Below, one piece after another: positions 1 through 64,000 of a stretch of 64,000 nt of DNA. This stretch comes from Geothrix sp. 21YS21S-4 (GTDB lineage: Bacteria > Acidobacteriota > Holophagae > Holophagales > Holophagaceae): NCBI RefSeq assembly GCF_030845995.1, contig NZ_CP132719.1, positions 496,001 through 560,000 of the forward strand, read 5' to 3'. The position numbers and the translations under genes are program-made. Each line of letters begins with the position of its first letter. Position 1 is the first letter of the stretch. The notes under the pieces are model-generated. The model was given only the letters and a program-made list of their open reading frames with translations. It searched no databases and was not told where the DNA came from.

Positions 1-593
1 ACGTTGGGACGGCCGATGAGGGCGAAGCGCAGTTCGTCCGCCAGCTCGTGGGTCTCGGCCTCTTCGGGCGTGCGATGGAAGGGAAGGCGCGCGCGGACGG
101 CGTCGATCAGCTCGGGCACGCCGGAACCGTGGGCCGCGGAGATGGCGAGGATGGTGTCGAAGCCCATCCCGTAGAATCCGCCGTCGGGCGCGCCGCCCTT
201 CATTCCGTCCAGCTTGTTCACCACCAGCAGCACCGGCTTCCCCTGGCGGCGGAGGCGGGCGGCGATCTCCTCGTCGCCCGCGGTCAGGCCGTCATGGCCG
301 TCCACCAGCAGGATGGCCACGTGGGCCTCGTTCAGGGCCGCTTCCGCCAGGCGGGTGATGCCCTGGGTGATGACGTCGTCGCCCTCGAAATCCAGGCCGC
401 CGGTGTCCACCAGCTCGAAGACTTCCTCCGCGTCGCCTTCCTCGCTGAGGCAGGTGACGCGGCCGTAGCTCCGGTCTCGGGTCATGCCCGGCAGGTCGTG
501 GACCAGGGCCGCGCGGCTGCGGGTGAGCCGATTGAAAAGGGTGGACTTCCCCACGTTGGGGCGTCCGCAGAGGGCGACGAGCGGCAGTTTCAT
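1..593 (-). CDS. der: GTPase Der (EngA), C-terminal part cut by window edge
   Basis: Tandem-GTPase ribosome assembly factor that acts on the 50S subunit. The reverse-strand reading starts at an ATG at 593 with MKLPLVALCGRPNVGKST, so the first G1 motif is residues 10-17. Switch/G3 (DTGG) and G4 (NKLD) motifs of the first G domain follow. The last residues in the window (LIGRPNV) are the start of the second G1 motif, which is what separates Der from single-domain Era or EngB. The second G domain and KH-like domain lie outside the window. A TAGACT -10-like box sits about 20 nt upstream of the start. Confidence 0.93.
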   Translation of the reverse strand, partial: MKLPLVALCGRPNVGKSTLFNRLTRSRAALVHDLPGMTRDRSYGRVTCLSEEGDAEEVFELVDTGGLDFEGDDVITQGITRLAEAALNEAHVAILLVDGHDGLTAGDEEIAARLRRQGKPVLLVVNKLDGMKGGAPDGGFYGMGFDTILAISAAHGSGVPELIDAVRARLPFHRTPEEAETHELADELRFALIGRPN

Positions 594-692
594 AGTTGTT
601 CCAAGCCTTCCAGTCTATCGCGCCAACTGGAAAAAGGCAGGCCGGATGTGGGAGGCGGAGCTAGAGTGATCCCCTTCGTGAAGGAGTCTTCC

Positions 693-1091
693 ATGCGTCC
701 CCTCCTCTCATGCCTGCTCGTTCCGGCCCTTTCCATCGCGGCGTCCGCCCAGGTCGTGGGCCCCGAGGCCGTCGTCCAGCGCCAGATCGAGGCCTTCAAT
801 GCCCACGATCTGGAGGCCTTCCTGGCCGTGTTCGGGGAAAAGGTGGAGGCGACGGATCTCCCCGGAAGCCAGGTGGTGCCCCAGGGCAAGTCGCGCCTCC
901 GGGAGCTCTACGCCGAGCGGCTCCGGCGGAACCCCCAGCTCCACGCCAGCGTGCTGGAGCGGATGGTCTCCGGCAACTTCGTCATCCAGCGCGAGCGGAT
1001 CTCGGGGCGCACGGACAAGCCGGACCTGGAGGCGGTGGTGATCTACCAGATCGAGGACAACGCGATCCGGCGGATGTGGACGCTGGGGTAG
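693..1091 (+). CDS. Secreted SnoaL/NTF2-like small protein
   Basis: 132 aa with a clear signal peptide (MRPLLSCLLVPALSIAASAQ, cut after Ala-Gln). The mature part has the pattern of an NTF2-like fold: VQRQIEAFNAHDLEAFLAVF near the start, a central acidic/hydrophobic strand region, then VIYQIEDNAIRRMW. This matches the nuclear transport factor 2 / SnoaL superfamily of small cone-shaped barrels; no specific enzyme can be named. A longer reading frame runs upstream to position 48, but the signal peptide and the AAGGAG-like site at 680-685 support the start at 693. It is divergent from der. Confidence 0.75.
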   Translation: MRPLLSCLLVPALSIAASAQVVGPEAVVQRQIEAFNAHDLEAFLAVFGEKVEATDLPGSQVVPQGKSRLRELYAERLRRNPQLHASVLERMVSGNFVIQRERISGRTDKPDLEAVVIYQIEDNAIRRMWTLG

Positions 1092-1141
1092 GGGGCGTTC
1101 GCGCGGGTTTCTCCGCCCTGGGCGTCGACCCACGCGGTTTC

Positions 1142-1271
1142 GGGGCTCGAACGCAGGCGCTGCGCCCTTTGGGCTTGCGCCTGCCGGTCTGCTCCTTCCT
1201 GTTCCGGCCCTCCCCCGGAGGGCCTCCACGACGGAAGGAACAGCCCACTCGCGGGTTCGAGCCCCGTCAGC
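1142..1271. repeat. tRNA-Asp-derived tandem repeat, unit 1
   Basis: About 130 bp. It begins with GGGGCTCGAAC and ends with GTTCGAGCCCCGTCAGC, so the T-arm sequence of tRNA-Asp is present at both ends in inverted orientation. The centre contains a perfect hairpin (GGCCCTCC, 3-nt loop, GGAGGGCC). It is nearly identical to the unit at 1313-1442, with a repeat period of 171 bp. No D-arm or anticodon arm is present, so it cannot encode a tRNA. Confidence 0.85.
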
Positions 1272-1312
1272 GCTCGCCGTTCTCCGCCTTTCGTGCCGGC
1301 CCACGCCACCGG

Positions 1313-1442
1313 GGGGCTCGAACGAGTCCGCTGCGCCCTTTGGGCTTGCGTCCTCCGGTCTGCTCCTTCCTGTTCCGGCCCTCCACTGGAGGGCCTCCAC
1401 GACGGAAGGAACAGCCCACTCGCGGGTTCGAGCCCCGTCAGC
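1313..1442. repeat. tRNA-Asp-derived tandem repeat, unit 2
   Basis: Second copy of the 130-bp unit. Changes relative to unit 1 cluster in the first 45 bp and in the hairpin loop. The right end matches the last 24 nt of the T-arm and acceptor of the neighbouring tRNA-Asp gene (1477-1553) but points the opposite way. With that gene it forms a further inverted pair around the terminator hairpin at 1451-1477. Confidence 0.85.
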
Positions 1443-1450
1443 CCGAACGC

Positions 1451-1477
1451 CAAAAAGCGCCCAGTTGGGCGCTTTTT
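1451..1477 (-). terminator. Bidirectional intrinsic terminator after tRNA-Asp
   Basis: AAAAAGCGCCCA and TGGGCGCTTTTT form a near-perfect stem-loop with a T run on either strand. It directly follows the CCA end of tRNA-Asp on the minus strand. Confidence 0.8.
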
Positions 1478-1553
1478 GGCGGGGCTGACGGGGCTCGAAC
1501 CCGCGACCTCCGGCGTGACAGGCCGGCACTCTAACCGACTGAGCTACAACCCC
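1477..1553 (-). tRNA. tRNA-Asp (GUC)
   Basis: The reverse strand reads GGGGTTG acceptor, D arm GCTC..GAGT, anticodon stem GCCGG / CCGGC-type with loop CTGTCAC (anticodon GTC), T arm GCGGGTTCGAGCCCC, then CAGCCCC, discriminator G and an encoded CCA. All cloverleaf stems pair. It is probably co-transcribed with tRNA-Val 25 nt upstream. Confidence 0.96.
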
Positions 1554-1578
1554 TTGCATTTTCACCAGAAAGGAAACC

Positions 1579-1654
1579 TGGTGGGCGATGACGGGCTCGA
1601 ACCGCCGACATGCTGCGTGTAAAGCAGCTGCTCTACCGACTGAGCTAATCGCCC
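1579..1654 (-). tRNA. tRNA-Val (UAC)
   Basis: The reverse strand has acceptor GGGCGAT / ATCGCCC, discriminator A and an encoded CCA. The anticodon loop is CTTTACA (anticodon TAC) on a GCTG/CAGC-type stem, with T loop GTTCGAGCC. It is first in the tRNA-Val - tRNA-Asp pair. Confidence 0.96.
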
Positions 1655-1670
1655 GGATCGCCGAACACTG

Positions 1671-1699
1671 ATGTTCACACGGTCTGCGGGGGTGGTCAA
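1671..1699 (-). promoter_or_regulatory. Likely sigma70 promoter of tRNA-Val/tRNA-Asp
   Basis: On the minus strand, TTGACC (1699-1694), a 17-nt spacer, then GAACAT (1676-1671). The predicted start falls a few nt before the tRNA-Val 5' end. The -35 is good and the -10 is weak. Confidence 0.45.
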
Positions 1700-1714
1700 G
1701 GCCAAAGCTCCGCG

Positions 1715-1743
1715 TTGAGGGAAGCAGACTGATCTGGTAAGGT
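1715..1743 (+). promoter_or_regulatory. Likely promoter of the ATP synthase operon
   Basis: TTGAGG (1715-1720), exactly 17 nt, then TAAGGT (1738-1743). It is the best -35/-10 pair in the gap before the first b subunit gene and leaves a leader of about 95 nt. The gap 1655-1845 holds nothing else recognisable apart from the divergent tRNA promoter. Confidence 0.5.
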
Positions 1744-1845
1744 TTCAGGGCTTCCGTCCCACAGGTTCCCGCGGACCCTCGCTGGTGTCGGTTCGACCGT
1801 AGCCGAGCCCGGCTGTGGCCTTGGGATGTTTCTGGAGGGTGGCCT

Positions 1846-2358
1846 GTGGCGCTGCTGGAACTGGCGAATCTGACGCTCCGATCCCCCGAGGGAGGCGGGC
1901 CCGTCGCGCGCATCCTGGCCCAGATGCCGGATCCCATGCGGCCGGACGTGCCGGCGCTCCTGTTCGTGATCGTCCTTCTGGTGGGGCTCTACTTCTACCT
2001 CCGCGCGGTGTTCTTCCAGCCCATCACGAAGGTGATGGAGGACCGCGAGCGCGACCTGACGGCCGGCGGGGACGCCAAGGCCCAGGCCGCCGCCGCGCTG
2101 GACGCCCGTCAGAAGGACTACCAGGCCCGCCTGAAGGACCTGCGCGCGCGGGCCTTCGAGCGCCGCAAGGCCCTGGCGGATGCCGCGGGACAGGAGAAGC
2201 AGCGGCTCCTCGACGAGGCGAGGACGCAGGCGTTGGCCGATCGCCGGGCCGCCACGGAATCGCTGGCTGCCCAGCAGGCCGAGGCCAAGCGGAACCTGCT
2301 GGCCCAGGTGGACGCCCTCTCCGAGTCCATGGCCCAGACCCTTCTGAAGCAGGCCTGA
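1846..2358 (+). CDS. atpF: F0F1 ATP synthase b-type subunit (b')
   Basis: 170 aa with a GTG start at 1846 preceded by GGAGGGT. It has about 35 polar residues, one transmembrane helix (about 37-58, ALLFVIVLLVGLYFYL), then a long Ala/Glu/Arg/Lys coiled coil typical of the peripheral stalk. It is the first of two consecutive b-like genes, an arrangement seen where b and b' form a heterodimer. It tethers F1 to the membrane a subunit. The gene for the second b subunit starts 2 nt after its stop. Which of the two should be called b and which b' cannot be settled from sequence alone. Confidence 0.85.
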   Translation: MALLELANLTLRSPEGGGPVARILAQMPDPMRPDVPALLFVIVLLVGLYFYLRAVFFQPITKVMEDRERDLTAGGDAKAQAAAALDARQKDYQARLKDLRARAFERRKALADAAGQEKQRLLDEARTQALADRRAATESLAAQQAEAKRNLLAQVDALSESMAQTLLKQA

Positions 2359-2360
2359 GC

Positions 2361-5262
<2,902 letters not shown>

Positions 5263-5266
5263 TCCC

Positions 5267-6139
5267 ATGGCCGGTCTCCAGGACATTCGCCGCCGCATCA
5301 GGTCGGTGAAGAACACTCAGCAGGTCACCAAGGCCATGAAGATGATTTCCGCGGTGAAGCTGCGGAAGTCCCAGGAGCGCCTGGTGGCCCTGCGTCCCTA
5401 CGCCTCGAAGATGATGGAAGTGGTCCGCCGGGTGGTGGGCCGCATCCGGGGCGACGCGGAGATCGAGCCCGGGCCCGCCGCCCAGGCGTTCCTCTCCCCC
5501 CGCGAGGAGAAGCGCATCCGCCTCGTCGTCGTGGCCTCGGACAAGGGCCTCTGCGGCGGCTTCAACGCCAACGTGTTCAAGGCCGCCAATGCCTTCGTGA
5601 CGACGTGTTCCGCCGAGATCGCCCACCTGGACGTGATCGGCAAGCGCGCGGCGGAATGGGCGAAGAAGCGCAAGCTGACCCCCGCCTGCGAGTACCTCCA
5701 CGTCCCCCTGGCGGGCCTCCAGCGCGTGGTGACCGAGATCTCCGAAGGGGCCGCCGCCCAGTACCACGCCGGCGAGATCGACGCCCTCTACGTGATCTAC
5801 AACTACTTCAACAGCCCCGTCGCCCAGACGCCCACCGTGTTCAAGGTCTTCCCCATGGACGTGCAGGGCTCCGAGAACCCCACGGAAGTGCCCCACCTGC
5901 TGGAGCCGGATCCCAATTCGGTGCTGGAGACCCTCCTTCCCCGGTTCGTGGAGACGGAACTCCTCCGGGCCCTCCTCGAGAGCAGCGCCTCCGAGCATGG
6001 CGCCCGCATGGCGGCCATGGACAAGGCCAGCAACAACGCCGGCGAGATGATCGCCAAGCTGACCCTCACCATGAACAAGATCCGCCAGGCCGGCATCACG
6101 AACCAGATCATCGAGATCGTCTCCGGCGCCAATGCTTGA
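5267..6139 (+). CDS. atpG: ATP synthase gamma subunit
   Basis: 290 aa. N-terminal MAGLQDIRRRIRSVKNTQQVTKAMKMISAVKLRK and C-terminal RMAAMDKASNNAGEMIAKLTLTMNKIRQAGITNQIIEIVSGA are the paired helices of the rotor shaft; the central domain has SDKGLCGGFN. It starts 4 nt after the atpA stop. A palindromic repeat element begins at its stop codon. Confidence 0.98.
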   Translation: MAGLQDIRRRIRSVKNTQQVTKAMKMISAVKLRKSQERLVALRPYASKMMEVVRRVVGRIRGDAEIEPGPAAQAFLSPREEKRIRLVVVASDKGLCGGFNANVFKAANAFVTTCSAEIAHLDVIGKRAAEWAKKRKLTPACEYLHVPLAGLQRVVTEISEGAAAQYHAGEIDALYVIYNYFNSPVAQTPTVFKVFPMDVQGSENPTEVPHLLEPDPNSVLETLLPRFVETELLRALLESSASEHGARMAAMDKASNNAGEMIAKLTLTMNKIRQAGITNQIIEIVSGANA

Positions 6140-7656
<1,517 letters not shown>

Positions 7657-7670
7657 ATCCGCCGTTCCGA

Positions 7671-7698
7671 CCCGGAATCCGCGCGAGCGGATTCCGGG
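7671..7698 (+). promoter_or_regulatory. Perfect 12-bp hairpin with GCGA tetraloop between atpD and atpC
   Basis: CCCGGAATCCGC, loop GCGA, GCGGATTCCGGG. No T run follows (CCTTTCC), so a partial terminator, processing site or 3'-end stabiliser fits better than a full terminator. atpC starts 18 nt downstream. Confidence 0.6.
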
Positions 7699-7716
7699 CC
7701 TTTCCAAGGGCCTCCC

Positions 7717-8139
7717 ATGTCCCAATCGATCAAGCTGGAAGTCGTCACCCCGGAGCGGCCGGTCTTCTCGGCCGAGGTCTCCGAGGTGCAGTTCCCCACC
7801 GCCGAGCGGGGGTACTACGGCATCCTGCCGGGCCACACGCCGCTGATGACCGCCGTGGGCGACGGGTTGCTCTACTACGTCCAGAACGGCCAGAAACACT
7901 GGATCACGGTGTTCGGCGGATTCGCCGAAGTGGGCCCGGACCGCGTCACCATCCTGGCGCGCGAGAGCGAGACCGTGGAGATGATCGACCTGGAGCGGGC
8001 TGAGGCCTCGCGCCAGCGGGCTCTCAAGCTGCTCAAGGAGGCCCAGACCGAGAAGGACCTGGCCAACGCCCAGGCCAAGCTCGACGCCAGCCTCATCCGC
8101 CTCCAGGCCGCCGGCCATCCCGCGGGGCACGGATTCTGA
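7717..8139 (+). CDS. atpC: ATP synthase epsilon subunit
   Basis: 140 aa. The N-terminal beta-sandwich has IKLEVVTPERPVFSAEVSEVQFPTAERGYYGILPGHTPLMTAVGDG, the family signature. The C-terminal part is a helical hairpin (residues about 88-132). It regulates F1 rotation and links gamma to the c ring. It is the last ATP synthase gene of the cluster; no atpB (a), atpE (c) or atpI gene is present in the window. Confidence 0.95.
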   Translation: MSQSIKLEVVTPERPVFSAEVSEVQFPTAERGYYGILPGHTPLMTAVGDGLLYYVQNGQKHWITVFGGFAEVGPDRVTILARESETVEMIDLERAEASRQRALKLLKEAQTEKDLANAQAKLDASLIRLQAAGHPAGHGF

Positions 8140-8168
8140 GCGCCTTCCCGCCTTCCGGAGTGCCGATC

Positions 8169-8519
8169 TTGGCCGACCTTCCAATCCTCGATCCCCGTCC
8201 CCTGCGGGAGCTGGTGGACATGGGGGCGGGCCTCGGCCTGGTGGAGGAACTCGTCGTCCTGCTCAAGGAGGACGCTCCGCCCCGCTTCGCTCTGTTGCGC
8301 GCGGCCCTCGGCACCGGGGACGCGACCGCCGCGATCCACGAGGCCCATCAGCTCAAGGGCGCCTTGGCGAACCTCGGCCTCAAGCGGATCGCCGATCTGG
8401 CGGCGCGGATCGAAGCCCAGGCGCGGAAGGGCCACCTGGATGCCGCCCTCATCGCCGCGCTTCCCGCGGCCTACGAGGAAGCCCTGACGGCGCTGGAAGC
8501 GGCCTTCCCGAAGCCCTGA
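8169..8519 (+). CDS. Hpt domain histidine phosphotransfer protein
   Basis: 116 aa helical protein with the phosphotransfer motif AHQLKGALANLGL; the probable phosphorylated residue is His60. Family role: relays phosphate between hybrid kinases and response regulators. The TTG at 8169 is chosen because GGAG at 8157-8160 is correctly spaced for it; a GTG at 8160 would overlap that site. It is 29 nt from the atpC stop and probably read from the same transcript. No partner kinase is nearby. It is convergent with the next gene. Confidence 0.8.
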   Translation: MADLPILDPRPLRELVDMGAGLGLVEELVVLLKEDAPPRFALLRAALGTGDATAAIHEAHQLKGALANLGLKRIADLAARIEAQARKGHLDAALIAALPAAYEEALTALEAAFPKP

Positions 8520-8535
8520 GGCATCGGAAGCAGAT

Positions 8536-9297
8536 CTACCAGACCAGCCGTTCGTCCTGCGCCAGAAGGCCCACCCGGGAATCGCCGAGGGCCTTGAGCT
8601 GCGGGAGCATGATGGCCCGGTCGCCGGGCGTGAGGTGGTAGATCCGGACGGGCACGTCCCGCGTGAGCTTCTTCAACTCGGCGCCCAGCTTGGCGGGGGT
8701 GAGGTGGCGGGAGGCCTCCGCCAGCCAGGCCTGCTCGTTGGGGAAACTGGCCTCGGCGATCACGAGCCGCAGGTGGGGCGTGGCGTTGGCCACCTCCCAC
8801 ACGCGATCCGTCTCGGCGGTGTCGCTGGTGAAGATGAAGGCGTCCCGCCCGTCGTCCACCTTGTAGCCTACGCAGGGCACCAGGTGATTCACGCGGATGG
8901 GCGTGATCTCCAGCCCGCAGACGCGGTAGGCGCGCTCGGGCTCGATTTCCGTGTAGCGGATGGTGGGATCGTTGGGGCTGGGGATCACGCTGAAATCGGG
9001 CCACAGCTCGTCGTTGAACAGGTGGCGGCGCAGGACGTCGAGGGTCTCCGGCAGGGCGTGGATCTCCACCGCCCCGTGGGTGTGGCCGAAGATGTTCTTG
9101 GTGAAGAATGGCAGCGTGCAGATGTGGTCCAGGTGCGAGTGGCTGAGGAACACGTGCTGGATGGCGACCTGCTCCGCCACCGTCAGGGCCGCGGTCATGG
9201 AGCCGGCGTCGATGGCGACGCAGCCGTTCACCAGCAGCCCCGTCAGGCGCTCCCCGTCCGCCTCCCCGCCGCTGCAGCCCAGGATCCGGAGTTCCAT
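8536..9297 (-). CDS. Metallo-beta-lactamase-fold hydrolase, class II cyclic-nucleotide phosphodiesterase-like
   Basis: 253 aa. Metal-binding motif HSHLDH at 53-58, preceded by the GCVAIDAGS strand; a second His is in IRVNHLVPCVGYKV and an Asp in FIFTSDTAETD. The H-x-H-L-D-H motif followed by Ile is that of class II cAMP phosphodiesterases (yeast PDE1/CpdP type), so hydrolysis of 3',5'-cyclic nucleotides is plausible, though RNase Z-like relatives share the fold. There is no signal peptide, so it is cytoplasmic. The N-terminus MELRILGCSGGEADG is a typical start for this fold. Confidence 0.75.
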   Translation of the reverse strand: MELRILGCSGGEADGERLTGLLVNGCVAIDAGSMTAALTVAEQVAIQHVFLSHSHLDHICTLPFFTKNIFGHTHGAVEIHALPETLDVLRRHLFNDELWPDFSVIPSPNDPTIRYTEIEPERAYRVCGLEITPIRVNHLVPCVGYKVDDGRDAFIFTSDTAETDRVWEVANATPHLRLVIAEASFPNEQAWLAEASRHLTPAKLGAELKKLTRDVPVRIYHLTPGDRAIMLPQLKALGDSRVGLLAQDERLVW

Positions 9298-9364
9298 CGT
9301 CCCTCGGTGGATGAAGGCTCCATCATACGGAAAAGGGAAGCGCCGGCGCGCGCTTTCCGCGCCT

Positions 9365-9937
9365 CTAGAACCGGATGCCGCCGTAGATGCCGATCTGCAC
9401 CTTGGGAGCCAGCGACTTGAGCGTGTCGTCGGTGCCCAGGGAATCGTTGTAGTCCTCTTTGGTGAGCGGAGCGGCCGCTTCGAGGCCGATGAAGGGCTTC
9501 ACCAGCGGCGTCGGGAAGGCGTAGCCCACGTTCACCCGCGCCCAGGGGCGGCCGTAGGAGGGGCCGGTCCCGTGCAGCGTCAGCTTCTCCGACCGGTATT
9601 CCACGCCCGCGCCCACGGCCAGCAGGGCCTTGAAGTTGAACATCGCGCCCACGCCCCAGTATTCCTGGCCGAACCGGGTGGCTGAGGTGGCGCCGTTGAT
9701 CCGGACGTCCGTCTCCGCTTTGGGCTGATAGGCGGCGGTGGCCTGGAAAAGGACCGGGCCCCAATCTACGAGGGCGTAGCCGAACCGAGCGGCCACCACC
9801 GTCTTGTCCTGGGGCTCCACGCGGGCGCCCAGTTCCGTGATGGTGGGGTACTGCTGGCGGGAGACGTTCAGGCCCGCCTCGAACCGCTGGGCCGCCAGCG
9901 GAGCCGCGAGAACCAGGAGGAGGAGAAACGTCTTCAT
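9365..9937 (-). CDS. Outer-membrane beta-barrel protein
   Basis: 190 aa with a signal peptide (MKTFLLLLVLAAPLAAQ). It has alternating amphipathic strands (FEAGLNVSRQQ, FGYALVDWGPVLFQATAAY, WGVGAMFNFKALLAVGAGVEYRS) and ends in a beta-signal-like GIYGGIRF with terminal Phe. The ATG at 9937 has GGAG 6 nt upstream; a GTG 12 nt earlier is less likely. It is a paralogue of the next gene. Function unknown; a small 8-strand-type barrel is inferred. Confidence 0.75.
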   Translation of the reverse strand: MKTFLLLLVLAAPLAAQRFEAGLNVSRQQYPTITELGARVEPQDKTVVAARFGYALVDWGPVLFQATAAYQPKAETDVRINGATSATRFGQEYWGVGAMFNFKALLAVGAGVEYRSEKLTLHGTGPSYGRPWARVNVGYAFPTPLVKPFIGLEAAAPLTKEDYNDSLGTDDTLKSLAPKVQIGIYGGIRF

Positions 9938-10018
9938 GGGCGACTCCACGCAGAGAAGCGCACCTTCATCCTAGACGGGTTGCCCGGTCCTGTCCGGGTT
10001 TCGGTCGGGCCGTTCCCC

Positions 10019-10570
10019 TCAGAACCGGATGCCCCCGTAGAGGCCGACCTGGAAGGTGGGGCCGAGGTTTTCATCGCTGAGGGGCACCGCCACTTCCACG
10101 CCCACGAAAGGCTTCAGGAACGGCGTGGGCACGGCGAATCCCACGTTGGCCCGAGCCCAGGGCCGGCCGTAGGAATGGGACGACGTGAAGGTGTCCCGGT
10201 AGGTGGTCTTCTCGAAGCGGTAGTCCACGCCCGCGCCGAAGGCGAGTCCCGCCTTGAAGGTGAACATGGCCCCGGCGGCCCAGTACTCGTGGCCGAGCTT
10301 CGCCGGATCCGGCGCGCCCTTCACCTCCGTGTCCGTCCGCGGCTGGTAGGCGACGCTGCCCTGGAGGAGGATGGGCCCGAAATCTAGGAGGGAGTAGCCC
10401 AGGCGCACGGCCGCCACCGTCTTGTCCTTGGGCTCGAGTCGCGGAGCGGCAGTCTGCTCCGTGTAGCTCTGGCGCGAGATGTTCAGCCCCACCTCGAACG
10501 TCTGGGCGGCCAGGGGAAGGGCCAGCAGAAGGGGGAGGCAGCGCGTCGACACGGTCAGGACCTTGCGCAT
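10019..10570 (-). CDS. Outer-membrane beta-barrel protein, paralogue of the adjacent gene
   Basis: 183 aa. Same plan as its neighbour: signal peptide ending LALPLAAQ, FEVGLNISRQSY, RLGYSLLDFGPILLQGSVAYQPRTDTEV, HEYWAAGAMFTFKAGLAFGAGVDYRFEK, SYGRPWARANVGFAVPTPFLKPFVGVE, and a C-terminal GLYGGIRF. The start at 10570 has GAGGAGG. The two copies are clearly a tandem duplication that has diverged, with indels concentrated in the putative loops. Confidence 0.75.
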   Translation of the reverse strand: MRKVLTVSTRCLPLLLALPLAAQTFEVGLNISRQSYTEQTAAPRLEPKDKTVAAVRLGYSLLDFGPILLQGSVAYQPRTDTEVKGAPDPAKLGHEYWAAGAMFTFKAGLAFGAGVDYRFEKTTYRDTFTSSHSYGRPWARANVGFAVPTPFLKPFVGVEVAVPLSDENLGPTFQVGLYGGIRF

Positions 10571-10674
10571 GGGGCCTCCTCGGCGGATTCCTGCATCATC
10601 GGTTCGGGCGTCCGGTTGGTCAACCTCCCCGAAACGAAGAGATGCCTCCCCCCCGGCGAGCCGTCCGACTTTGC

Positions 10675-10680
10675 TACCCT
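10675..10680 (+). promoter_or_regulatory. -10-like box TACCCT, 6 nt before a start codon
   Basis: TACCCT ends 6 nt before the ATG at 10687, so transcription from it would give a leaderless or nearly leaderless mRNA. The same spacing recurs elsewhere in the window (see findings). Confidence 0.4.
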
Positions 10681-10686
10681 CCAAGG

Positions 10687-11730
10687 ATGCGGGCCCACCT
10701 GCGCTTTCTGATCCTCGACGATTTCGACCCCGACACGGGGGAGCTCGCCCTGCGGGTGGCCTTCCAGCCCGGGGCCGACCCGGGACTGGAGCTGCTCCGC
10801 CTGCGCCTTCACCTGGGAAGGGCCGGGAATCCCATCGATCCCCTCAGCCGGGAGCTGCGGACCCACGTCCAGATGCCCGTTCCCCCGCTCTGGGAGCACG
10901 GCCTCAAGACGATCATCCACGCCATCGAGGAGGAGCTGGCGGGCCCGGAAGGGCGCCACGCGCTGCGCTACCTGTGGGTGCGGACCCAGCTCCTGCACCC
11001 CGCCGATCCAGCCCGCTCCACGCCCAACCATCCCGTCCCGCGCCAGGTGGAAGTCCTGCGCGACTGGGCCAACCGGCTGGACCAGGAGGGCCAGTCCCTG
11101 CGGGCGGCCGAGGTCCTGGACCGCCTGCTGCTCCTGGCGCCCAAGGACGTGGCGAGCCTCGTCTACCTCACCAGTTTCTTCCGCGCCCAGGGGATGGCCG
11201 AGGAGATGGCCTCCGTGGCGGAGCGCTGGATCCGCGCGGAGCCCGACCGCGGCGAGGCCCGCCTCCGCCACGGGGAGGCCCTCCTCCGCCTGGGGCGCGC
11301 CCAGGAGGCCCGGGCGGCCTTCGAGACGGTCCTGAAGGCCCATCCCATGCACCTCCTGGCGCACGTGGGCATGGCCCAGGCCCTGGGGCTGCTGGGGGGA
11401 AATCCCTTTCCCCATCTGGACGCGGCCCAGGAGTTGGATCCCGCCGCCACCGCGTCGGTCCTCCGCGAGACCTTCGACTACCGGCTGCTGGCGCCCCCCG
11501 CCGGGGACCGCGTCCATCCCCTGGACGTCCTGCCGGGTCTCCTGGGCGTGTCCGGGGCGGAAGTGCAGGACTACCTGCAGTTCCTGGGGATGCCGAACAC
11601 GGGCGGCGACGGCGCCGTCCGGGAGTCCGAACTCGCCCGATGGGTGGGCGTGATGAACCGCTACGCGCTCCTTCCGGCGGGGCTCCACTGGTCCGCTCCC
11701 ACGCCCCGCCACCTCCCCGAACTGCCCTGA
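10687..11730 (+). CDS. TPR-containing protein
   Basis: 347 aa with no signal peptide. Residues about 120-270 hold three to four TPR-like helix pairs (LRAAEVLDRLLLLAPKDVASLVYLTSFFRAQG; AEEMASVAERWIRAEPDRGEARLRHGEALLRLGRAQEARAAFETVLKAHP split across repeats). The N-terminal 110 residues (LILDDFDPDTGELALRVAF) are not recognised. TPRs mediate protein contacts; the partner is unknown. It is divergent from the barrel gene and 62 nt before purC on the same strand. Confidence 0.7.
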   Translation: MRAHLRFLILDDFDPDTGELALRVAFQPGADPGLELLRLRLHLGRAGNPIDPLSRELRTHVQMPVPPLWEHGLKTIIHAIEEELAGPEGRHALRYLWVRTQLLHPADPARSTPNHPVPRQVEVLRDWANRLDQEGQSLRAAEVLDRLLLLAPKDVASLVYLTSFFRAQGMAEEMASVAERWIRAEPDRGEARLRHGEALLRLGRAQEARAAFETVLKAHPMHLLAHVGMAQALGLLGGNPFPHLDAAQELDPAATASVLRETFDYRLLAPPAGDRVHPLDVLPGLLGVSGAEVQDYLQFLGMPNTGGDGAVRESELARWVGVMNRYALLPAGLHWSAPTPRHLPELP

Positions 11731-11792
11731 CCTCATCCGTTGGCAACCGACGGCCCCGTCCCTGCGATGATGGAGGTTTGGCTGGAGGCCCC

Positions 11793-12671
11793 ATGTCCGT
11801 CCTGCTCGGCACCGATCTGCCCTTCCCGGTCTTCCGCCGGGGCAAGGTCCGGGACGTGTACGACCTGGGCGAGGAACTGCTGATCGTCGCCACCGACCGG
11901 ATCAGCGCCTTCGACTGCGTGATGCCGGAGGGGATCCCCGACAAGGGGCGGATCCTCACCGCGGTGGCGTCCTACTGGTTCGCGGCCACGGGCGATCTCG
12001 TGCCCAACCACTTCCGCCATTCCCCGGAGTGGCCCGGCGCCCTGGAAGCCCACCGCGACCTGCTGTGCGGGCGGGCGGTGGTGGTGGAGAAGACGCGGCC
12101 CCTGCCCGTGGAGTGCGTGGTGCGGGGCTACCTGGCCGGCAGCGGGTGGAAGGAATACCAGGCCGGCGGCGCCGTGTGCGGCGTGGCCCTGCCGGCGGGG
12201 CTGCGGCTCGCGGACCGGCTGCCGGAGCCGATCTTCACGCCGGCCACCAAGGCCGAGGAAGGGCACGACGAGAACATCGACTTCGAGCGCATGGCCCAGA
12301 TCGTGGGACCCGAGCTGGCGGGCCGGCTGCGGGACCTGAGCCTCGCCCTCTACCGGCGCGGCGCGGAACTGGCGGCGCGGAAGGGGATCCTCCTCGCCGA
12401 CACCAAGTTCGAGTTCGGACTGGGCCGCGATGGGGAACTGGTCCTCATCGACGAAGCGCTCACCCCGGACAGCAGCCGCTACTGGCTGGCCGACGGGTGG
12501 GAACCCGGCAAGAACCCGCCCAGCCTCGACAAGCAGTTCCTGCGGGACTACCTGGAGAGCCTGCCCGGCTGGGACAAGCGGCCCCCGGCGCCGAACCTTC
12601 CCGCCGAAGTGGTGGAGGGCATCCGCGCCCGCTACCTGGACCTGGCGGCCCGCTTCGGGATCACGATTTAG
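11793..12671 (+). CDS. purC: Phosphoribosylaminoimidazole-succinocarboxamide synthase
   Basis: 292 aa SAICAR synthase of purine synthesis: CAIR + Asp + ATP to SAICAR. N-terminal FRRGKVRDVYDLGEELLIVATDRISAFD is the family signature; EECVVRGYLAGSGWKEY-type, TPATKAEEGHDENI and LADTKFEFGL motifs follow, and IDEALTPDSSRYW marks the active site. The length is that of the longer, yeast-like form. The start at 11793 (GGAGGCCCC upstream) gives the proper N-terminus. Its last 11 nt overlap the M16 gene on the other strand. Confidence 0.97.
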   Translation: MSVLLGTDLPFPVFRRGKVRDVYDLGEELLIVATDRISAFDCVMPEGIPDKGRILTAVASYWFAATGDLVPNHFRHSPEWPGALEAHRDLLCGRAVVVEKTRPLPVECVVRGYLAGSGWKEYQAGGAVCGVALPAGLRLADRLPEPIFTPATKAEEGHDENIDFERMAQIVGPELAGRLRDLSLALYRRGAELAARKGILLADTKFEFGLGRDGELVLIDEALTPDSSRYWLADGWEPGKNPPSLDKQFLRDYLESLPGWDKRPPAPNLPAEVVEGIRARYLDLAARFGITI

Positions 12672-13899
12672 GCGGCGCTTTCGGGGCTTCGTCCTTCAGG
12701 GCGTCGGCGGGTCCCGCCGCGCCCACCCGGAAGCGGGCGGGATCCAGCCACCGCCGAAGCGCGGCGTTGAGCGCTTCCAGGGTGAGGGCCTCCATGCGGG
12801 CGGACAGCGCGGCGCGGCCGCGGGCGAAGGCCAAAGCCTCGTCGATCCGCGCCTCCGGATCCAGGGTGAGGAGGCTGCGTCCCGCGGTCCATGCGGCCCG
12901 GGCGCGGCGCAGATCCGCTTCCGAGAACCCCCGCTGGCGGAGCGCTTCCAGGCGGCCCATCAGCCGTTCCGTGAGGGCGGCGACGCTGGCGGGCGCCGCG
13001 GGATCGCCTTCCAGCGTGGCCACGGCGCCGGCGCTTTCGATCCGCAGGTCCACGGGCGCGAGCAGGGGATCGCCGGGAACCAGCTGTTCGAGGAGGGCCC
13101 GCGCTTCGGGAGTCAGCTCCGGGGGCGCCGCGGCCACGGCCTGGACGCGCAGAGGCAGCCCGTCCATCGCCAGCCGCACGGGACCCTGGGGAGGAGGAGG
13201 GACGGCGGGAGCCGTAGCGGGAGCCGCCTGGGCGGTCCAGGTGCCGAAGGTGAGCAGGACGACCTGCTTGGCCTGCTCCAGTCCGAGGTCGCCCTGGAGG
13301 ACGAGCACGGCGCGGTCCGGGCGGAACACGCGGGCGCGCACGGCCAGGAGATCCTCCATGGTCACGGCCTGGAGCCTTTCCGCGCTCGGGGGACGCAGGG
13401 CGGGGAGGGGTTCCAGGATCTGGCGCAGGCGCATCGCGGGTGTCGTCGCCTGCCGTTCTCCTTCCTGCCGGGCCGCGACGCGCTGGGCCGCCAGCGTGAA
13501 CGGATCGAAGACGGCGCGGATCACGCGGTCGCCGAGCAGGCCCAGCGCCCGGTCCTGGTCCCGGCTGCGGGCCACCAGTCGCCAGGAGACGCCGTCCGGT
13601 CCCAGTTCCTCCACGAGGCGGATCCCGGCGTTCTCCATCGCTTCGTCCGCGGCGGCGGCCTTGAGGGTGCCCACTTCACCGCGGTCCAGCATCCGCAGGG
13701 CCAGGCGGAGCGCTTCGGGCCGCGCCGGCGGCGCGTCTTCGGGAAGCAAGTCCAGATGGAGCCGCGCCCGGAGGAGGGGGCGATCGTGGTCCTCCAGGTG
13801 GACCACCCGCAGGCCGTTGGGCAGCGTGAACCGCTGGGGCGCCTCCGCCCGGATCAGGGCCGGAAGCGCCAGCAGGGCGAGGGCCAGCGCGCGTCTCAT
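12661..13899 (-). CDS. M16 peptidase-family protein without catalytic zinc motif (second of pair)
   Basis: 412 aa with a signal peptide (MRRALALALLALPALIRAEA). It starts with the M16 strand RFTLPNGLRVVHLEDHDRPLL and has the M16 C-terminal lobe. Where active members have HxxEH, this one has PEALRLALRMLDRG, so no zinc site. In the family, such subunits pair with a catalytic partner (POP/PqqL or insulinase-like two-chain proteases). Its start overlaps the stop of the upstream M16 gene by 4 nt, so the two are translationally coupled. Confidence 0.8.
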   Translation of the reverse strand: MRRALALALLALPALIRAEAPQRFTLPNGLRVVHLEDHDRPLLRARLHLDLLPEDAPPARPEALRLALRMLDRGEVGTLKAAAADEAMENAGIRLVEELGPDGVSWRLVARSRDQDRALGLLGDRVIRAVFDPFTLAAQRVAARQEGERQATTPAMRLRQILEPLPALRPPSAERLQAVTMEDLLAVRARVFRPDRAVLVLQGDLGLEQAKQVVLLTFGTWTAQAAPATAPAVPPPPQGPVRLAMDGLPLRVQAVAAAPPELTPEARALLEQLVPGDPLLAPVDLRIESAGAVATLEGDPAAPASVAALTERLMGRLEALRQRGFSEADLRRARAAWTAGRSLLTLDPEARIDEALAFARGRAALSARMEALTLEALNAALRRWLDPARFRVGAAGPADALKDEAPKAPPKS

Positions 13900-15572
13900 C
13901 GCTTCTCCGCGGGGAGCTGGGCTTCCAGCAGCTTGAGGGTGCGCGCCCGCTCCGCGGGGGTCAGCATCCGGAGCTGCCGCAGGCCCTCGGCCACCAGCCG
14001 CTCCCGCTGGGCGAGATCCTCGATGCGCGCAACGGCGAGGGCCTTGAGGATCCTCGTCGCCGCCACTTCCAGGGGATCTTCCCCGCCGGCGGAACCCTGC
14101 TGGAGGTGCGCGACGGTCCGGTGGCTGGGCTGGAGCCAGACGCGGGCGGCGGTCTGGACGGCCTCGGGCGCCAGGGTCCGCAGCCGCTGGAGCTCCAGGC
14201 CGACGGTGCGCCAATCGCCGGTCTCGGCCCAGCTCAGCCCCAGGATGCGGGCCAGGCTCCGCGGCTCGTCTTGGGCGGCCAGGTAGCCCACTTCCAACTG
14301 GGCCACGGCCCGCTGCCATTCGTCCGTGGAGATGGGCTCCTGCTGGAGCTTCAGGATTTCGGTGTCCAGCGCGGCCTCCAGCTCTGCCAGGGTGTGGCCC
14401 TCGGCCGGGACGAGGTCCGCCACGAACAGGCCCGGCAGCCGCGCGCCCGCCCCGCCCAGGCGGACCGTCGCTTCCTGGGCGAGCCCCTTCTGTTCCCCCA
14501 GCCGGAGCGGCAGGCGGCCGGAGCGGCCTCCGCCGAGCAACTGGGCGGCCATGCGGAGGGCCAGGTGGTCCCGGTGGCTGCGGGGTGGGATGCGCCAGCC
14601 CGCGAGGAGCCGGGCGCTCCCGCCGAGCGAGGCCTGGATCCGGCGGTCGCCGAGATCCGCGGGAATCTCGGGGGGAAGGGGATCCTCGACGTCCGCGCCC
14701 GCGGGCAGGGCGCCGAAGCTCCGCTCGATCAGGGGCAGCACCGCCTCCATGCCCGCGCCGCCGACGAGGATGAGGGTCAGCCGCCGAGGAACGCAGGCGC
14801 GGCGCGCCCAGGCGCGGAGGTCGGAGCGGCGGAGGGCCTCCAGCGCCGGAAGATGGTCCGCCAGGTCGCGGCCGTAGGGGTGGCCGGGCAGGGCCGCGCC
14901 CCGCAGCAGGGCGGCCCCCCGGGAATCGCGGTTGCGGAGCGCGCCGAGCAGTTCCGTCCGGGCTTCCGCGAACCGGCTGAGCTGGAGCGCCGTGAGGCGC
15001 TGGGCCTCCGTGCGGCACCAGAAGGCGAACGCGTCGGCCGGAAGTTCCGTCTCCGCCAGGAGGGCGTCGGGGCCCGCTTCGGCGCGCTGGCGACCGCCCC
15101 GGGCGAGGTAGAGGTCGTCCAGAGGAGACGAGACGCCCCGCGCCCGCAACGCGGCCTGGACCTTCTGGAGGTTCTCCTCCAGGCCCGTGTGCTGGGCGGC
15201 GAAGCCGGGATCCTTCTGCTGGCGGAGGCGCTCCTGCCGCAGGGATTCGAGCAGGCCCTCCTCCTGGGTCAGGAGGGCGTCGACGCTGGTGGGGCCCTGG
15301 GCGGTTTCGAGATCCTCGGGATAGGTGTGGCCGAAGAGGGCGCGGGCCAGCAGATCCGTGGCGCCCGCCAGGGCCGGGGGCTCCTCCGCCCGCCCGCCGC
15401 GGAAGACCAGGGTCGCGTGGAAGGCGGACAGGCCCCGGCGCTCCACCACCAGCAGCCGCATCCCGTTCGCCAGCCGCCGCTCCTGGACGTCCGGCAGGCG
15501 CTCCTGCGCCGTCAGTCCCGCGCTGAGGACGAACCCGCAGGCGGCGGCGAGGAACGGGACCGGAAGTCGCAT
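13896..15572 (-). CDS. M16 peptidase-family protein without catalytic zinc motif (first of pair)
   Basis: 558 aa with a signal peptide ending LSAGLTAQ. M16 opening strand RRLANGMRLLVVERRGLSAFHATLVFRGGRAEEP, then PALAGATDLLARALFGHTYPE where HxxEH is expected (usual pattern GxAHFLEHMLFKGT). The Arg/Tyr-containing C-terminal half of M16 is recognisable (AWRIPP-like GWRIPPRSHRDHLALRMAAQLLGGG). Both members of this operon thus appear proteolytically inactive and may be a periplasmic chaperone or scaffold. TAACCT lies 6 nt upstream of the ATG. Confidence 0.8.
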   Translation of the reverse strand: MRLPVPFLAAACGFVLSAGLTAQERLPDVQERRLANGMRLLVVERRGLSAFHATLVFRGGRAEEPPALAGATDLLARALFGHTYPEDLETAQGPTSVDALLTQEEGLLESLRQERLRQQKDPGFAAQHTGLEENLQKVQAALRARGVSSPLDDLYLARGGRQRAEAGPDALLAETELPADAFAFWCRTEAQRLTALQLSRFAEARTELLGALRNRDSRGAALLRGAALPGHPYGRDLADHLPALEALRRSDLRAWARRACVPRRLTLILVGGAGMEAVLPLIERSFGALPAGADVEDPLPPEIPADLGDRRIQASLGGSARLLAGWRIPPRSHRDHLALRMAAQLLGGGRSGRLPLRLGEQKGLAQEATVRLGGAGARLPGLFVADLVPAEGHTLAELEAALDTEILKLQQEPISTDEWQRAVAQLEVGYLAAQDEPRSLARILGLSWAETGDWRTVGLELQRLRTLAPEAVQTAARVWLQPSHRTVAHLQQGSAGGEDPLEVAATRILKALAVARIEDLAQRERLVAEGLRQLRMLTPAERARTLKLLEAQLPAEKR

Positions 15573-15596
15573 GGCCTCAGGTTAGCCGGGCCCGCG

Positions 15597-16499
15597 CTAT
15601 TTGACGCGGATGCTGCCGTTGGTGGTTTCCAGGCGGATCGACTGGCTGCGGCCCGGCACCTTCACGTGGACGTTGTGCTTGGTCAGTTCGATGACCTGGG
15701 CCCCGGGGACCTTGACGTCCAGCGAACCGTTGCTGTTCTCGGCCAGCAGATCGCCGGTGGCCTTCCCCAGCTCCACTTCGATGCTGCCGTTGGTGGATTC
15801 CAGATGGATGCCCTCGCCCCAGCCGTCGAGGTTGCGGGCCTTGATGGTTCCGTTGGTGGTCTCCAGGCGGATGCCGCCCAGCACGTCCTCCAGGACGATG
15901 CGGCCGTTGGTGGTGCTGCCTTGGATGCGGGCGGCCAGGTTGCGCGCCTCGATGGGGCCGTTGGTGGTGTCCACGTGGACTTCGCCCTTCACGTCCACCA
16001 CCTGGATGCTGCCGTTGGTGGCCTCGCACCGGGCGTAGCCCTCCAGGTGCTCCACGGCCACGGTTCCGTTGGTGGTGCGGAAGTGGCCCAGGACCCTGCG
16101 CGGCACCTGCAGGGTCATCTCGCAGCGGGGGCTGACGTAGACCCCGAAGCTCCAGGAGGGCTGCTGGAACAGCGCCTCGATGTCCAGATCCTGCCCCTTG
16201 CGCTGGAGGACCAGCTCGACGCGGCGCTTTTCGCTGTCGCGGATCTGGGCGGTGAGGGAGACCTCGTCGCGCTCCCAGCCGGTGACGCGGATCCCGCCGT
16301 TGCGGTTCTTCACCCACAGCTTGGAGCCGGGCGCCAGCTTCTCGGTCCGTTGCTCCGTCCGGGAACCCGTGGGCAGATCGATGCCGATGGAGGGTGCCGG
16401 AGGCGCGGGCGGCGCCGGGGGCGGGGGGGGAGGCGGCACCTGAGCCAGAAGGGCGCTCCCGGCCAGGAACAGGGGGATCCAGCGGCTGGAAACGGTCAT
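15597..16499 (-). CDS. Secreted DUF4097-type beta-helix repeat protein
   Basis: 300 aa. A signal peptide (ends SALLAQ) is followed by a Pro/Ala-rich spacer (about 20-36). The rest is a ladder of strands in which the turn TTNG or STNG recurs about every 20 residues (TTNGTVAVEH, ATNGSIQVVD, TTNGPIEARN, TTNGRIVLED, TTNGTIKARN, STNGSIEVEL, TTNGSIRVK). This is the DUF4097/'adhesin-like' repeat fold. Function is unknown; a second member is at 26240-27052. Confidence 0.8.
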   Translation of the reverse strand: MTVSSRWIPLFLAGSALLAQVPPPPPPPAPPAPPAPSIGIDLPTGSRTEQRTEKLAPGSKLWVKNRNGGIRVTGWERDEVSLTAQIRDSEKRRVELVLQRKGQDLDIEALFQQPSWSFGVYVSPRCEMTLQVPRRVLGHFRTTNGTVAVEHLEGYARCEATNGSIQVVDVKGEVHVDTTNGPIEARNLAARIQGSTTNGRIVLEDVLGGIRLETTNGTIKARNLDGWGEGIHLESTNGSIEVELGKATGDLLAENSNGSLDVKVPGAQVIELTKHNVHVKVPGRSQSIRLETTNGSIRVK

Positions 16500-16609
16500 G
16501 GGGGACTCCCGTGGGAGAAAGAGCCGGGGCGGGCCCGGAATGAGAAGTTCACGCCTGCGGGGCTCGAACGTTTAGTCACGATACCCTGGAAGGTCCCTCC
16601 GGAGCCCCC

Positions 16610-17782
16610 ATGTCCGTGTATATCCTCGCTTCTGCCCGCACCGCCGTCGGGACCTTCGGCGGCGCCCTCAAGCCCTTGAACGCCGTCCAGTTGGGCGCCC
16701 TGGCCATCGGGGAGGCCCTGGCCCGCGCGGGCGTGGCCGCCGACCGGGTGGAGGAGGTGGTGCTGGGCAATGTTCTCCAGGCGGGCAGCGGGCAGAACGT
16801 GGCCCGGCTGGCGGCCCTCAAGGCGGGCCTTCCCCAGGCCGCGCCGGCGCACACGCCCAATCAGGTCTGCGGATCGGGGCTCAAGGCCGTGGCCCTCGGC
16901 GCCCAGTCCATCCGCCTGGGCGATGCGGAACTCACGGTGGCGGGCGGGACCGAGAGCATGTCCAACGCTCCCTACCTGCTGCCCGCTGCCCGGTGGGGCG
17001 CCCGCATGGGGAACGCCCAGCTCATCGACAGCATGATCCAGGACGGCCTGTGGTGCGGCCACGGCGATACCCACATGGGCATCACCGCCGAGAGCGTGGC
17101 CGCGAAGCACGGCGTCACCCGCGAAGCGCAGGACGCCTTCGCCCTGCAGAGCCAGCGGAAGGCCGCCGCCGCCCAGGCCGCGGGCGCCTTCGACCGCGAG
17201 ACCTTCACCGTGACCCTTCCCGGCAAAAAGGGCGACGTGGCCTTCAGCCGCGACGAGTACATCAAGACCGACGCCTCTACCGAGGGCCTGGCCAAGCTGA
17301 AGCCCGCCTTCCGGAAGGACGGCACCGTGACCGCCGGGAACGCCAGCGGAATCAATGACGGCGCCGCCGCCGTGGTGCTGGCGTCCGAAGCCGCCGCGAA
17401 GGATCACCGCCCCGTCGCCCGCATCCTCGGGTTCGCCCAGGCCGGCGTGGATCCCGCGCTGATGGGACTGGGCCCCGTCCCCGCTATCCGGAAGCTGTTG
17501 GCGAAGACCGGCGTGAAGCTCCAGGACATCGACCTGTTCGAGCTGAACGAGGCCTTCGCCGCCCAGAGCCTGGGCGTTCTCGCCGAACTGCCGGAGCTGG
17601 ATCCCGCCAAGGTCAACCTTCGCGGCGGCGCCATCGCCCTGGGCCACCCCATCGGTGCCAGCGGCACCCGCATCCTCGTCACCCTCCTCCATCTGCTCCA
17701 GGACGAGAACAAGAAGCTGGGCCTCGCGGCCCTCTGCGTCGGCGGCGGCCAGGGCGTGGCCATGCTGGTGGAAAGGCTCTAA
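16610..17782 (+). CDS. Acetyl-CoA acetyltransferase (thiolase)
   Basis: 390 aa, standard thiolase II length. Acyl-carrying Cys in [11 protein letters not shown] (about 88), His in LNEAFAAQ and [16 protein letters not shown], second Cys in [11 protein letters not shown]. The reaction is condensation or cleavage of acetoacetyl-CoA, used in beta-oxidation ends, butanoate/PHB or ketone metabolism. It stands alone without a beta-oxidation operon. TACCCT at 16582-16587 is a candidate -10. Confidence 0.93.
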
Positions 17783-17788
17783 GGTTGG

Positions 17789-17860
17789 AACCGCGAAAGG
17801 TGCGAAAGGGCGCGAAAAAAGAGAAGGCTTCTTTCGCGGATTTCCGCGTCTTTCGCGGTT
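17789..17860. repeat. Palindromic intergenic element, GCGAAA class (copy 2)
   Basis: The left arm AACCGCGAAAGGTGCGAAAG continues with GGCGCGAAA; the right arm, read in reverse complement, is AACCGCGAAAGACGCGGAAA continuing with TCCGCGAAA. The arms match unit by unit with a period of about 9 nt. It begins 6 nt after the thiolase stop and ends 11 nt before the ftsE start, so it occupies the whole gap. Confidence 0.8.
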
Positions 17861-17871
17861 AGCTTTTTCTC

Positions 17872-18558
17872 ATGATCACCCTCACCCACGTCGGCAAGCA
17901 GTACGACCGCATCCACACGGCTCTGACGGACGTGAGCTTCGGCATCGAGGCGGGGGAGTTCGTGTTCCTGACGGGGCCCAGCGGGGCGGGGAAGTCCACC
18001 CTGCTGAAGCTGCTGTTCCGGGAGCAGGTCCCGAGCAGCGGCGAGATCCAGTTGGCGGGGCACCGGCTGGCCGCCATGCCGGAGAAGGAGATGCCCCTCC
18101 TGCGGCGGAAGCTGGGCGTGGTGTTCCAGGACTTCAAGCTCATCCGCAGCCGCACCATCTTCGAGAATGTGGCCTTCGTCCTGAAGGTCCTGGGCGTGAG
18201 CGCCGCCGAGCAGAAGCAGCGCACCTTCCGCGCCCTCAAGATGGTGGGTCTCCAGCACAAGCTGAGCAGCTATCCCCTGCAGCTCTCCGGCGGCGAGCAG
18301 CAGCGCGTGGCCATCGCCCGGGCGCTGGTGAATGATCCGCTGGTCCTCCTGGCGGACGAGCCCACCGGCAACCTGGATCCGGACCTCGCGCAGGAGATCA
18401 TGGCGCTGTTCGAGCGGATCAACGGCCAGGGCACCACGGTCGTCGTGGCCACCCACGACCGCAGCCTGATCCAGCGCATGAAGAAGCGGGTCATCGGCCT
18501 CGACCACGGCCGCGTGGCGTTCGACCAGCCGGCTCCCACGAGCCTCGTGACGGTGTGA
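17872..18558 (+). CDS. ftsE: Cell-division ABC transporter ATPase FtsE
   Basis: 228 aa. Walker A GPSGAGKST, signature LSGGEQQRVAIARAL, Walker B VLLADEPTGNLD, H-loop ATHD. The N-terminus ITLTHVGKQYDR and the short length with the KLGVVFQDFKLIRSRTIFENVAF region match FtsE rather than LolD. FtsE with FtsX controls septal peptidoglycan hydrolases. No ftsX follows; the next gene is engB. No Shine-Dalgarno is visible because the palindromic element runs up to 11 nt before the ATG. Confidence 0.85.
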   Translation: MITLTHVGKQYDRIHTALTDVSFGIEAGEFVFLTGPSGAGKSTLLKLLFREQVPSSGEIQLAGHRLAAMPEKEMPLLRRKLGVVFQDFKLIRSRTIFENVAFVLKVLGVSAAEQKQRTFRALKMVGLQHKLSSYPLQLSGGEQQRVAIARALVNDPLVLLADEPTGNLDPDLAQEIMALFERINGQGTTVVVATHDRSLIQRMKKRVIGLDHGRVAFDQPAPTSLVTV

Positions 18559-18628
18559 AGGCGGAAGGCAGGAGCCCGCATTCCGTTACTCTGGAATCCG
18601 CGGTCCGCTCCGCCCTTCCCGAGTCCCC

Positions 18629-19216
18629 ATGCCCCAGCCCCTCACCGACGCCCGCTTCGTCACGTCCGCTTCCGACGCCCGGACGCTGGGCGTGTGCCAC
18701 GCGGAGGTGGCCTTCGTGGGGCGCAGCAACGTGGGGAAGTCCTCGCTGCTGAACGCGCTCGCCAACCAGAAGCAGCTGGCCCGCGTCTCGAAGACGCCCG
18801 GTCGCACGCGGCTGATCAACGTGTTCCTCACGGGCCCCGACCGCTGGATCGTGGACCTGCCCGGCTACGGCTTCGCCACGGGCCCGGCCTCGGAGCGGGC
18901 CGGCTGGCAGAAGATGGTGGAGGGCTACCTCACGGGCCGTTCCACCCTGCGGATGGTCTTCGTCCTGGTGGACGCCGAGGTGGGTCCCACGAAGCTGGAC
19001 CACCAGATGATCGAGTGGCTGCGGTCCGAGGGCCTGCCCCATCGGGTGGTGGCCACCAAGGCCGACCAGGTGAAGCCGAGCAAGGCCCTCAAGCAGCGCA
19101 AGGACGTGGCCACCGATCTGGGCCTGCACGCCGGCGACATCGCCTGGGTGAGCGCCGGCAAGGGCACCGGCATCCAGGAGTTGCGGCGGGAAGTGGCGGA
19201 CCTGCTAGGCCTCTAG
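18629..19216 (+). CDS. engB: Ribosome biogenesis GTPase EngB (YsxC/YihA)
   Basis: 195 aa single G-domain GTPase: G1 GRSNVGKSS, G2 TPGRTRLINVF, G3 DLPGYG, G4 TKAD, G5 VSAGKGTG. It assists late 50S assembly. TTACTCT at 18587-18593 may be its -10. It ends tail to tail with the VanZ-LpxH gene, overlapping by 12 nt. Confidence 0.95.
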   Translation: MPQPLTDARFVTSASDARTLGVCHAEVAFVGRSNVGKSSLLNALANQKQLARVSKTPGRTRLINVFLTGPDRWIVDLPGYGFATGPASERAGWQKMVEGYLTGRSTLRMVFVLVDAEVGPTKLDHQMIEWLRSEGLPHRVVATKADQVKPSKALKQRKDVATDLGLHAGDIAWVSAGKGTGIQELRREVADLLGL

Positions 19217-20281
19217 GGGCTGGACCTTCCGCCGCCGCCAGACCATGAACCGGCCCTCGTGGGCCCAGGGCAGGGCGATGCCGTTGGCCTCGACTTCATG
19301 GGTATGGAAGTGGCCGGTGAGGAAGGTCTTTCCGGGATGGGCCTGGGCCGCGGCGCGGAAGGCCTCCCGGGGGAACGTCAGCTTGTAGGCGGCGTTGGTG
19401 GTGCGGAGCTTCCGCTCCATCCAGGCGGAGACCTTTCGGGCGGTGCCCGCCGGCAACAGGCGGAACAGCAGCCACACCGGTCCCGAACGGGAGATGAGGT
19501 TCCACAGCCGGTACTGCCGGTCCGCCGCGTTGACGAGGTCCCCGTGCTCCCACACCAGGCCCTCCTCTTCCAGCGCTCCGCCGGTGCCCTCGCCCATCAG
19601 GTCGAAGCGGGCGGCGTGGGAATCTAGGAAGTACTCGCGGTTGCCCAGCCACAGGCCCACCCAGCGGCCCGCGGCGCGCCGGGCGTCTACCCAGGCGAGG
19701 AAGGCCCGCTGGGCGTCGCTCTCCATCCCGGGCAAGCCCACCCACACGTCGAAGACGTCCCCCAGGAACAGCCAGTCGGCATCCGGATGGGCGGCGGCCG
19801 CCGCCTCCAGCCCCGTCAGGGTCGCGCCCCAGTGGGGATCGGCCACCAGGATCAGATCCCGGGAGGGATCCAGCCGGCGCTTCGGCCCGCGCCACCAGGA
19901 GAGGGCCGCCAGCCGGCGGGTCGTGAGGAGGTGCAGCGAGGCCGCCGCCAGGGCCAGCGCGCCTCCGACGGTGTCCGCCGCCCAGTCCGCGACCTCGCAG
20001 GAGCGGCCTGGCACGAAGGCCTGGTGCCACTCATCCGAGGCGCCGTAGAGCGACACCGCGGCCAAAACCAGCAGGTGGCGGCGGTAGATGGGCATCCCCG
20101 GGGCGACATGGCGGAGCGCCAGTTCCAGGGCCAGCGCCAGCGCGCCGAAGACCGTCGCGTGGGCGAACTTGTCGAGGGGCGGCGGCAGCTCCACGCCGCC
20201 CGGATAGTGCGACTGCGCGCTCAGGTAGAAGATGGCCGCCGCCACCGCCACGGGAAAGAACCACCACCATCGCATTCGCAT
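19205..20281 (-). CDS. VanZ-like membrane domain fused to LpxH-like metallophosphoesterase
   Basis: 358 aa. Residues 1-120 have about four transmembrane helices and the VanZ signature SDEWHQAFVPGR (82-93). Residues 140-358 are a calcineurin-like phosphoesterase with LVADPHWG (Asp148/His150), FLGDVFD (Asp175), GNREYFLD (Asn214), EHGD (His246) and GHFHTH (324-328). The GNR motif and EHGD are typical of LpxH, which makes lipid X from UDP-2,3-diacylglucosamine at the inner membrane. The fusion may anchor the enzyme; whether the substrate is the same is inference. It follows the two small genes upstream by 21 nt. Confidence 0.82.
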   Translation of the reverse strand: MRMRWWWFFPVAVAAAIFYLSAQSHYPGGVELPPPLDKFAHATVFGALALALELALRHVAPGMPIYRRHLLVLAAVSLYGASDEWHQAFVPGRSCEVADWAADTVGGALALAAASLHLLTTRRLAALSWWRGPKRRLDPSRDLILVADPHWGATLTGLEAAAAAHPDADWLFLGDVFDVWVGLPGMESDAQRAFLAWVDARRAAGRWVGLWLGNREYFLDSHAARFDLMGEGTGGALEEEGLVWEHGDLVNAADRQYRLWNLISRSGPVWLLFRLLPAGTARKVSAWMERKLRTTNAAYKLTFPREAFRAAAQAHPGKTFLTGHFHTHEVEANGIALPWAHEGRFMVWRRRKVQPLEA

Positions 20282-20302
20282 GCTTCATCCAAGCACAGGT
20301 TT

Positions 20303-20422
20303 TCAGCCCGCAGGAAGAAGCCCTGGCGGAGGAGGCGCGTGGAGGGCCTGGCACGTCGGGCAGTGGCCGCGGCAGGTCCAGGAACAGGGCAGGGCGGGCA
20401 TGCGGGGCGCGGGAGTACTCAT
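20303..20422 (-). CDS. Small Cys-rich ORF (39 aa), coupled to the upstream gene
   Basis: ATG at 20422 overlaps the stop of the 99-aa gene (ATGA). The product is 39 aa with five cysteines, four of them within CSWTCRGHCPTC, a possible zinc or iron-sulfur knuckle, then a Pro-rich tail. It ends 21 nt before the VanZ-LpxH start. The overlap and motif support a real gene; the short length and Pro/Ala bias of GC-rich DNA argue for caution. Confidence 0.45.
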   Translation of the reverse strand: MSTPAPRMPALPCSWTCRGHCPTCQALHAPPPPGLLPAG

Positions 20423-20718
20423 TGCGGGCGCCGGAAGGGCACGATGTTGCCGGCGAGCGGAGGCTCGCTCTCCTCAGCCTCCGGCGCCGCCTCCAGGTCC
20501 TCGGCGCGGTAGCTGTTCTCCGTGCCGTTGTCCCAGCGGACGTAGTAGGGGCGGGGAGCGGCGCCCGGTTTGTGCGGGCGGTCTCCGGCGACCAGCACCG
20601 TTCCCGGGGTGCCTCCTCCCTGGGCCTGGGGCACGAAGTGGGGCCACGCCCCGCCGTACAGCGCCACGCCGGCGCGGGTGAGCTGCACGCGGTCCCCGGG
20701 CTTGAACTCCCACTCCAT
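20419..20718 (-). CDS. Hypothetical small protein, SH3/KOW-like
   Basis: 99 aa, cytoplasmic. MEWEFKPGDRVQLTRAGVALYGG is a short strand-turn pattern as in SH3-like or KOW-type domains, and YYVRWDNGTENSYRAEDLE resembles the end of small barrel domains that read 'RWDNG...DL'. A Glu-rich tail follows. No function can be assigned. GGGAGGTCGCC upstream is a good ribosome site. It is probably first in a unit with the small Cys-rich ORF and the VanZ-LpxH gene. Confidence 0.65.
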   Translation of the reverse strand: MEWEFKPGDRVQLTRAGVALYGGAWPHFVPQAQGGGTPGTVLVAGDRPHKPGAAPRPYYVRWDNGTENSYRAEDLEAAPEAEESEPPLAGNIVPFRRPQ

Positions 20719-20742
20719 GGCGACCTCCCGTACGAGCCTACG

Positions 20743-20768
20743 AAAAAAGGCCCGGCGTGAGCCGGGCC
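20743..20768 (-). terminator. Intrinsic terminator after tRNA-Glu
   Basis: The minus strand reads GGCCCGGCTCACGCCGGGCC followed by TTTTTT. It lies 3 nt downstream of the tRNA-Glu CCA end. Confidence 0.85.
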
Positions 20769-20771
20769 GCT

Positions 20772-20846
20772 TGGTAGTCCCAAGGGGAATCGAACCCCTG
20801 TTCCCGCCGTGAGAGGGCGGTGTACTAACCGCTATACGATGGGACC
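20772..20846 (-). tRNA. tRNA-Glu (CUC)
   Basis: Acceptor GGTCCCA / TGGGACT, discriminator A, encoded CCA. Anticodon loop CTCTCAC on a CCGCC/GGCGG stem gives anticodon CTC. T arm AGGGGTTCGATTCCCCT. Second of a tRNA pair. Confidence 0.96.
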
Positions 20847-20863
20847 ATCGTCCAAGTTGTGGA

Positions 20864-20938
20864 TGGTTGGGGAGGAAGGATTTGAACCCTCACCTGACGG
20901 TACCAGAAACCGTTGTCCTACCATTAGACCACTCCCCA
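20864..20938 (-). tRNA. tRNA-Gln (CUG)
   Basis: Acceptor TGGGGAG / CTCCCCA, discriminator A, encoded CCA. Anticodon stem ACGGT/ACCGT with loop TTCTGGT gives CTG. T arm GAGGGTTCAAATCCTTC. First of the tRNA-Gln - tRNA-Glu pair. Confidence 0.96.
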
Positions 20939-20953
20939 ACGAGTGGAAGATCC

Positions 20954-20981
20954 ACTGTATCAGGTGCGGGACAAAAGGCAA
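20954..20981 (-). promoter_or_regulatory. Promoter of tRNA-Gln/tRNA-Glu
   Basis: On the minus strand, TTGCCT (20981-20976), 16 nt, TACAGT (20959-20954), 15 nt before the tRNA-Gln 5' end. Confidence 0.55.
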
Positions 20982-21030
20982 GGGGGAGTTCCGCCGAAGG
21001 GAGGGGTAGCCTTCGGGAAGAGGAACCACA

Positions 21031-21579
21031 ATGGCCGAACCGATCAAGCTGGCGTACTTCATGGCAGTCAAGGAGGGCGCGAGCTACCTCGGGGGGCTGC
21101 TGGTGACGGATACGTCCGGCATTCCGCTGGACTTCCGCTACACGGAGCCGATCACGCCCACGCGCCTGCAGGGAATCCTCTACGGCAAGTCGCTGGAGCC
21201 GCACCTGAAGGAAGAGGTCATCCAGAAGACGCTGCTCAAGGAGCTGAAGGCGCAGCCGGACCTGTTCATCGTCGGGCCCGCGGAACTGGCGGGAGGCTGG
21301 TCGGGGGATGCGAAGTGGCCGGTGCTCGCGGTCCAGAAGAGCCAGGAACCGCCCCTGGCGCGGGTCGGCGAGGTGTTCCGCGCCGGCGCCCGCGACCTCC
21401 TGATCCAGCTCGCCGAAGGCGCCGCTCCCCTGCGCGTGATGTTCGCCGGCTCGGTGGAAGCCGCGGCCCAGGAGCAGGCGGTGCCGAAACTTCTGGAGGC
21501 CGGCTATCACATGGATCTTACGGAACCCCTCGAACGCGTGGGGGCGGCGCTGCAGAGCCTGGTGGTGAAGGGAAGCTGA
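21031..21579 (+). CDS. Conserved-looking hypothetical protein, first gene of signalling cluster
   Basis: 182 aa, no signal peptide. N-terminal half (YFMAVKEGASYLGGLLVTDTSGIPLDFRYTEPITPTRLQGILYG) reads as an alpha/beta domain; the C-terminal part ends in amphipathic helices. No family recognised. GGAAGAGGAACC precedes the ATG. Its stop overlaps the next start (TGATG), so it is the first gene of a coupled run ending in a diguanylate cyclase and a Ser/Thr kinase. Confidence 0.75.
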   Translation: MAEPIKLAYFMAVKEGASYLGGLLVTDTSGIPLDFRYTEPITPTRLQGILYGKSLEPHLKEEVIQKTLLKELKAQPDLFIVGPAELAGGWSGDAKWPVLAVQKSQEPPLARVGEVFRAGARDLLIQLAEGAAPLRVMFAGSVEAAAQEQAVPKLLEAGYHMDLTEPLERVGAALQSLVVKGS

Positions 21580-22364
21580 TGCTCGGACGGATGAAGGAGG
21601 CGATGGCGGACGCCGCCGAGACGCTGCGTCGCACCTTTGCGGGGGCGACGGTGGTGGCGGCTCCGCCGGAGGCCTTCCTCCTCCAGACCCGGGGCTCGGA
21701 GATGGTGGGCGCCGTCGGGCGGGACGGACTGGAGGTCCTCCGCGGAGAGGACCGCGCCATGCCGCTTTTCCGGGATGCGGCGAAGGTCGGAGGGCTGGAG
21801 CCCTTCTCGGCGCGGGTGGAGGCCGAAGCGGGCTGGGCCCGGTGGGGCGCGGAAGCCACGGTCCTGGGGATGACCCCGCTGGCGGCGGGCCGCGCGACCC
21901 GGATGGCGGTGCCGCCCCTTCCTCGCCGCGTGGGCGTCGCGGGCAGGGTGGATGCGCCGGCCCGGCCCGCGGTGGCGCGGCTCCACGAGCCCCTGGCGCG
22001 TCCCGGCACCCGGCGGTTGGATCCGACGCTTTCCGGCGGTTCGGCCCTCCGGGACCTGGAGGCCGTGTTCGCCCAACCCATCGCCATCCGGGGCGAGGAC
22101 ATCCAGCATCTGCCCAAGGGCCTGTGGATGCGCTACAGCCTCCAGCTCGTGCGGGAGACCGGCGAGAACGTGCGGAATCTGGAAGTGCTCGGCCTGTTCC
22201 GGATCCCGCGCAAGGGCGTGGGCGATCTCCGGCACGACCCGCGCCTGGGGCGGATCCTCGTGCGCCTCGAGCCCAGCGCGGCCGCGGCGGCGCGCGCGCC
22301 ATTCATCCTGGCGCGGCGAAAGGACGATGGAACCCTCGTCAGCTGTTTCGTGGAGGACCGGTGA
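21579..22364 (+). CDS. Hypothetical protein, second gene of signalling cluster
   Basis: 261 aa, cytoplasmic. The N-terminus MLGRMKEAMADAAETLRRTF is an amphipathic helix. A Pro/Arg-rich linker spans about 110-150, and the C-terminal domain has VFAQPIAIRGEDIQHLPKG, GLFRIPRKGVGDLRHDPRLGRILVRLEPS and FILARRKDDGTLVSCFVED. No family recognised. It overlaps both neighbours by TGATG or a similar junction, so expression is coupled to the FHA-GGDEF protein. Confidence 0.72.
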   Translation: MLGRMKEAMADAAETLRRTFAGATVVAAPPEAFLLQTRGSEMVGAVGRDGLEVLRGEDRAMPLFRDAAKVGGLEPFSARVEAEAGWARWGAEATVLGMTPLAAGRATRMAVPPLPRRVGVAGRVDAPARPAVARLHEPLARPGTRRLDPTLSGGSALRDLEAVFAQPIAIRGEDIQHLPKGLWMRYSLQLVRETGENVRNLEVLGLFRIPRKGVGDLRHDPRLGRILVRLEPSAAAAARAPFILARRKDDGTLVSCFVEDR

Positions 22365-23296
22365 TGCCGAAACCCGCTCCCGCTCCTGAAGATGCGCCGG
22401 GCCGCGCCGGGGTCGCGCCGGAAATGCCCACGAAGATCCGCGCCAAGATGGAGGGAGAGATCCTGCCGGTGCCCGTGGAGTGGGCGCTCGTGGCCTACGC
22501 GGGCACCGCCCTCGGCCGCATCTTCCCGCTGCCCGCGGGCGAGGCGCTGGTCGGCCGGGCCCCGCAGGCCCAGGTCGTCCTCCTCGACAGCGAGGTGAGC
22601 CGCCACCATGCCCGCCTCGCCCTGGAGGACGGCCGGATCCGGGTGGAGGATCTCGGATCCACCAATGGAACCCACGTGAACGGCGAGCGGCTGCGAGGCG
22701 TTCGTATCCTGGATGCGGGCGATCGCCTGGCCATCGGAGGTCACGTCCTCAAGCTGGTGGCGCTGGATTCGCTGGAGCGGGCCTTCCACGAGACGCTGCT
22801 GGACCTCAGCACCAAGGACCCGCTCACGGGCCTGTCCAACCGCGCCAGCACGCTGTCGGAACTCCAGACGCGCTTCGGGATGAGCATGCGCTACGACCGC
22901 CCTTTGGCGGTGGTGGTGTGCGACCTGGACCGCTTCAAGCAGGTGAACGACACCTATGGGCACGGAGCCGGCGACCTGGTGCTGGCGAACTTCGGGGAGC
23001 GGCTGCGCGCCACCCTGCGGGAGACGGATCTGGCGGGGCGCATCGGCGGAGAGGAGTTCCTGATGGTCCTCCCCGAGACCGACCTCAGCGGCGCCGTTCC
23101 CTTCGCCGAGCGGCTCCGGCAGGCCCTGGCGGCCGCGCCGGTGCTCCTGCCCAGCGGACCCCTGCAGGTCACGTGCAGCCTGGGCCTGGCGGAGCGCCAG
23201 CCGGGCGACGTGGAGGCCGGCCAGCTCCTGTCCCGGGCGGACGCGGCGCTCTACCGCGCCAAGGCCGAGGGCCGGAACCGCGCCTGCCACGGCTGA
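22364..23296 (+). CDS. FHA-GGDEF diguanylate cyclase
   Basis: 310 aa, soluble. The FHA domain (about 45-125) has GRAPQAQVVLLDSEVSRHHARL and DLGSTNGTHVNGERL, the phosphothreonine-binding Arg, Ser-His and Asn residues. The GGDEF domain (about 150-308) has GGEEF at 228-232 and the product-inhibition site RETD at 219-222, so it is predicted active and feedback-inhibited. It makes cyclic di-GMP. The FHA domain next to a Ser/Thr kinase gene suggests control by phosphorylation. Confidence 0.92.
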   Translation: MPKPAPAPEDAPGRAGVAPEMPTKIRAKMEGEILPVPVEWALVAYAGTALGRIFPLPAGEALVGRAPQAQVVLLDSEVSRHHARLALEDGRIRVEDLGSTNGTHVNGERLRGVRILDAGDRLAIGGHVLKLVALDSLERAFHETLLDLSTKDPLTGLSNRASTLSELQTRFGMSMRYDRPLAVVVCDLDRFKQVNDTYGHGAGDLVLANFGERLRATLRETDLAGRIGGEEFLMVLPETDLSGAVPFAERLRQALAAAPVLLPSGPLQVTCSLGLAERQPGDVEAGQLLSRADAALYRAKAEGRNRACHG

Positions 23297-23317
23297 GCCG
23301 ACGCCGGGACCCTGGGC

Positions 23318-23323
23318 TAGACT
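23318..23323 (+). promoter_or_regulatory. -10-like box TAGACT before a 27-codon ORF
   Basis: TAGACT ends 7 nt before ATG 23331, the same spacing as other putative leaderless starts in the window. Confidence 0.35.
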
Positions 23324-23330
23324 GAGAGGG

Positions 23331-23414
23331 ATGTGGTCTGCCTTCCGAGCGCTGGAGCCGAGGTCCGCCGATCCGGCGGCAGGCCTGGCCTTGCGCGGAC
23401 GGGAGTGGCGATGA
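23331..23414 (+). CDS. Candidate 27-aa leader ORF coupled to Ser/Thr kinase
   Basis: ATG 23331 to TGA 23412-23414 encodes MWSAFRALEPRSADPAAGLA plus seven residues ending GREWR. Its stop overlaps the kinase start (ATGA). A -10-like box is 7 nt upstream. It may be a leader peptide that delivers ribosomes to the kinase start (which itself has GGGAG), or simply part of a longer leader. Only position and coupling support it. Confidence 0.35.
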   Translation: MWSAFRALEPRSADPAAGLALRGREWR

Positions 23415-24838
23415 GTTCCCTGCGTCTCCCCGTCCAGATCGGCAGCGTCCGCCTCATGGAGCCCCTGGGCGAGGGCGGGATGGCGCTCGTCTTCCGGGGA
23501 GAGGACCGCTTCCGGGGCGAGTCGTCGGCGGTGAAGCTGCTCCGTCCGGAGGTCCACGGGGACACCGAACTGGTCCGCCGCTTCCTGCGGGAAGGGGAGG
23601 TGCTGACGCGCCTTTCCCATCCCCACCTGGTGGAGATCCAGGCCTACGGACGCAGCGGCTCCTGGCCCTACCTCGTGATGGAGCTGCTTCCCGGCGGCAG
23701 CCTGAAGGCCTGCCGCGGCGAGGCCCCCGCTTCCATCGCACGCCGGCTGGTGCCCGTGTGCGAGGCCCTGGCGCTGGCCCACGGCGCGGGCGTGATCCAC
23801 CGCGACCTGAAGCCCTCCAACCTGCTGTTCGCCGCCGACGGCCGCCTCAAGGTGACGGATTTCGGCGTCTGCCTGTGGGAGGGGGAAGAAGGACGGACCC
23901 GCGTCACCCGCAGCCAGATGGTGGTGGGGACGGTGGGCTACATGGCCCCCGAACAGCACGGCGATCCCCGCCGCGTGGACGGCCGCTGCGACGTCTACGC
24001 CCTCGGCGCCATCCTCTACGAATTCACCACCGGCCAGGCCTACGCCCAGATCCAGCTCCCACCGGCCGCCGCCCGCCCCGGCTTCCCTCCCCGCTTTGCG
24101 GGGCTGATCCTGCGGGCCCTGCAGCCCGATCCCGCGCGGCGGATCCCGGACATGGCGACGTTCGGACAGGAGCTGTCCACGTGGCTGGAGAGCGCCGAAG
24201 CCGCCGGCTGGGGCGAGGAGCCGCTGCCCGGCTACCGGGGCGTGGACCGGGAGATCGCCACCGTGACCATGCCGCGGGGGGAGCTGCCCGAGGAGAGCGG
24301 CCCCGAGGTTCGACTGGGCCCCTATCTGGATGCCCTGGCCACCGGCCCCGTGGGCATCCGCCGCTCCGCCGCGGAAGGCCTCTATGTGGCCGCCCGGCCC
24401 GCGGACGGCCCCTGGCTGCTGGAAGCCCTGGGCCAGGGGCCGGAGGGCTCGCGGTTCGCCCTGGCGAGAACCCTCGGCAAGGTGGGAAACGACGAAGCCC
24501 TGGGCGCGCTCCTCTCGTTGGTGCCCGATCCTTTCGCCCAGCGGGAGGCGGCGGAAGCGGCGGCCCACCTGGCCCGGCGCACGAACCGGGAGGCGGAGGC
24601 CCTGGCGGTCCTCAAGGAAGCCGGGTTGGGTACCGTCTGGCGGTGGCTCCCTCGGGCGCTCCTGGGCGACGCGAGTTGGGCAGAGGCGGTGGTCGCGGCC
24701 TGGCCGGACCTGGCGCAGCCCTTCAAGGTCCAGGCCCTGGAGGCCGCCCGCAGCCTGCCGCCGGAGCTCCGCGCGCGGGTGAAGGGCGGGACGGGGGACG
24801 CCACCGGCAGCGCCCGGCAGGCCTGGGACGCCCTCTGA
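23411..24838 (+). CDS. Serine/threonine protein kinase with C-terminal HEAT-like region
   Basis: 475 aa, no transmembrane helix. Hanks-type kinase domain (about 8-265): glycine loop GEGGMALVF, Lys42, HRDLKPSN with Asp132, DFG Asp150, GTVGYMAPEQ. All catalytic residues are present. The C-terminal 170 residues carry short helical repeats (SAAEGLYVAARPADGPWLLEALGQ, FALARTLGKVGNDEALGALLSLV) resembling HEAT or armadillo-type units. The FHA protein two genes upstream is a natural target reader. Confidence 0.92.
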   Translation: MSSLRLPVQIGSVRLMEPLGEGGMALVFRGEDRFRGESSAVKLLRPEVHGDTELVRRFLREGEVLTRLSHPHLVEIQAYGRSGSWPYLVMELLPGGSLKACRGEAPASIARRLVPVCEALALAHGAGVIHRDLKPSNLLFAADGRLKVTDFGVCLWEGEEGRTRVTRSQMVVGTVGYMAPEQHGDPRRVDGRCDVYALGAILYEFTTGQAYAQIQLPPAAARPGFPPRFAGLILRALQPDPARRIPDMATFGQELSTWLESAEAAGWGEEPLPGYRGVDREIATVTMPRGELPEESGPEVRLGPYLDALATGPVGIRRSAAEGLYVAARPADGPWLLEALGQGPEGSRFALARTLGKVGNDEALGALLSLVPDPFAQREAAEAAAHLARRTNREAEALAVLKEAGLGTVWRWLPRALLGDASWAEAVVAAWPDLAQPFKVQALEAARSLPPELRARVKGGTGDATGSARQAWDAL

Positions 24839-24890
24839 GACGGGGGAGCGGGCGCCGGGCTACCATCGCAGCTTCTCGCGGGGAGGGCCC

Positions 24891-25361
24891 ATGCTCCTGA
24901 TGTTCATCCTCATGGCCTTCGCCATCGGGCTGGTGATCCCGCTCCAGTCCGCCATCAACGGGGCCCTCCGGATCACGCTCAGCAGCGGATCCGTGCTGGC
25001 GGCCTTGGTCTCCTTCGCGGTGGGCACGGTGGTCCTCGGCCTGGCGTCCTGGCTCACGGGCCAGCCCTTCGCCACCCTGGGCGGCCTGTCCCGGATTCCC
25101 CTCTGGCAGTGGGTGGGCGGCGCCCTCGGGGCCTTCTTCGTGTTCGGGTCCACCCTGCTGGCCCCGCGCATCGGAATGGCGGCGATGATCTCGCTGATCG
25201 TGGCGGGGCAAGTGTGCTCATCCCTGGCCTTCGACCACTTCGGCTGGGTGGGCCTGCCCGTGCGCGGCATCTCGGGCGTCCGGATCGCCGGGGCGGCCCT
25301 GATCCTGGCGGGGGTCCTCCTCGTGAACTTCGGGGACCGCTGGCTGGGCGCGCGGCCCTAG
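24891..25361 (+). CDS. DMT-superfamily inner membrane protein (YdcZ/DUF606 type)
   Basis: 156 aa with about five transmembrane helices. MLLMFILMAFAIGLVIPLQSAINGALR and the C-terminal GVRIAGAALILAGVLLVNFGDRW match the half-size DMT family DUF606/YdcZ. Such proteins act as homo- or heterodimeric small-molecule exporters; the substrate is unknown. GGGGAGGG is 8 nt upstream of the ATG. It ends tail to tail with the next gene, overlapping by 4 nt. Confidence 0.8.
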   Translation: MLLMFILMAFAIGLVIPLQSAINGALRITLSSGSVLAALVSFAVGTVVLGLASWLTGQPFATLGGLSRIPLWQWVGGALGAFFVFGSTLLAPRIGMAAMISLIVAGQVCSSLAFDHFGWVGLPVRGISGVRIAGAALILAGVLLVNFGDRWLGARP

Positions 25362-25846
25362 GCCAGGAGGGGGACGGGCAGGGGAGTGCGGCGGTCCCAG
25401 GTCCGGGCGGGCACCGCCACGGGGACGGACGGGGCGAAGGACCCGACCAGGCCCAGTTCGGGGAACTCCAGAGGCACGTCGAACCAGGGCGTCATCCAGT
25501 CCCGCGCGAACACCCACAGCCCGTCCGACGCCAGCCCCGCACTCCCCCGATCCAGGAGGAGCCGCAGGTCCGCGTGCATCCGACCGCAGCGAGGGGCGTG
25601 CAGGTTGACGATGGAAGTGGCCTTGAGGTCCGCCAGGAGGGCGGGCCGGTCCAGCAGCAGGTGGGCCACCTTGCGGCCCTCCACCCGCTCCGGAAGCGAA
25701 ACCAGGTGGAATCCGGCCGCCCGCTGGGGAAGCCCGGCGCGGAAGGTCAGGTCCGCCTCGGCTCCCGCCTGCTCGAACTGACGCCCGAAGAAGGCCTCCA
25801 TGGCGGGCCAGGCGGTCCGGTCCGCCTCCACCACGAGGACCCTCAC
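25358..25846 (-). CDS. Hypothetical protein
   Basis: 162 aa, alternative start GTG 25846 (a GTG at 25855 is also possible). It begins VRVLVVEADRTAWPAMEAFF, like a receiver-type alpha/beta domain first strand, but the receiver acid triad and Lys are not evident. LVSLPERVEGRKVAHLLLDRPALLADLKATSIVNLH and the Trp-rich DGLWVFARDWMTPWFDVPLEFP are distinctive but unassigned. It follows the 82-aa gene by about 20 nt. Confidence 0.6.
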   Translation of the reverse strand: MRVLVVEADRTAWPAMEAFFGRQFEQAGAEADLTFRAGLPQRAAGFHLVSLPERVEGRKVAHLLLDRPALLADLKATSIVNLHAPRCGRMHADLRLLLDRGSAGLASDGLWVFARDWMTPWFDVPLEFPELGLVGSFAPSVPVAVPARTWDRRTPLPVPLLA

Positions 25847-25868
25847 GCGTCCCACGCGGACCCGCGGG

Positions 25869-26117
25869 TCAGGCCGTCCGGCCGCGCTGGGCCACGCGGT
25901 CCAGCACGTCCCAGACCTCGTGGCACTCCTCGCAGGCGGACTGGGGATCGCCGCAGGGGAAACCCTCCACGCCCATGCCCTGGCAGCGGGGGTTCCGGAA
26001 GAAGAAGAGCAGCCCGTCGAGCGAGGCGTGCATCCGCTCCCGCAGGGCCGGATCGGGCAGGGCGCGCAGGCTCTCGATGAGCTTCCACTCCGCGGGGCTG
26101 AGGTCGATGGTCGGCAT
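25869..26117 (-). CDS. Small hypothetical protein with Cys motif
   Basis: 82 aa. N-terminal helix MPTIDLSPAEWKLIESLRAL, then four cysteines in CQGMGVEGFPCGDPQSACEEC, a possible metal site, then a helix. No family recognised. It is probably transcribed together with the following gene, and is divergent from the DUF4097 protein at 26240. Confidence 0.6.
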   Translation of the reverse strand: MPTIDLSPAEWKLIESLRALPDPALRERMHASLDGLLFFFRNPRCQGMGVEGFPCGDPQSACEECHEVWDVLDRVAQRGRTA

Positions 26118-26239
26118 GGGGGACTCCGGCGCCCCAAGTATACGGAGATCCTGGATTTTTGCGGCGCCCCGCGAGCTCTAAACGCGGGCCCGAAACCTTT
26201 CGTATCCTCCTCGCGATCTCTGACATCCAGGAGGCTCCC

Positions 26240-27052
26240 ATGGCCCTTCCCCGTTTCCTTTCCGCGGCCGTCGCCGCGATTTCCCTCTGCGCGCCCGCGA
26301 TGGCCCAGACGCTGGTGATCCAGCCCGCCAAGGCGGAGAAGGTCACCGAGACGCGGACGGTCGCCCTGCCTGCGGGTTCTTCGCTCAAGGTGAAGAACGT
26401 CAACGGCTTCATCCGCGTGGAAGCCTGGGACAAGGAGGAAGTCCAGTTCACCGGCGAGTTCAAGCCCGGCAGCAAGGACGAGCAGGTGAAGGTGGTCCTG
26501 GAATCCGGGAAAAACAGTCTGGAAATTCGCGGGGAATACCCCAAGCGCGAGGAGCGGGATTCCTCCCGCCCGCCCGTGTGCCAGATGACGCTGAAGGTGC
26601 CCCGGCGGGTGTCGCCCACCCTGGAGAACGTGAACGGCGAGATCGCCCTCACGGGCACGCGAGGGACCGCCAACCTGACCACGGTGAACGGCGGGATCCG
26701 CGCCGTGGATCTCCAGGATTCCCTGAAGGCCACCACCGTCAACGGCGGCATCGCGCTGGAGCGCGTCCATGGCGCCCTGAACCTCCAGACCGTCAACGGC
26801 GGCATCAAGGGCTCGGCGCTGGACGGCCAGGGCAAGGGCCTGAAGGCGGAGACGGTGAACGGGGGGATCCGCCTCCAGATGGCGGGACTCAAAGGCCGTT
26901 TGAAGGCGTCCACCCACAACGGCGGCATCACCTTCAACGCCAAGGGCGCGGAGCAGGTGGAGGCCACCCGCCGCCGCGTCACCGCGGTCTTCCCCGGCAG
27001 CGACGAGGAACTGCGGCTGGAGACCGTGAACGGCGGAATTACCTTGGATTGA
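26240..27052 (+). CDS. Secreted DUF4097-type repeat protein
   Basis: 270 aa with a signal peptide (ends CAPAMAQ). The repeat turn is VNGG or VNGE instead of TTNG: NVNGFIRVE, NVNGEIALT, TVNGGIRAV, TVNGGIALE, TVNGGIKGS, TVNGGIRLQ, HNGGITFN, TVNGGITLD. Same fold family as 15597-16499 and probably a paralogue. The start at 26240 has CAGGAGG 6 nt upstream. CGTATCCT at 26209-26216 is a possible -10. Confidence 0.8.
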   Translation: MALPRFLSAAVAAISLCAPAMAQTLVIQPAKAEKVTETRTVALPAGSSLKVKNVNGFIRVEAWDKEEVQFTGEFKPGSKDEQVKVVLESGKNSLEIRGEYPKREERDSSRPPVCQMTLKVPRRVSPTLENVNGEIALTGTRGTANLTTVNGGIRAVDLQDSLKATTVNGGIALERVHGALNLQTVNGGIKGSALDGQGKGLKAETVNGGIRLQMAGLKGRLKASTHNGGITFNAKGAEQVEATRRRVTAVFPGSDEELRLETVNGGITLD

Positions 27053-27070
27053 AAGGAAAAGCGATCCGTA

Positions 27071-27096
27071 AGGGGCCGGTTTAGCCGGCCCCTTTT
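27071..27096 (+). terminator. Intrinsic terminator after DUF4097 gene
   Basis: AGGGGCCGG, TTTA loop, CCGGCCCCTTTT. Confidence 0.88.
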
Positions 27097-27140
27097 CATG
27101 GGCCCACATCAAATCCCGGCGCGGGTTTTTGATATTCGGA

Positions 27141-27168
27141 TTGACTTGTCTTTATTTTGATCCATGCT
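27141..27168 (+). promoter_or_regulatory. Candidate nrfHA promoter
   Basis: TTGACT, 16 nt, CATGCT in an AT-richer gap (27097-27201). The -10 is poor. No palindromic FNR box was found. Confidence 0.3.
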
Positions 27169-27201
27169 GTTCCGGGTGCGGGATCGGACCCCGCACGCCG
27201 G

Positions 27202-27711
27202 ATGGATACCCCCGTGAGCGGAAAGCGTCGCCTGTTCCTGTTGAGCGTTCTGGCCAGCGTCTTCGCGGGCGTGTTCCTGGGCTCCGGCACCTACACCTTC
27301 CTGACCGCCCATGGGACCTCCTACTTGTCCAACGATCCTTCGGTCTGCGTGAACTGCCACATCATGCGCGAGGAATACGACGGCTGGCGCCACGGCTCCC
27401 ATCACGCGGTGGCCGTGTGCAACGACTGCCATCTGCCCCACGACAACCCCGTCAGCAAGCTGTTCGTGAAGGCCAGCAACGGCTACCACCATTCCAAGGC
27501 CTTCACCCTCCAGAACTTCCCCGAGCCCATCCGCATCAAGCCCTCCAACGCCGAGGTGCTGGAGAGCAACTGCCTGCGCTGCCACGGCGGGCTGGTGGGC
27601 GAGATCACCGCGCATGGGACCCTCGGCGTCCCCACGGATCCCACCCAGAAGGCGGACCTCTACGGCTGCGTCCGCTGCCACCAGGAGGTGGGCCATGGGC
27701 CGACGCGCTGA
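27202..27711 (+). CDS. nrfH: Cytochrome c nitrite reductase small subunit NrfH
   Basis: 169 aa. One N-terminal transmembrane anchor (about 10-34) followed by four c-type heme sites: CVNCH (49-53), CNDCH, CLRCH and CVRCH. This is the NapC/NirT family tetraheme quinol dehydrogenase that passes electrons from menaquinol to NrfA. The ATG at 27202 gives the family N-terminus; an ATG 45 nt upstream is in frame but adds an unrelated segment. nrfA follows after 71 nt. Confidence 0.94.
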   Translation: MDTPVSGKRRLFLLSVLASVFAGVFLGSGTYTFLTAHGTSYLSNDPSVCVNCHIMREEYDGWRHGSHHAVAVCNDCHLPHDNPVSKLFVKASNGYHHSKAFTLQNFPEPIRIKPSNAEVLESNCLRCHGGLVGEITAHGTLGVPTDPTQKADLYGCVRCHQEVGHGPTR

Positions 27712-27782
27712 CAGGCGAACCTGCCGTACCCTTTTCCGATCCACCCTTTGACGCGTAGCCCCCACGCGGGAGGACCCCTCCG

Positions 27783-29273
27783 ATGACCGACAATCCCACT
27801 CCCCTGCTCTCCCGGCCGGTGGTCCGGATGGGCCTGCTCGCCGCCGGCGCCGCGCTGGCGACCGTCCTGGTGATGTCCCTCTACGCCAACATCTCCACCC
27901 GCAAGGCCGAGGCGCTCCAGACCAGCCTCAAGCTGGTGGACCTGGACGAGAAGACCGTCGATCCCGCCGTGTGGGGGAAGAACTTCCCGCGCCAGTACGA
28001 CGCCTACCTGCGCACCGCCGAGAAATACAGCACCAAGTACGGCGGCGCCGGGAGCGAGGGGCTGCCCAAGAGCCGGATCCTGGAGGATCCCCGCCTGGTG
28101 ACGATCTTCGACGGCTACGCCTTCGCCATCGACTTCAACCAGCGCCGAGGCCACGCCTACATGCTGGACGACCAGCGCACCACCAAGCGCGTCACGGATC
28201 GCCCGCAGCCGGGCTCCTGCCTCCACTGCCACGCGTCCAACACCGTGGCTTTCCGCGAGCTGGGTCTGAAGGGCGGCGCGCCGGGCACCCTGGACGAGGC
28301 CTTCGGCAGCCCCAACGCCCAGGCCCAGTTGATGGCGGGATTCGAAGCCCTCTGCAAGATGCCCTACCAGGAGGCCACGGCCCTCGTGAAGCATCCGGTG
28401 GCCTGCATCGACTGCCACGAGCCCAAGACCATGGCCCTCCGCGTCACCAAGCCGGGCTTCATCCGGGGCATCGACGCCCTGGCCCGCAGCGGCGAGCCCG
28501 TCCCGCACCTGCCCTCCATCGAGAAGTGGCGGAAGGGCGACCGTACCACCGCCTACGACGCCAACCGCGACGCCTCCCGCCAGGAACTGCGCTCCATGGT
28601 GTGCGGGCAGTGCCACGTCGAGTACTACTGCGGCCCCAAGGTCACGCTGTTCTTCCCCTGGAACAAGGGCCTGAAGGTCGAGCAGATCGAGGCCACCTAC
28701 GACGACTACAAGTTCCCCGACGGCCACCGCTTCTTCGACTGGAAGCACGGCCGGACCGGCGCCGAGGTCCTCAAGGCCCAGCATCCCGAATTCGAGATGT
28801 GGAGCCAGGGCATCCACGCCCGCTCCGGGGTCTCCTGCGCCGACTGCCACATGCCCTACAAGCGCGAAGGCGCCCTCAAGATCAGCGACCATCAGGTACG
28901 CAGCCCGCTCCTCGACATCTCGCGGTCCTGCCAGACCTGCCACCGGTTCCCCGAGGACGAGCTGAAGGCCCGCGTCACCGCCATCCAGGACCGCACCAAG
29001 GCCCTGATGGACCGGGCGGAGGACGCCGTGGTGAACCTCATCAACGACATCGACGCCGCCAAGAAGGCCGGCGTGGACGACGCCAAGCTCAAGCCCGTGC
29101 TCGAACTCCAGCGCAAGGCCCAGTGGCGCGTGGACTTCGTCAACGCCGAGAACTCCATGGGCTTCCACGCCCCCCAGGAGGTCGCGCGCATCCTCGGCGA
29201 ATCGATCGACTACGGCCGCCAGGGCCAGGTGCTCCTCCGCGACCTACAGGGCGGCAAGGTGGCGAAGAAGTAG
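27783..29273 (+). CDS. nrfA: Ammonia-forming cytochrome c nitrite reductase NrfA, CxxCH type
   Basis: 496 aa. N-terminal membrane anchor or uncleaved signal (about 14-36). Five hemes: CLHCH (146-150), CIDCH, CGQCH, CADCH, CQTCH. Active-site Tyr in CGQCHVEYYCG and His in GIHARSGVSCADCHMPY are kept. The first heme site, normally CxxCK with Lys as axial ligand, is CxxCH here, a known minority variant. It reduces nitrite to ammonium with six electrons in the periplasm. GGGAGGACCCCTCCG precedes the ATG. Confidence 0.96.
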   Translation: MTDNPTPLLSRPVVRMGLLAAGAALATVLVMSLYANISTRKAEALQTSLKLVDLDEKTVDPAVWGKNFPRQYDAYLRTAEKYSTKYGGAGSEGLPKSRILEDPRLVTIFDGYAFAIDFNQRRGHAYMLDDQRTTKRVTDRPQPGSCLHCHASNTVAFRELGLKGGAPGTLDEAFGSPNAQAQLMAGFEALCKMPYQEATALVKHPVACIDCHEPKTMALRVTKPGFIRGIDALARSGEPVPHLPSIEKWRKGDRTTAYDANRDASRQELRSMVCGQCHVEYYCGPKVTLFFPWNKGLKVEQIEATYDDYKFPDGHRFFDWKHGRTGAEVLKAQHPEFEMWSQGIHARSGVSCADCHMPYKREGALKISDHQVRSPLLDISRSCQTCHRFPEDELKARVTAIQDRTKALMDRAEDAVVNLINDIDAAKKAGVDDAKLKPVLELQRKAQWRVDFVNAENSMGFHAPQEVARILGESIDYGRQGQVLLRDLQGGKVAKK

Positions 29274-29290
29274 GGAGAAGGGGGAACCGC

Positions 29291-29317
29291 AAAAGGGCCG
29301 GCTTTGCCGGCCCTTTT
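29291..29317 (+). terminator. Bidirectional terminator between nrfA and the WYL regulator
   Basis: AAAAGGGCCGGC, TTT loop, GCCGGCCCTTTT: T runs on both strands, serving convergent genes. Confidence 0.9.
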
Positions 29318-29318
29318 G

Positions 29319-30377
29319 CTATCGGTACCTTCCCGCCATCTCCTTCAAGACCCCCGTCAAATGGGTCCGCAGCGCGGGCGGCTCCAGGACTTCCGCGTCG
29401 GCGCCCAGCTGGAGGATGAAGCGCGCGGGGCCGGAGGGCTCGGTGGCCTGGAAGGCGAGGAGGACCGTGCCGCCCTTCTCCTTGTGGACGGTGACGGAGG
29501 GCAGGGCGGGGGGCGCGTCCAGGAGGGCCTGGGGCCAGTTGGATCCGCCCACGCGGACCTTCACGTGGAACGGGGCGCCGGGGCCGAACCAGCCGCCGAT
29601 CTGAAGGTCGCGGGCCTGTTCCAGCGGGCGCTTGTCGGGGATGAGCCCGCGCTTGGCGAGGCTCCGGGCCTCGGCGATGCGGGCCAGGCGGAAGGAGCGG
29701 ACTTCCTGCTTGGCCGCGTCCCAGGCCAGGAGGAACGCCCCGCCGGAGAACACGTCGTGGGTGAGGGTGAAGGGGACCGCGGTCCGCGTCGTGGTGCGGC
29801 CTGTGGACGCCGCGCGGTAGGTCAGCTCCAGCTCCCGCGGGCCGTCCGAATGGCCCAGGGCGAGGAGGACCTGCGTGAGCATCACGGTGTCCAGGGCCTG
29901 CTGGTCGTCGGCGCCGCCGCGGACGCACACGTGCGTCTGGAGGGTGCGGAACAGCTCCCGGTCCCGGGTGCTCAGGTGGCTGTCGGCCAGCGCCCGCAGC
30001 CCCTCCAAGTGGTCGAACCACAGCTCGGTGGCGGTGCCCTCCAGCGCCATCAGCGCCACCTCCATCGCCAGGCGGGCGTGGGGCGTGATCCGGCTGTCCC
30101 AGGAGGGGCCCTTCTCCAGGGTGAAGTGGATGACGGGAGGACGGCCCTGGCGGCCCTTCCCGAAGCGCGCGCCCTGTTCCTCCAGCAGGCCGATGGCCCG
30201 GTCCACGGTGCGCAGCGCGGCGCCGCCCAGCTTGCGGCTGAGCGCGGCCTTGGTGATGCCGGCCTCGCCCGCGTCGCGGACAGCGTCTAGGACGGCCTGG
30301 ACCCGCTCCGGCTTCACCAGGCGGCTGCCGTCCGGACGGGCGGATTCGGGAACCTTGCGGGGGGAGATCCGGGCCAT
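29319..30377 (-). CDS. WYL-domain transcriptional regulator (YafY type)
   Basis: 352 aa. An N-terminal winged-helix DNA-binding region (about 22-80, including ITKAALSRKLGGAALRTVDRAIGLLEEQGARF) is followed by a WYL-like domain (ELTYRAASTGRTTTRTAVPFTLTHDVFSGGAFLLAWDAAKQEVRSFRLARI, split pattern) and a WCX-type C-terminus. WYL proteins sense nucleic-acid or nucleotide ligands and often control DNA-damage or defence genes; here the divergent neighbour is recCBD. The start at 30377 has GGAGG. Confidence 0.82.
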   Translation of the reverse strand: MARISPRKVPESARPDGSRLVKPERVQAVLDAVRDAGEAGITKAALSRKLGGAALRTVDRAIGLLEEQGARFGKGRQGRPPVIHFTLEKGPSWDSRITPHARLAMEVALMALEGTATELWFDHLEGLRALADSHLSTRDRELFRTLQTHVCVRGGADDQQALDTVMLTQVLLALGHSDGPRELELTYRAASTGRTTTRTAVPFTLTHDVFSGGAFLLAWDAAKQEVRSFRLARIAEARSLAKRGLIPDKRPLEQARDLQIGGWFGPGAPFHVKVRVGGSNWPQALLDAPPALPSVTVHKEKGGTVLLAFQATEPSGPARFILQLGADAEVLEPPALRTHLTGVLKEMAGRYR

Positions 30378-30469
30378 GGCAGCCTCCGGGACCATGATTG
30401 GTCAGCCACTGTCCAGAGGCAAGGCGTCAAGCGGACCCGGGAGCCCCATCGCCGCTACTCTGGAGGCCC

Positions 30470-33400
30470 ATGGCCCGGCTCCACTATTCCAACCGCACCG
30501 AGGCGCTGCTGGAGCGGCTGGCCGAAGGCGCCGCCGCCCATCGGGCCGCGGAGGGCCCCTGGGAGCCCCTGACGATCGTGGTGCCCAACCGCAACGTCCA
30601 GCTGTGGCTCCAGCGGGGGCTGGCGGACCTCCTGGGGATTGCGGCCAACCTCCGCTTCCTGTTCCTGGACCAGCTGTGGCGGGACTCCCTTCCCGTCCAG
30701 GAGCCGCCCCTGCGCCTCTTGGATCGTCCCGCCATCCAGGGCCAGCTTCTCGTCCTGTTGGGGGAGGCCGACGTCCTGGCGGGAACGGCGTTCGGCGCCT
30801 ACCTGGAAGGCGATCCCGGCGGCCGCAAAGCCGTCCAGCTCAGCGGGCGGCTGGCGCGGCTCTTCGAGGAATACCTGCTGTCGCGCCCGGACTGGATGGC
30901 CCGCTGGGAACAGGGTCGGGCGGTGGGCGAGGATCCTCGCGAGGCGTCCCAGCGGCGGTTGTGGCAGGCCCTCCGGACCCGGCTGGCGGGCGCGCAGGAG
31001 CGATGGCTCGCCCTGCCGGAGTACGTGGGCTCGGACCTGTTCCCGCGGGGGCGGTTTCCCGCCACCATCCACGTCTTTGGTCTGTCCCAGATGGCGCGCG
31101 CCTACCACTTGGCGCTCCGCCGCTTGAGCCTCCTCCGGCCCCTGGATCTCTACATCCTGAATCCCTGCGAGGAGCTGTGGGAGGACGTCGTCGATCCCCG
31201 GGAGGCCGCGCGGATGGCGCGGGAGGAATCGGAGGATCCCTACGGCCTCCTGGCGGCGGATCACCTCGGACTGCAGCGCTGGGGGCGGCCGGGCCGCGAG
31301 AACATCCGCCTGCTCAACGACCTCGTGGACTGCGATTTCGAGGACCACTTCCGGGAGCCGGACGACCCCACCCTCCTGGCGCGCCTCCAGTCGGACCTGC
31401 TCCATCGGGCGCCCACGGTTTCCGCGGAGCCTCCGCTGCCTGCGGACGACAGCGTGCGCGTGCAGGCCTGCGCCAGCGAGCGACGGGAAGCGGAGGCGGT
31501 GGCGTCCGCGGTGTGGGAGCGGGTCCGGACCGGCGGCGTGCGGTTCTCCGACCTCGCCGTGATCGTCCCGCCGGGACGGAAGGCGGAGTACCTGGACCAT
31601 CTGAAGGCCGCTTTCGAGGCCTGCCACCGCATCCCCTGGGTGGCCGGCGACGAGGCCACTCTGCGAATGGCGGAGCTGGTGGACGGGGCCGCGAGCCTTC
31701 TGCGGCTTCCCCTGTCGGATTTCACGCGGGCCGAGGTCCTGGAGCTGGTGGGCCATCCGGCCCTGGCGGCCCGGCATCCCGGTGCGGCCGGGGACTGGGC
31801 GGGCCTCTGCGAGGAGCTCGGCGTCATCCGCGGACTGGAGGCCTGCGGGGCCGCGGAGGCGCCCGGCGACCTGTGGACCTGGTCCATGGCCGCGCGGCGC
31901 CTGGCGCTGGGCGCGGTGCTGCCGCCGGGCGAGGTGGATTTGGATGGGCGGATGTCCGATCCCGTCCTCCCGCCCGAGCAGGGCGCCGCCTTCCTGGCGC
32001 GGGTGGAAGGGCTGCTGGCCGACGCGCGGCGGCTGCGGGATCAGCGCCTGTCGCCTTCGGCGTGGGCCGCCCAGCTGGCCCTCGTGATGGGAGCCCACAT
32101 CGGCGATCTCCAGGCCGATGCGGCGTCGGTGGCCCGCATCCAGCGGGGACTGCTGGGGCTGGCCTCTTTGGAAATCGCCGGACTGCCGGTTCCCGTCCTT
32201 CCCTACGCCGCGGCGCTGGACCTGGCCCTGGAGGCGCTCGAAGGGCTGAAGGCCGACCGCGCCGCCTTCGGGCAGGGCGTGATGGTGGCCAGCTACGCGC
32301 CCATGCGGGCCCTGCCCTTCGACGCCATCTTCCTCATGGGGCTGGGGGAGGGCGTCTTCCCCGGGCAGGACGCGCGCAACCCCCTGGACCTGCGCAGCGG
32401 CGGGCGCCGCGCGGGGGATGTCTCCCGGCCCGAGCAGGACCGCTACCTCTTCCTCGAGAGCCTGCTGTGCGCGCGTCGGCACCTGCACCTCTCCTTCGTG
32501 CGCCGCGACGTGCTGGACGGTGCTCCGTTGGAACCCTCGCCGCTGCTCGACGATCTGAAGGAACTGGTGACGGCCGCGGCGGGACCGAAGGGCTGGGCGG
32601 CGCTGGGACACGCACCGCCCGTGGACCGCCACGATCCCAAAGCTTTCGCGCCAGGCGGTCTCCCCGAGTTCAATCCGGAGGCCCTGCGCGAGGCGCGGGC
32701 GGCGGAACGGGGCAAGATCCATCGGCCGGAAGCGCCGCCTGTCACCGCGCCCTTCATTCCGGACCTTGCCTCGCGGCGCCTCACCTTCGGTCAGCTCCGC
32801 AAGTGGCTGTGCTGTCCCCTCCAGGGCAGCGCCGCCGTCCGCCTCGACCTGCGGGCCGAGGACGAGGGCGCGGAGGAGGCCGCTGCCCGCGAGGAGACGC
32901 CCTTCGAGTCGTCCCTGTTCGACCGCCGCGCGTGGGTGCGGGAGGCGTTCTGGGAAACCCTGGCCGGCGAGGACGCGGATCGCGCCCTGCTGCGGGGGTG
33001 GCGCCGCCGCGTCGCCGCGGCGCGGGCGCCGGTGGGGCCCTTCGCCGAGGCGGAGCTCGTCCGCGCCCGGGTTCTCCTGGGCGGATGGCGGGCGCTGTGG
33101 GCCGGCGGGCTTCCCCGCGTGCCACGCTTTGGAAGCGGGCCTTCGGGGGGGCTGCCCGCGGAGGACCATCCGCCGTTCCGCTGGGGCCTGGACGGATCGG
33201 AAGGGAGCTTCCGGATGGAGCTGGAAGGCGCCCTGCCGCCGCTGGGTGAGGAGGGCTTCCTCTTCCTTTCCGAGTCCGAGCCCCCCAAACCCGGGCGCCC
33301 ACCCCAGGACGGCGACGCCCGCGCCCTGCTGTCGGCCTGGGTGGGCCAGGCTGCGCTCCGGGCGCAGGGACTTCCGGGCGCGGCCCGGGCGGTGGTCCTG

Positions 33401-33730
33401 AGCGTCCGCGAAGGCCGGGCGGCGCGGTGGAGCCTGCCGCTCCCGGACTGGACTCCGGAGACGGCGGAAGCGAAGCTGCGCGGGTGGTGCGGGGACCTGC
33501 TGGCGGGCGATCCCGGGCCGCTTCCTCTGGAAGCCCTCCTGGCCGGAACGGAGGATTTGGAAGCGTGGATCGGGAAGGCCCTGGAGGAACCGGAACCGCG
33601 CTTCTCCAGCCTGTGGGGGCCGATCCCCGCGGCGGCGCTTTCGCCTCCCGCGGCCGACTGGGCGGACCGCGCCGAGCGGCGGCTGGGGGATTTCCTCCGG
33701 GCGTGCCGGCAGGCGGGAGGCGACGCGTGA
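30470..33730 (+). CDS. recC: Exodeoxyribonuclease V gamma subunit RecC
   Basis: 1086 aa. N-terminal IVVPNRNVQLWLQRGLADLLGIAANLRFLFLDQLW matches the RecC opening (inactive helicase fold, Chi recognition). The middle has VIVPPGRKAEYLDHLKAAF and the LPFDAIFLMGLGEGVFPGQDARNPLDL region, both RecC-typical. TACTCT lies 8 nt before the ATG with GGAGG between. The start at 30470 is supported by that site; the frame is open 72 nt further upstream. Its stop overlaps recB by 4 nt. Confidence 0.93.
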   Translation: MARLHYSNRTEALLERLAEGAAAHRAAEGPWEPLTIVVPNRNVQLWLQRGLADLLGIAANLRFLFLDQLWRDSLPVQEPPLRLLDRPAIQGQLLVLLGEADVLAGTAFGAYLEGDPGGRKAVQLSGRLARLFEEYLLSRPDWMARWEQGRAVGEDPREASQRRLWQALRTRLAGAQERWLALPEYVGSDLFPRGRFPATIHVFGLSQMARAYHLALRRLSLLRPLDLYILNPCEELWEDVVDPREAARMAREESEDPYGLLAADHLGLQRWGRPGRENIRLLNDLVDCDFEDHFREPDDPTLLARLQSDLLHRAPTVSAEPPLPADDSVRVQACASERREAEAVASAVWERVRTGGVRFSDLAVIVPPGRKAEYLDHLKAAFEACHRIPWVAGDEATLRMAELVDGAASLLRLPLSDFTRAEVLELVGHPALAARHPGAAGDWAGLCEELGVIRGLEACGAAEAPGDLWTWSMAARRLALGAVLPPGEVDLDGRMSDPVLPPEQGAAFLARVEGLLADARRLRDQRLSPSAWAAQLALVMGAHIGDLQADAASVARIQRGLLGLASLEIAGLPVPVLPYAAALDLALEALEGLKADRAAFGQGVMVASYAPMRALPFDAIFLMGLGEGVFPGQDARNPLDLRSGGRRAGDVSRPEQDRYLFLESLLCARRHLHLSFVRRDVLDGAPLEPSPLLDDLKELVTAAAGPKGWAALGHAPPVDRHDPKAFAPGGLPEFNPEALREARAAERGKIHRPEAPPVTAPFIPDLASRRLTFGQLRKWLCCPLQGSAAVRLDLRAEDEGAEEAAAREETPFESSLFDRRAWVREAFWETLAGEDADRALLRGWRRRVAAARAPVGPFAEAELVRARVLLGGWRALWAGGLPRVPRFGSGPSGGLPAEDHPPFRWGLDGSEGSFRMELEGALPPLGEEGFLFLSESEPPKPGRPPQDGDARALLSAWVGQAALRAQGLPGAARAVVLSVREGRAARWSLPLPDWTPETAEAKLRGWCGDLLAGDPGPLPLEALLAGTEDLEAWIGKALEEPEPRFSSLWGPIPAAALSPPAADWADRAERRLGDFLRACRQAGGDA

Positions 33731-36700
33731 GCGTCCCGTTCCGCTTCGCCCGGCCCGCGGTCCTGGATCGCATTCCCGCTCCCTTCGCCGTGCTGGAAGC
33801 CAGCGCGGGGACGGGGAAGACCTACACGCTGGAGCACCTCGTGGCGGACCGGGTGCTGGCGGGCATTCCGCTCGAGCGCATCCTGGTCGTCACCTTCACG
33901 GAAAAGGCGGCCCTGGAGCTGCGGAGCCGCATCCGCGCCCTGTGGAATCGGCTGCTTTCGGAGGAGGCACCCGAGGCGCCGGAAGATGCGCCCTGCTGGA
34001 TCCTGGATGGCGCGGCGGGGGAGCGCGTGAAGGCCGCGCGGGCGGCCATGGAGCGGGCCACCGTCGCCACCATCCACGGCTTCTGCCAGCGGGTGCTGCA
34101 GGAGAGCGCCCTGGAGCGCCGCAGCCTCTTCGATCAGACCCAGGCCGACGCCCGCCAACTCTTCGACTGCGCGTGGCGGGACCTCCTGCGGGGGGAGCAG
34201 GAGGCCGAGCTTCGGAGCCTCCTGGCGCGGGCGCTGGGGGCGGGCTGGAGCGTGGAGGCCCTGGGGCACCTGCTATGGGAGGTCCACCGCGAGCGGGCGG
34301 AGTTGGTTCCGGGACCCGACGCGCTCTCCCGATTCCGCCGGAGCTTTCCCGCCGCAACGCCGGAAGTCAGGGACGAGATCCGCGCCGCCTGGGCCGCGGC
34401 GAAGGTCCGGAAGGACGTGGCCGAGCGGGCGGGAACGGCGCTGGATGCCGTGGCGGCGCTGCTGGCCGCTCCGCTGGAGCCCTGGGAGTTCGTGCGGGAA
34501 TGGGATGCCCTCAAGCTCACCAGCCTGCGATCCGCAATGGCCAAGGCGGTTGGAGAAGGACCGGCAGCTCAACTCGCCGCATGGCTGGCGGAGGCACCAC
34601 CCACGGAGGAATCGGTGCTGGCGAACGCCTTCCTGGAGCCGGTGCGGGCGCGGCTGGAGGCCATCAAGGCGGCGGAGGGGCTGTTCGACTTCGATGACAT
34701 GATCCTCCGTGTCCGGGACGCGCTGGCGGGCCCCGGCGGCGAGGCCCTCGCGGATCGGCTGCGGGAGCGGTTCCAGGTGGCCCTCATCGACGAGTGCCAG
34801 GACACGGACGCCGCCCAGTGGGAGATCTTCCGGACCCTCTTCCACCGCGAGGGCCACGAGCTGGTGCTGGTGGGCGATCCCAAGCAGGCCATCTACGGCT
34901 TCCGCGGCGGCGACCTGCCCACCTACCTGGGGGCCCGCGAGCTGCTTGCTCCAAGGGGATCCGCCGTGGAGCTGGGCGAGAACTTCCGTTCCACGGCGCC
35001 CCTGCTGGCCGCCTGCGAGCGGATCTTCGCCCATGAAGGGTTCTTCACCGGGCCGGTGGGCTTCCGGCCCGTGGCCTGCGGCCGTCCGGATCTGGGACTG
35101 GAGGACGCGCAGGGCGCATCCCTGCCCCCTTTGCGCGTGATCCGCGTGGAGACTCTGGACGGCGGAACGCGCCTGTGGCGCCGGGTGGCCGCGGGGCTGG
35201 CCCGCGAACTGCGCGATCTGCTCGCCTCCGGCGCGTGCTTCGGACCCGGAGGAAATCGACAGCCGTTGTCGAACCGGCATGTCTTCGTTCTGGTGGGCAA
35301 CGCGTCCGAGGGACGGCTGATGGCGGAGGCCCTCGGTGCCGCTGGGCTTCCCTTCGCGTTCTTCAAGCAGCGCGGGCTGTTCGGAGGGCCGGAAGCACTC
35401 GCCTGGCTTCACCTGCTCCGCGCGGTGGAGGCTCCCCGCGACCGGGGCCGTCTCGCCCGAGCCCTGCTCACGCCCTTCTTCGGCGCGAGCGTGGCGGACC
35501 TGGACGCGCTCCGCGACTTGCGGGAGGACCATCCCGCCCTCCAGCGGCTCCGCGCTTGGGGCGAGACCGCCCGGCGGCGGCGCTTCGCGGACCTGGTGGA
35601 GCAGGTGCTGCGGGAGAGCGCCGTGGCGGAGCGCGTGCTGCTGCGCAACGACGAGCGCACCCTCGTGAACCTCCGCCACCTCGGCGAGCTGCTGGTCCGC
35701 GCGGCGGCGGAACGCCACGGCGACCTGGCCCTCCTCATCCGCCAGCTCTCGCGGTGGCGGAAGGGGCTGGACTTTCCGCCGGGCGAGAACGGCGACGAGC
35801 AGCGGCTGGAAGGCCGCTCCGACGCGGTGCAGATCCTCACGCTCCACGCCGCCAAGGGACTGGAGGCGCCGGTGGTGGCGGTCTTCGCGCCCAAGGCGGG
35901 CCGGGCCTCCGCCCTCCATCGGTTCCATGGCCCTGACGGCGCGCGCCGGCTCCACCTGGGTCGTTCGCCCGAGGGCTCGGACGCCGAAGCCCGGATCGAA
36001 GCGGAAGAGGCCCAGGAGCAAGAGCGCCTGATGTACGTGGCCCTCACCCGCGCCCAGGCTCAGCTGGTGGTCCCCTGCTTCGTCGTGGACGGCGCGAAGG
36101 GGAGCGGCCCCGTCCACCCCAAGGGCCCGTTGCGGGTCCTTAACCGCGTCCTGAGGCCTCTTCTGGAGGCAGGGGAGGATCCGGCGTTTTCCGTGGTGCC
36201 GCTCGCCGAGCCCCAGGGCGACGCTTTCGCCGAGGCGGAAGAGCGGCCTGCCGCCGAACCCGCCTCCGCCCTGCATCCGCCCCGCCTCGATCCGGAGGCC
36301 CTTCGGGCCGCCGCGCGGCCTCGGCGCGCCACCAGCTTCACCGCGCTCCAGCGGCGGCTGGAGGAGGTCCGCGCCCCGGAGCCGGAGGATCCCGAGCCGG
36401 ACGCTCCGGACGCGGCGCCCGACGGCCTGCCGCGGGGCCGGACCGTGGGGACCCTGCTCCACGAGCTGCTGGAGGCTCTGGATCCTGCGGCCCTCCCCGG
36501 AGACTTCGACGGCTGGTGGGGCGATCCGGGCGTTCGGGAATCCGTCCTCCGCCGCGCGGCGCTGGCGGGACTGGGGCCCGACGCCGCGCGGGAGGCCGCC
36601 CGGCGGGCCTTCCTAGGGTTCACCACGCCGCTGCCGCTGCACGAAGGCGCCGCGCCCCTCGCCGCCGCGGACCGCCTGCTGCGGGAGCTGGACTTCCTGA

Positions 36701-37062
36701 CGGGACTGCCGGGCAGCGCGGATTTCCTCGGCGGTAGCCTGGACGCCCTGTTCGAGAAGGACGGCCTGGCCTATGTCCTCGACTGGAAGAGCAACGGGCT
36801 GGCGGACTACGGCTCGGCGGCGCTGGAGGCCTGCGTCGCCGAGCACTACGCCCTCCAGGTCCGCATCTACACCCTCGCCGCCCTGCGCTTCCTGGACATC
36901 CGCGACGAGGCCACCTACGAGGCCCGGTTCGGCGGGGTGCGCTACGTATTCCTGCGGGGCCTGCCGGCGGCAGGCGTGTGGACCTGCCGGCCCACGTGGA
37001 CCGAGGTGGGGACATGGGAGCGGGACCTGGCCGCAACGGCGGCGGAGGCGTTCCGTGGCTGA
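33727..37062 (+). CDS. recB: Exodeoxyribonuclease V beta subunit RecB
   Basis: 1111 aa UvrD-like 3'-5' helicase with a C-terminal nuclease. Walker A ASAGTGKT (25-32), [16 protein letters not shown] (motif Ia), [16 protein letters not shown] (motif II), [21 protein letters not shown] (III), [15 protein letters not shown] (V), [10 protein letters not shown] (VI). Nuclease: [11 protein letters not shown] and VLDWKSNGL (Asp1006, Asp1019, Lys1021), so both activities look intact. The GTG start overlaps recC by 4 nt. Confidence 0.96.
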
Positions 37063-38827
37063 GTTCCCCAATCCCCTGGGCGCCCTCGCGGGCCGCGGCT
37101 TCGCGCCGGAAGCGTGGCTGCGCGCCGCGGGGGATCCGGCGCCGATCCTGTTCGCCTGGGAGTTGGCGCGGATTCCCGCGGACCTCGACGCCCGGGAGCG
37201 ACGGAAGCTGCACCTCCTCCTGAGCCTGCTGCTGACGGCTCAGGCCCAGGGCAGCACCCGCCTGCCGCTGACCGGATCGCAGATGGAGGAACTGCACCGG
37301 GCCTTTGGCGAGGCGCCCGTGGACTGGGCCGCCTTCCTGGACGACCCGCGCCTGGAGGTTTTGGTGGGCGGGCCGGAGGCGGGGCGGCCCCTGGTCCGTT
37401 GGGATGGCGCTCTCGCCACCCGTCGTCTCGTGACCGCGGAAGCCCGGGTTCGGGAGGTCCTCCGCGCGCGGGCGGCCCGGCCCGCGCTCTCCGTCGCGGT
37501 ATCGGACGCGGTCCTCGCCGCGCCCGTGCCCCTCAATGCCGAACAGCGCACCGCGGTGGCTGCCGCCGCCCAACTGCCCCTTGCCGTGATCACCGGCGGG
37601 CCGGGGACGGGCAAGACCTCCATCCTGGCGGCGCTGCTCCGGACCCTGCTGGAAGCGGGGCTCGAGCCGGAGGCCATCGTCCTGGCCGCGCCCACCGGGA
37701 AGGCGGTCCAGCGCATGGGGGAGGCCGTGCGGCGCGTCCGACCGGGCGGGGAATTGCCCGAGCCCCTCACCCTCCACCGCCTGCTGGGCTGGGATCCGCG
37801 GTTGCGGCGCTTCCGGCGCGATGCCGAGAACCCCCTGCGGGTGGACGTCCTGGTGGTGGACGAGGCCAGCATGATCGGGCTGGAGCTGATGGACGCCCTC
37901 TTGGCCGCGCTTCCCGCCGCCGCGCGGCTGGTGTTGGTGGGCGACGCGGACCAGTTGCCCTCGGTGGAGGCGGGAACCGTGTTCCGCGATCTCGTGGCCG
38001 GGCTGCCCCAGGCCGTATCCCGTCTCCTCCACAGCCACCGGCTGGATGCCGCCGATCCCGGAGGTCGCGCCATCCTCGAAGCTGCCCGCGCCATCGGCGA
38101 AGGCCGGGGACCGGACCTGCCGATGGACGGCGGGGATCCGGAAGCGCCGGGCATTCGCGTCGCTTCCGGCGACGATGCGGGACTTCGTCTGTTCCTGCGG
38201 AGTTGGTCCGAGCGGCGGCCGGGAGAGCTGCCCCTCCTGCAGGGCGAAGGAGGCGGCCTGGACGCGGCCTCCGTCGCCTTGCTCGAGCGCCAAGTTACGG
38301 GCTGGGAGGCCGCGCGGCTGCTGTGCCTGCTGCGGGAAGGCGGACTCCGATCCGTGGCGGGCCTCAACGCCCACCTCCACGCGGAGCGGACGCGGGCTGC
38401 CGGACCGCGGGGAACCGACGCGCCGTTCCTTCCCGGCGAACCCGTCCTGGCGCGGCGGAACGACTACGGCCGCGGCCTGTTCAACGGCGATCAGGGGATC
38501 GTGGGCCTCGTGCGCCGCGACGGCGCGCCCCGCCTGGAGGCCCTGTTCCTGCGGCCGGATGGTCCGGCGTGTTTCCCCCTGGACGCGATCCAGGGGAGCC
38601 TGGAGCACGCCTACGCCCTCACCGTGCACCAGGCCCAGGGCTCGGAGTACGACCACATCGCGCTCGTCCTGCCCGGGGGCGATCACCCGCTGCTCACCCG
38701 GGAGATCCTCTACACCGCCCTCACCCGCGCCCGGCGGAGCGTGGCCGTCCTGGGGAACCCCGGGCTCCTGGCCATCGGCGCCGCGAGGCCGCTCCAGCGC
38801 GCCGGCTCCCTCGACCTGGAGGGCTGA
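37055..38827 (+). CDS. recD: Exodeoxyribonuclease V alpha subunit RecD
   Basis: 590 aa SF1B 5'-3' helicase. Walker A GGPGTGKTS (Lys187), LAAPTGKAVQRMGEAV, VDEASMIGLELMDAL (Walker B), LVGDADQLPSVEAGTVF, and LTVHQAQGSEYDHIALVLP near the end. The GTG start overlaps recB by 8 nt. With recC and recB it forms the full RecBCD enzyme that resects double-strand breaks and degrades foreign linear DNA. The gene order C-B-D is compact, with no ptr gene. Confidence 0.95.
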   Translation: MAEFPNPLGALAGRGFAPEAWLRAAGDPAPILFAWELARIPADLDARERRKLHLLLSLLLTAQAQGSTRLPLTGSQMEELHRAFGEAPVDWAAFLDDPRLEVLVGGPEAGRPLVRWDGALATRRLVTAEARVREVLRARAARPALSVAVSDAVLAAPVPLNAEQRTAVAAAAQLPLAVITGGPGTGKTSILAALLRTLLEAGLEPEAIVLAAPTGKAVQRMGEAVRRVRPGGELPEPLTLHRLLGWDPRLRRFRRDAENPLRVDVLVVDEASMIGLELMDALLAALPAAARLVLVGDADQLPSVEAGTVFRDLVAGLPQAVSRLLHSHRLDAADPGGRAILEAARAIGEGRGPDLPMDGGDPEAPGIRVASGDDAGLRLFLRSWSERRPGELPLLQGEGGGLDAASVALLERQVTGWEAARLLCLLREGGLRSVAGLNAHLHAERTRAAGPRGTDAPFLPGEPVLARRNDYGRGLFNGDQGIVGLVRRDGAPRLEALFLRPDGPACFPLDAIQGSLEHAYALTVHQAQGSEYDHIALVLPGGDHPLLTREILYTALTRARRSVAVLGNPGLLAIGAARPLQRAGSLDLEG

Positions 38828-38850
38828 TCCCCCAAGCACGGGTGTCGTCC

Positions 38851-38944
38851 GAGAGACACCAGACACACCCCGAACCGCGTGAATCGTGCACAGAGCTTTT
38901 CTTGGTGTCTTCGCGCCTTGGTGGTGATCCTTAGTCTTTTAATG
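38851..38944. repeat. Palindromic intergenic element, CCAAG class (copy 1)
   Basis: The minus strand reads ATTAAAAGACTAAGGATCAC, then CACCAAGGCGCGAAGACACC and AAGAAAAGCTC. The other arm is the degenerate GAGACACCAGACACACC at 38853-38869. It lies between the convergent recD and the acyl-CoA-ligase-like gene. Same family as 48500-48590 and 61855-61957. Confidence 0.7.
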
Positions 38945-38954
38945 CAACGCGGGA

Positions 38955-39536
38955 TCAGCGCTCCGGAAGCCACAGCTCTTCGAAGGGCGTGGGATTCCAC
39001 ACCGGGAGGGACTGCAGGATCGCGTGGCCGCCGGCGTAGAGAAGGCTCCACAGGGCCGCGCGAAGCGGGGGTTCTCCGAGGCGGGCCAACGGCAGTTCCA
39101 CGGCGGACTCGTGATCCCATTCCAGGATCCGGTTCAACCGGCGGAGGCGGGTCATGAATTCGCCGTGGGCGAGGCCGGCGGCGAAGGGCGTGTCCTCGGC
39201 GACCGTTTGCTCCCGGGCGTGGTAGAGGCCGCGCCCCGCGTCGAGGTTGAAGCGGGAGCCCCCCAGGATCTCGGGTGGGACTGGCATCCCCGCCGGATCC
39301 CAGGCCAGTCCCGAAGCCGCGACGGCCAGTTCCGCCATCCAGTCCCAGGGCGTGCCCGTGCTGCTGAACCAGCCGGCGGTTGGGTGCGGCTCCGCCAGCA
39401 GACCGAAGGCCACACCCTCCGCGCGATTGCGGAGCCGGGCGTAGCTCAGGGTCCCCCAGTCGGGCGCGGTCAGGGCGGGCCGGTCCTGGAGCCTCGCGGC
39501 CCGCTGGATGAGGAGGTCCCGGAGGGTGGAAGCCAT
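38955..39536 (-). CDS. Acyl-CoA synthetase-like N-terminal protein (truncated or stand-alone)
   Basis: 193 aa. MASTLRDLLIQRAARLQDRPALTAPDWGTLSYARLRNRAEGVAFGLL is the opening of an AMP-binding (ANL) enzyme. The ATP-binding P-loop, the adenylation core and the C-terminal domain of that family are missing; the rest of the protein (WFSSTGTPWDWMAELAVAASGLAW, EWDHESAVELPLARLGEPPLRAALWSLLYAGG) only loosely follows the family. It may be a decayed ligase or an adapted short form. The start at 39536 lacks a strong ribosome site. Confidence 0.55.
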   Translation of the reverse strand: MASTLRDLLIQRAARLQDRPALTAPDWGTLSYARLRNRAEGVAFGLLAEPHPTAGWFSSTGTPWDWMAELAVAASGLAWDPAGMPVPPEILGGSRFNLDAGRGLYHAREQTVAEDTPFAAGLAHGEFMTRLRRLNRILEWDHESAVELPLARLGEPPLRAALWSLLYAGGHAILQSLPVWNPTPFEELWLPER

Positions 39537-39648
39537 GGGTGAGTGTCGCAAGGCGAGGTTGAGATTCGCAAAATTCCTTCTTCAACCCCTCGTGGAGAGG
39601 CGGGGTCAGTGGGGATGTCCGCGGCCTTTTCCGTTCCTGGAGGTTCCC

Positions 39649-41307
39649 ATGCGCCCTGCGCCTCGCCCCCGCTCCGTCCTCGCGTCCCCCTTCGGCCTTT
39701 CCGCGCTGGCCCTCGTCCTGGCCTGCGGTGGGGGCGGCGGTTCCTCCGCCCCCACCGTCCCCGCGTCGGGTTCCGCGGCGATCATCCTCACGGACGCGCC
39801 CTCGGAACAGTGGTCGGCGGTGGAGGTGGTCGTCACCCAGGTGGCCCTGCTCAACAAGGCGGACCACACGAAGGAGGTGGTGGCCTTCCAGGGCGCCACG
39901 GCGAAGCTCAATCTCGTGGACCTGGACAGCGTGGGCGAGCTGCTGGCCTCGGCCTCCCTGCCCATCGGCACCTACGACGCGGTGCGGATCACCATCGATC
40001 CGGCCAGCGTCAACCTGGTGAAGGCCGACGGCACCGCCGTGCCCGCCGCCCAGGTCCACGTCCAGGGCGCCAGCGCGGTGGTGAGCCTGAGCTCCGACCT
40101 GGTGGTCACCGCCTCGGGAAGCAATGCCGTCCAGCTGGACTTCGATCTGGCCCACCCGCTGTTCCTGGTGCAGCTCCCCGACGGGAGCTGGGTCCTCACC
40201 CTCCAGGTGAAGCACCGTCCCAACGACGGGGGGATAGCGGGCGTGGCTCAGCTGGTGTTCCGCCACCGCCGCGGGACGGTCGCCTCCGTGGGCGCGTCGA
40301 GCTTCGTGCTGCATACGGACAGCGGCAACGACCTCACGGTGAACGCCGACGCTGGGAGCTTGTTCTTCAACGCGGACGCGAAGGCCGCGGGCAGCCTGGC
40401 GGGCCTGTCCGCCGGGAAATCCGCGCTGGTGTCCCTGCGGATGCAGCCCGACGGCAGCCTGTGGGCCGTGCGGGTGTGGTACAGCGCCGCCGCGCTTCCC
40501 GCCTGGACGCCCGAAGGGCACGTCTACGGCGTGGACCGCGCCGCCGGCCGCCTGCTGGTGAGCACCAACGCGGCCCTGCCGCGGCCCATCCTGATCGATG
40601 CCGACACCGCCTTCACCTTCCGGAGCGGCTCGGCGCTCGGTACGGGGACCGCCGCCCTGGCGAACCTGTGGACCGGCTTCAAGGTCCAGGTGGAGGTGAA
40701 GGATCCGCTCCAGGCGCCCATGCACGCCCAGTCCGTGACCGTCCAGCGGGCAGTGGACGGCGGGGCGATTGCGGCGGCGGGCGGGACGGGCTTCACCTAC
40801 CAGCACCCCCTGGCAGGGGACCGGACCTACGCCTATGCGCCCTCTTTCAGCTGGTGGTACCTCGGTCTTCCCGGCGCGGCGTCCTCCAGCTCCGCCGCTT
40901 TCGCCGCGGCGGTGACGGGGGCCGGGGACGTGCGCTCCCAGGGGCTCAGCGACCTGGCGTGGAACGCCGGCACCGGGGCCTGGGATGCCGCCGCCACCGT
41001 CCTGGTGCCTGTGGCGCTTCCGCCGGGGACGCTCAGCACGTCCTACAGTGGCGGGCAGGTGGGCTTCACCTTCACCAATTCCGCCTCCGTCGCGCAGACC
41101 GTCACCGTCAGCTTCAACCCCACGCCCGGCCTCCAGCCTGCTGTGGTGGAAGTGGCCAAGCAGGGGAGCGCGATCACCGTCTCGCCCGTGGCCGTCGACG
41201 CCTGGGCCGCCAAGCTGGTGAGCCCGGCCAAGGCCCGCGTGGCCGTCGTCCCCAAGCCCGACGGCACCTTCGCCGCCTACAGCGTGGCCGTGTTCACCGG
41301 GTTCTGA
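39649..41307 (+). CDS. DUF4382-type lipoprotein
   Basis: 552 aa. Lipoprotein signal peptide with lipobox LALVLAC followed by GGGGGSS. The DUF4382 domain is at about 43-195: SAAIILTDAPSEQWSAVEVVVTQVAL, LNLVDLDSVGELLASASLPIGTYDAVRITID, NAVQLDFDLAHPLFL. The remaining 350 residues are beta-rich with several repeats of about 60 residues. Exported and membrane-anchored; function unknown. GGAGGTT is 5 nt upstream of the ATG. Confidence 0.82.
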   Translation: MRPAPRPRSVLASPFGLSALALVLACGGGGGSSAPTVPASGSAAIILTDAPSEQWSAVEVVVTQVALLNKADHTKEVVAFQGATAKLNLVDLDSVGELLASASLPIGTYDAVRITIDPASVNLVKADGTAVPAAQVHVQGASAVVSLSSDLVVTASGSNAVQLDFDLAHPLFLVQLPDGSWVLTLQVKHRPNDGGIAGVAQLVFRHRRGTVASVGASSFVLHTDSGNDLTVNADAGSLFFNADAKAAGSLAGLSAGKSALVSLRMQPDGSLWAVRVWYSAAALPAWTPEGHVYGVDRAAGRLLVSTNAALPRPILIDADTAFTFRSGSALGTGTAALANLWTGFKVQVEVKDPLQAPMHAQSVTVQRAVDGGAIAAAGGTGFTYQHPLAGDRTYAYAPSFSWWYLGLPGAASSSSAAFAAAVTGAGDVRSQGLSDLAWNAGTGAWDAAATVLVPVALPPGTLSTSYSGGQVGFTFTNSASVAQTVTVSFNPTPGLQPAVVEVAKQGSAITVSPVAVDAWAAKLVSPAKARVAVVPKPDGTFAAYSVAVFTGF

Positions 41308-41319
41308 GGCCGCTTCGCC

Positions 41320-42483
41320 TCACGCGAAGGCCGTCAGGGCGCCCACGGTGAAGGCGGGGTGGCGATCCATGAGGGGGCGCGGTGGCGGGAGATGGTCGAC
41401 GCTCGCGAAGCCCGCGTGGCGCAGGGCCGCGGCCCAGGCCTCGGGCGTCAGGAATCCGTGGCGGGGCCGCCAATCGGGATCCAGGGCCACCTCCGTGAAG
41501 CTTGCGACAAAGGTGAAGAAGAACTCCAGGTAGAGCGGCGCGTCCAGATTCGGCTTCAGGCACTCGCCGAGGATGAGCCGCCCGCCGGGCTTCAGGCGGC
41601 TACGGAGGTCGCGGAGGGTGGCGCCCAGGTCCTGGGCCGCGTGGACCACGTTCACGCCCACGATGGCGTCCAGGCTTTCCGCCGCGATGCCCTGATCGCC
41701 GCAGGGGCGGTTCAGGTCCAGGGACTGGAAAACCAAGGGCAGGCCCGGCGCTCCGGCCTCCAGGTCGCGCTGGGCGCGGCGGAGGAAGGCCGGCGCCACG
41801 TCCGTGAAACGGTATTCGCCGATGCGCCCCAGCCAGTTCTCCTCGGCGGCGCGGGCGGCCACCAGGCGCGCGAAGGATCCGCCGCCGCCGCCCACTTCGA
41901 GGATCCGCGCTCCGAGGGGCAGGCCGTCCCGCAGGGCGAGGAGGGTGAGCAGGTTGTTGGGGAAGTAGATCCGGTTCTCGTTCCGGAAGTAGGCCAGCCA
42001 CAGGGGAAAGAGGGACAGCCCGAACAGCAGCTCGTCGCCGTTCTTCCCTTCGGTGAAGAAGGGGCGGATGCGGGTCCGGACGCCGTCCAGGAGGTCGAAG
42101 TTGGCGCCGTGGCCCGGCGCCTCCGCTTCCGCCGCGGCCCGGAGGCCCGCGAGGTCCAGGTCCGGCCGCCCGTCCAGGACGTAGGTCTCCCCTTCCCGGC
42201 GGAGCAGGCCCTCCGCCGCGAGAAAGGGCAGCATCCACGCGAGGGGCTTCCGCACCTGCGCCGGAAACCCCTCGCACAGGGCATCGAGAGAGGCGCCCCG
42301 CCGGAGCGCCTCTTCCCAGCCCAGGTCGAGCAGGAGCAACAGGCAGGTGCGGGCGGTGTACCGCTCCGACGCGCGGTGCAGCACGAGGAAGGGGCGATCG
42401 AAAAGGGGGGCGATCTCCGCGCCGCGCGGCCCCAGCAGATCGGGGCCCGGCGGGGCCGCGATGGGGCCGAGGCGGCGGGGCAT
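41320..42483 (-). CDS. SAM-dependent methyltransferase (class I, with N-terminal helical domain)
   Basis: 387 aa. An N-terminal winged-helix or dimerisation-like part (YTARTCLLLLLDLGWEEALRRGASLDALCEGF) is followed by a Rossmann domain: ARILEVGGGGGSFARLV (motif I), YRFTDVAPAFLRRAQ, LDAIVGVNVVHAAQDLGATLRDLRSRLKPGGRLILGECL. The arrangement resembles O-methyltransferases and polyketide-type C-methyltransferases; the substrate is unknown. Its ATG overlaps the prs stop (TGATG), so it is co-translated with prs. Confidence 0.8.
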   Translation of the reverse strand: MPRRLGPIAAPPGPDLLGPRGAEIAPLFDRPFLVLHRASERYTARTCLLLLLDLGWEEALRRGASLDALCEGFPAQVRKPLAWMLPFLAAEGLLRREGETYVLDGRPDLDLAGLRAAAEAEAPGHGANFDLLDGVRTRIRPFFTEGKNGDELLFGLSLFPLWLAYFRNENRIYFPNNLLTLLALRDGLPLGARILEVGGGGGSFARLVAARAAEENWLGRIGEYRFTDVAPAFLRRAQRDLEAGAPGLPLVFQSLDLNRPCGDQGIAAESLDAIVGVNVVHAAQDLGATLRDLRSRLKPGGRLILGECLKPNLDAPLYLEFFFTFVASFTEVALDPDWRPRHGFLTPEAWAAALRHAGFASVDHLPPPRPLMDRHPAFTVGALTAFA

Positions 42484-43430
42484 CAGTCCATCATCTCGCT
42501 GATGCTGCGGCCTCCGTGGATGCGCAGGATCGCGTCGCCGAAGAGGGCGGCGGTGGAGAGCACCTTGAGGTTCGGCAGGGCCTTGGCGCGCTCCGCGGAA
42601 ATGGGCACGCTGTCCGTGACCACCAGCTCGTCCAGGCCCGCGGAGGTGAGCGTCTCCACGGCATTTCCGGAGAACACGGGATGGGTGACGCCGACGCGGA
42701 CGGTGCGGGCGCCGAACTCGCGCAGGATGCGGGCGGCCTCCTTGATGGATCCGCCGGTGGCGATCTCGTCGTCGTAGATGATCGCGTCCTTGCCCTTCAC
42801 GTCGCCGATGAGGGCCACGCTCTGGGCCTTCTCGGAGTCGTCGAAGCGGCGCTTGTCGATGATGGCCATGGGCACGGACAGGCGCTTGGCGAAGTGGCCC
42901 GCGAACTTGGCGGCCCCGGCGTCCGTGGCCACCACCACGGCGTTGGAGAGGTCCTTGGTCCGGAAGTAGTTGGTGAGGATGGGCGTGGCCAGGAGCTGGT
43001 CCGCGGGCTTCCGGAAGAAGCCCAGGATCTGCGGGGCGTGCAGGGTCATGGTCAGCACGCGGTCGGCGCCGGCGGTCTCCAGCAGGTCCGCTACCAGCCG
43101 GGCGGTGATGGAGATTCGCGCCTCGTCCTTCTTGTCGCTGCGGGCGTAGGGGAAGTAGGGCAGCACCGCCGTGATGCGCGCCGCGGACGCGAACTTCAGC
43201 GCGTCGATGAGGATCAGCAGCTCCAGCAGGTTGTCGCTGACGGGCGGACAGGAGGTCTGGATCACGAAGACGTCGGACTCGCGGACGTTCTCCTCGATCT
43301 TCACCTTGATGTTCTCGTTGGAGAACCGCGTGACCTTCAGGCGCCCCAGCGGCATGCCCATGTGCGTGGCGATGCCCCTCGCCAAGTCCGGGTGGCTGCT
43401 CCCGGAAAAGACCTTCATCTCGCCGAACAT
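42483..43430 (-). CDS. prs: Ribose-phosphate pyrophosphokinase
   Basis: 315 aa. MKVFSGSSHPDLARGIATHMGMPLG start, FSNENIKVKIEENVRESDVFVIQ, VVVATDAGAAKFAGHFAKRL, and the PRPP-binding loop IIYDDEIATGGSI. It makes PRPP from ribose-5-phosphate and ATP for purine, pyrimidine, His and Trp synthesis. The ATG at 43430 has GGGGGA upstream; 18 additional in-frame codons upstream are not family-like. TACACT about 20 nt upstream is a possible -10. Confidence 0.96.
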   Translation of the reverse strand: MFGEMKVFSGSSHPDLARGIATHMGMPLGRLKVTRFSNENIKVKIEENVRESDVFVIQTSCPPVSDNLLELLILIDALKFASAARITAVLPYFPYARSDKKDEARISITARLVADLLETAGADRVLTMTLHAPQILGFFRKPADQLLATPILTNYFRTKDLSNAVVVATDAGAAKFAGHFAKRLSVPMAIIDKRRFDDSEKAQSVALIGDVKGKDAIIYDDEIATGGSIKEAARILREFGARTVRVGVTHPVFSGNAVETLTSAGLDELVVTDSVPISAERAKALPNLKVLSTAALFGDAILRIHGGRSISEMMD

Positions 43431-43497
43431 GGATCCCCCGATCTCGAATCCAGTGTAGCCGACCGCTCCCGTGGAGGTCGTCACAGCGAATGCTGTC

Positions 43498-43599
43498 GGA
43501 ACCGCGAAAGGCGCGAAAAAACGCGAAAGACGGGCTGCGGAAGCGCCGCCGCAGCGGGCGTTTCCCCTTTTCGCGCCCTTTCGCGTTTTTCGCGGTTCC
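43498..43599. repeat. Palindromic intergenic element, GCGAAA class (copy 3)
   Basis: Left arm AACCGCGAAAGGCGCGAAAA continuing AACGCGAAAG; right arm in reverse complement AACCGCGAAAAACGCGAAAG continuing GGCGCGAAAA. The centre has a second hairpin (GGCGCTTCCGCAGC / GCTGCGGAAGCGCC type). It begins 8 nt after the murA stop, between murA and prs. Confidence 0.8.
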
Positions 43600-43605
43600 G
43601 GTGCT

Positions 43606-44907
43606 CTAGACCTTTCCGCCGCCGACGCGCTCGATGCGGGCGCCGACTTCCTGGAGTTTCCGCTCCAGGCCGGCGTAGCCGCGGTCCAGGTGGTAGATGC
43701 GGTCCACGATGGTCTCGCCCTTGGCGACGAGGCCGGCGATGACGAGGGCGGCGCTGGCGCGGAGGTCCGTGGCCATCACGGTGCAGCCGGTGAGGTCCGC
43801 GGGGCCGGCGATGATGGCGGTGTGCCCGTCGGTGCGGAGGTTGGCGCCCAGGCGCTCCAGCTCCATGGCGTGCTGGAAGCGGTTCTCGAAGATCCCCTCG
43901 TTGATGACGCTGATCCCGCAGGCCTGGGTCATCACGGCCATGAACTGGGCCTGGAGGTCCGTGGGGAAGCCGGGGAAGGGCAGGGTGGTGGCGTCCTTGG
44001 AGCGGAGCTTCTGGCCGGGCTCGCGCTGGATGCGGAGCTGGCGGCCGTCCTGCCCCTCGCGCTCGGTGATCACGCAGCCCGCCCGCTCCAGCAGGTCCAG
44101 CAGGGCTCGGAGGTGATCCGGCTCGCAGCGGTCCAGGACCACGTCGCCGCCCGCGGAGGCCACGGCGCAGAGGTAGGTGCCCGCCTCGATACGGTCGGCG
44201 ATCACGGCGTGGTCGCAGCCGCGGAGGACCTCGACACCCGTGACGGTCAGCGTCCCGGTTCCGATGCCCTCGATCTTGGCGCCCATCTTCACGAGCAGGG
44301 CGGCCAGGTCGGCGATCTCCGGCTCTTGGGCGGCGTTCCGCAGAACGGTGACGCCGTCGGCCAGGGCCGCGGCCATCAGGATGTTTTCCGTGGCGCCCAC
44401 GCTCACCTTCTCGAAGGCGTGGTCGATGGCCTTCAGCCGGCCCTTCACCGAGGCGTGGATGTAGCCGTGGCTGATCTCGAGGGTGGCGCCCATCCGCTCC
44501 AGGGCCTCCAGGTGGAGATTCACAGGGCGGGCGCCGATGGCGCAGCCGCCGGGGAGGCTGACGGTGGCCTTCCCGAAGCGGGCGAGCAGCGGGCCCAGCA
44601 CCAGGATGGAGGCCCGCATGGTCTTCACCAGGTCATAGGGAGCCTTGGGATCGTCGCTTCCGGCGCAGGCGAGATCGGCCTTCAACTCGAAGCCCTCGCC
44701 TTCGGAGGCCAAGGTGGCGGCGGTGCCCAGGGCCTGGAGGACCTTCACCATGGTGCGGATGTCCGCCACCGCGGGCAGGTTGGACAGGACCACCGGTTCC
44801 GCGGTCAGCAGGGCCGCCGCGAGGCAGGGCAGGGCCGCGTTTTTCGCCCCCGACACCCGGATGCGCCCCCGCAGGGGATGTCCACCTTGGATCACCAGTC
44901 GGTCCAT
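43606..44907 (-). CDS. murA: UDP-N-acetylglucosamine 1-carboxyvinyltransferase MurA
   Basis: 433 aa, first committed step of peptidoglycan synthesis (PEP + UDP-GlcNAc). SGAKNAALPCLAAALL at the start, active-site Cys122 in PGGCAIGARPVNLHLEAL (the fosfomycin target), FPTDLQAQFMAVMTQA, DRIYHLDRGYAGLERKL at the C-terminus. The ATG at 44907 has GGAG; the frame stays open upstream across the next gene but is not coding there. Confidence 0.97.
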   Translation of the reverse strand: MDRLVIQGGHPLRGRIRVSGAKNAALPCLAAALLTAEPVVLSNLPAVADIRTMVKVLQALGTAATLASEGEGFELKADLACAGSDDPKAPYDLVKTMRASILVLGPLLARFGKATVSLPGGCAIGARPVNLHLEALERMGATLEISHGYIHASVKGRLKAIDHAFEKVSVGATENILMAAALADGVTVLRNAAQEPEIADLAALLVKMGAKIEGIGTGTLTVTGVEVLRGCDHAVIADRIEAGTYLCAVASAGGDVVLDRCEPDHLRALLDLLERAGCVITEREGQDGRQLRIQREPGQKLRSKDATTLPFPGFPTDLQAQFMAVMTQACGISVINEGIFENRFQHAMELERLGANLRTDGHTAIIAGPADLTGCTVMATDLRASAALVIAGLVAKGETIVDRIYHLDRGYAGLERKLQEVGARIERVGGGKV

Positions 44908-44960
44908 CGAAACTCCAGCCTTCCAGCGTAGCCCAACCCCGTCGCGGAGCGGGCCGGGGC

Positions 44961-45944
44961 TCAGTGGGCCAGCCGCCGCAGCCGCTCCAGCCAGAAGCGG
45001 TATTCCAGGCTGGACACGGCGGAATCCCAGTAGCCGGTGGCCATGGCGAGGAACACGGCGGCCCAGAAGACGCAGAACAGCGCCAGGGCGAGGCGGCGGT
45101 AGTCCACCCGCCCCGTCTTCAGGCAGCGGTCGTTGGCCCGCACCCGGACGCAGTCGTGGCAGCCGATGCACTCGGGGCTGTGGATGGTGCCGGCCTGGTG
45201 CACCTGGATTCCGGCGGGGCAGGCGCGGGTGCACTTCAGGCAATCGATGCAGGCCTCGGCGTCGCGCTGCACCTTGAATGGGGAGAGCAGCGAGGCCAGG
45301 CCCATCAGGGCGCCGTAGGGGCACAGGAATCGGCACCAGAAATTGCGGACCAGATACCCGAGGACGGCCAGCACGGCGAGAACGACCAGGGTGACGGTGG
45401 ACGGGGCGGTGAAGAAATCCATCAGCTTCGCGTCCGACACCTTGTTGAAGGGCGCGTTCAGGAAGCCGTCGATGGCCTCGAGGGGCATCATCCACACGAT
45501 GCTGTACAGGAAGAACGCCAGTAGCACGTATTTCAGGGCCGACAGCGTCCGCGCCGCCCACTGGGGTAGCGGAAGATCCTTGCCCGCGAAGCCCACCACC
45601 TCGGACACCAGCCCCACTGGGCAGATGTAGCCGCAGAACCCCCGCTTGAAGACGAGGCTGATGGCGAGGAAGACCAGCAGCAGCGTCAATCCCGCGGGGT
45701 GGATCAGGTCGTACCGGCCGGTGAGGAGCAGGCGCTTCAGCCCCAGGAGGGCGCTGATCGGCAGGAAGGCCTCGACGCCGCCGGGCTTCGTCAGGGATGC
45801 GTCGCCCCGCCCCAGGGCGGAGAGGAAGAAATGAAAGCTCGCGCCCACGTACGCCGTGACCGCGAGGAAGAACACCTGGACCGCCCGCCGGACCTGGGTC
45901 CGGTGGCTGGAAAGGAATGACAGCGAATGGGTGAAGGCGGCCAT
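44961..45944 (-). CDS. NapH-like membrane ferredoxin, 4Fe-4S
   Basis: 327 aa. About five transmembrane helices, two cytoplasmic-side CxxxCP motifs (FCGYICPVG and WCRFLCPYG) and two 4Fe-4S clusters: CIDCLKCTRACP and CIGCHDCVRVRANDRC. This is the NapH/RdxA/CcoG type that moves electrons between quinol and redox proteins. It may serve NrfHA or nitrous-oxide/nitrate metabolism, but no nap or nos genes are nearby. The ATG at 45944 gives a proper first helix. Confidence 0.8.
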   Translation of the reverse strand: MAAFTHSLSFLSSHRTQVRRAVQVFFLAVTAYVGASFHFFLSALGRGDASLTKPGGVEAFLPISALLGLKRLLLTGRYDLIHPAGLTLLLVFLAISLVFKRGFCGYICPVGLVSEVVGFAGKDLPLPQWAARTLSALKYVLLAFFLYSIVWMMPLEAIDGFLNAPFNKVSDAKLMDFFTAPSTVTLVVLAVLAVLGYLVRNFWCRFLCPYGALMGLASLLSPFKVQRDAEACIDCLKCTRACPAGIQVHQAGTIHSPECIGCHDCVRVRANDRCLKTGRVDYRRLALALFCVFWAAVFLAMATGYWDSAVSSLEYRFWLERLRRLAH

Positions 45945-46056
45945 GGGGATCCCCTGCTCGCGGAGGCAAAGAGCCGGGACGGTGTCCCTGCCCCGAGCAT
46001 GGCAGCCGGGGATCCGGCAGGCGGTCACATTTCGGAGGCTGCGGTCCCGTTCGGGA

Positions 46057-46494
46057 TCAGGCCTGGGGCGGGGTGCGGGAAGCGACCATCAGCCGGTTCC
46101 AGGCGTTGATTTCGGCCACGGCGAAGGACAGGTCCGCCAGCTCCTTGGGGGCGAACTGCTCCGCCGCCTGGGCGTAGATCGCGTCGGGGACTTCGCCTTC
46201 GAGGTGGGTCAGCGCTTCCGCCCATTCCAGGGCCGCGCGGACGCGGGCGTCGAACACCGGCGCCTCGCGCCAGGCGGCGAGCAGGTGCAGCTGCATCTCG
46301 CTGACGCCGTGCTGGCGGGCCAGGGGAACGTGCATCGCCAGGCAGAAGGCGCAGGCGTTGAGCTGGGAGACGCGGATCTTCACGAGTTCGAGCAGGCCCA
46401 GGTCGAGGCCGCTGCCCTGGACGTAGCTGTGGACGCCCAGCATGGCCTTGTAGCCCGCGGGGGTGAGGGTGGTGAGGTCGAAGCGCTGATGCAT
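46057..46494 (-). CDS. AhpD/carboxymuconolactone decarboxylase-family protein
   Basis: 145 aa. Redox motif CAFCLAMH in the pattern E-LVKIRVSQLNACAFCLAMH, a hallmark of the CMD/AhpD family of peroxidase-like proteins. It is a tandem paralogue of the next gene (13-nt gap). Proteins of this family are common partners of ECF41 sigma factors, one of which lies 3 kb away. Confidence 0.88.
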   Translation of the reverse strand: MHQRFDLTTLTPAGYKAMLGVHSYVQGSGLDLGLLELVKIRVSQLNACAFCLAMHVPLARQHGVSEMQLHLLAAWREAPVFDARVRAALEWAEALTHLEGEVPDAIYAQAAEQFAPKELADLSFAVAEINAWNRLMVASRTPPQA

Positions 46495-46507
46495 GGAGGG
46501 CTCCAGG

Positions 46508-46975
46508 TCAGGAACGGGAATGGGCCGCGCGGGCGGCGGCGGGCAGGTTGCGGGCACTGACGCTGAGGCGGTTGTAGGCGTTCATCAGCGAGATCGCGAC
46601 GGTGAGGTCGGACAGCTCTTTTTCGTCGAACAGTGCGGCCACGGCGGCGTATTCGGCGTCCGGAACGGCGGTCTGGGCCACGCAGGTGACCGTCTCCGCC
46701 CAGGCCAGGGCCGCGCGCTCGCGCGCATCGAACAACGGCTCAGCCTCCCGCCAGACGCCGACGAGCATGAGCTTCTCCACGGACAGCCCGTGCTTCAGCA
46801 GGTCCCGGGAGTGCATGTCGATGCAGAAGGCGCAGCCGTTGATCTGCGACACGCGGAGGTAGACCAGCTCCACCAGCGCGGGGGCCAGGCCGCAGCCGGC
46901 CAGATAGGCGTGGACGGAACCCAGGCCCTGGACGGCGGCGGGGGCGAGGCGGGCGTAATCGAAGCGGGGGCTCAT
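46508..46975 (-). CDS. AhpD/carboxymuconolactone decarboxylase-family protein
   Basis: 155 aa. CAFCIDMH motif in YLRVSQINGCAFCIDMHSRDL; downstream pattern AALAWAETVTCVA, DEKELSDLTVAISLMNAYNRLSV matches its neighbour (ALEWAEALTHLE, KELADLSFAVAEINAWNRLMV). First gene of a two-gene unit divergent from the MocR-type regulator, which is its probable controller. Confidence 0.88.
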   Translation of the reverse strand: MSPRFDYARLAPAAVQGLGSVHAYLAGCGLAPALVELVYLRVSQINGCAFCIDMHSRDLLKHGLSVEKLMLVGVWREAEPLFDARERAALAWAETVTCVAQTAVPDAEYAAVAALFDEKELSDLTVAISLMNAYNRLSVSARNLPAAARAAHSRS

Positions 46976-47020
46976 GGCGGCTCCGGAGAAGGTGTTCGAA
47001 CAGATCTAGCCTCGCCCGGC

Positions 47021-47062
47021 GCATGGTGCATGCGATAGACCCAAGAATTGCCCATTCATGGG
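47021..47062. promoter_or_regulatory. Two palindromes in the AhpD / MocR divergent region, possible operators
   Basis: GCATG-GTG-CATGC at 47021-47033 and CCCAT-TC-ATGGG at 47051-47062, centres about 30 bp (three helical turns) apart in the 98-bp divergent gap. Confidence 0.4.
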
Positions 47063-47073
47063 TACCATCGATC

Positions 47074-48486
47074 ATGGCCGCCGTTTTTTCCCTCCAGCTC
47101 GATCGCCACGGATCGGCTCCGCTGGCGGAGCAGATCCGCGCGGGCATCCGCGCCGCCATCGGCGATGGCCGTTTGGCGCCCGGCGCGCGCCTGCCGTCCT
47201 GGCGGGACCTGGCCGCCCAGCTGGGCGTGGCCCGGGGCACGGTGCGGATCGCCTACGAGCGGCTCATCGACGACCAACTCGTGGCCAGCGCCGGGGCCGC
47301 GGGCACCTACGTGGCCGCCCGGCCCGCGGCTCCCCTGCCGCCCGCGCCTCCCGCGGACGAGGCGCCCCTTCTGAGCGCGGGGATCCTCGCGGAGCCCAAC
47401 GTCTTCCAGCTGGGGGTGCCCGCGCAGGACGCCTTTCCGGCCAAGGTCTGGTCCCGCATCCTGCTCCGCGCCACCCGCGCGGCGGCGGGCCGGTCCGTGG
47501 GCTATCCGGACGCCCGGGGCGAGTTGGCCCTGCGCCAGGAAATCGCCGCCAGCCTGGCCCTCACCCGGGGGATCGCCTGCTCGCCGGCCCAGGTGTTCAT
47601 CACGGCCGGGTACGCGGGCGGGCTGGGCCTGGCGCTGCGGGTCCTGCGGACCGAAGGAGCGGAGGCCTGGATGGAGGATCCCGGCTACCTGTTCGCCCGG
47701 CGGGCCCTCGAACTGGCGGGCGTCCGGCCCGTGGCCGTGCCCGTCGATGCGGAGGGTCTGGACGTGGCCGCGGGCGTCCGCGCCGCCCCACGCGCGGCCC
47801 TGGCGCTGGTGACGCCGGGCCAGCAGGCGCCCCTGGGAATGACCCTCTCCCTCGCGCGCCGCCACGCCCTGCTCGACTGGGCGGAACGGGCGGGCGCGTG
47901 GATCCTGGAGGACGACTACCTCGGCGAACTCCAGCTCAAGGGCCGCGCCGCGCCCGCCCTGGCTTCCCTGGACCGCGCCGGGCGGGTGATCCACTTCGGC
48001 ACCTTCAGCAAGACCATCAGCCCCGCTTTGCGGCTGGGCTTCCTGGTGGTGCCGCCGGCGCTCGTCACCCCCTTCGCGGAAGTCGCCGCCCTCCTGGCCC
48101 CGGCGCCGGCCGCGCCGATCCAGCACGCGGTGGCCGAGTTCCTGCGGGACGGCCACTACCTGCGCCACCTCCGCCACATGAAGCGCGTCTACGCCCATCG
48201 GCGGCAGATGCTGGCCGCATGCCTGGCGGAGGCGGGGGAGGATCCGGTCCTCGCCGGATTGGCGGTGCTCCAGCGGCTGCCCGCGGGAAGCGACGACGCG
48301 GCGGTCGTCCGCGAGGCCAATCGCGCGGGTCTGTTCCCCATGCCGCTCTCCGTGTGGTACGCGGATCCCGCCGCGGCGCCCCGGGGCCTGCTGCTGGGCG
48401 TCACCAACCTGCCCGAGGCCCGCGTGGCGGAGTGCTGCGCGGCGCTGGCCGCCGCCATCGACCGGGCGGTGGGGACGGACCAATAG
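47074..48486 (+). CDS. MocR/PdxR-type GntR-aminotransferase transcriptional regulator
   Basis: 470 aa. GntR winged helix (about 1-75, with PLAEQIRAGIRAAIGDGRLAPGARLPSWRDLAAQLGVARGTVRIAYERL) joined to a class I aminotransferase-fold domain: GYPDARGELALRQEIAASL, FITAGYAGGLGLALRVL, ILEDDYLGEL, and the PLP lysine in HFGTFSKTISPALRLGFLVVP. MocR regulators use PLP as sensor. It most likely controls the divergent AhpD pair. ATG 47074 starts right at the winged helix. Confidence 0.92.
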   Translation: MAAVFSLQLDRHGSAPLAEQIRAGIRAAIGDGRLAPGARLPSWRDLAAQLGVARGTVRIAYERLIDDQLVASAGAAGTYVAARPAAPLPPAPPADEAPLLSAGILAEPNVFQLGVPAQDAFPAKVWSRILLRATRAAAGRSVGYPDARGELALRQEIAASLALTRGIACSPAQVFITAGYAGGLGLALRVLRTEGAEAWMEDPGYLFARRALELAGVRPVAVPVDAEGLDVAAGVRAAPRAALALVTPGQQAPLGMTLSLARRHALLDWAERAGAWILEDDYLGELQLKGRAAPALASLDRAGRVIHFGTFSKTISPALRLGFLVVPPALVTPFAEVAALLAPAPAAPIQHAVAEFLRDGHYLRHLRHMKRVYAHRRQMLAACLAEAGEDPVLAGLAVLQRLPAGSDDAAVVREANRAGLFPMPLSVWYADPAAAPRGLLLGVTNLPEARVAECCAALAAAIDRAVGTDQ

Positions 48487-48499
48487 GCGATCAAACCCA

Positions 48500-48590
48500 A
48501 GATCTTCTTTTCACCACCAAGACACCAAGAAAAGCTCTATTCACTCGGGGGGGCCTTCGCCTCTTGGTGAGGATCCTTATCTTCTGAATG
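48500..48590. repeat. Palindromic intergenic element, CCAAG class (copy 2)
   Basis: GATCTTCTTTTCACCACCAA then GACACCAAGAAAAGCTC on the left; CTCTTGGTGAGGATC then CTTATCTTCTGAAT on the right. It begins 14 nt after the stop of the regulator gene and ends 15 nt before the ECF41 promoter. Confidence 0.75.
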
Positions 48591-48605
48591 CTTTCCTGCC
48601 GGGGA

Positions 48606-48632
48606 TGTCACATCTCGCCGCGCTGGCTCGTC
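48606..48632 (+). promoter_or_regulatory. ECF41-type promoter
   Basis: TGTCACA (48606-48612), 16 nt, CGTC (48629-48632). This is the consensus described for ECF41 sigma factors, and it precedes the two-gene unit that encodes one. It implies autoregulation. Confidence 0.75.
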
Positions 48633-48655
48633 ATGTGTTATCGAGGAGGAAAACC

Positions 48656-49006
48656 ATGACCCCGAACCCCCGCGCGCAGATCACTCCCGGCGGCGAAGCC
48701 GTCGTCCTGATCAATGTCTACGAGGTGGCCCCGGAGCGGCAGGACGAACTGGCCCAGCTGCTGGGCGAGGTGACGGAGGCCGCCATCCGGGACCGGCCGG
48801 GCTTCGTCTCGGTCTGCATCCACAAGAGCCTCGATGGCACGCAGGTGGTGAACTACGCGCAATGGGCGTCCAAGCCGCACTTCGACCAGATGCTGAAGGA
48901 TCCGGCGGCCCAGGCCCAGTTCCGGCGCCTCGCGGGCGTCGCCCGGGGCGTGGCGCCGGTGCTGTACCAGGTCGCGGCCGTCCACCTTCCGGGTACGGCC
49001 GGCTGA
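48656..49006 (+). CDS. Antibiotic-biosynthesis-monooxygenase (ABM) fold protein
   Basis: 116 aa. EAVVLINVYEVAPERQDELAQLLGEVTEA, PGFVSVCIHKSLDGTQVVNYAQWASKPHFDQML is the dimeric alpha/beta ferredoxin-like ABM pattern. Members include quinone-oxidising monooxygenases and heme-degrading enzymes; no specific activity can be stated. ATG 48656 has GAGGAGG; the stop overlaps the sigma factor start (TGATG), so the two are coupled. Confidence 0.85.
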   Translation: MTPNPRAQITPGGEAVVLINVYEVAPERQDELAQLLGEVTEAAIRDRPGFVSVCIHKSLDGTQVVNYAQWASKPHFDQMLKDPAAQAQFRRLAGVARGVAPVLYQVAAVHLPGTAG

Positions 49007-49869
49007 TGACGGAGCAGCCCGAGGACCCGTTCACCCTCGCCCGCCCTTGGCTGCTCCGCATCGCCTATCGGATGCTGGGCTCGGTGGGCGATGCGGAGGG
49101 CGTGGTCCAGGAGTCCTATCTCCGCTTCCAGGACCAGGCTCCGGGATCGATCCTGAACCCCGGGGCCTTCCTCCGCCGCGTCGTCATCCGCCTCTGCCTC
49201 GACCACCTGAAGTCGGCCCGGCGCACGCGGGAGATCTACGTGGGCACCTGGCTGCCGGAGCCGGTGGTGGAGCCAGCCGAGGGCGAGGTGGACGACTTCG
49301 TGATGCCGCTGCTGCTGGCCCTGGAGCGCCTGACGCCCCTGGAGCGGGCGGCCTTCCTGCTGCACGACATCTTCGGCGTGGCCTTCGACGAAGTGGCCGC
49401 CACGATCCGCCGGGAACCCGCCGCCTGCCGCCAGCTGGCGCGGCGGGCCCGGGAGAGCGTGCGGGCGGACCGGCCCCGGTTCCCGGTGGCGCGGGCGCGG
49501 GGCCTGGAGCTCGCCGCGGCCTTCTTCGCGGCCTCCCGGAACGGGGAACTTGATCGTCTCCAGTCCCTGCTCTCCGAGGACGTGGTCGTCTACTCGGACG
49601 GCGGGGGGAAGGCCTCCTCCCTGGAGCATCCCTGCGCCGGCCTTCAGCCCGCCCTGGAGCTCTTCGCGTCCCTCCAGCCCCTGTTCGCGGAGTGTCCCTC
49701 CACGCTGGTGCGCTACGCCTTCGTGAACGGCCTGCCCGGCTTCGTCACCCGGGAGGCGGGCGGCCTCCTCCAGACGACGGGCCTGGAGGTCGACGGGGAC
49801 CGCATCCGCCGCATCTACGTCACGCGGAATCCCGACAAGGTCCGCCACCTGGACCGGTCCAGCCCCTAG
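49006..49869 (+). CDS. ECF41-family RNA polymerase sigma factor (SigJ type) with SnoaL-like C-terminus
   Basis: 287 aa. Sigma2 region (PWLLRIAYRMLGSVGDAEGVVQESYLRF), WLPEP linker motif (82-86), sigma4 region (LERLTPLERAAFLLHDIFGVAFDEVAA), then a SnoaL-like extension with DGGGK (198-202) and NPDK (275-278). These three motifs define ECF41. The extension acts in cis to tune activity and takes the place of a membrane anti-sigma factor. Targets in this family are typically CMD/AhpD-type, oxidoreductase or epimerase genes. Confidence 0.95.
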   Translation: MTEQPEDPFTLARPWLLRIAYRMLGSVGDAEGVVQESYLRFQDQAPGSILNPGAFLRRVVIRLCLDHLKSARRTREIYVGTWLPEPVVEPAEGEVDDFVMPLLLALERLTPLERAAFLLHDIFGVAFDEVAATIRREPAACRQLARRARESVRADRPRFPVARARGLELAAAFFAASRNGELDRLQSLLSEDVVVYSDGGGKASSLEHPCAGLQPALELFASLQPLFAECPSTLVRYAFVNGLPGFVTREAGGLLQTTGLEVDGDRIRRIYVTRNPDKVRHLDRSSP

Positions 49870-50309
49870 GACGATCCGCCCAGGAGACGGGCCTTGAGCG
49901 CCGCTTTCGGCAGGCTGCCCCAGGCGCGCCCGTCCCGGCTGTCGGGGCGGTTGTCGCCCAGCACCAGGTAGCCTTCGCCGCAGGCCTGCCGCCCTTCGCC
50001 GCTCCGCTCGGGGTGGACCACCCAGGGCTCGTCCAGGCGCCGGTCGCCGATCCACAGGTCCGGTCCGTTCCAGGCCACCACTTCGCCCGGGAGGCCGATC
50101 ACCCGCTTGATTGAAGAGCCAGAGGGGCCTTCCACCACCCATACCTCGCCACGCTTCGGCGAAGGCGCTGCCCAGGCCCGCACCGCCCATCGCAGGTCCC
50201 CGCCGCGGAGGACCGGCTCCATGCTGCGTCCTTCGATCCGCACGGGATGCACCGCGACGAGGGGCGACAGGGTGAGGGCGACAGCAGCGACGGGGAGCCA
50301 GGGCCTCAT
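49866..50309 (-). CDS. lepB: Signal peptidase I (short form)
   Basis: 147 aa. One N-terminal helix, catalytic Ser29 in IEGRSMEPVL, catalytic Lys68 in SSIKRVIGLPGE, and box E LGDNRPDSRDGRAWG. It removes signal peptides at the outer face of the inner membrane. It is short because the non-catalytic domain is minimal. It overlaps the sigma factor stop by 4 nt on the opposite strand and follows the next gene by 10 nt. Confidence 0.88.
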   Translation of the reverse strand: MRPWLPVAAVALTLSPLVAVHPVRIEGRSMEPVLRGGDLRWAVRAWAAPSPKRGEVWVVEGPSGSSIKRVIGLPGEVVAWNGPDLWIGDRRLDEPWVVHPERSGEGRQACGEGYLVLGDNRPDSRDGRAWGSLPKAALKARLLGGSS

Positions 50310-50319
50310 CGGGAAGACC

Positions 50320-50673
50320 TCACCCGCCGACCACCATCCGCCGTCCCCGGCCGTCCGTGAGGGTGACTTCCTTGAGGCGGGCCGGGGCGGGGACGAAGGG
50401 CGCGAGGTCGGCGAGCAGGCGCTGGGCCAGGGCCAAGGGCCCGTCCAGTCCCAGATCGGACAGGAGCTGGCCCTGCAGGGGCGCGAGGCTGCGGTCCAGG
50501 GCCGCTTCCAGGTCCCGGAAGTCCACCACCACGTCGAAGCCGTCCAGTCCCCGGCGCGCAGCCACCACTTCCACCGTGTAGTCGTGGCCCTCCCAGGCCT
50601 CGCCCGCGCGGAACACCACCGACAGCGGGCGGGCCACGGCGGCTTCGAACAGCAGGGGAACATCCGGGGACAA
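50320..50673 (-). CDS. 6-pyruvoyl-tetrahydropterin synthase/QueD-like protein lacking zinc ligands
   Basis: 117 aa. FEAAVARPLSVVF at the start, GHDYTVEVVAARRGLDGFDVVVDFRDLEAALDRSL, LQGQLLSDLG, PLALAQRLLADLAPFV and the final strand follow the QueD/PTPS pattern. Of the three zinc His (AAH.., HGH) only the His of GHDY remains, so it is probably not an active synthase. TTG start at 50673 with GGAG 6 nt upstream. Confidence 0.6.
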   Translation of the reverse strand: MSPDVPLLFEAAVARPLSVVFRAGEAWEGHDYTVEVVAARRGLDGFDVVVDFRDLEAALDRSLAPLQGQLLSDLGLDGPLALAQRLLADLAPFVPAPARLKEVTLTDGRGRRMVVGG

Positions 50674-50818
50674 GGCTGACTCCAGGTCGGGTCTCTCAGT
50701 TTGTCATGCCCATCGCTACACTGTCCCTTCGACACCGCATACTTGATCATCGGGTGAGACAATGCCGGACCGCGCGCCCGGCGGGTTCCATCCGGGTCCG
50801 GCGGCGAGGAGGAATCCC

Positions 50819-52861
50819 ATGAAGGCCCTGGAAATCGCATTGTTCTGGATCATGACCCTGGGCGCCGGCGGGTTCTTCGCATGGACCATGCGGAAGCGGT
50901 TCGAGACGCTGAAGGCGGGCCTGCCGGACAACCGCTTCGACCAGCCCTGGGAGCGGCTGAAGGGCGTGTTCACCCTGGCGCTCGCGCAGAAGCGGATGGT
51001 GCGCGATCCCTACGCGGGCTTCTACCACATCCTGATCTTCTGGGGCTTCTGCGTCCTGTCGCTGCGCTCCATCGGCCTGGTGGTGGAGGGCCTCTTTCCC
51101 GCCTTCCACATGACCGAGGCCCTGGGCGGGTTCGGCTACGGCTACCAGGCCACGAAGGACCTATTCGAGGTGCTGGTGCTGCTGGGCCTGGGCCTCGCCG
51201 CCTTCCGCCGCGTCGCCGCGAAGCCCTGGCGGCTGGAGAACTCCCTCGACGCGTGGGCGACGCTGAGCCTCATCGGCAGCCTGATGGTCACGGACCTGCT
51301 GGCGGACGGCGCCTTCGTGGCGCTGCACCATCCCGCCTGGGCCGCCTGGTCCCCCGCGGGCGTGGCGGTGGCGCGGTGGCTGGGCGGAATGAGCGAGACG
51401 GGCCTCACCGTGCTCTACAAGAGCATGTGGTGGCTGCACCTGGCGATGCTCTACTTCTTCGCCAACTTCCTGCCCTACTCCAAGCACTTCCACGTGTTCA
51501 CGTCGCTGTTCAACATCTACTTCCGCGACCTGGAGCCCCGGAAGAACCTCAAGCCCATGGATCTGGAGAACTCCGAGCACTTCGGTGTCAACCGGATCCA
51601 GGACTTCACGTGGAAGCAGATGCTCGACTTCTACACCTGCGTGGAGTGCGGGCGCTGCCTGGAGAACTGCCCGACCACCCTCACGGGCAAGCCCCTGCGG
51701 CCCAAGAACTACGGCACCGACCTGCGCGACTACCTGAAGGCCACGCCCCTGGAGCAGATGGCCCAGGACAAGCCCGTGCCCGAGGACCGCAAGCTGATCG
51801 GCGGGCTCGTTCCCGAAGGCGCCTATTGGAAGCGCGACGACGAGGAGGCGCCCTGGAGCAAGGCCCAGCTCGAAGGCTGGATCAGCCAGGACACCATCTG
51901 GGCCTGCACCAGCTGCGGTTACTGCGAGTGGGCCTGCCCCCTCCAGATCACCTTCGTGGACAAGCTCGTGGGGATGCGCCGCTACCTCACCCTGGAGGAG
52001 AGCGACTTCCCGGCGGAGGCCCAGACGGCCTTCAAGGGCATGGAGCGCCAGGGCAACCCCTGGAACCTGCCCCAGGCCGACCGCGCCAAGTGGGCCGAGG
52101 GCCTGGAGGTGCCCACCGTGGAGGAGAAGCCCGACGCCGAGTACCTGTTCTGGGTGGGCTGCGCGGGCAGCTACGACGCCGCCGGCCAGAAGGTGTCCAA
52201 GTCCCTGGTGAAGCTGCTGCAGGCCGCGGACGTGTCCTTCGCCATCCTGGGCACGGAGGAGAGCTGCACCTGCGAGTCCGCCCGGCGCCTGGGGAACGAG
52301 TACCTGTTCCAGTCCGCCACCGAGGCCAACGTGGAGACCCTCAAGGGTCACGGCGTGAAGAAGGTCGTCACCAACTGCCCCCACTGCCTCAACACCCTGA
52401 AGAACGAGTACCCGGCCTTCGGCGGCGAGTTCGAGGTGGTCCACGGTACGGAGCTGGTGGCCAAGCTGATGGCCGACGGCAAGCTGAAGCTGGACCAGAC
52501 CGTGGAGACGGACCTCACCTACCACGACCCCTGCTACCTCAGCCGCATCAACGGCCAGGTGGCGGCGCCCCGGGCCATCCTGGACGCCATTCCCGGCGTG
52601 AAGCTCACCGAGATGGAAAAGCACGGCGAGGCCACCATGTGCTGCGGCGCCGGCGGCGGCCGGTTCTGGCTGGAGGAGCACCTGGGCAAGCGCATCAACC
52701 ACGAGCGCTTCGAGCAGGCGATGGAGACCAAGGCCACCACCATCGCCGTGGGTTGCCCCTTCTGCAACGTCATGCTGAACAACGCCGCGGGCGAGACGGG
52801 CCACGAGGGCGTCGCCACCACCGACGTGCTGGAGCTGGCGGCCAAGGCGCTGAAGGCCTGA
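50819..52861 (+). CDS. Membrane-bound Fe-S oxidoreductase, HdrD/GlpC-like with NarI-like N-terminus
   Basis: 680 aa. About six N-terminal transmembrane helices (1-240) like a cytochrome b/NarI-type domain. Two 4Fe-4S clusters, CVECGRCLENCP and CTSCGYCEWACP. Two CCG domains: GCAGSYDAAGQ with ESCTCESARRLGNEYLF, and HDPCYLSR with MCCGAGGGRFW and VGCPFCNVML. Such proteins link a soluble donor (often an electron-transfer flavoprotein) to menaquinone. No etf genes are next to it here. GAGGAGG precedes the ATG. Confidence 0.88.
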   Translation: MKALEIALFWIMTLGAGGFFAWTMRKRFETLKAGLPDNRFDQPWERLKGVFTLALAQKRMVRDPYAGFYHILIFWGFCVLSLRSIGLVVEGLFPAFHMTEALGGFGYGYQATKDLFEVLVLLGLGLAAFRRVAAKPWRLENSLDAWATLSLIGSLMVTDLLADGAFVALHHPAWAAWSPAGVAVARWLGGMSETGLTVLYKSMWWLHLAMLYFFANFLPYSKHFHVFTSLFNIYFRDLEPRKNLKPMDLENSEHFGVNRIQDFTWKQMLDFYTCVECGRCLENCPTTLTGKPLRPKNYGTDLRDYLKATPLEQMAQDKPVPEDRKLIGGLVPEGAYWKRDDEEAPWSKAQLEGWISQDTIWACTSCGYCEWACPLQITFVDKLVGMRRYLTLEESDFPAEAQTAFKGMERQGNPWNLPQADRAKWAEGLEVPTVEEKPDAEYLFWVGCAGSYDAAGQKVSKSLVKLLQAADVSFAILGTEESCTCESARRLGNEYLFQSATEANVETLKGHGVKKVVTNCPHCLNTLKNEYPAFGGEFEVVHGTELVAKLMADGKLKLDQTVETDLTYHDPCYLSRINGQVAAPRAILDAIPGVKLTEMEKHGEATMCCGAGGGRFWLEEHLGKRINHERFEQAMETKATTIAVGCPFCNVMLNNAAGETGHEGVATTDVLELAAKALKA

Positions 52862-52883
52862 GCGGGTGGACTGGGCGCAGCGG

Positions 52884-52900
52884 CAATGGCGTTGCCATTG
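52884..52900. terminator. Short perfect hairpin, possible weak terminator
   Basis: CAATGGC, loop GTT, GCCATTG, 23 nt after the stop of the Fe-S oxidoreductase; no T run. Confidence 0.3.
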
Positions 52901-52931
52901 GGAATTCCGAGTCATTGGGAAGGAGAGAGGC

Positions 52932-54521
52932 ATGCATTGTATTTTCTGGCTTGGTGCCCAGCGGTCCGCGTTCCGGCAGGGGTATTTCCTCGCTGCTGCG
53001 CTCTTGACTCTGTTCGTGGCAATCGGCTGTGGCGGTGGTGGAGGCGCTGCCCCACCGTCATCTGCGACGGCTCCTCGGATTACGGTGGCAACCATGGCCT
53101 GCCCGCCGGATACACCCTCCTTTCTCTTGACGGTGCCAGGCTCGAACTTCAACAGCAGCTCCGTGATCCTTCTCAATGGTCGCGAACTTCCCACCACCTT
53201 CTTGGGGCCAGATCGTCTATCGACCTTTGTCAACGCCCAGGAGTTGGCTTCCGGCGGAAATTGCCAAGTTCGGAATACCTCGCCGGCGCGAGAAACGTCA
53301 GAACTAAAGACAATCTCCTCCGCCAATTTTAAAGCGGGCTATCTCACTCCGATTACATCTCCGACGCAAGTCGTGGCAGGGTCACCATCGTTTCGGCTGG
53401 CCATGTGGGGCCTTCCGGTGGACGATAAATCCGTCATCATCTGGAATGGGCTTTCCCTGCCAACCACTGTTGATGTGGCGACTGGCTATGCATTCACCAC
53501 CATTCCCGCTTCTGAAGTTGCTCGGCCAGGTTATGCGGTGGTCGCTCTCTACAGCCCGAGTGGTTGGATTACGCCTGCCCAGATTGTGAACATCACAATC
53601 AACCAGCAGGTAACTGGAATCATGGAAAGTCCCGATGGCGGCCAACTTCTGGCCATTGTTCCGGAGACGAGCTCTACATATGCTGGTCAGTTGATCCGAA
53701 TCGATCCTGAGACAGGATCGGTGTCTCCACTGCTTGCTTTGGGTAAGCCGACATCGATGGTAGCTGCGAGCGACAAGAGATCCCTCTACGTGGGGTCCCG
53801 ATGGTCGAGCCGGATCCGCCGATTAGCGTGGCCGGGGCTGGCGGAGGTCATGGCCTTTGATCTGCCTTCGGAGGGGGCTTTGACCCTTCTTGCCGTCCCG
53901 GGCGCGCCCGGCTCCATTCTGGTAGGACAGCCCGCATTATTGGGTGGCCAGGAGATCGTGATCTACGATGGAAATGTGGGAAGGCCCGGACACGGGGCTG
54001 TCTATGGCTACGGGGATTGTGTTGCCTTCGACACAAGTGGAAGCAGGTTCTACATCCTGAACAACGGCCTTTCTTCCTTTGATCTGGCGGCCTACTCCGT
54101 GGATGCAGGCGGTCTCCTCCTGCTCGGTCGGTCGCAAACTTTAAATGTCACCTACGGAACTGGGCTGGCTGCATGGGGGGGTGCGCTATATACCAGTAAT
54201 GGCCTCGTCATTGATCCCACTCAATTTATCGTACGGCCGAAATCTATCGGGACAGGATTCCAGTCCCAGTTTTTTCTGGATCCCCCAAATAATCGAATGT
54301 ACTTCGTGGGTGATTCAGGGCAGTACGGAACCGTATACCTGATGGTTTATGACCTCACTACTTTGAACCGAGTGGGGGCCCTGGTGCTCCATGGCATCCG
54401 AAACCTACCTGTTCGGATCGTGCGATGGGGGCGCAATGGCTTGGCGGTAGCCCAGGATGCCGGTATTGGAAGTGACTCCTCAATGTATATCTTCCAAACC
54501 GATTTGGTTAGGGCGTTTTAG
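52932..54521 (+). CDS. Lipoprotein with beta-rich repeats, AT-richer than its surroundings
   Basis: 529 aa. Lipobox TLFVAIGC followed by GGGGG. Residues about 50-130 resemble an IPT/TIG-type domain (VPGSNFNSSSVILLNGRELPTTFLG); the remainder has WD/NHL-like beta-propeller blades (GIMESPDGGQLLAIVPE, IRIDPETGSVSPLLAL). Codon usage and base composition are clearly less GC-rich than flanking genes, suggesting recent acquisition. Function unknown; probably exported to the outer membrane. Confidence 0.75.
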   Translation: MHCIFWLGAQRSAFRQGYFLAAALLTLFVAIGCGGGGGAAPPSSATAPRITVATMACPPDTPSFLLTVPGSNFNSSSVILLNGRELPTTFLGPDRLSTFVNAQELASGGNCQVRNTSPARETSELKTISSANFKAGYLTPITSPTQVVAGSPSFRLAMWGLPVDDKSVIIWNGLSLPTTVDVATGYAFTTIPASEVARPGYAVVALYSPSGWITPAQIVNITINQQVTGIMESPDGGQLLAIVPETSSTYAGQLIRIDPETGSVSPLLALGKPTSMVAASDKRSLYVGSRWSSRIRRLAWPGLAEVMAFDLPSEGALTLLAVPGAPGSILVGQPALLGGQEIVIYDGNVGRPGHGAVYGYGDCVAFDTSGSRFYILNNGLSSFDLAAYSVDAGGLLLLGRSQTLNVTYGTGLAAWGGALYTSNGLVIDPTQFIVRPKSIGTGFQSQFFLDPPNNRMYFVGDSGQYGTVYLMVYDLTTLNRVGALVLHGIRNLPVRIVRWGRNGLAVAQDAGIGSDSSMYIFQTDLVRAF

Positions 54522-54608
54522 GAGAAATCTCGCCTCCTTACTGCCTAGTGGCCTCATGTCTCATTCCGAGGAAGGGGTAATCTGGTCGGCGTCCGGAAGG
54601 AATCATTT

Positions 54609-56930
54609 ATGAGACTGAGGCTGCTGGTCCTACTCCTAGCTTGCACTCTATTGTCCGCCCAATCTCGGCGCGTGGACAGCGTGGATCCGTTCATCGGCAC
54701 GAAGGACATGGGCCACTGCTATCCCGGCGCCACGGTGCCCTTCGGGTTCGTCCAGCTGAGCCCCGATACGGACACGGCGATGTACTCCACGGACGGGAAG
54801 ACCTACCGGAAGGAGGTCTACGCCTACTGCGCGGGCTACCAGCACGGCGATCCGACCATCGTGGGCTTCAGCCACACGCACCTCCACGGCACGGGCCACT
54901 CGGACCTGGGCGACCTGCTGGTGATGCCCACGGTGGGGCCGCTGAAGCTGGAGCCCGGCGATGCCGCGAAGCCCGGCAGCGGCTACCGCTCCCACTACGC
55001 CGGCGAGGTCGCGCGCCCCGGCTACTACGGAGTGACGCTCACGGACCCGGGCGTGAAGGCCGAATTGACGGCCACCACCCGCGTGGGCGTCCACCGCTAC
55101 ACCTTCCCCAAGAGCGCGGACAGCCGCGTGGTGCTGGACCTCGTCCATTCCATCTACAACTACGAGGGCAAGGTCCTGTGGTCCCGCGTCCAGGTGAAGG
55201 GCCCCGACCTGGTCACGGGCTACCGCCACGTCCGCGGCTGGGCGCGGGACCGCCACCTCTACTTCGCCATGGCCTTCAGCAAGCCCTTCAAGAGCTACGG
55301 TCAGCAGGGCGAGCCGGCCTCGGTCTACCGCGGCTTCTGGCGGAAGTGGGACCAGACCGCGAACTTCCCCGAAATGGCCGGCACGAAGCTTCGCCTGCAC
55401 TTCGATTTCGACACGGCGGAGGGCGAGCGGATCCTGGTGAAGGTGGCCCTGTCCGCCGTCAGCGAAGAAGGGGCTCTGGCGAACCTGAAAGCCGAAACCC
55501 CCGATTGGGACTTCGACGGAACCGCCGCGGCCGCCTCGAACGCCTGGGAGAAGGGACTGTCGCGCCTCGACTTCGCGGGCACGGTCTCGCAGCGGAGCAC
55601 CTTCTACACGGCCTTCTACCACAGCCTGCTGGGGCCGGTGGAATTCCAGGACGTGGACGGACGCTACCGCGGCCTGGACGGGGCGATCCACGAGGCCAAG
55701 GGCTTCACGAACCACACCGTGTTCAGCCTGTGGGACACCCACCGGGCGCTGCACCCGCTCTACACCTTGATCGAGCCCCGCCGCGCCGGCGACATGGTCC
55801 AGTCCATGCTCGCCCACTACGACCAGTCGCCGTGGAAGATGCTGCCGGTGTGGAGCCACCACGGCCAGGAGAACTGGTGCATGACCGGCTATCACGCCGT
55901 GAGCGTCCTCGCCGACGCCTGGGCGAAGGGGATCCGCTCCTTCGACGGCGAGAAGGCCTTCGCGGCCATGAAGGCCACCGCCACCCACGGCGCTTACGAC
56001 GGGCTGGACGGCTACATGAAGCTGGGCTGGGTGCCTGACGAGGGGAACAGCTCCAGCGCCTCCAAGACCCTGGAATACGCCTACGACGACTGGGCCATCG
56101 CCCGCATGGCGGGGGCTCTCGGCAAGAAGGCCGATGAAGTCGAGTTCCTGCGGCGGGCCCGCTTCGGACGCAACCTGTGGGACCCGAAAACGGGCTTCAT
56201 GCGGGCGCGGAAGGCGGACGGAAGCTGGCGCGAGCCCTTCGATCCCCTCCAGACCCACGACCAGGGCTACATCGAGGGGAACGCCTGGAACTACAGCCTG
56301 TACATGCCCCACGACGCCGGGTGGCTGGTGAAGCAGTGCGGCGGCCCGGAGGCCTTCGGCCGCCGCCTCGACGAGCTGTTCACCATGCACCTGGACGACA
56401 AGTTCTTCGCCGAGACCGAGGACCTGGCGCGGGTCTCCATGATGGGGAACTACGCCCACGGCAACGAGCCCAGCCACCACGTGCCCTACCTCTACGTCTG
56501 GGCCGGGCAGCCCTGGAAGACCCAGGCGCGGGTGCGGGCCATCCGGGAACAGATGTACCTGGACCGTCCGGACGGCCTCTGCGGCAACGACGACGTGGGC
56601 CAGATGTCCGCCTGGTACCTGTTCAGCGCCCTGGGCTTCTATCCCGTGGCGCCGGGCAGTGACCAGTACGTGATCGGCGCCCCCGCCAGCCGCGAGATGG
56701 CGATCGCCTTCGAGGACGGCCGGCGCCTCATGCTGCGCGCCCCCAAGCTGGACGAAAAGAACATCTACGTCCAGGGCGTCCTCCTGAACGGCCGGCGCTG
56801 GGACAAGGCCTACTTCCGCCACGGCGACCTCGTCCGGGGCGGCGAGATCGTCTACGAAATGGGGCCGAAGCCCAACAAGGCCTGGGGGACCGGCCCCGGC
56901 GCCCTGCCGGAGTCCCTGCCTGTGGATTGA
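54609..56930 (+). CDS. GH92 family alpha-mannosidase
   Basis: 773 aa, secreted (signal peptide ending LLSAQS). VDPFIGTKDMGHCYPGATVPFGFVQLSPDT is the GH92 opening signature; GFSHTHLHGTGHSDLGDLLVMP, WDTHRALHPLYTLIEP, DEGNSSSASKTLEYAYDDWAIARMA, EGNAWNYSLYMPHD and GNDDVGQMSAWYLFSALGFYPVAPG follow in order. The family are Ca2+-dependent exo-acting alpha-mannosidases. Only the first 40 nt show lower GC like the preceding gene. GGAAGGAATCATTT precedes the ATG. Confidence 0.95.
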   Translation: MRLRLLVLLLACTLLSAQSRRVDSVDPFIGTKDMGHCYPGATVPFGFVQLSPDTDTAMYSTDGKTYRKEVYAYCAGYQHGDPTIVGFSHTHLHGTGHSDLGDLLVMPTVGPLKLEPGDAAKPGSGYRSHYAGEVARPGYYGVTLTDPGVKAELTATTRVGVHRYTFPKSADSRVVLDLVHSIYNYEGKVLWSRVQVKGPDLVTGYRHVRGWARDRHLYFAMAFSKPFKSYGQQGEPASVYRGFWRKWDQTANFPEMAGTKLRLHFDFDTAEGERILVKVALSAVSEEGALANLKAETPDWDFDGTAAAASNAWEKGLSRLDFAGTVSQRSTFYTAFYHSLLGPVEFQDVDGRYRGLDGAIHEAKGFTNHTVFSLWDTHRALHPLYTLIEPRRAGDMVQSMLAHYDQSPWKMLPVWSHHGQENWCMTGYHAVSVLADAWAKGIRSFDGEKAFAAMKATATHGAYDGLDGYMKLGWVPDEGNSSSASKTLEYAYDDWAIARMAGALGKKADEVEFLRRARFGRNLWDPKTGFMRARKADGSWREPFDPLQTHDQGYIEGNAWNYSLYMPHDAGWLVKQCGGPEAFGRRLDELFTMHLDDKFFAETEDLARVSMMGNYAHGNEPSHHVPYLYVWAGQPWKTQARVRAIREQMYLDRPDGLCGNDDVGQMSAWYLFSALGFYPVAPGSDQYVIGAPASREMAIAFEDGRRLMLRAPKLDEKNIYVQGVLLNGRRWDKAYFRHGDLVRGGEIVYEMGPKPNKAWGTGPGALPESLPVD

Positions 56931-56960
56931 AGCCCCGCCGGGGACCGCAGGATCAAGGAT

Positions 56961-57033
56961 TGAACCGCAGATGACGCAGATGGCCGCAGACCCTGTCTTT
57001 TCATCTGCGCGATCTGCGTCATCTGCGGTTCCC
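56961..57033. repeat. Palindromic intergenic element, GCAGAT class
   Basis: Left arm AACCGCAGATGACGCAGATG continuing GCCGCAGA; right arm in reverse complement AACCGCAGATGACGCAGATC continuing GCGCAGATGA. Same plan as the GCGAAA class, including the opening AACCGC. It begins 32 nt after the GH92 stop. Confidence 0.8.
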
Positions 57034-57072
57034 AGTTTTTTCCGCCGAGATTCACCGCCAAGCAGGTTCCGC

Positions 57073-57078
57073 TAATCT
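57073..57078 (+). promoter_or_regulatory. -10-like box TAATCT, 6 nt before the Trm112-like start
   Basis: TAATCT then 6 nt to ATG 57085. No Shine-Dalgarno lies between, so a leaderless mRNA is likely if it is active. Confidence 0.4.
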
Positions 57079-57084
57079 GTCCCC

Positions 57085-57252
57085 ATGCCGCTCGACCCGC
57101 GCCTCCTCGAGATCCTCTGCTGTCCGGCCTGCCACGGCGACCTCGTGGAACGGCCCGAGGCCCTCCGCTGCCAGAGCTGCGGCCTGGCCTATCCCATTGA
57201 GGACGGCATTCCCGTGATGCTGGTGGACCGCGCGCGGAAGGACGAGGCATGA
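57085..57252 (+). CDS. Trm112-family zinc-ribbon protein
   Basis: 55 aa. [41 protein letters not shown]: the CPxC...CxxC zinc ribbon and the C-terminal GIPVML pattern are those of Trm112/YcaR. In Gram-negatives it is often found beside lipid A or LPS genes. The stop overlaps the rfaE1 start (ATGA), so it is coupled to heptose synthesis. Confidence 0.88.
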
Positions 57253-58253
57253 GGCTGGGCCGCGTCGAAGCCGAATCCCTCCTGCAGCGGATGGAGGGCC
57301 GGAAGGTGGCCGTCCTGGGCGACGTGATGCTGGACGAGTACCTGTTCGGCGAGGTCAGCCGCATCTCGCCGGAAGCGCCCGTGCCCATCGTGCGCGTGGT
57401 GGGCGAGCGCGCCGTGCTGGGCGGCGCCGCCAACGTGGCCGCCAACCTCCGGGCGCTGGGGGCGGAGCCGCTGCTCATCGGCACCCTTCAGAAGGACGCG
57501 GCGGGCGACCGGGTGCTCGGCCTCCTGAGCGATCTGGGGATCTCCATCTCCAGCCTCGTGTTGGACGCCTCCCGCCCCACCATCATCAAGACCCGCGTCA
57601 TGGGCCAGCAGCAGCAGATGCTCCGCATCGACCGGGAGGAGATCGGGCCGCCCGATCCCGCCGTCCTCCTGGGCCTGAAGACCCGCCTGGAGCAGGCCCT
57701 GGACGAGGCCTCGGCCCTGATCGTGTCCGACTACGCCAAGGGCGCGGTCAACGAGCCGGTGATGGACGCCGTCCGGGAGCTCTGCGCCGCGCGGAACCTG
57801 CCCTGGATCGTGGATCCCAAGCCCGCCCACAAGGCGCTCTACCGCGGCGCGACGCTGATGACGCCCAACACCAAGGAGGCCGCGGAACTGGCCCACCGGC
57901 CCGCCAAGACGGACGCGGAGATGGCCGCGGCGGGCGCGGCGCTGATGGCCGAACTGGATTTGAAGGGCCTCCTCGTGACCCGCAGCGAGCGGGGAATGGC
58001 GCTCTTCTCCACCGACGCCGGCCACCGCGCGCCGTGGATGATCCCCACCGAGGCCCAGGAGGTCTTCGACGTCAGCGGCGCCGGCGACACCGTGATCGCC
58101 GCCTTCGGAGCCGCCGTGGCCGCCGGGGCGGACTGGCGCGACGCCGCCATGCTGGCCAACGCCGCCGCGGGCCTGGTGGTCGCCAAGGCCGGGACCGCCA
58201 CCGTCACGCCCGCCGAACTCCTCGCCCACTACTGCGAGCAGGAAGCGGTCTAG
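57249..58253 (+). CDS. rfaE1: D-glycero-beta-D-manno-heptose-7-phosphate kinase
   Basis: 334 aa PfkB-type sugar kinase. [82 protein letters not shown] (anion hole and catalytic Asp). The [12 protein letters not shown] segment is specific to HldE/RfaE. The adenylyltransferase half (RfaE2) is not fused, so a separate gene is expected. It makes ADP-heptose precursors for the LPS core. Confidence 0.93.
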
Positions 58254-58284
58254 GTCCGGCGCGGGATTGCCTGGAGGGACGGGC

Positions 58285-58791
58285 CTAGTTCCGCAGTTCG
58301 ATCGCCAGGACGAACCGGTCGCCGCGGGCGAGGCGCTCTTTCACCTGGGTGAAGTTCAGGTCGAAGGTCTCGGTCTCGCCGGGCTTCACCGTGCCCAGCT
58401 TGGTGCCGCCGGAGGCCACGCCCAGCAGCTTTCCTTCGCGGTCGAGCACGGCCACGGCGAAGCCGGGGATCTTGGGGTACTTTCCGGTGTTGGTGACTTC
58501 CACCTGGGCGCGGGTGCCGAATTCGGCGCCCTTCAGGATGTTGAAGAACCCCGATTCCACCACGCGCTTGTTGAAGAAGATGCGCGTGACCTTCAGCCCA
58601 TCCAGGTTCACCGACAGGGGAATGGTGCGGTCCCAGGAGAAGGGGAAGGATTCGGAGAAGTAGGAGAGGGAGGTCTCCCCGGCCGGAGCTGGGGCGGCCG
58701 GGGTGGTGACGGCGGGCGCCGGGGCCGGCGGAGGCTCCTGGGCGGGCGTCTGGGGCAGGGCGAGGAGGGCGGCGAGCAGCAGGGCGGGCAT
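58285..58791 (-). CDS. Secreted hypothetical protein
   Basis: 168 aa. Signal peptide (ends LALPQTPAQ), Pro/Ala-rich linker to about residue 40, then an Ig-like or FxLYD-like beta domain: FFNKRVVESGFFNILKGAEFGTRAQVEVTNTGKYPKIPGFAVAVLDREGKLLG, VKPGETETFDLNF. Such domains occur in cell-envelope proteins. No specific role. Its start lies 4 nt after the stop of the upstream gene. Confidence 0.7.
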   Translation of the reverse strand: MPALLLAALLALPQTPAQEPPPAPAPAVTTPAAPAPAGETSLSYFSESFPFSWDRTIPLSVNLDGLKVTRIFFNKRVVESGFFNILKGAEFGTRAQVEVTNTGKYPKIPGFAVAVLDREGKLLGVASGGTKLGTVKPGETETFDLNFTQVKERLARGDRFVLAIELRN

Positions 58792-58795
58792 GGGA

Positions 58796-59746
58796 TCAGT
58801 TCTTTCCGAAGAGGCCGCCGAAGAGGCTCTTCTTGGGGGCGATGTCGAGGACGGGGCTGCTGAGGGTGGCGCTTCCGCCGCTGCGCTCCCGGCGCAGGCG
58901 GTCGAAGACGGGACGCAGGCCGGGCACCTTGTGGGCCTCCAGCCAGTTCTCGCTGTGCTGGCGCGCCACGAGGTGGCCTTCGAGGATGCGGCCCTCCTCC
59001 ACCCACGCGGTGAGCTGGCCCATGGTCAGGCCGGGGTAGATCTCCTCCCCGATCTTGAGGCGCAGGAGTTCGCCGCCGGAATCGGCCGCTGCCACGGGCG
59101 CCGCGGCGCGGACCACGGGCTGGGAAGGGGCCGGGGCGGAAGCCTGGGGCGCCGAATCCAGGATCGCCTGGAGGTCCTCCTGGGAGAGGCGGACCGTGGT
59201 GCTGCTGGCGGCCTGGGCGTCCCGGCCGATGCGGGGGGAGATGCGGCTCGATTCCGTGGGGCCGTCGCCCGCCCACGCCGGATCCGTGCCGGCGGGCTGG
59301 GGGGCCTCGGGAGAAGGCGTGGCCGGCACGCCGCCGAGGGTCGCTTCCAGCGCCGACAGCGTGGCTTCCATGTCCATGGACGACGGATCCGGCGAGGCCT
59401 TCAGCCCCGGCGACGACACGGGCGCGTCCCCGAACAGCTTGTCGATGGCGTCGCGGGCGGAGGTGTAGCCGGAGAGGGTCGTCTCGGTGATCTCGGGCGG
59501 GAAGGCCGGCGGCGGAAGCGGAGCCTCGGTTTCCGGCTCGTCTTCCAGGTCGCCGAGATGGAGCGAGTGCAGGGGCTCCAGCTCCTCGGCGGACGCGGGC
59601 GGCGCGAGCAGGCGGGCCACGACGTCGCCCACGGGGAACACGCTGCCGCAGGAGAAGCACTTGGCCCGGCGGATGGCGGGGCGGAGCCGCTCGGAGCGCA
59701 GGCGATAGCGGGTGGAGCAGCTGGGGCAATGGATCGCTTCGGCCAC
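58796..59746 (-). CDS. Zinc-ribbon protein with C-terminal GYF_2-like domain
   Basis: 316 aa. GTG start at 59746 with AGGAG. N-terminal MJ0042-type zinc finger (HCPSCSTRYRL, KCFSCGSVFPV), a long Pro/Ala/Ser/Glu-rich linker (about 45-220), and a C-terminal domain LRLKIGEEIYPGLTMGQLTAWVEEGRILEGHLVARQHSENWLEAHKVPGL resembling the GYF_2/DUF4339 type. A KKSLFGGLFGKN tail. Regulatory or adaptor function is likely but unassigned. Confidence 0.75.
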   Translation of the reverse strand: MAEAIHCPSCSTRYRLRSERLRPAIRRAKCFSCGSVFPVGDVVARLLAPPASAEELEPLHSLHLGDLEDEPETEAPLPPPAFPPEITETTLSGYTSARDAIDKLFGDAPVSSPGLKASPDPSSMDMEATLSALEATLGGVPATPSPEAPQPAGTDPAWAGDGPTESSRISPRIGRDAQAASSTTVRLSQEDLQAILDSAPQASAPAPSQPVVRAAAPVAAADSGGELLRLKIGEEIYPGLTMGQLTAWVEEGRILEGHLVARQHSENWLEAHKVPGLRPVFDRLRRERSGGSATLSSPVLDIAPKKSLFGGLFGKN

Positions 59747-59859
59747 CTGGAACTCCTGGAGTTTCGAGCAGGATAGCACCCGGGGCAGGCCGGGCCAACG
59801 CGGCCGTGGGGCCGGAAAAGCCCCGCCGCGGGGTATCCTCAACGGAGCGGGAGGCGGCG

Positions 59860-60525
59860 TTGAGGGGCGTGTTCATCACCATCGAAGGGGTGGAGGGGTC
59901 GGGCAAGTCCACCCAGCTCCTGCGGCTCTCCGAGCGGCTGCGGCGGCTCGGCCTGCCCCTGGTGGTGTCCAAGGAGCCCGGAGGGACCCCTCTGGGTCGC
60001 GAGCTGCGCCGGCTGCTGCTGGAGCCCCACGCCAGCGGCGACGCCTGGTGCCCGGATTCGGAACTTCTGCTCTTCTATGCCGACCGGGCCCAGCACCTCT
60101 ATGCGGTGATCCGCCCGGCCCTGGCGGCCAAGCAGGTGGTCCTGGTGGACCGCTTCGAGGATTCCAGCCGGGCCTACCAGGGCGCCAGCGGGGTGCCGGA
60201 CGCGTCCCTCGACCGGCTCAGCGACCTGGTGCTGAAGGGCCTCCGTCCCGACCTCACGGTGATCCTGGACGTGGATCCCGAGGTTTCCCTCCAGCGGGTG
60301 GAAGTGCGGAACCTGTCGCTGGGGACCGAGTTCGCGGAGACGCGCTTCGACCACGCGGCGCTCGCCTTCCACCGCCAGGTGCGGGAGCGCTTCCTCCAGA
60401 TCGCCCGCAGCCACCCCGACCGCGTGGCCCTGGTGCCCGCCCGCGACCCCGTGGAGCAGGTGGAGGCGGCCATCTGGGCCCGCGTGGCTCCCAAGCTGCG
60501 CCACGCCGGGTTCGAGGTTTCCTGA
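59860..60525 (+). CDS. tmk: Thymidylate kinase
   Basis: 221 aa. TTG start at 59860 with GGGAGG at good spacing: MRGVFITIEGVEGSGKSTQL, P-loop 9-17, SKEPGGTPLGRELRRLLL, LLLFYADRAQHLYAVIRPAL, VDRFEDSSRAYQG. It phosphorylates dTMP to dTDP. Its stop overlaps the holB start (TGATG). TATCCT at 59834-59839 is a candidate -10. Confidence 0.94.
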   Translation: MRGVFITIEGVEGSGKSTQLLRLSERLRRLGLPLVVSKEPGGTPLGRELRRLLLEPHASGDAWCPDSELLLFYADRAQHLYAVIRPALAAKQVVLVDRFEDSSRAYQGASGVPDASLDRLSDLVLKGLRPDLTVILDVDPEVSLQRVEVRNLSLGTEFAETRFDHAALAFHRQVRERFLQIARSHPDRVALVPARDPVEQVEAAIWARVAPKLRHAGFEVS

Positions 60526-61538
60526 TGTTCTCGCCGCACCTCGCCGGCCACCGCGCCCTCCGGCAGCGCCTGCTGGACCGCCTGCGGGACGGGCGGATCC
60601 GCGGGTCGCTCCTGTTCACGGGCCCCGAGGGAATCGGCAAGCGCCGGGTGGCCCTCGAACTCGCCCAGCGGGAGATCTGCCTGCGCCGGACCGCCTGCGG
60701 CGAGTGCGAGGGCTGCCGGATGCTGCAGGGCGAGGACCTGCCCTTCGAACTGCCCAACCTCCTGCGGATCGCGCCGGAGGGGAAGGCCGGGGTCATCCGC
60801 ATCGATCAGATCCGCGAGGGCCTGGATTCCAGCAACCAGCCCCGGTTCAGCCGGGGCGTCATCGAGTGGGCCTCGCTGGCGCCGCCCCTGGGCTGCCACC
60901 GCTGGATCATCATCGAGGAGGCGCACCGCCTGAACGAATCCAGCGGGAACATCCTGCTGAAGACCCTGGAGGAGCCGCCGGAGGGCACCCACTTCATCCT
61001 GGTCACCCACCGGCCCGAGGCGCTGCTCCAGACCATCCGCAGCCGCTGCGAGCGGATCCCCTTCGCCCCCCTTCCACCCGAGGAGGCCTGGGCCGTGGCC
61101 CGGCGCCAGGGATGGGACGAGGCCGATCGCCCGCGGTGGGAGGCTTTGGGCGACGGGAGCCTCCGTTTCCTTGATGAGGCGATCTTCCGCCGCGCCGAAG
61201 CCCAGGTGGATGCCTGGATCGCGCTGCTGGGCGGCCGTCCCTTCACCGAGGCCGGCGACGCCCTCCTGCCCGAGCGCGAGTCCCCGCTGGCCCAGGGGGA
61301 GCAGCTCCGACAGCCCCTGGAACTGCTGCTCCGGGTGCTCGCGGATCTGGCGCGGATCCGGGCGGGCGAGGCCCCGTCCCTGGAGCCCTGGCGCGGCGCC
61401 CTGGAAGCCCTGGCCGCGCGCTCCGGCGACCTGAAAGCGCCCCAGGAGGCCGCCCTCGACGCCCTGCGCCACCTGCCGCGGAACCTGAGTCCCGAGCCCC
61501 TCCTGCGGGAAGTGGCCCTGGCGCTGCCCAGGGCGTGA
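60525..61538 (+). CDS. holB: DNA polymerase III delta' subunit
   Basis: 337 aa AAA+ clamp-loader subunit. LLFTGPEGIGKRRVALELAQ, zinc-binding Cys set CLRRTACGECEGC, RWIIIEEAHRLNESSGNILLKTLEEPPEGTHFILVTHRPEALLQTIRSRC. The P-loop is modified (GKRR in place of GKT/S), as usual for delta'. tmk-holB is a common gene pair. Confidence 0.93.
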   Translation: MFSPHLAGHRALRQRLLDRLRDGRIRGSLLFTGPEGIGKRRVALELAQREICLRRTACGECEGCRMLQGEDLPFELPNLLRIAPEGKAGVIRIDQIREGLDSSNQPRFSRGVIEWASLAPPLGCHRWIIIEEAHRLNESSGNILLKTLEEPPEGTHFILVTHRPEALLQTIRSRCERIPFAPLPPEEAWAVARRQGWDEADRPRWEALGDGSLRFLDEAIFRRAEAQVDAWIALLGGRPFTEAGDALLPERESPLAQGEQLRQPLELLLRVLADLARIRAGEAPSLEPWRGALEALAARSGDLKAPQEAALDALRHLPRNLSPEPLLREVALALPRA

Positions 61539-61601
61539 TCCCGGTCAAGCCGGACCGGGCTAGACTTGATTTGGGAGTTGCAGCTCCTGAAAGGGAAACC
61601 C

Positions 61602-61844
61602 ATGTCCGAACCCCTCTACGGCCACGATTTGTTGTCCCTCCTCCTGGCGCGGGGCGGCTCGGCCTCTCTGGCGGACCTGCGGGCCGCGTCCATCGCCGCC
61701 CACGGGCCCGACGCCGTCTACCACAACTGCCACGGGGGCGCCTTCGACTTCGACGGCGTGGTGGCCTTCCTGGGGAGCAAGGGGAAGGTCAGCGTCGAGC
61801 ACGGCACCATCAGCCTGGGGAACGCCCCCGCCTGCCAGCACTGA
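61602..61844 (+). CDS. YecH-like small metal-binding protein (DUF2492)
   Basis: 80 aa. YGHDLLSLLLARGGSASLADLRAASIAAHGPDAVYHNCHGGAFDFDGVVAFLGSKGKV and a C-terminal ACQH are the YecH pattern: conserved His and Cys that could bind metal. Function in the family is unproven. TAGACT at 61561-61566 is a candidate -10; AAAGGG is a weak ribosome site. Confidence 0.78.
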   Translation: MSEPLYGHDLLSLLLARGGSASLADLRAASIAAHGPDAVYHNCHGGAFDFDGVVAFLGSKGKVSVEHGTISLGNAPACQH

Positions 61845-61854
61845 GACCGCTCTG

Positions 61855-61957
61855 CATTCAAAAGATTAAAGATCACCGCCAAGACACCAAGGACGCCAAG
61901 AAGAACAAACCAAGTCCGGATACTTTTCTTGGCGGTGAATGAGAACCTTGGGTCTTG
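61855..61957. repeat. Palindromic intergenic element, CCAAG class (copy 3)
   Basis: TCAAAAGATTAAAGATCACC then GCCAAGACACCAAGGACGCC and AAGAAGAAC on the left; ACTTTTCTTGGCGGTGAATG then AGAACCTTGGGTC on the right. It begins about 10 nt after the yecH-like stop. Closest to 48500-48590. Confidence 0.75.
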
Positions 61958-62000
61958 ATCGCCCTTTGCTATGAGGCCCAGTCGGGGAGGGGGCCGGGAG

Positions 62001-62006
62001 TACACT
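62001..62006 (+). promoter_or_regulatory. -10-like box TACACT, 6 nt before the epimerase start
   Basis: TACACT then GGTCCC then ATG 62013; no Shine-Dalgarno within the leader. Confidence 0.4.
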
Positions 62007-62012
62007 GGTCCC

Positions 62013-62423
62013 ATGAGACTCCTGCGGATCAACCACCTGGGGATCGCGGCGCCGGGCCTCGACGAGGCCGTGGCCCGCATGGCGCGGCTGTTCGGCATGG
62101 CCGCCGACCACACCGAGGCCGTGCCCGATCAGAAGGTGAAGACGGCGTTCTTCCCCGTGGGCGAGAGCACCCTGGAATTCCTGGAGAGCACTGATCCGGA
62201 CGGCCCCGTCGGAAAGTTCCTCGCCAAGCGCGGCCCGGGCATCCACCACGTCTGCTTCGAGGTGGACGACATCGACGTCGCCGTGGCCCAGCTCCTGGCC
62301 AAGGGCGTCCGGATGATCGATCAAGCGCCCCGCAACGGCGCCCACGGCTGCCGCGTGGCCTTCATCCACCCCGCCGAGACCGGCGGCGTGCTGATGGAGC
62401 TGAGCCAGGGTGGCGGGCACTGA
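62013..62423 (+). CDS. mce: Methylmalonyl-CoA epimerase
   Basis: 136 aa vicinal-oxygen-chelate protein. INHLGIAAPGLDEAVARMARLFG, GESTLEFLESTDPDGPVGKFLAKRGPGIHHVCFEVDDIDVAVAQLLAKGVRMID, GVLMELSQ: metal-binding His/His/Glu are placed as in the family. It interconverts (R)- and (S)-methylmalonyl-CoA in propionate metabolism. The mutase genes are not nearby. ATG 62013 is preferred over an in-frame ATG 42 nt upstream. Confidence 0.9.
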   Translation: MRLLRINHLGIAAPGLDEAVARMARLFGMAADHTEAVPDQKVKTAFFPVGESTLEFLESTDPDGPVGKFLAKRGPGIHHVCFEVDDIDVAVAQLLAKGVRMIDQAPRNGAHGCRVAFIHPAETGGVLMELSQGGGH

Positions 62424-62436
62424 GATTCACGAGCAG

Positions 62437-62465
62437 AGCATTCCTCCAGCGGGTGGAGGAATGCT
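62437..62465. terminator. 11-bp perfect stem-loop between convergent genes
   Basis: AGCATTCCTCC, 7-nt loop, GGAGGAATGCT. It separates the epimerase gene from the HEPN gene; no T run, so efficiency is uncertain. Confidence 0.5.
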
Positions 62466-62820
62466 AAGGGGCCTCTTCAGGGGGCAGGGACTCCAGCAGC
62501 CGTCTGGCCGCTTGGGTGAGGGCTGGCAACTCGTGGATCACCACGTCCCATACGGTGTCGTCATCAATGCCGAAATAGGGGTGAGCCAGATGATCTCGGA
62601 ATCCGCAGACCATTCGCCACGGAACCTCCGGGGCAGCTTCCTTCATGGACTCCGGAAGGCGCTTGGCCGCCTCTCCGAGGATCTCCAGGTTGCGGATCAC
62701 CGCATCGTAGACCATCCCATGGGTCTCGAATTCCGCGCGGGGGAGATCCCGGACGTAAACGGATGCTTTCTCCGCAGCTTCCAGGATGTCCTGCAGGAAG
62801 AGGCGCGGATCACGCGACAC
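62464..62820 (-). CDS. HepT-like toxin (HEPN, DUF86)
   Basis: 118 aa all-helical protein. Motif RDHLAHPY fits the RX4HXY RNase signature of HEPN toxins. VYDAVIRNLEILGEAAKRLP is typical of DUF86. It overlaps the MntA gene upstream by 11 nt, the usual MNT-HEPN order. In such modules the nucleotidyltransferase neutralises the HEPN RNase by AMPylating a Tyr near the motif. Confidence 0.9.
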   Translation of the reverse strand: MSRDPRLFLQDILEAAEKASVYVRDLPRAEFETHGMVYDAVIRNLEILGEAAKRLPESMKEAAPEVPWRMVCGFRDHLAHPYFGIDDDTVWDVVIHELPALTQAARRLLESLPPEEAP

Positions 62821-63103
62821 GGATGAGATCCCGATCGATCCGCGGCCGCAGCGCGGGTTTCACAGCTCCTATGGTCACCAGGTCCACTCGGGTTCCAAGC
62901 AGATCTTCCAGTTCAAACTGGAGACCCATGAAGGCGCGGAATCGCGCGGGACCCTCGAAGGTCACCAGCAGATCCACGTCGCTTTCCGGGCCCGATTCGT
63001 CCCGGGCCGTGGACCCGAAGAGGGCGAGTTCCTTCACGGCGTAGCGCTGCCTCAGGTCCGGGAGGGCCTGGCGGAGAATCTGCAATGCCCGCTGACGATC
63101 CAT
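62810..63103 (-). CDS. MntA-like antitoxin nucleotidyltransferase
   Basis: 97 aa. Pol-beta minimal nucleotidyltransferase with ALFGSTARDESGPESDVDLLV (GSX10DXD), so it is predicted active. Partner of the overlapping HEPN gene. Its composition is somewhat less GC-rich than the housekeeping neighbours, consistent with a mobile module. Confidence 0.9.
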   Translation of the reverse strand: MDRQRALQILRQALPDLRQRYAVKELALFGSTARDESGPESDVDLLVTFEGPARFRAFMGLQFELEDLLGTRVDLVTIGAVKPALRPRIDRDLIRVA

Positions 63104-63148
63104 GGAGAGCGCCTCCGGCCCATTGTAGGCGAAGAGGCGCAGCGGCCC

Positions 63149-64000
63149 TCAGCCGATCCACCCCAGGTACCCCAGCCACAGGGCCCGGCCGAAGAACACG
63201 ACCAGGGGCGTGGCCAGGGCCAGGAAGCAGCCGAAGGGGAGCATGGTCTGGGCGCCGGAGCGGCGCGTCAGCATGAGGGGGACGCCGACGGCGGTGCCCA
63301 GGGCGGCGCCGACGAACAGGATGCCGAGCATGGGAGCCCAGCCCCAGAAGGCGCCCAGCCAGGCCAGCATCTTGAAGTCGCCCATTCCCAGGCCATCGGT
63401 CTTGCGGAGGGCCTTGTAGGCGAGGTTCAGGAGGGCCGGGGCGCCATAGCCGATGACGAGACCCAGGAGGCTCTGCTGCCAGGTGACAGTGGCCTCGAAT
63501 CGCGGGAAGGCGGGCGCGGGCTGCAGCCCGTTGTGGAAGGTCAGGACCTGGAGGAGGCTGCCGTCGCGGCTCCACACCTTCATCAGCGATTCGGGCCACG
63601 CCAGCTGGGGCAGGGCGGCGAGGACGCCCAGGACCATCAGAGGAAACTGGATCGCGTCCGGCAGGATCATCTCGGTGAAGTCCGTGAAGAACAGCACCAC
63701 CAGCGCGAAGGCGCACAGGACGGCCTTGAGCCAGATCAGCGTCCCGAAGGGAAAGAGCCAATGGGCGGCGCCCAGGATGAGGCCGCCCAGCAGCTCCACC
63801 AGCGGGTAGCGGAAGGGGATGGCCCACCCGCAGGCGGCGCACTTCCCCCGCAGCCACAGCCAGCCGAAGACCGGGACGTTGTGCCAGGGCTTGACCTTCG
63901 CTTTGCAGGAAGGGCAGTGGCTGGCCTTCGTGACCACGTCGCGGTCCTCGGGCGCCTCCTGGGGAAGGCGGTGGATGAGCACATTGCAGAACGAGCCCAG
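63149..64000 (-). CDS. pilD: Prepilin peptidase PilD, N-terminus cut by window edge
   Basis: 284 codons visible. GSFCNVLIHRLP at the window edge is the family start region (GSFLNVVIYRLP type). HCPSCKAKVKPWHNVPVFGWLWLRGKCAACG is the four-Cys zinc loop; catalytic Asp in FTDFTEMILPD and in GLGMGDFKML (GxGD). About six to seven transmembrane helices. It processes type IV pilin and type II secretion pseudopilins. Confidence 0.95.
   Translation of the reverse strand: MGSFCNVLIHRLPQEAPEDRDVVTKASHCPSCKAKVKPWHNVPVFGWLWLRGKCAACGWAIPFRYPLVELLGGLILGAAHWLFPFGTLIWLKAVLCAFALVVLFFTDFTEMILPDAIQFPLMVLGVLAALPQLAWPESLMKVWSRDGSLLQVLTFHNGLQPAPAFPRFEATVTWQQSLLGLVIGYGAPALLNLAYKALRKTDGLGMGDFKMLAWLGAFWGWAPMLGILFVGAALGTAVGVPLMLTRRSGAQTMLPFGCFLALATPLVVFFGRALWLGYLGWIG

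Follow-up and report, generated by a model that had tools for sequence, protein, structure and literature searches.

An ABM-family gene and an ECF41 sigma factor as a probable self-activating operon in Geothrix sp. 21YS21S-4

Introduction

Why should an ECF41 sigma factor gene directly follow a gene for an ABM-family protein, when a pair of AhpD-like genes lies only a short distance upstream? We considered this question for a 64,000-nt stretch of the genome of Geothrix sp. 21YS21S-4, the whole of which is called the window below (features in Table 1). An earlier note on this DNA had treated positions 46057-49869 as one unit in which two sensing routes might be joined. We find that the ABM-ECF41 unit spans 48606-49869 and that the remainder is another module.

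Table 1. Features of the locus in window coordinates.
Feature	Position	Strand	Basis and remarks
AhpD-like protein, second copy, with CxxC; tandem paralogue (50% identity)	46057..46494	-	PF02627; tree
AhpD-like protein with CxxC, divergent from MocR	46508..46975	-	PF02627; tree
MocR-type (PdxR-like) regulator, GntR and aminotransferase domains	47074..48486	+	PF00392, PF00155; NF052282, 356 bits vs 320
ECF41-type promoter	48606..48632	+	-35 TGTCACA, 16-nt spacer, -10 CGTC; exact consensus, TGTCACATCTCGCCGCGCTGGCTCGTC
Probable ribosome-binding site GAGGAGG of the ABM gene	48644..48650	+	read from sequence
ABM-family protein, 116 aa	48656..49006	+	PF03992, 6.5e-11, 42.7 bits
ECF41 sigma factor, 287 aa; SnoaL-like regulatory domain fused at the C-terminus	49006..49869	+	NF007214, SigJ 5xe7, motifs

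Results

The sigma factor scored 333.9 bits over residues 5-283 with NF007214, the NCBIfam model of the SigJ subfamily (cut-off 271), and its sigma2 and sigma4 domains are of the ECF type (PF04542, 9.8e-11; PF08281, 2e-8). The WLPEP motif described for the ECF41 linker (PMC3426412) occurs in the context GTWLPEPVV, and DGGGK and NPDKV are also present; the earlier identification as ECF41 is supported. The best solved relative is Mycobacterium tuberculosis SigJ (5xe7), which aligns up to residue 250. This alignment and the coverage of NF007214 reveal a C-terminal extension of about 100 residues of the SigJ/SnoaL type; none of the SnoaL Pfam models passed 1e-3 on this protein. No anti-sigma gene lies beside the sigma gene, its neighbours being the ABM gene, the MocR gene and a signal peptidase-like gene, and the group-specific promoter stands ahead of the sigma factor and its partner. 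The usual ECF41 partners are a carboxymuconolactone decarboxylase, an oxidoreductase or an epimerase, and about one-third of the 2012 set lacks them (PMC3426412). ABM is absent from the Pfam partner list of that study.

How unusual is this partner? We scanned species genomes for the 80 ECF41 loci nearest to the window protein, a sample that is not an unbiased census and in which an AhpD-type gene lies directly beside the sigma gene at 48 loci and a window-type ABM gene at 7, as befits the less usual partner proposed earlier. These seven are found in Pleomorphomonas (four), Aureimonas, Pigmentiphaga and an unclassified proteobacterium, and most of the 80 loci carry the promoter ahead of the first gene. 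The strict promoter precedes the ABM-ECF41 pair at L038, L042, L054, L055 and L078, at the Azospirillum loci L154 and L155, and at L160/L182 of the Acidobacteriota; in L045 and L048 a single base differs, the leading one of the -35 element. The Azospirillum pairs, with their promoter, are carried on plasmids, and those of L154 and L156 abut flagellar genes. An Azospirillum ECF41, RpoE10, is reported to control lateral flagella, and the ABM-linked sigma beside the flagellar genes is possibly this protein. In a sample of 396 genomes of the phylum, one other genome (G132) has the pair; at its locus (L182, 4054-6678), separate ECF41 promoters stand before an AhpD gene and before the ABM gene, and a GNAT gene separates the two genes. 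Upstream there is an FMN-reductase-like gene. ABM is a minority yet recurrent partner of ECF41 across phyla, and no description of the pairing was found in the literature library that we searched. The MocR-ABM order, which is also seen in Pigmentiphaga (L048), was set aside as a coincidence; the upstream ORF there is aminotransferase-like, and no AhpD gene is nearby.

Does the sigma factor share its descent with the other ABM-linked sigmas? Its closest relatives are alphaproteobacterial, together with L050 (66% identity), an AhpD-linked ECF41 of a metagenome-assembled genome of the Acidobacteriota. A careful tree with 47 rows placed the window sigma beside L050 (95/89) and united the flavodoxin-linked sigmas in one clade (100/100) with those linked to ABM in Azospirillum, Pleomorphomonas, Pigmentiphaga and Aureimonas; the support for the L050 pairing dropped to 91/88 once more acidobacterial rows were added. 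A place with the seven ABM-linked sigmas alone, which are interrupted by flavodoxin-linked sigmas, was rejected (p-AU 0.018), yet a place within the whole ABM/flavodoxin clade was not (AU test, p 0.66 in the quick and 0.12 in the careful analysis). We also rejected a domain chimera; L050 was the best or near-best match across all domains. ECF41 circuits may be modular, with a conserved promoter that permits the enzyme (AhpD, flavodoxin or ABM) to be swapped, in which case the window would combine a sigma of the AhpD lineage, sister to L050, with an ABM that is otherwise found beside another ECF41 lineage. Because the L050 pairing weakens and the alternative placement is not rejected (p-AU 0.12), we offer partner exchange as a tentative suggestion, and not as the history that we would favour. 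The locus L182 resembles an intermediate in such an exchange. A different SnoaL-type ECF sigma is encoded downstream of an AhpD gene at three loci of the same genus (L031, L032 and L009), with WLPGP in place of WLPEP in L031 and a promoter-like TGTAAC...GTC site ahead of the AhpD gene in L031 and L032. These sigmas may belong to another ECF group with an AhpD partner.

What might the ABM protein do? A profile built from eight ABMs matched FasU (9lsd), PenE (9kdp), an anthrone oxidase-like protein (5f9p) and ActVA-Orf6 (1lq9) in the PDB, and a Foldseek search with the AlphaFold model (pLDDT 78) returned FasU (6e-9), ActVA-Orf6 (1.7e-6) and SnoaB. The protein belongs to this fold class and is predicted to form a dimeric, ferredoxin-like alpha+beta barrel, as in ActVA-Orf6, FasU and SnoaB. 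Residues N66 and W70 (N-x3-W), which are invariant in the ABM alignment, are aligned to the VVNYAQW segment of 1lq9. In ActVA-Orf6 and SnoaB, the Asn and Trp serve the cofactor-free oxidation of hydroxyanthrones to quinones. Judged by fold and motif, the window ABM is most like the cofactor-free oxygenases of the ActVA-Orf6/anthrone type, and this activity is putative. Since it resembles ActVA-Orf6 and SnoaB and keeps both residues, we infer the likely class of ligand and product to be that of aromatic or quinone-like compounds. The six sampled ABMs that are not linked to an ECF41 gene clustered together (91/88), and none of the 12 ECF41-linked ABMs of the window type fell among them.

Could ABM instead be a regulatory partner, binding the SnoaL-like domain or the sigma itself as an anti-sigma or co-sensor? 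The stop codon of ABM and the start codon of ECF41 overlap by 1 nt (position 49006), and both this translational overlap and the conservation of the pairing across phyla would suit such a role. We nevertheless consider it unlikely: close ECF41 relatives swap partners among AhpD, flavodoxin and ABM, which argues against a specific protein contact, the protein keeps the Asn and Trp typical of ActVA-Orf6 and SnoaB, and the 2012 work detected no part for the partner proteins in signalling (PMC3426412).

Do the neighbouring MocR and AhpD genes belong to the same circuit? The regulator has the GntR winged helix fused to an aminotransferase-like domain that defines MocR/PdxR proteins. A PdxR is expected beside pyridoxine biosynthesis genes, but the neighbours here are AhpD and ABM genes, and we therefore do not claim a PdxR function. 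No clear repeat that could serve as a MocR operator was found between the AhpD and MocR starts. The divergent MocR/AhpD pair occurs without an ECF41 of the window's type in nine genomes of the same genus, and in the AhpD tree the two window AhpDs lie with the AhpDs of these nine genomes and with two rows on long branches, and the supported group formed by 59 ECF-linked AhpDs does not include them. As the earlier note had observed, the AhpD genes face MocR and lack the ECF41 promoter; the motif TGTCACA-N14-18-CGTC is present once in the window, at the ABM gene. Its proposal of two joined sensing routes loses support because MocR/AhpD stand alone elsewhere and the window AhpDs fall outside the ECF-linked group; ABM-ECF41 likewise occurs elsewhere without MocR/AhpD, and on this modularity of both units we rejected an integration of MocR and ECF41 signals. 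The broader reading of one stress locus, in which ECF41 also governs both AhpDs, directly or through MocR, and AhpD, MocR, ABM and sigma act jointly, draws on AhpD being the usual ECF41 partner and on L182, where AhpD, GNAT, ABM and ECF41 are grouped and both AhpD and ABM have ECF41 promoters. We regard it as improbable in the window, given the absence of the motif near the AhpDs, the solitary MocR/AhpD pairs of the genus and the AhpD phylogeny. The MocR gene and the two AhpD genes are a module separate from ABM-ECF41.

How far can the promoter be trusted? For TGTCACA-N14-18-CGTC, 0.03 matches are expected per window; genome-wide (3.08 Mb) there are 2 matches versus 1 in the reversed control, and therefore the string alone proves little. 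We take the promoter as real because of its position and its conservation before ABM genes elsewhere; the exact match that had been noted ahead of ABM-ECF41 thus stands. The distance from the -10 element to the ATG is 23 nt, versus about 33-38 nt in relatives, so that the leader would be short. When the genome search meant to define the regulon was run on all 3.08 Mb with the N16 spacer, it returned one site only, the operon's own promoter. The looser TGTCAC-N16..18-CGTC has three sites genome-wide, the other two with a 17-base spacer, one of them inside rpoA and one antisense to a FAD oxidoreductase gene; with no second N16 site and with the near-sites in or across coding sequence, a wider ECF41 regulon in this genome was rejected. 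That the match is a chance string, with transcription of the operon starting at a housekeeping promoter or one further upstream, is very improbable despite the genome-wide count not clearly above the control and the short leader, in view of the N16 spacer, the position, the conservation before ABM genes in other phyla and the finding of no sigma-70-like site in the region.

The locus occupies a variable site. The murA and lepB genes are 65-196 bp apart in four genomes of the same genus (G002, G014, G021 and G024) and separated by about 0.8-0.95 kb in a further three; in the window, the interval between them (44890-49869) holds a polyferredoxin-like gene, which by eye we take to be of the NapH type, both AhpD genes, MocR, ABM and ECF41. 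All of this block is accessory DNA inserted at a variable site, and a window-type ABM and a close ECF41 were absent from the 36 genomes of the genus that made up the first sample. A REP-like hairpin repeat, CACCAAGACACCAAG, with its inverted partner, lies at 48515-48569, just upstream of the ECF41 promoter, and at 61877-61891. When up to one mismatch is allowed, the genome (3.08 Mb) has 160 copies, versus 1 in the reversed control, many of them in inverted pairs spaced by roughly 30-60 bp.

Discussion

Because 48606-48632 is the sole N16 site in the genome, a closed, self-activating ABM-ECF41 operon is the best reading. We hold it to be probable that the sigma factor drives the promoter of its own operon as the only recognisable target in the genome and that ABM alters a putative inducer. 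Experimental precedent exists in closed, self-activating AhpD-ECF41 operons (PMC3426412), and in ECF41 systems that have been studied the sigma is under the control of its fused C-terminal domain and has the neighbouring operon as its sole target (PMC3426412, PMC8999054, PMC6180224). In Sinorhizobium meliloti, for example, RpoE9 has the single target SMb20029, with TGTCACACCGGCGGCCGCTGTCTCGTC at the mapped start site (PMC6180224). The operon is thus a circuit of a known kind, in which the enzyme partner is a less common one.

By analogy with those proteins, the SnoaL-like domain would fold back on sigma2, the linker and sigma4 and keep the sigma inactive or weakly active. A small ligand, probably aromatic or quinone-like, might then shift the conformation of this domain, and the freed sigma would bind RNA polymerase and, at 48606-48632, switch on ABM together with its own gene, forming a positive loop. 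ABM may oxidise, and so remove or alter, the inducing compound, which would provide a negative loop. Quinone-like ligands are a fair guess for this sigma. In the 2012 study, phenotype screens on ECF41 gave nothing reproducible, and sensitivity to peroxide was not seen (PMC3426412). ECF41 regulons can be wider in places, as suggested by the reported control of lateral flagella in Azospirillum and by L182 with its two ECF41 promoters.

ECF41 sigma factors are widespread, and with an ABM of the anthrone-oxygenase kind as a recurrent partner, the search for an inducer narrows to aromatic or quinol compounds that can be oxidised. The unit of promoter, enzyme and sigma is small and self-contained, and could easily be moved to a laboratory host for testing.

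How does the operon compare with known systems? Its sigma shares with M. tuberculosis SigJ (5xe7) the sigma2-linker-sigma4 arrangement followed by SnoaL_2, and the WLPEP linker. The operons SMb20029-rpoE9 of S. meliloti, RSP_0606-ecf41 of Rhodobacter sphaeroides and ydfG/ecf41 of Bacillus licheniformis resemble it in the fused C-terminal domain, the type of promoter, the target gene beside the sigma and the single target operon; their target encodes an AhpD/carboxymuconolactone decarboxylase, whereas that of the window encodes ABM. ActVA-Orf6, FasU, SnoaB and PenE, members of the ABM superfamily, have the fold of the window ABM in common, and ActVA-Orf6 also the VVNYAQW segment, but these proteins serve antibiotic or polyketide pathways. 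The nearest counterparts as a unit are the ABM-ECF41 pairs of Azospirillum (L154-L156), Pleomorphomonas, Aureimonas and Pigmentiphaga, which have the same two genes in identical order, a promoter of the TGTCAC type (changed by one base in Pigmentiphaga and P. koreensis) and ABMs about 48-61% identical to that of the window over the matched part; their sigmas fall in the supported clade with flavodoxin-linked ECF41s, whereas the window sigma is nearer to the AhpD-linked ones.
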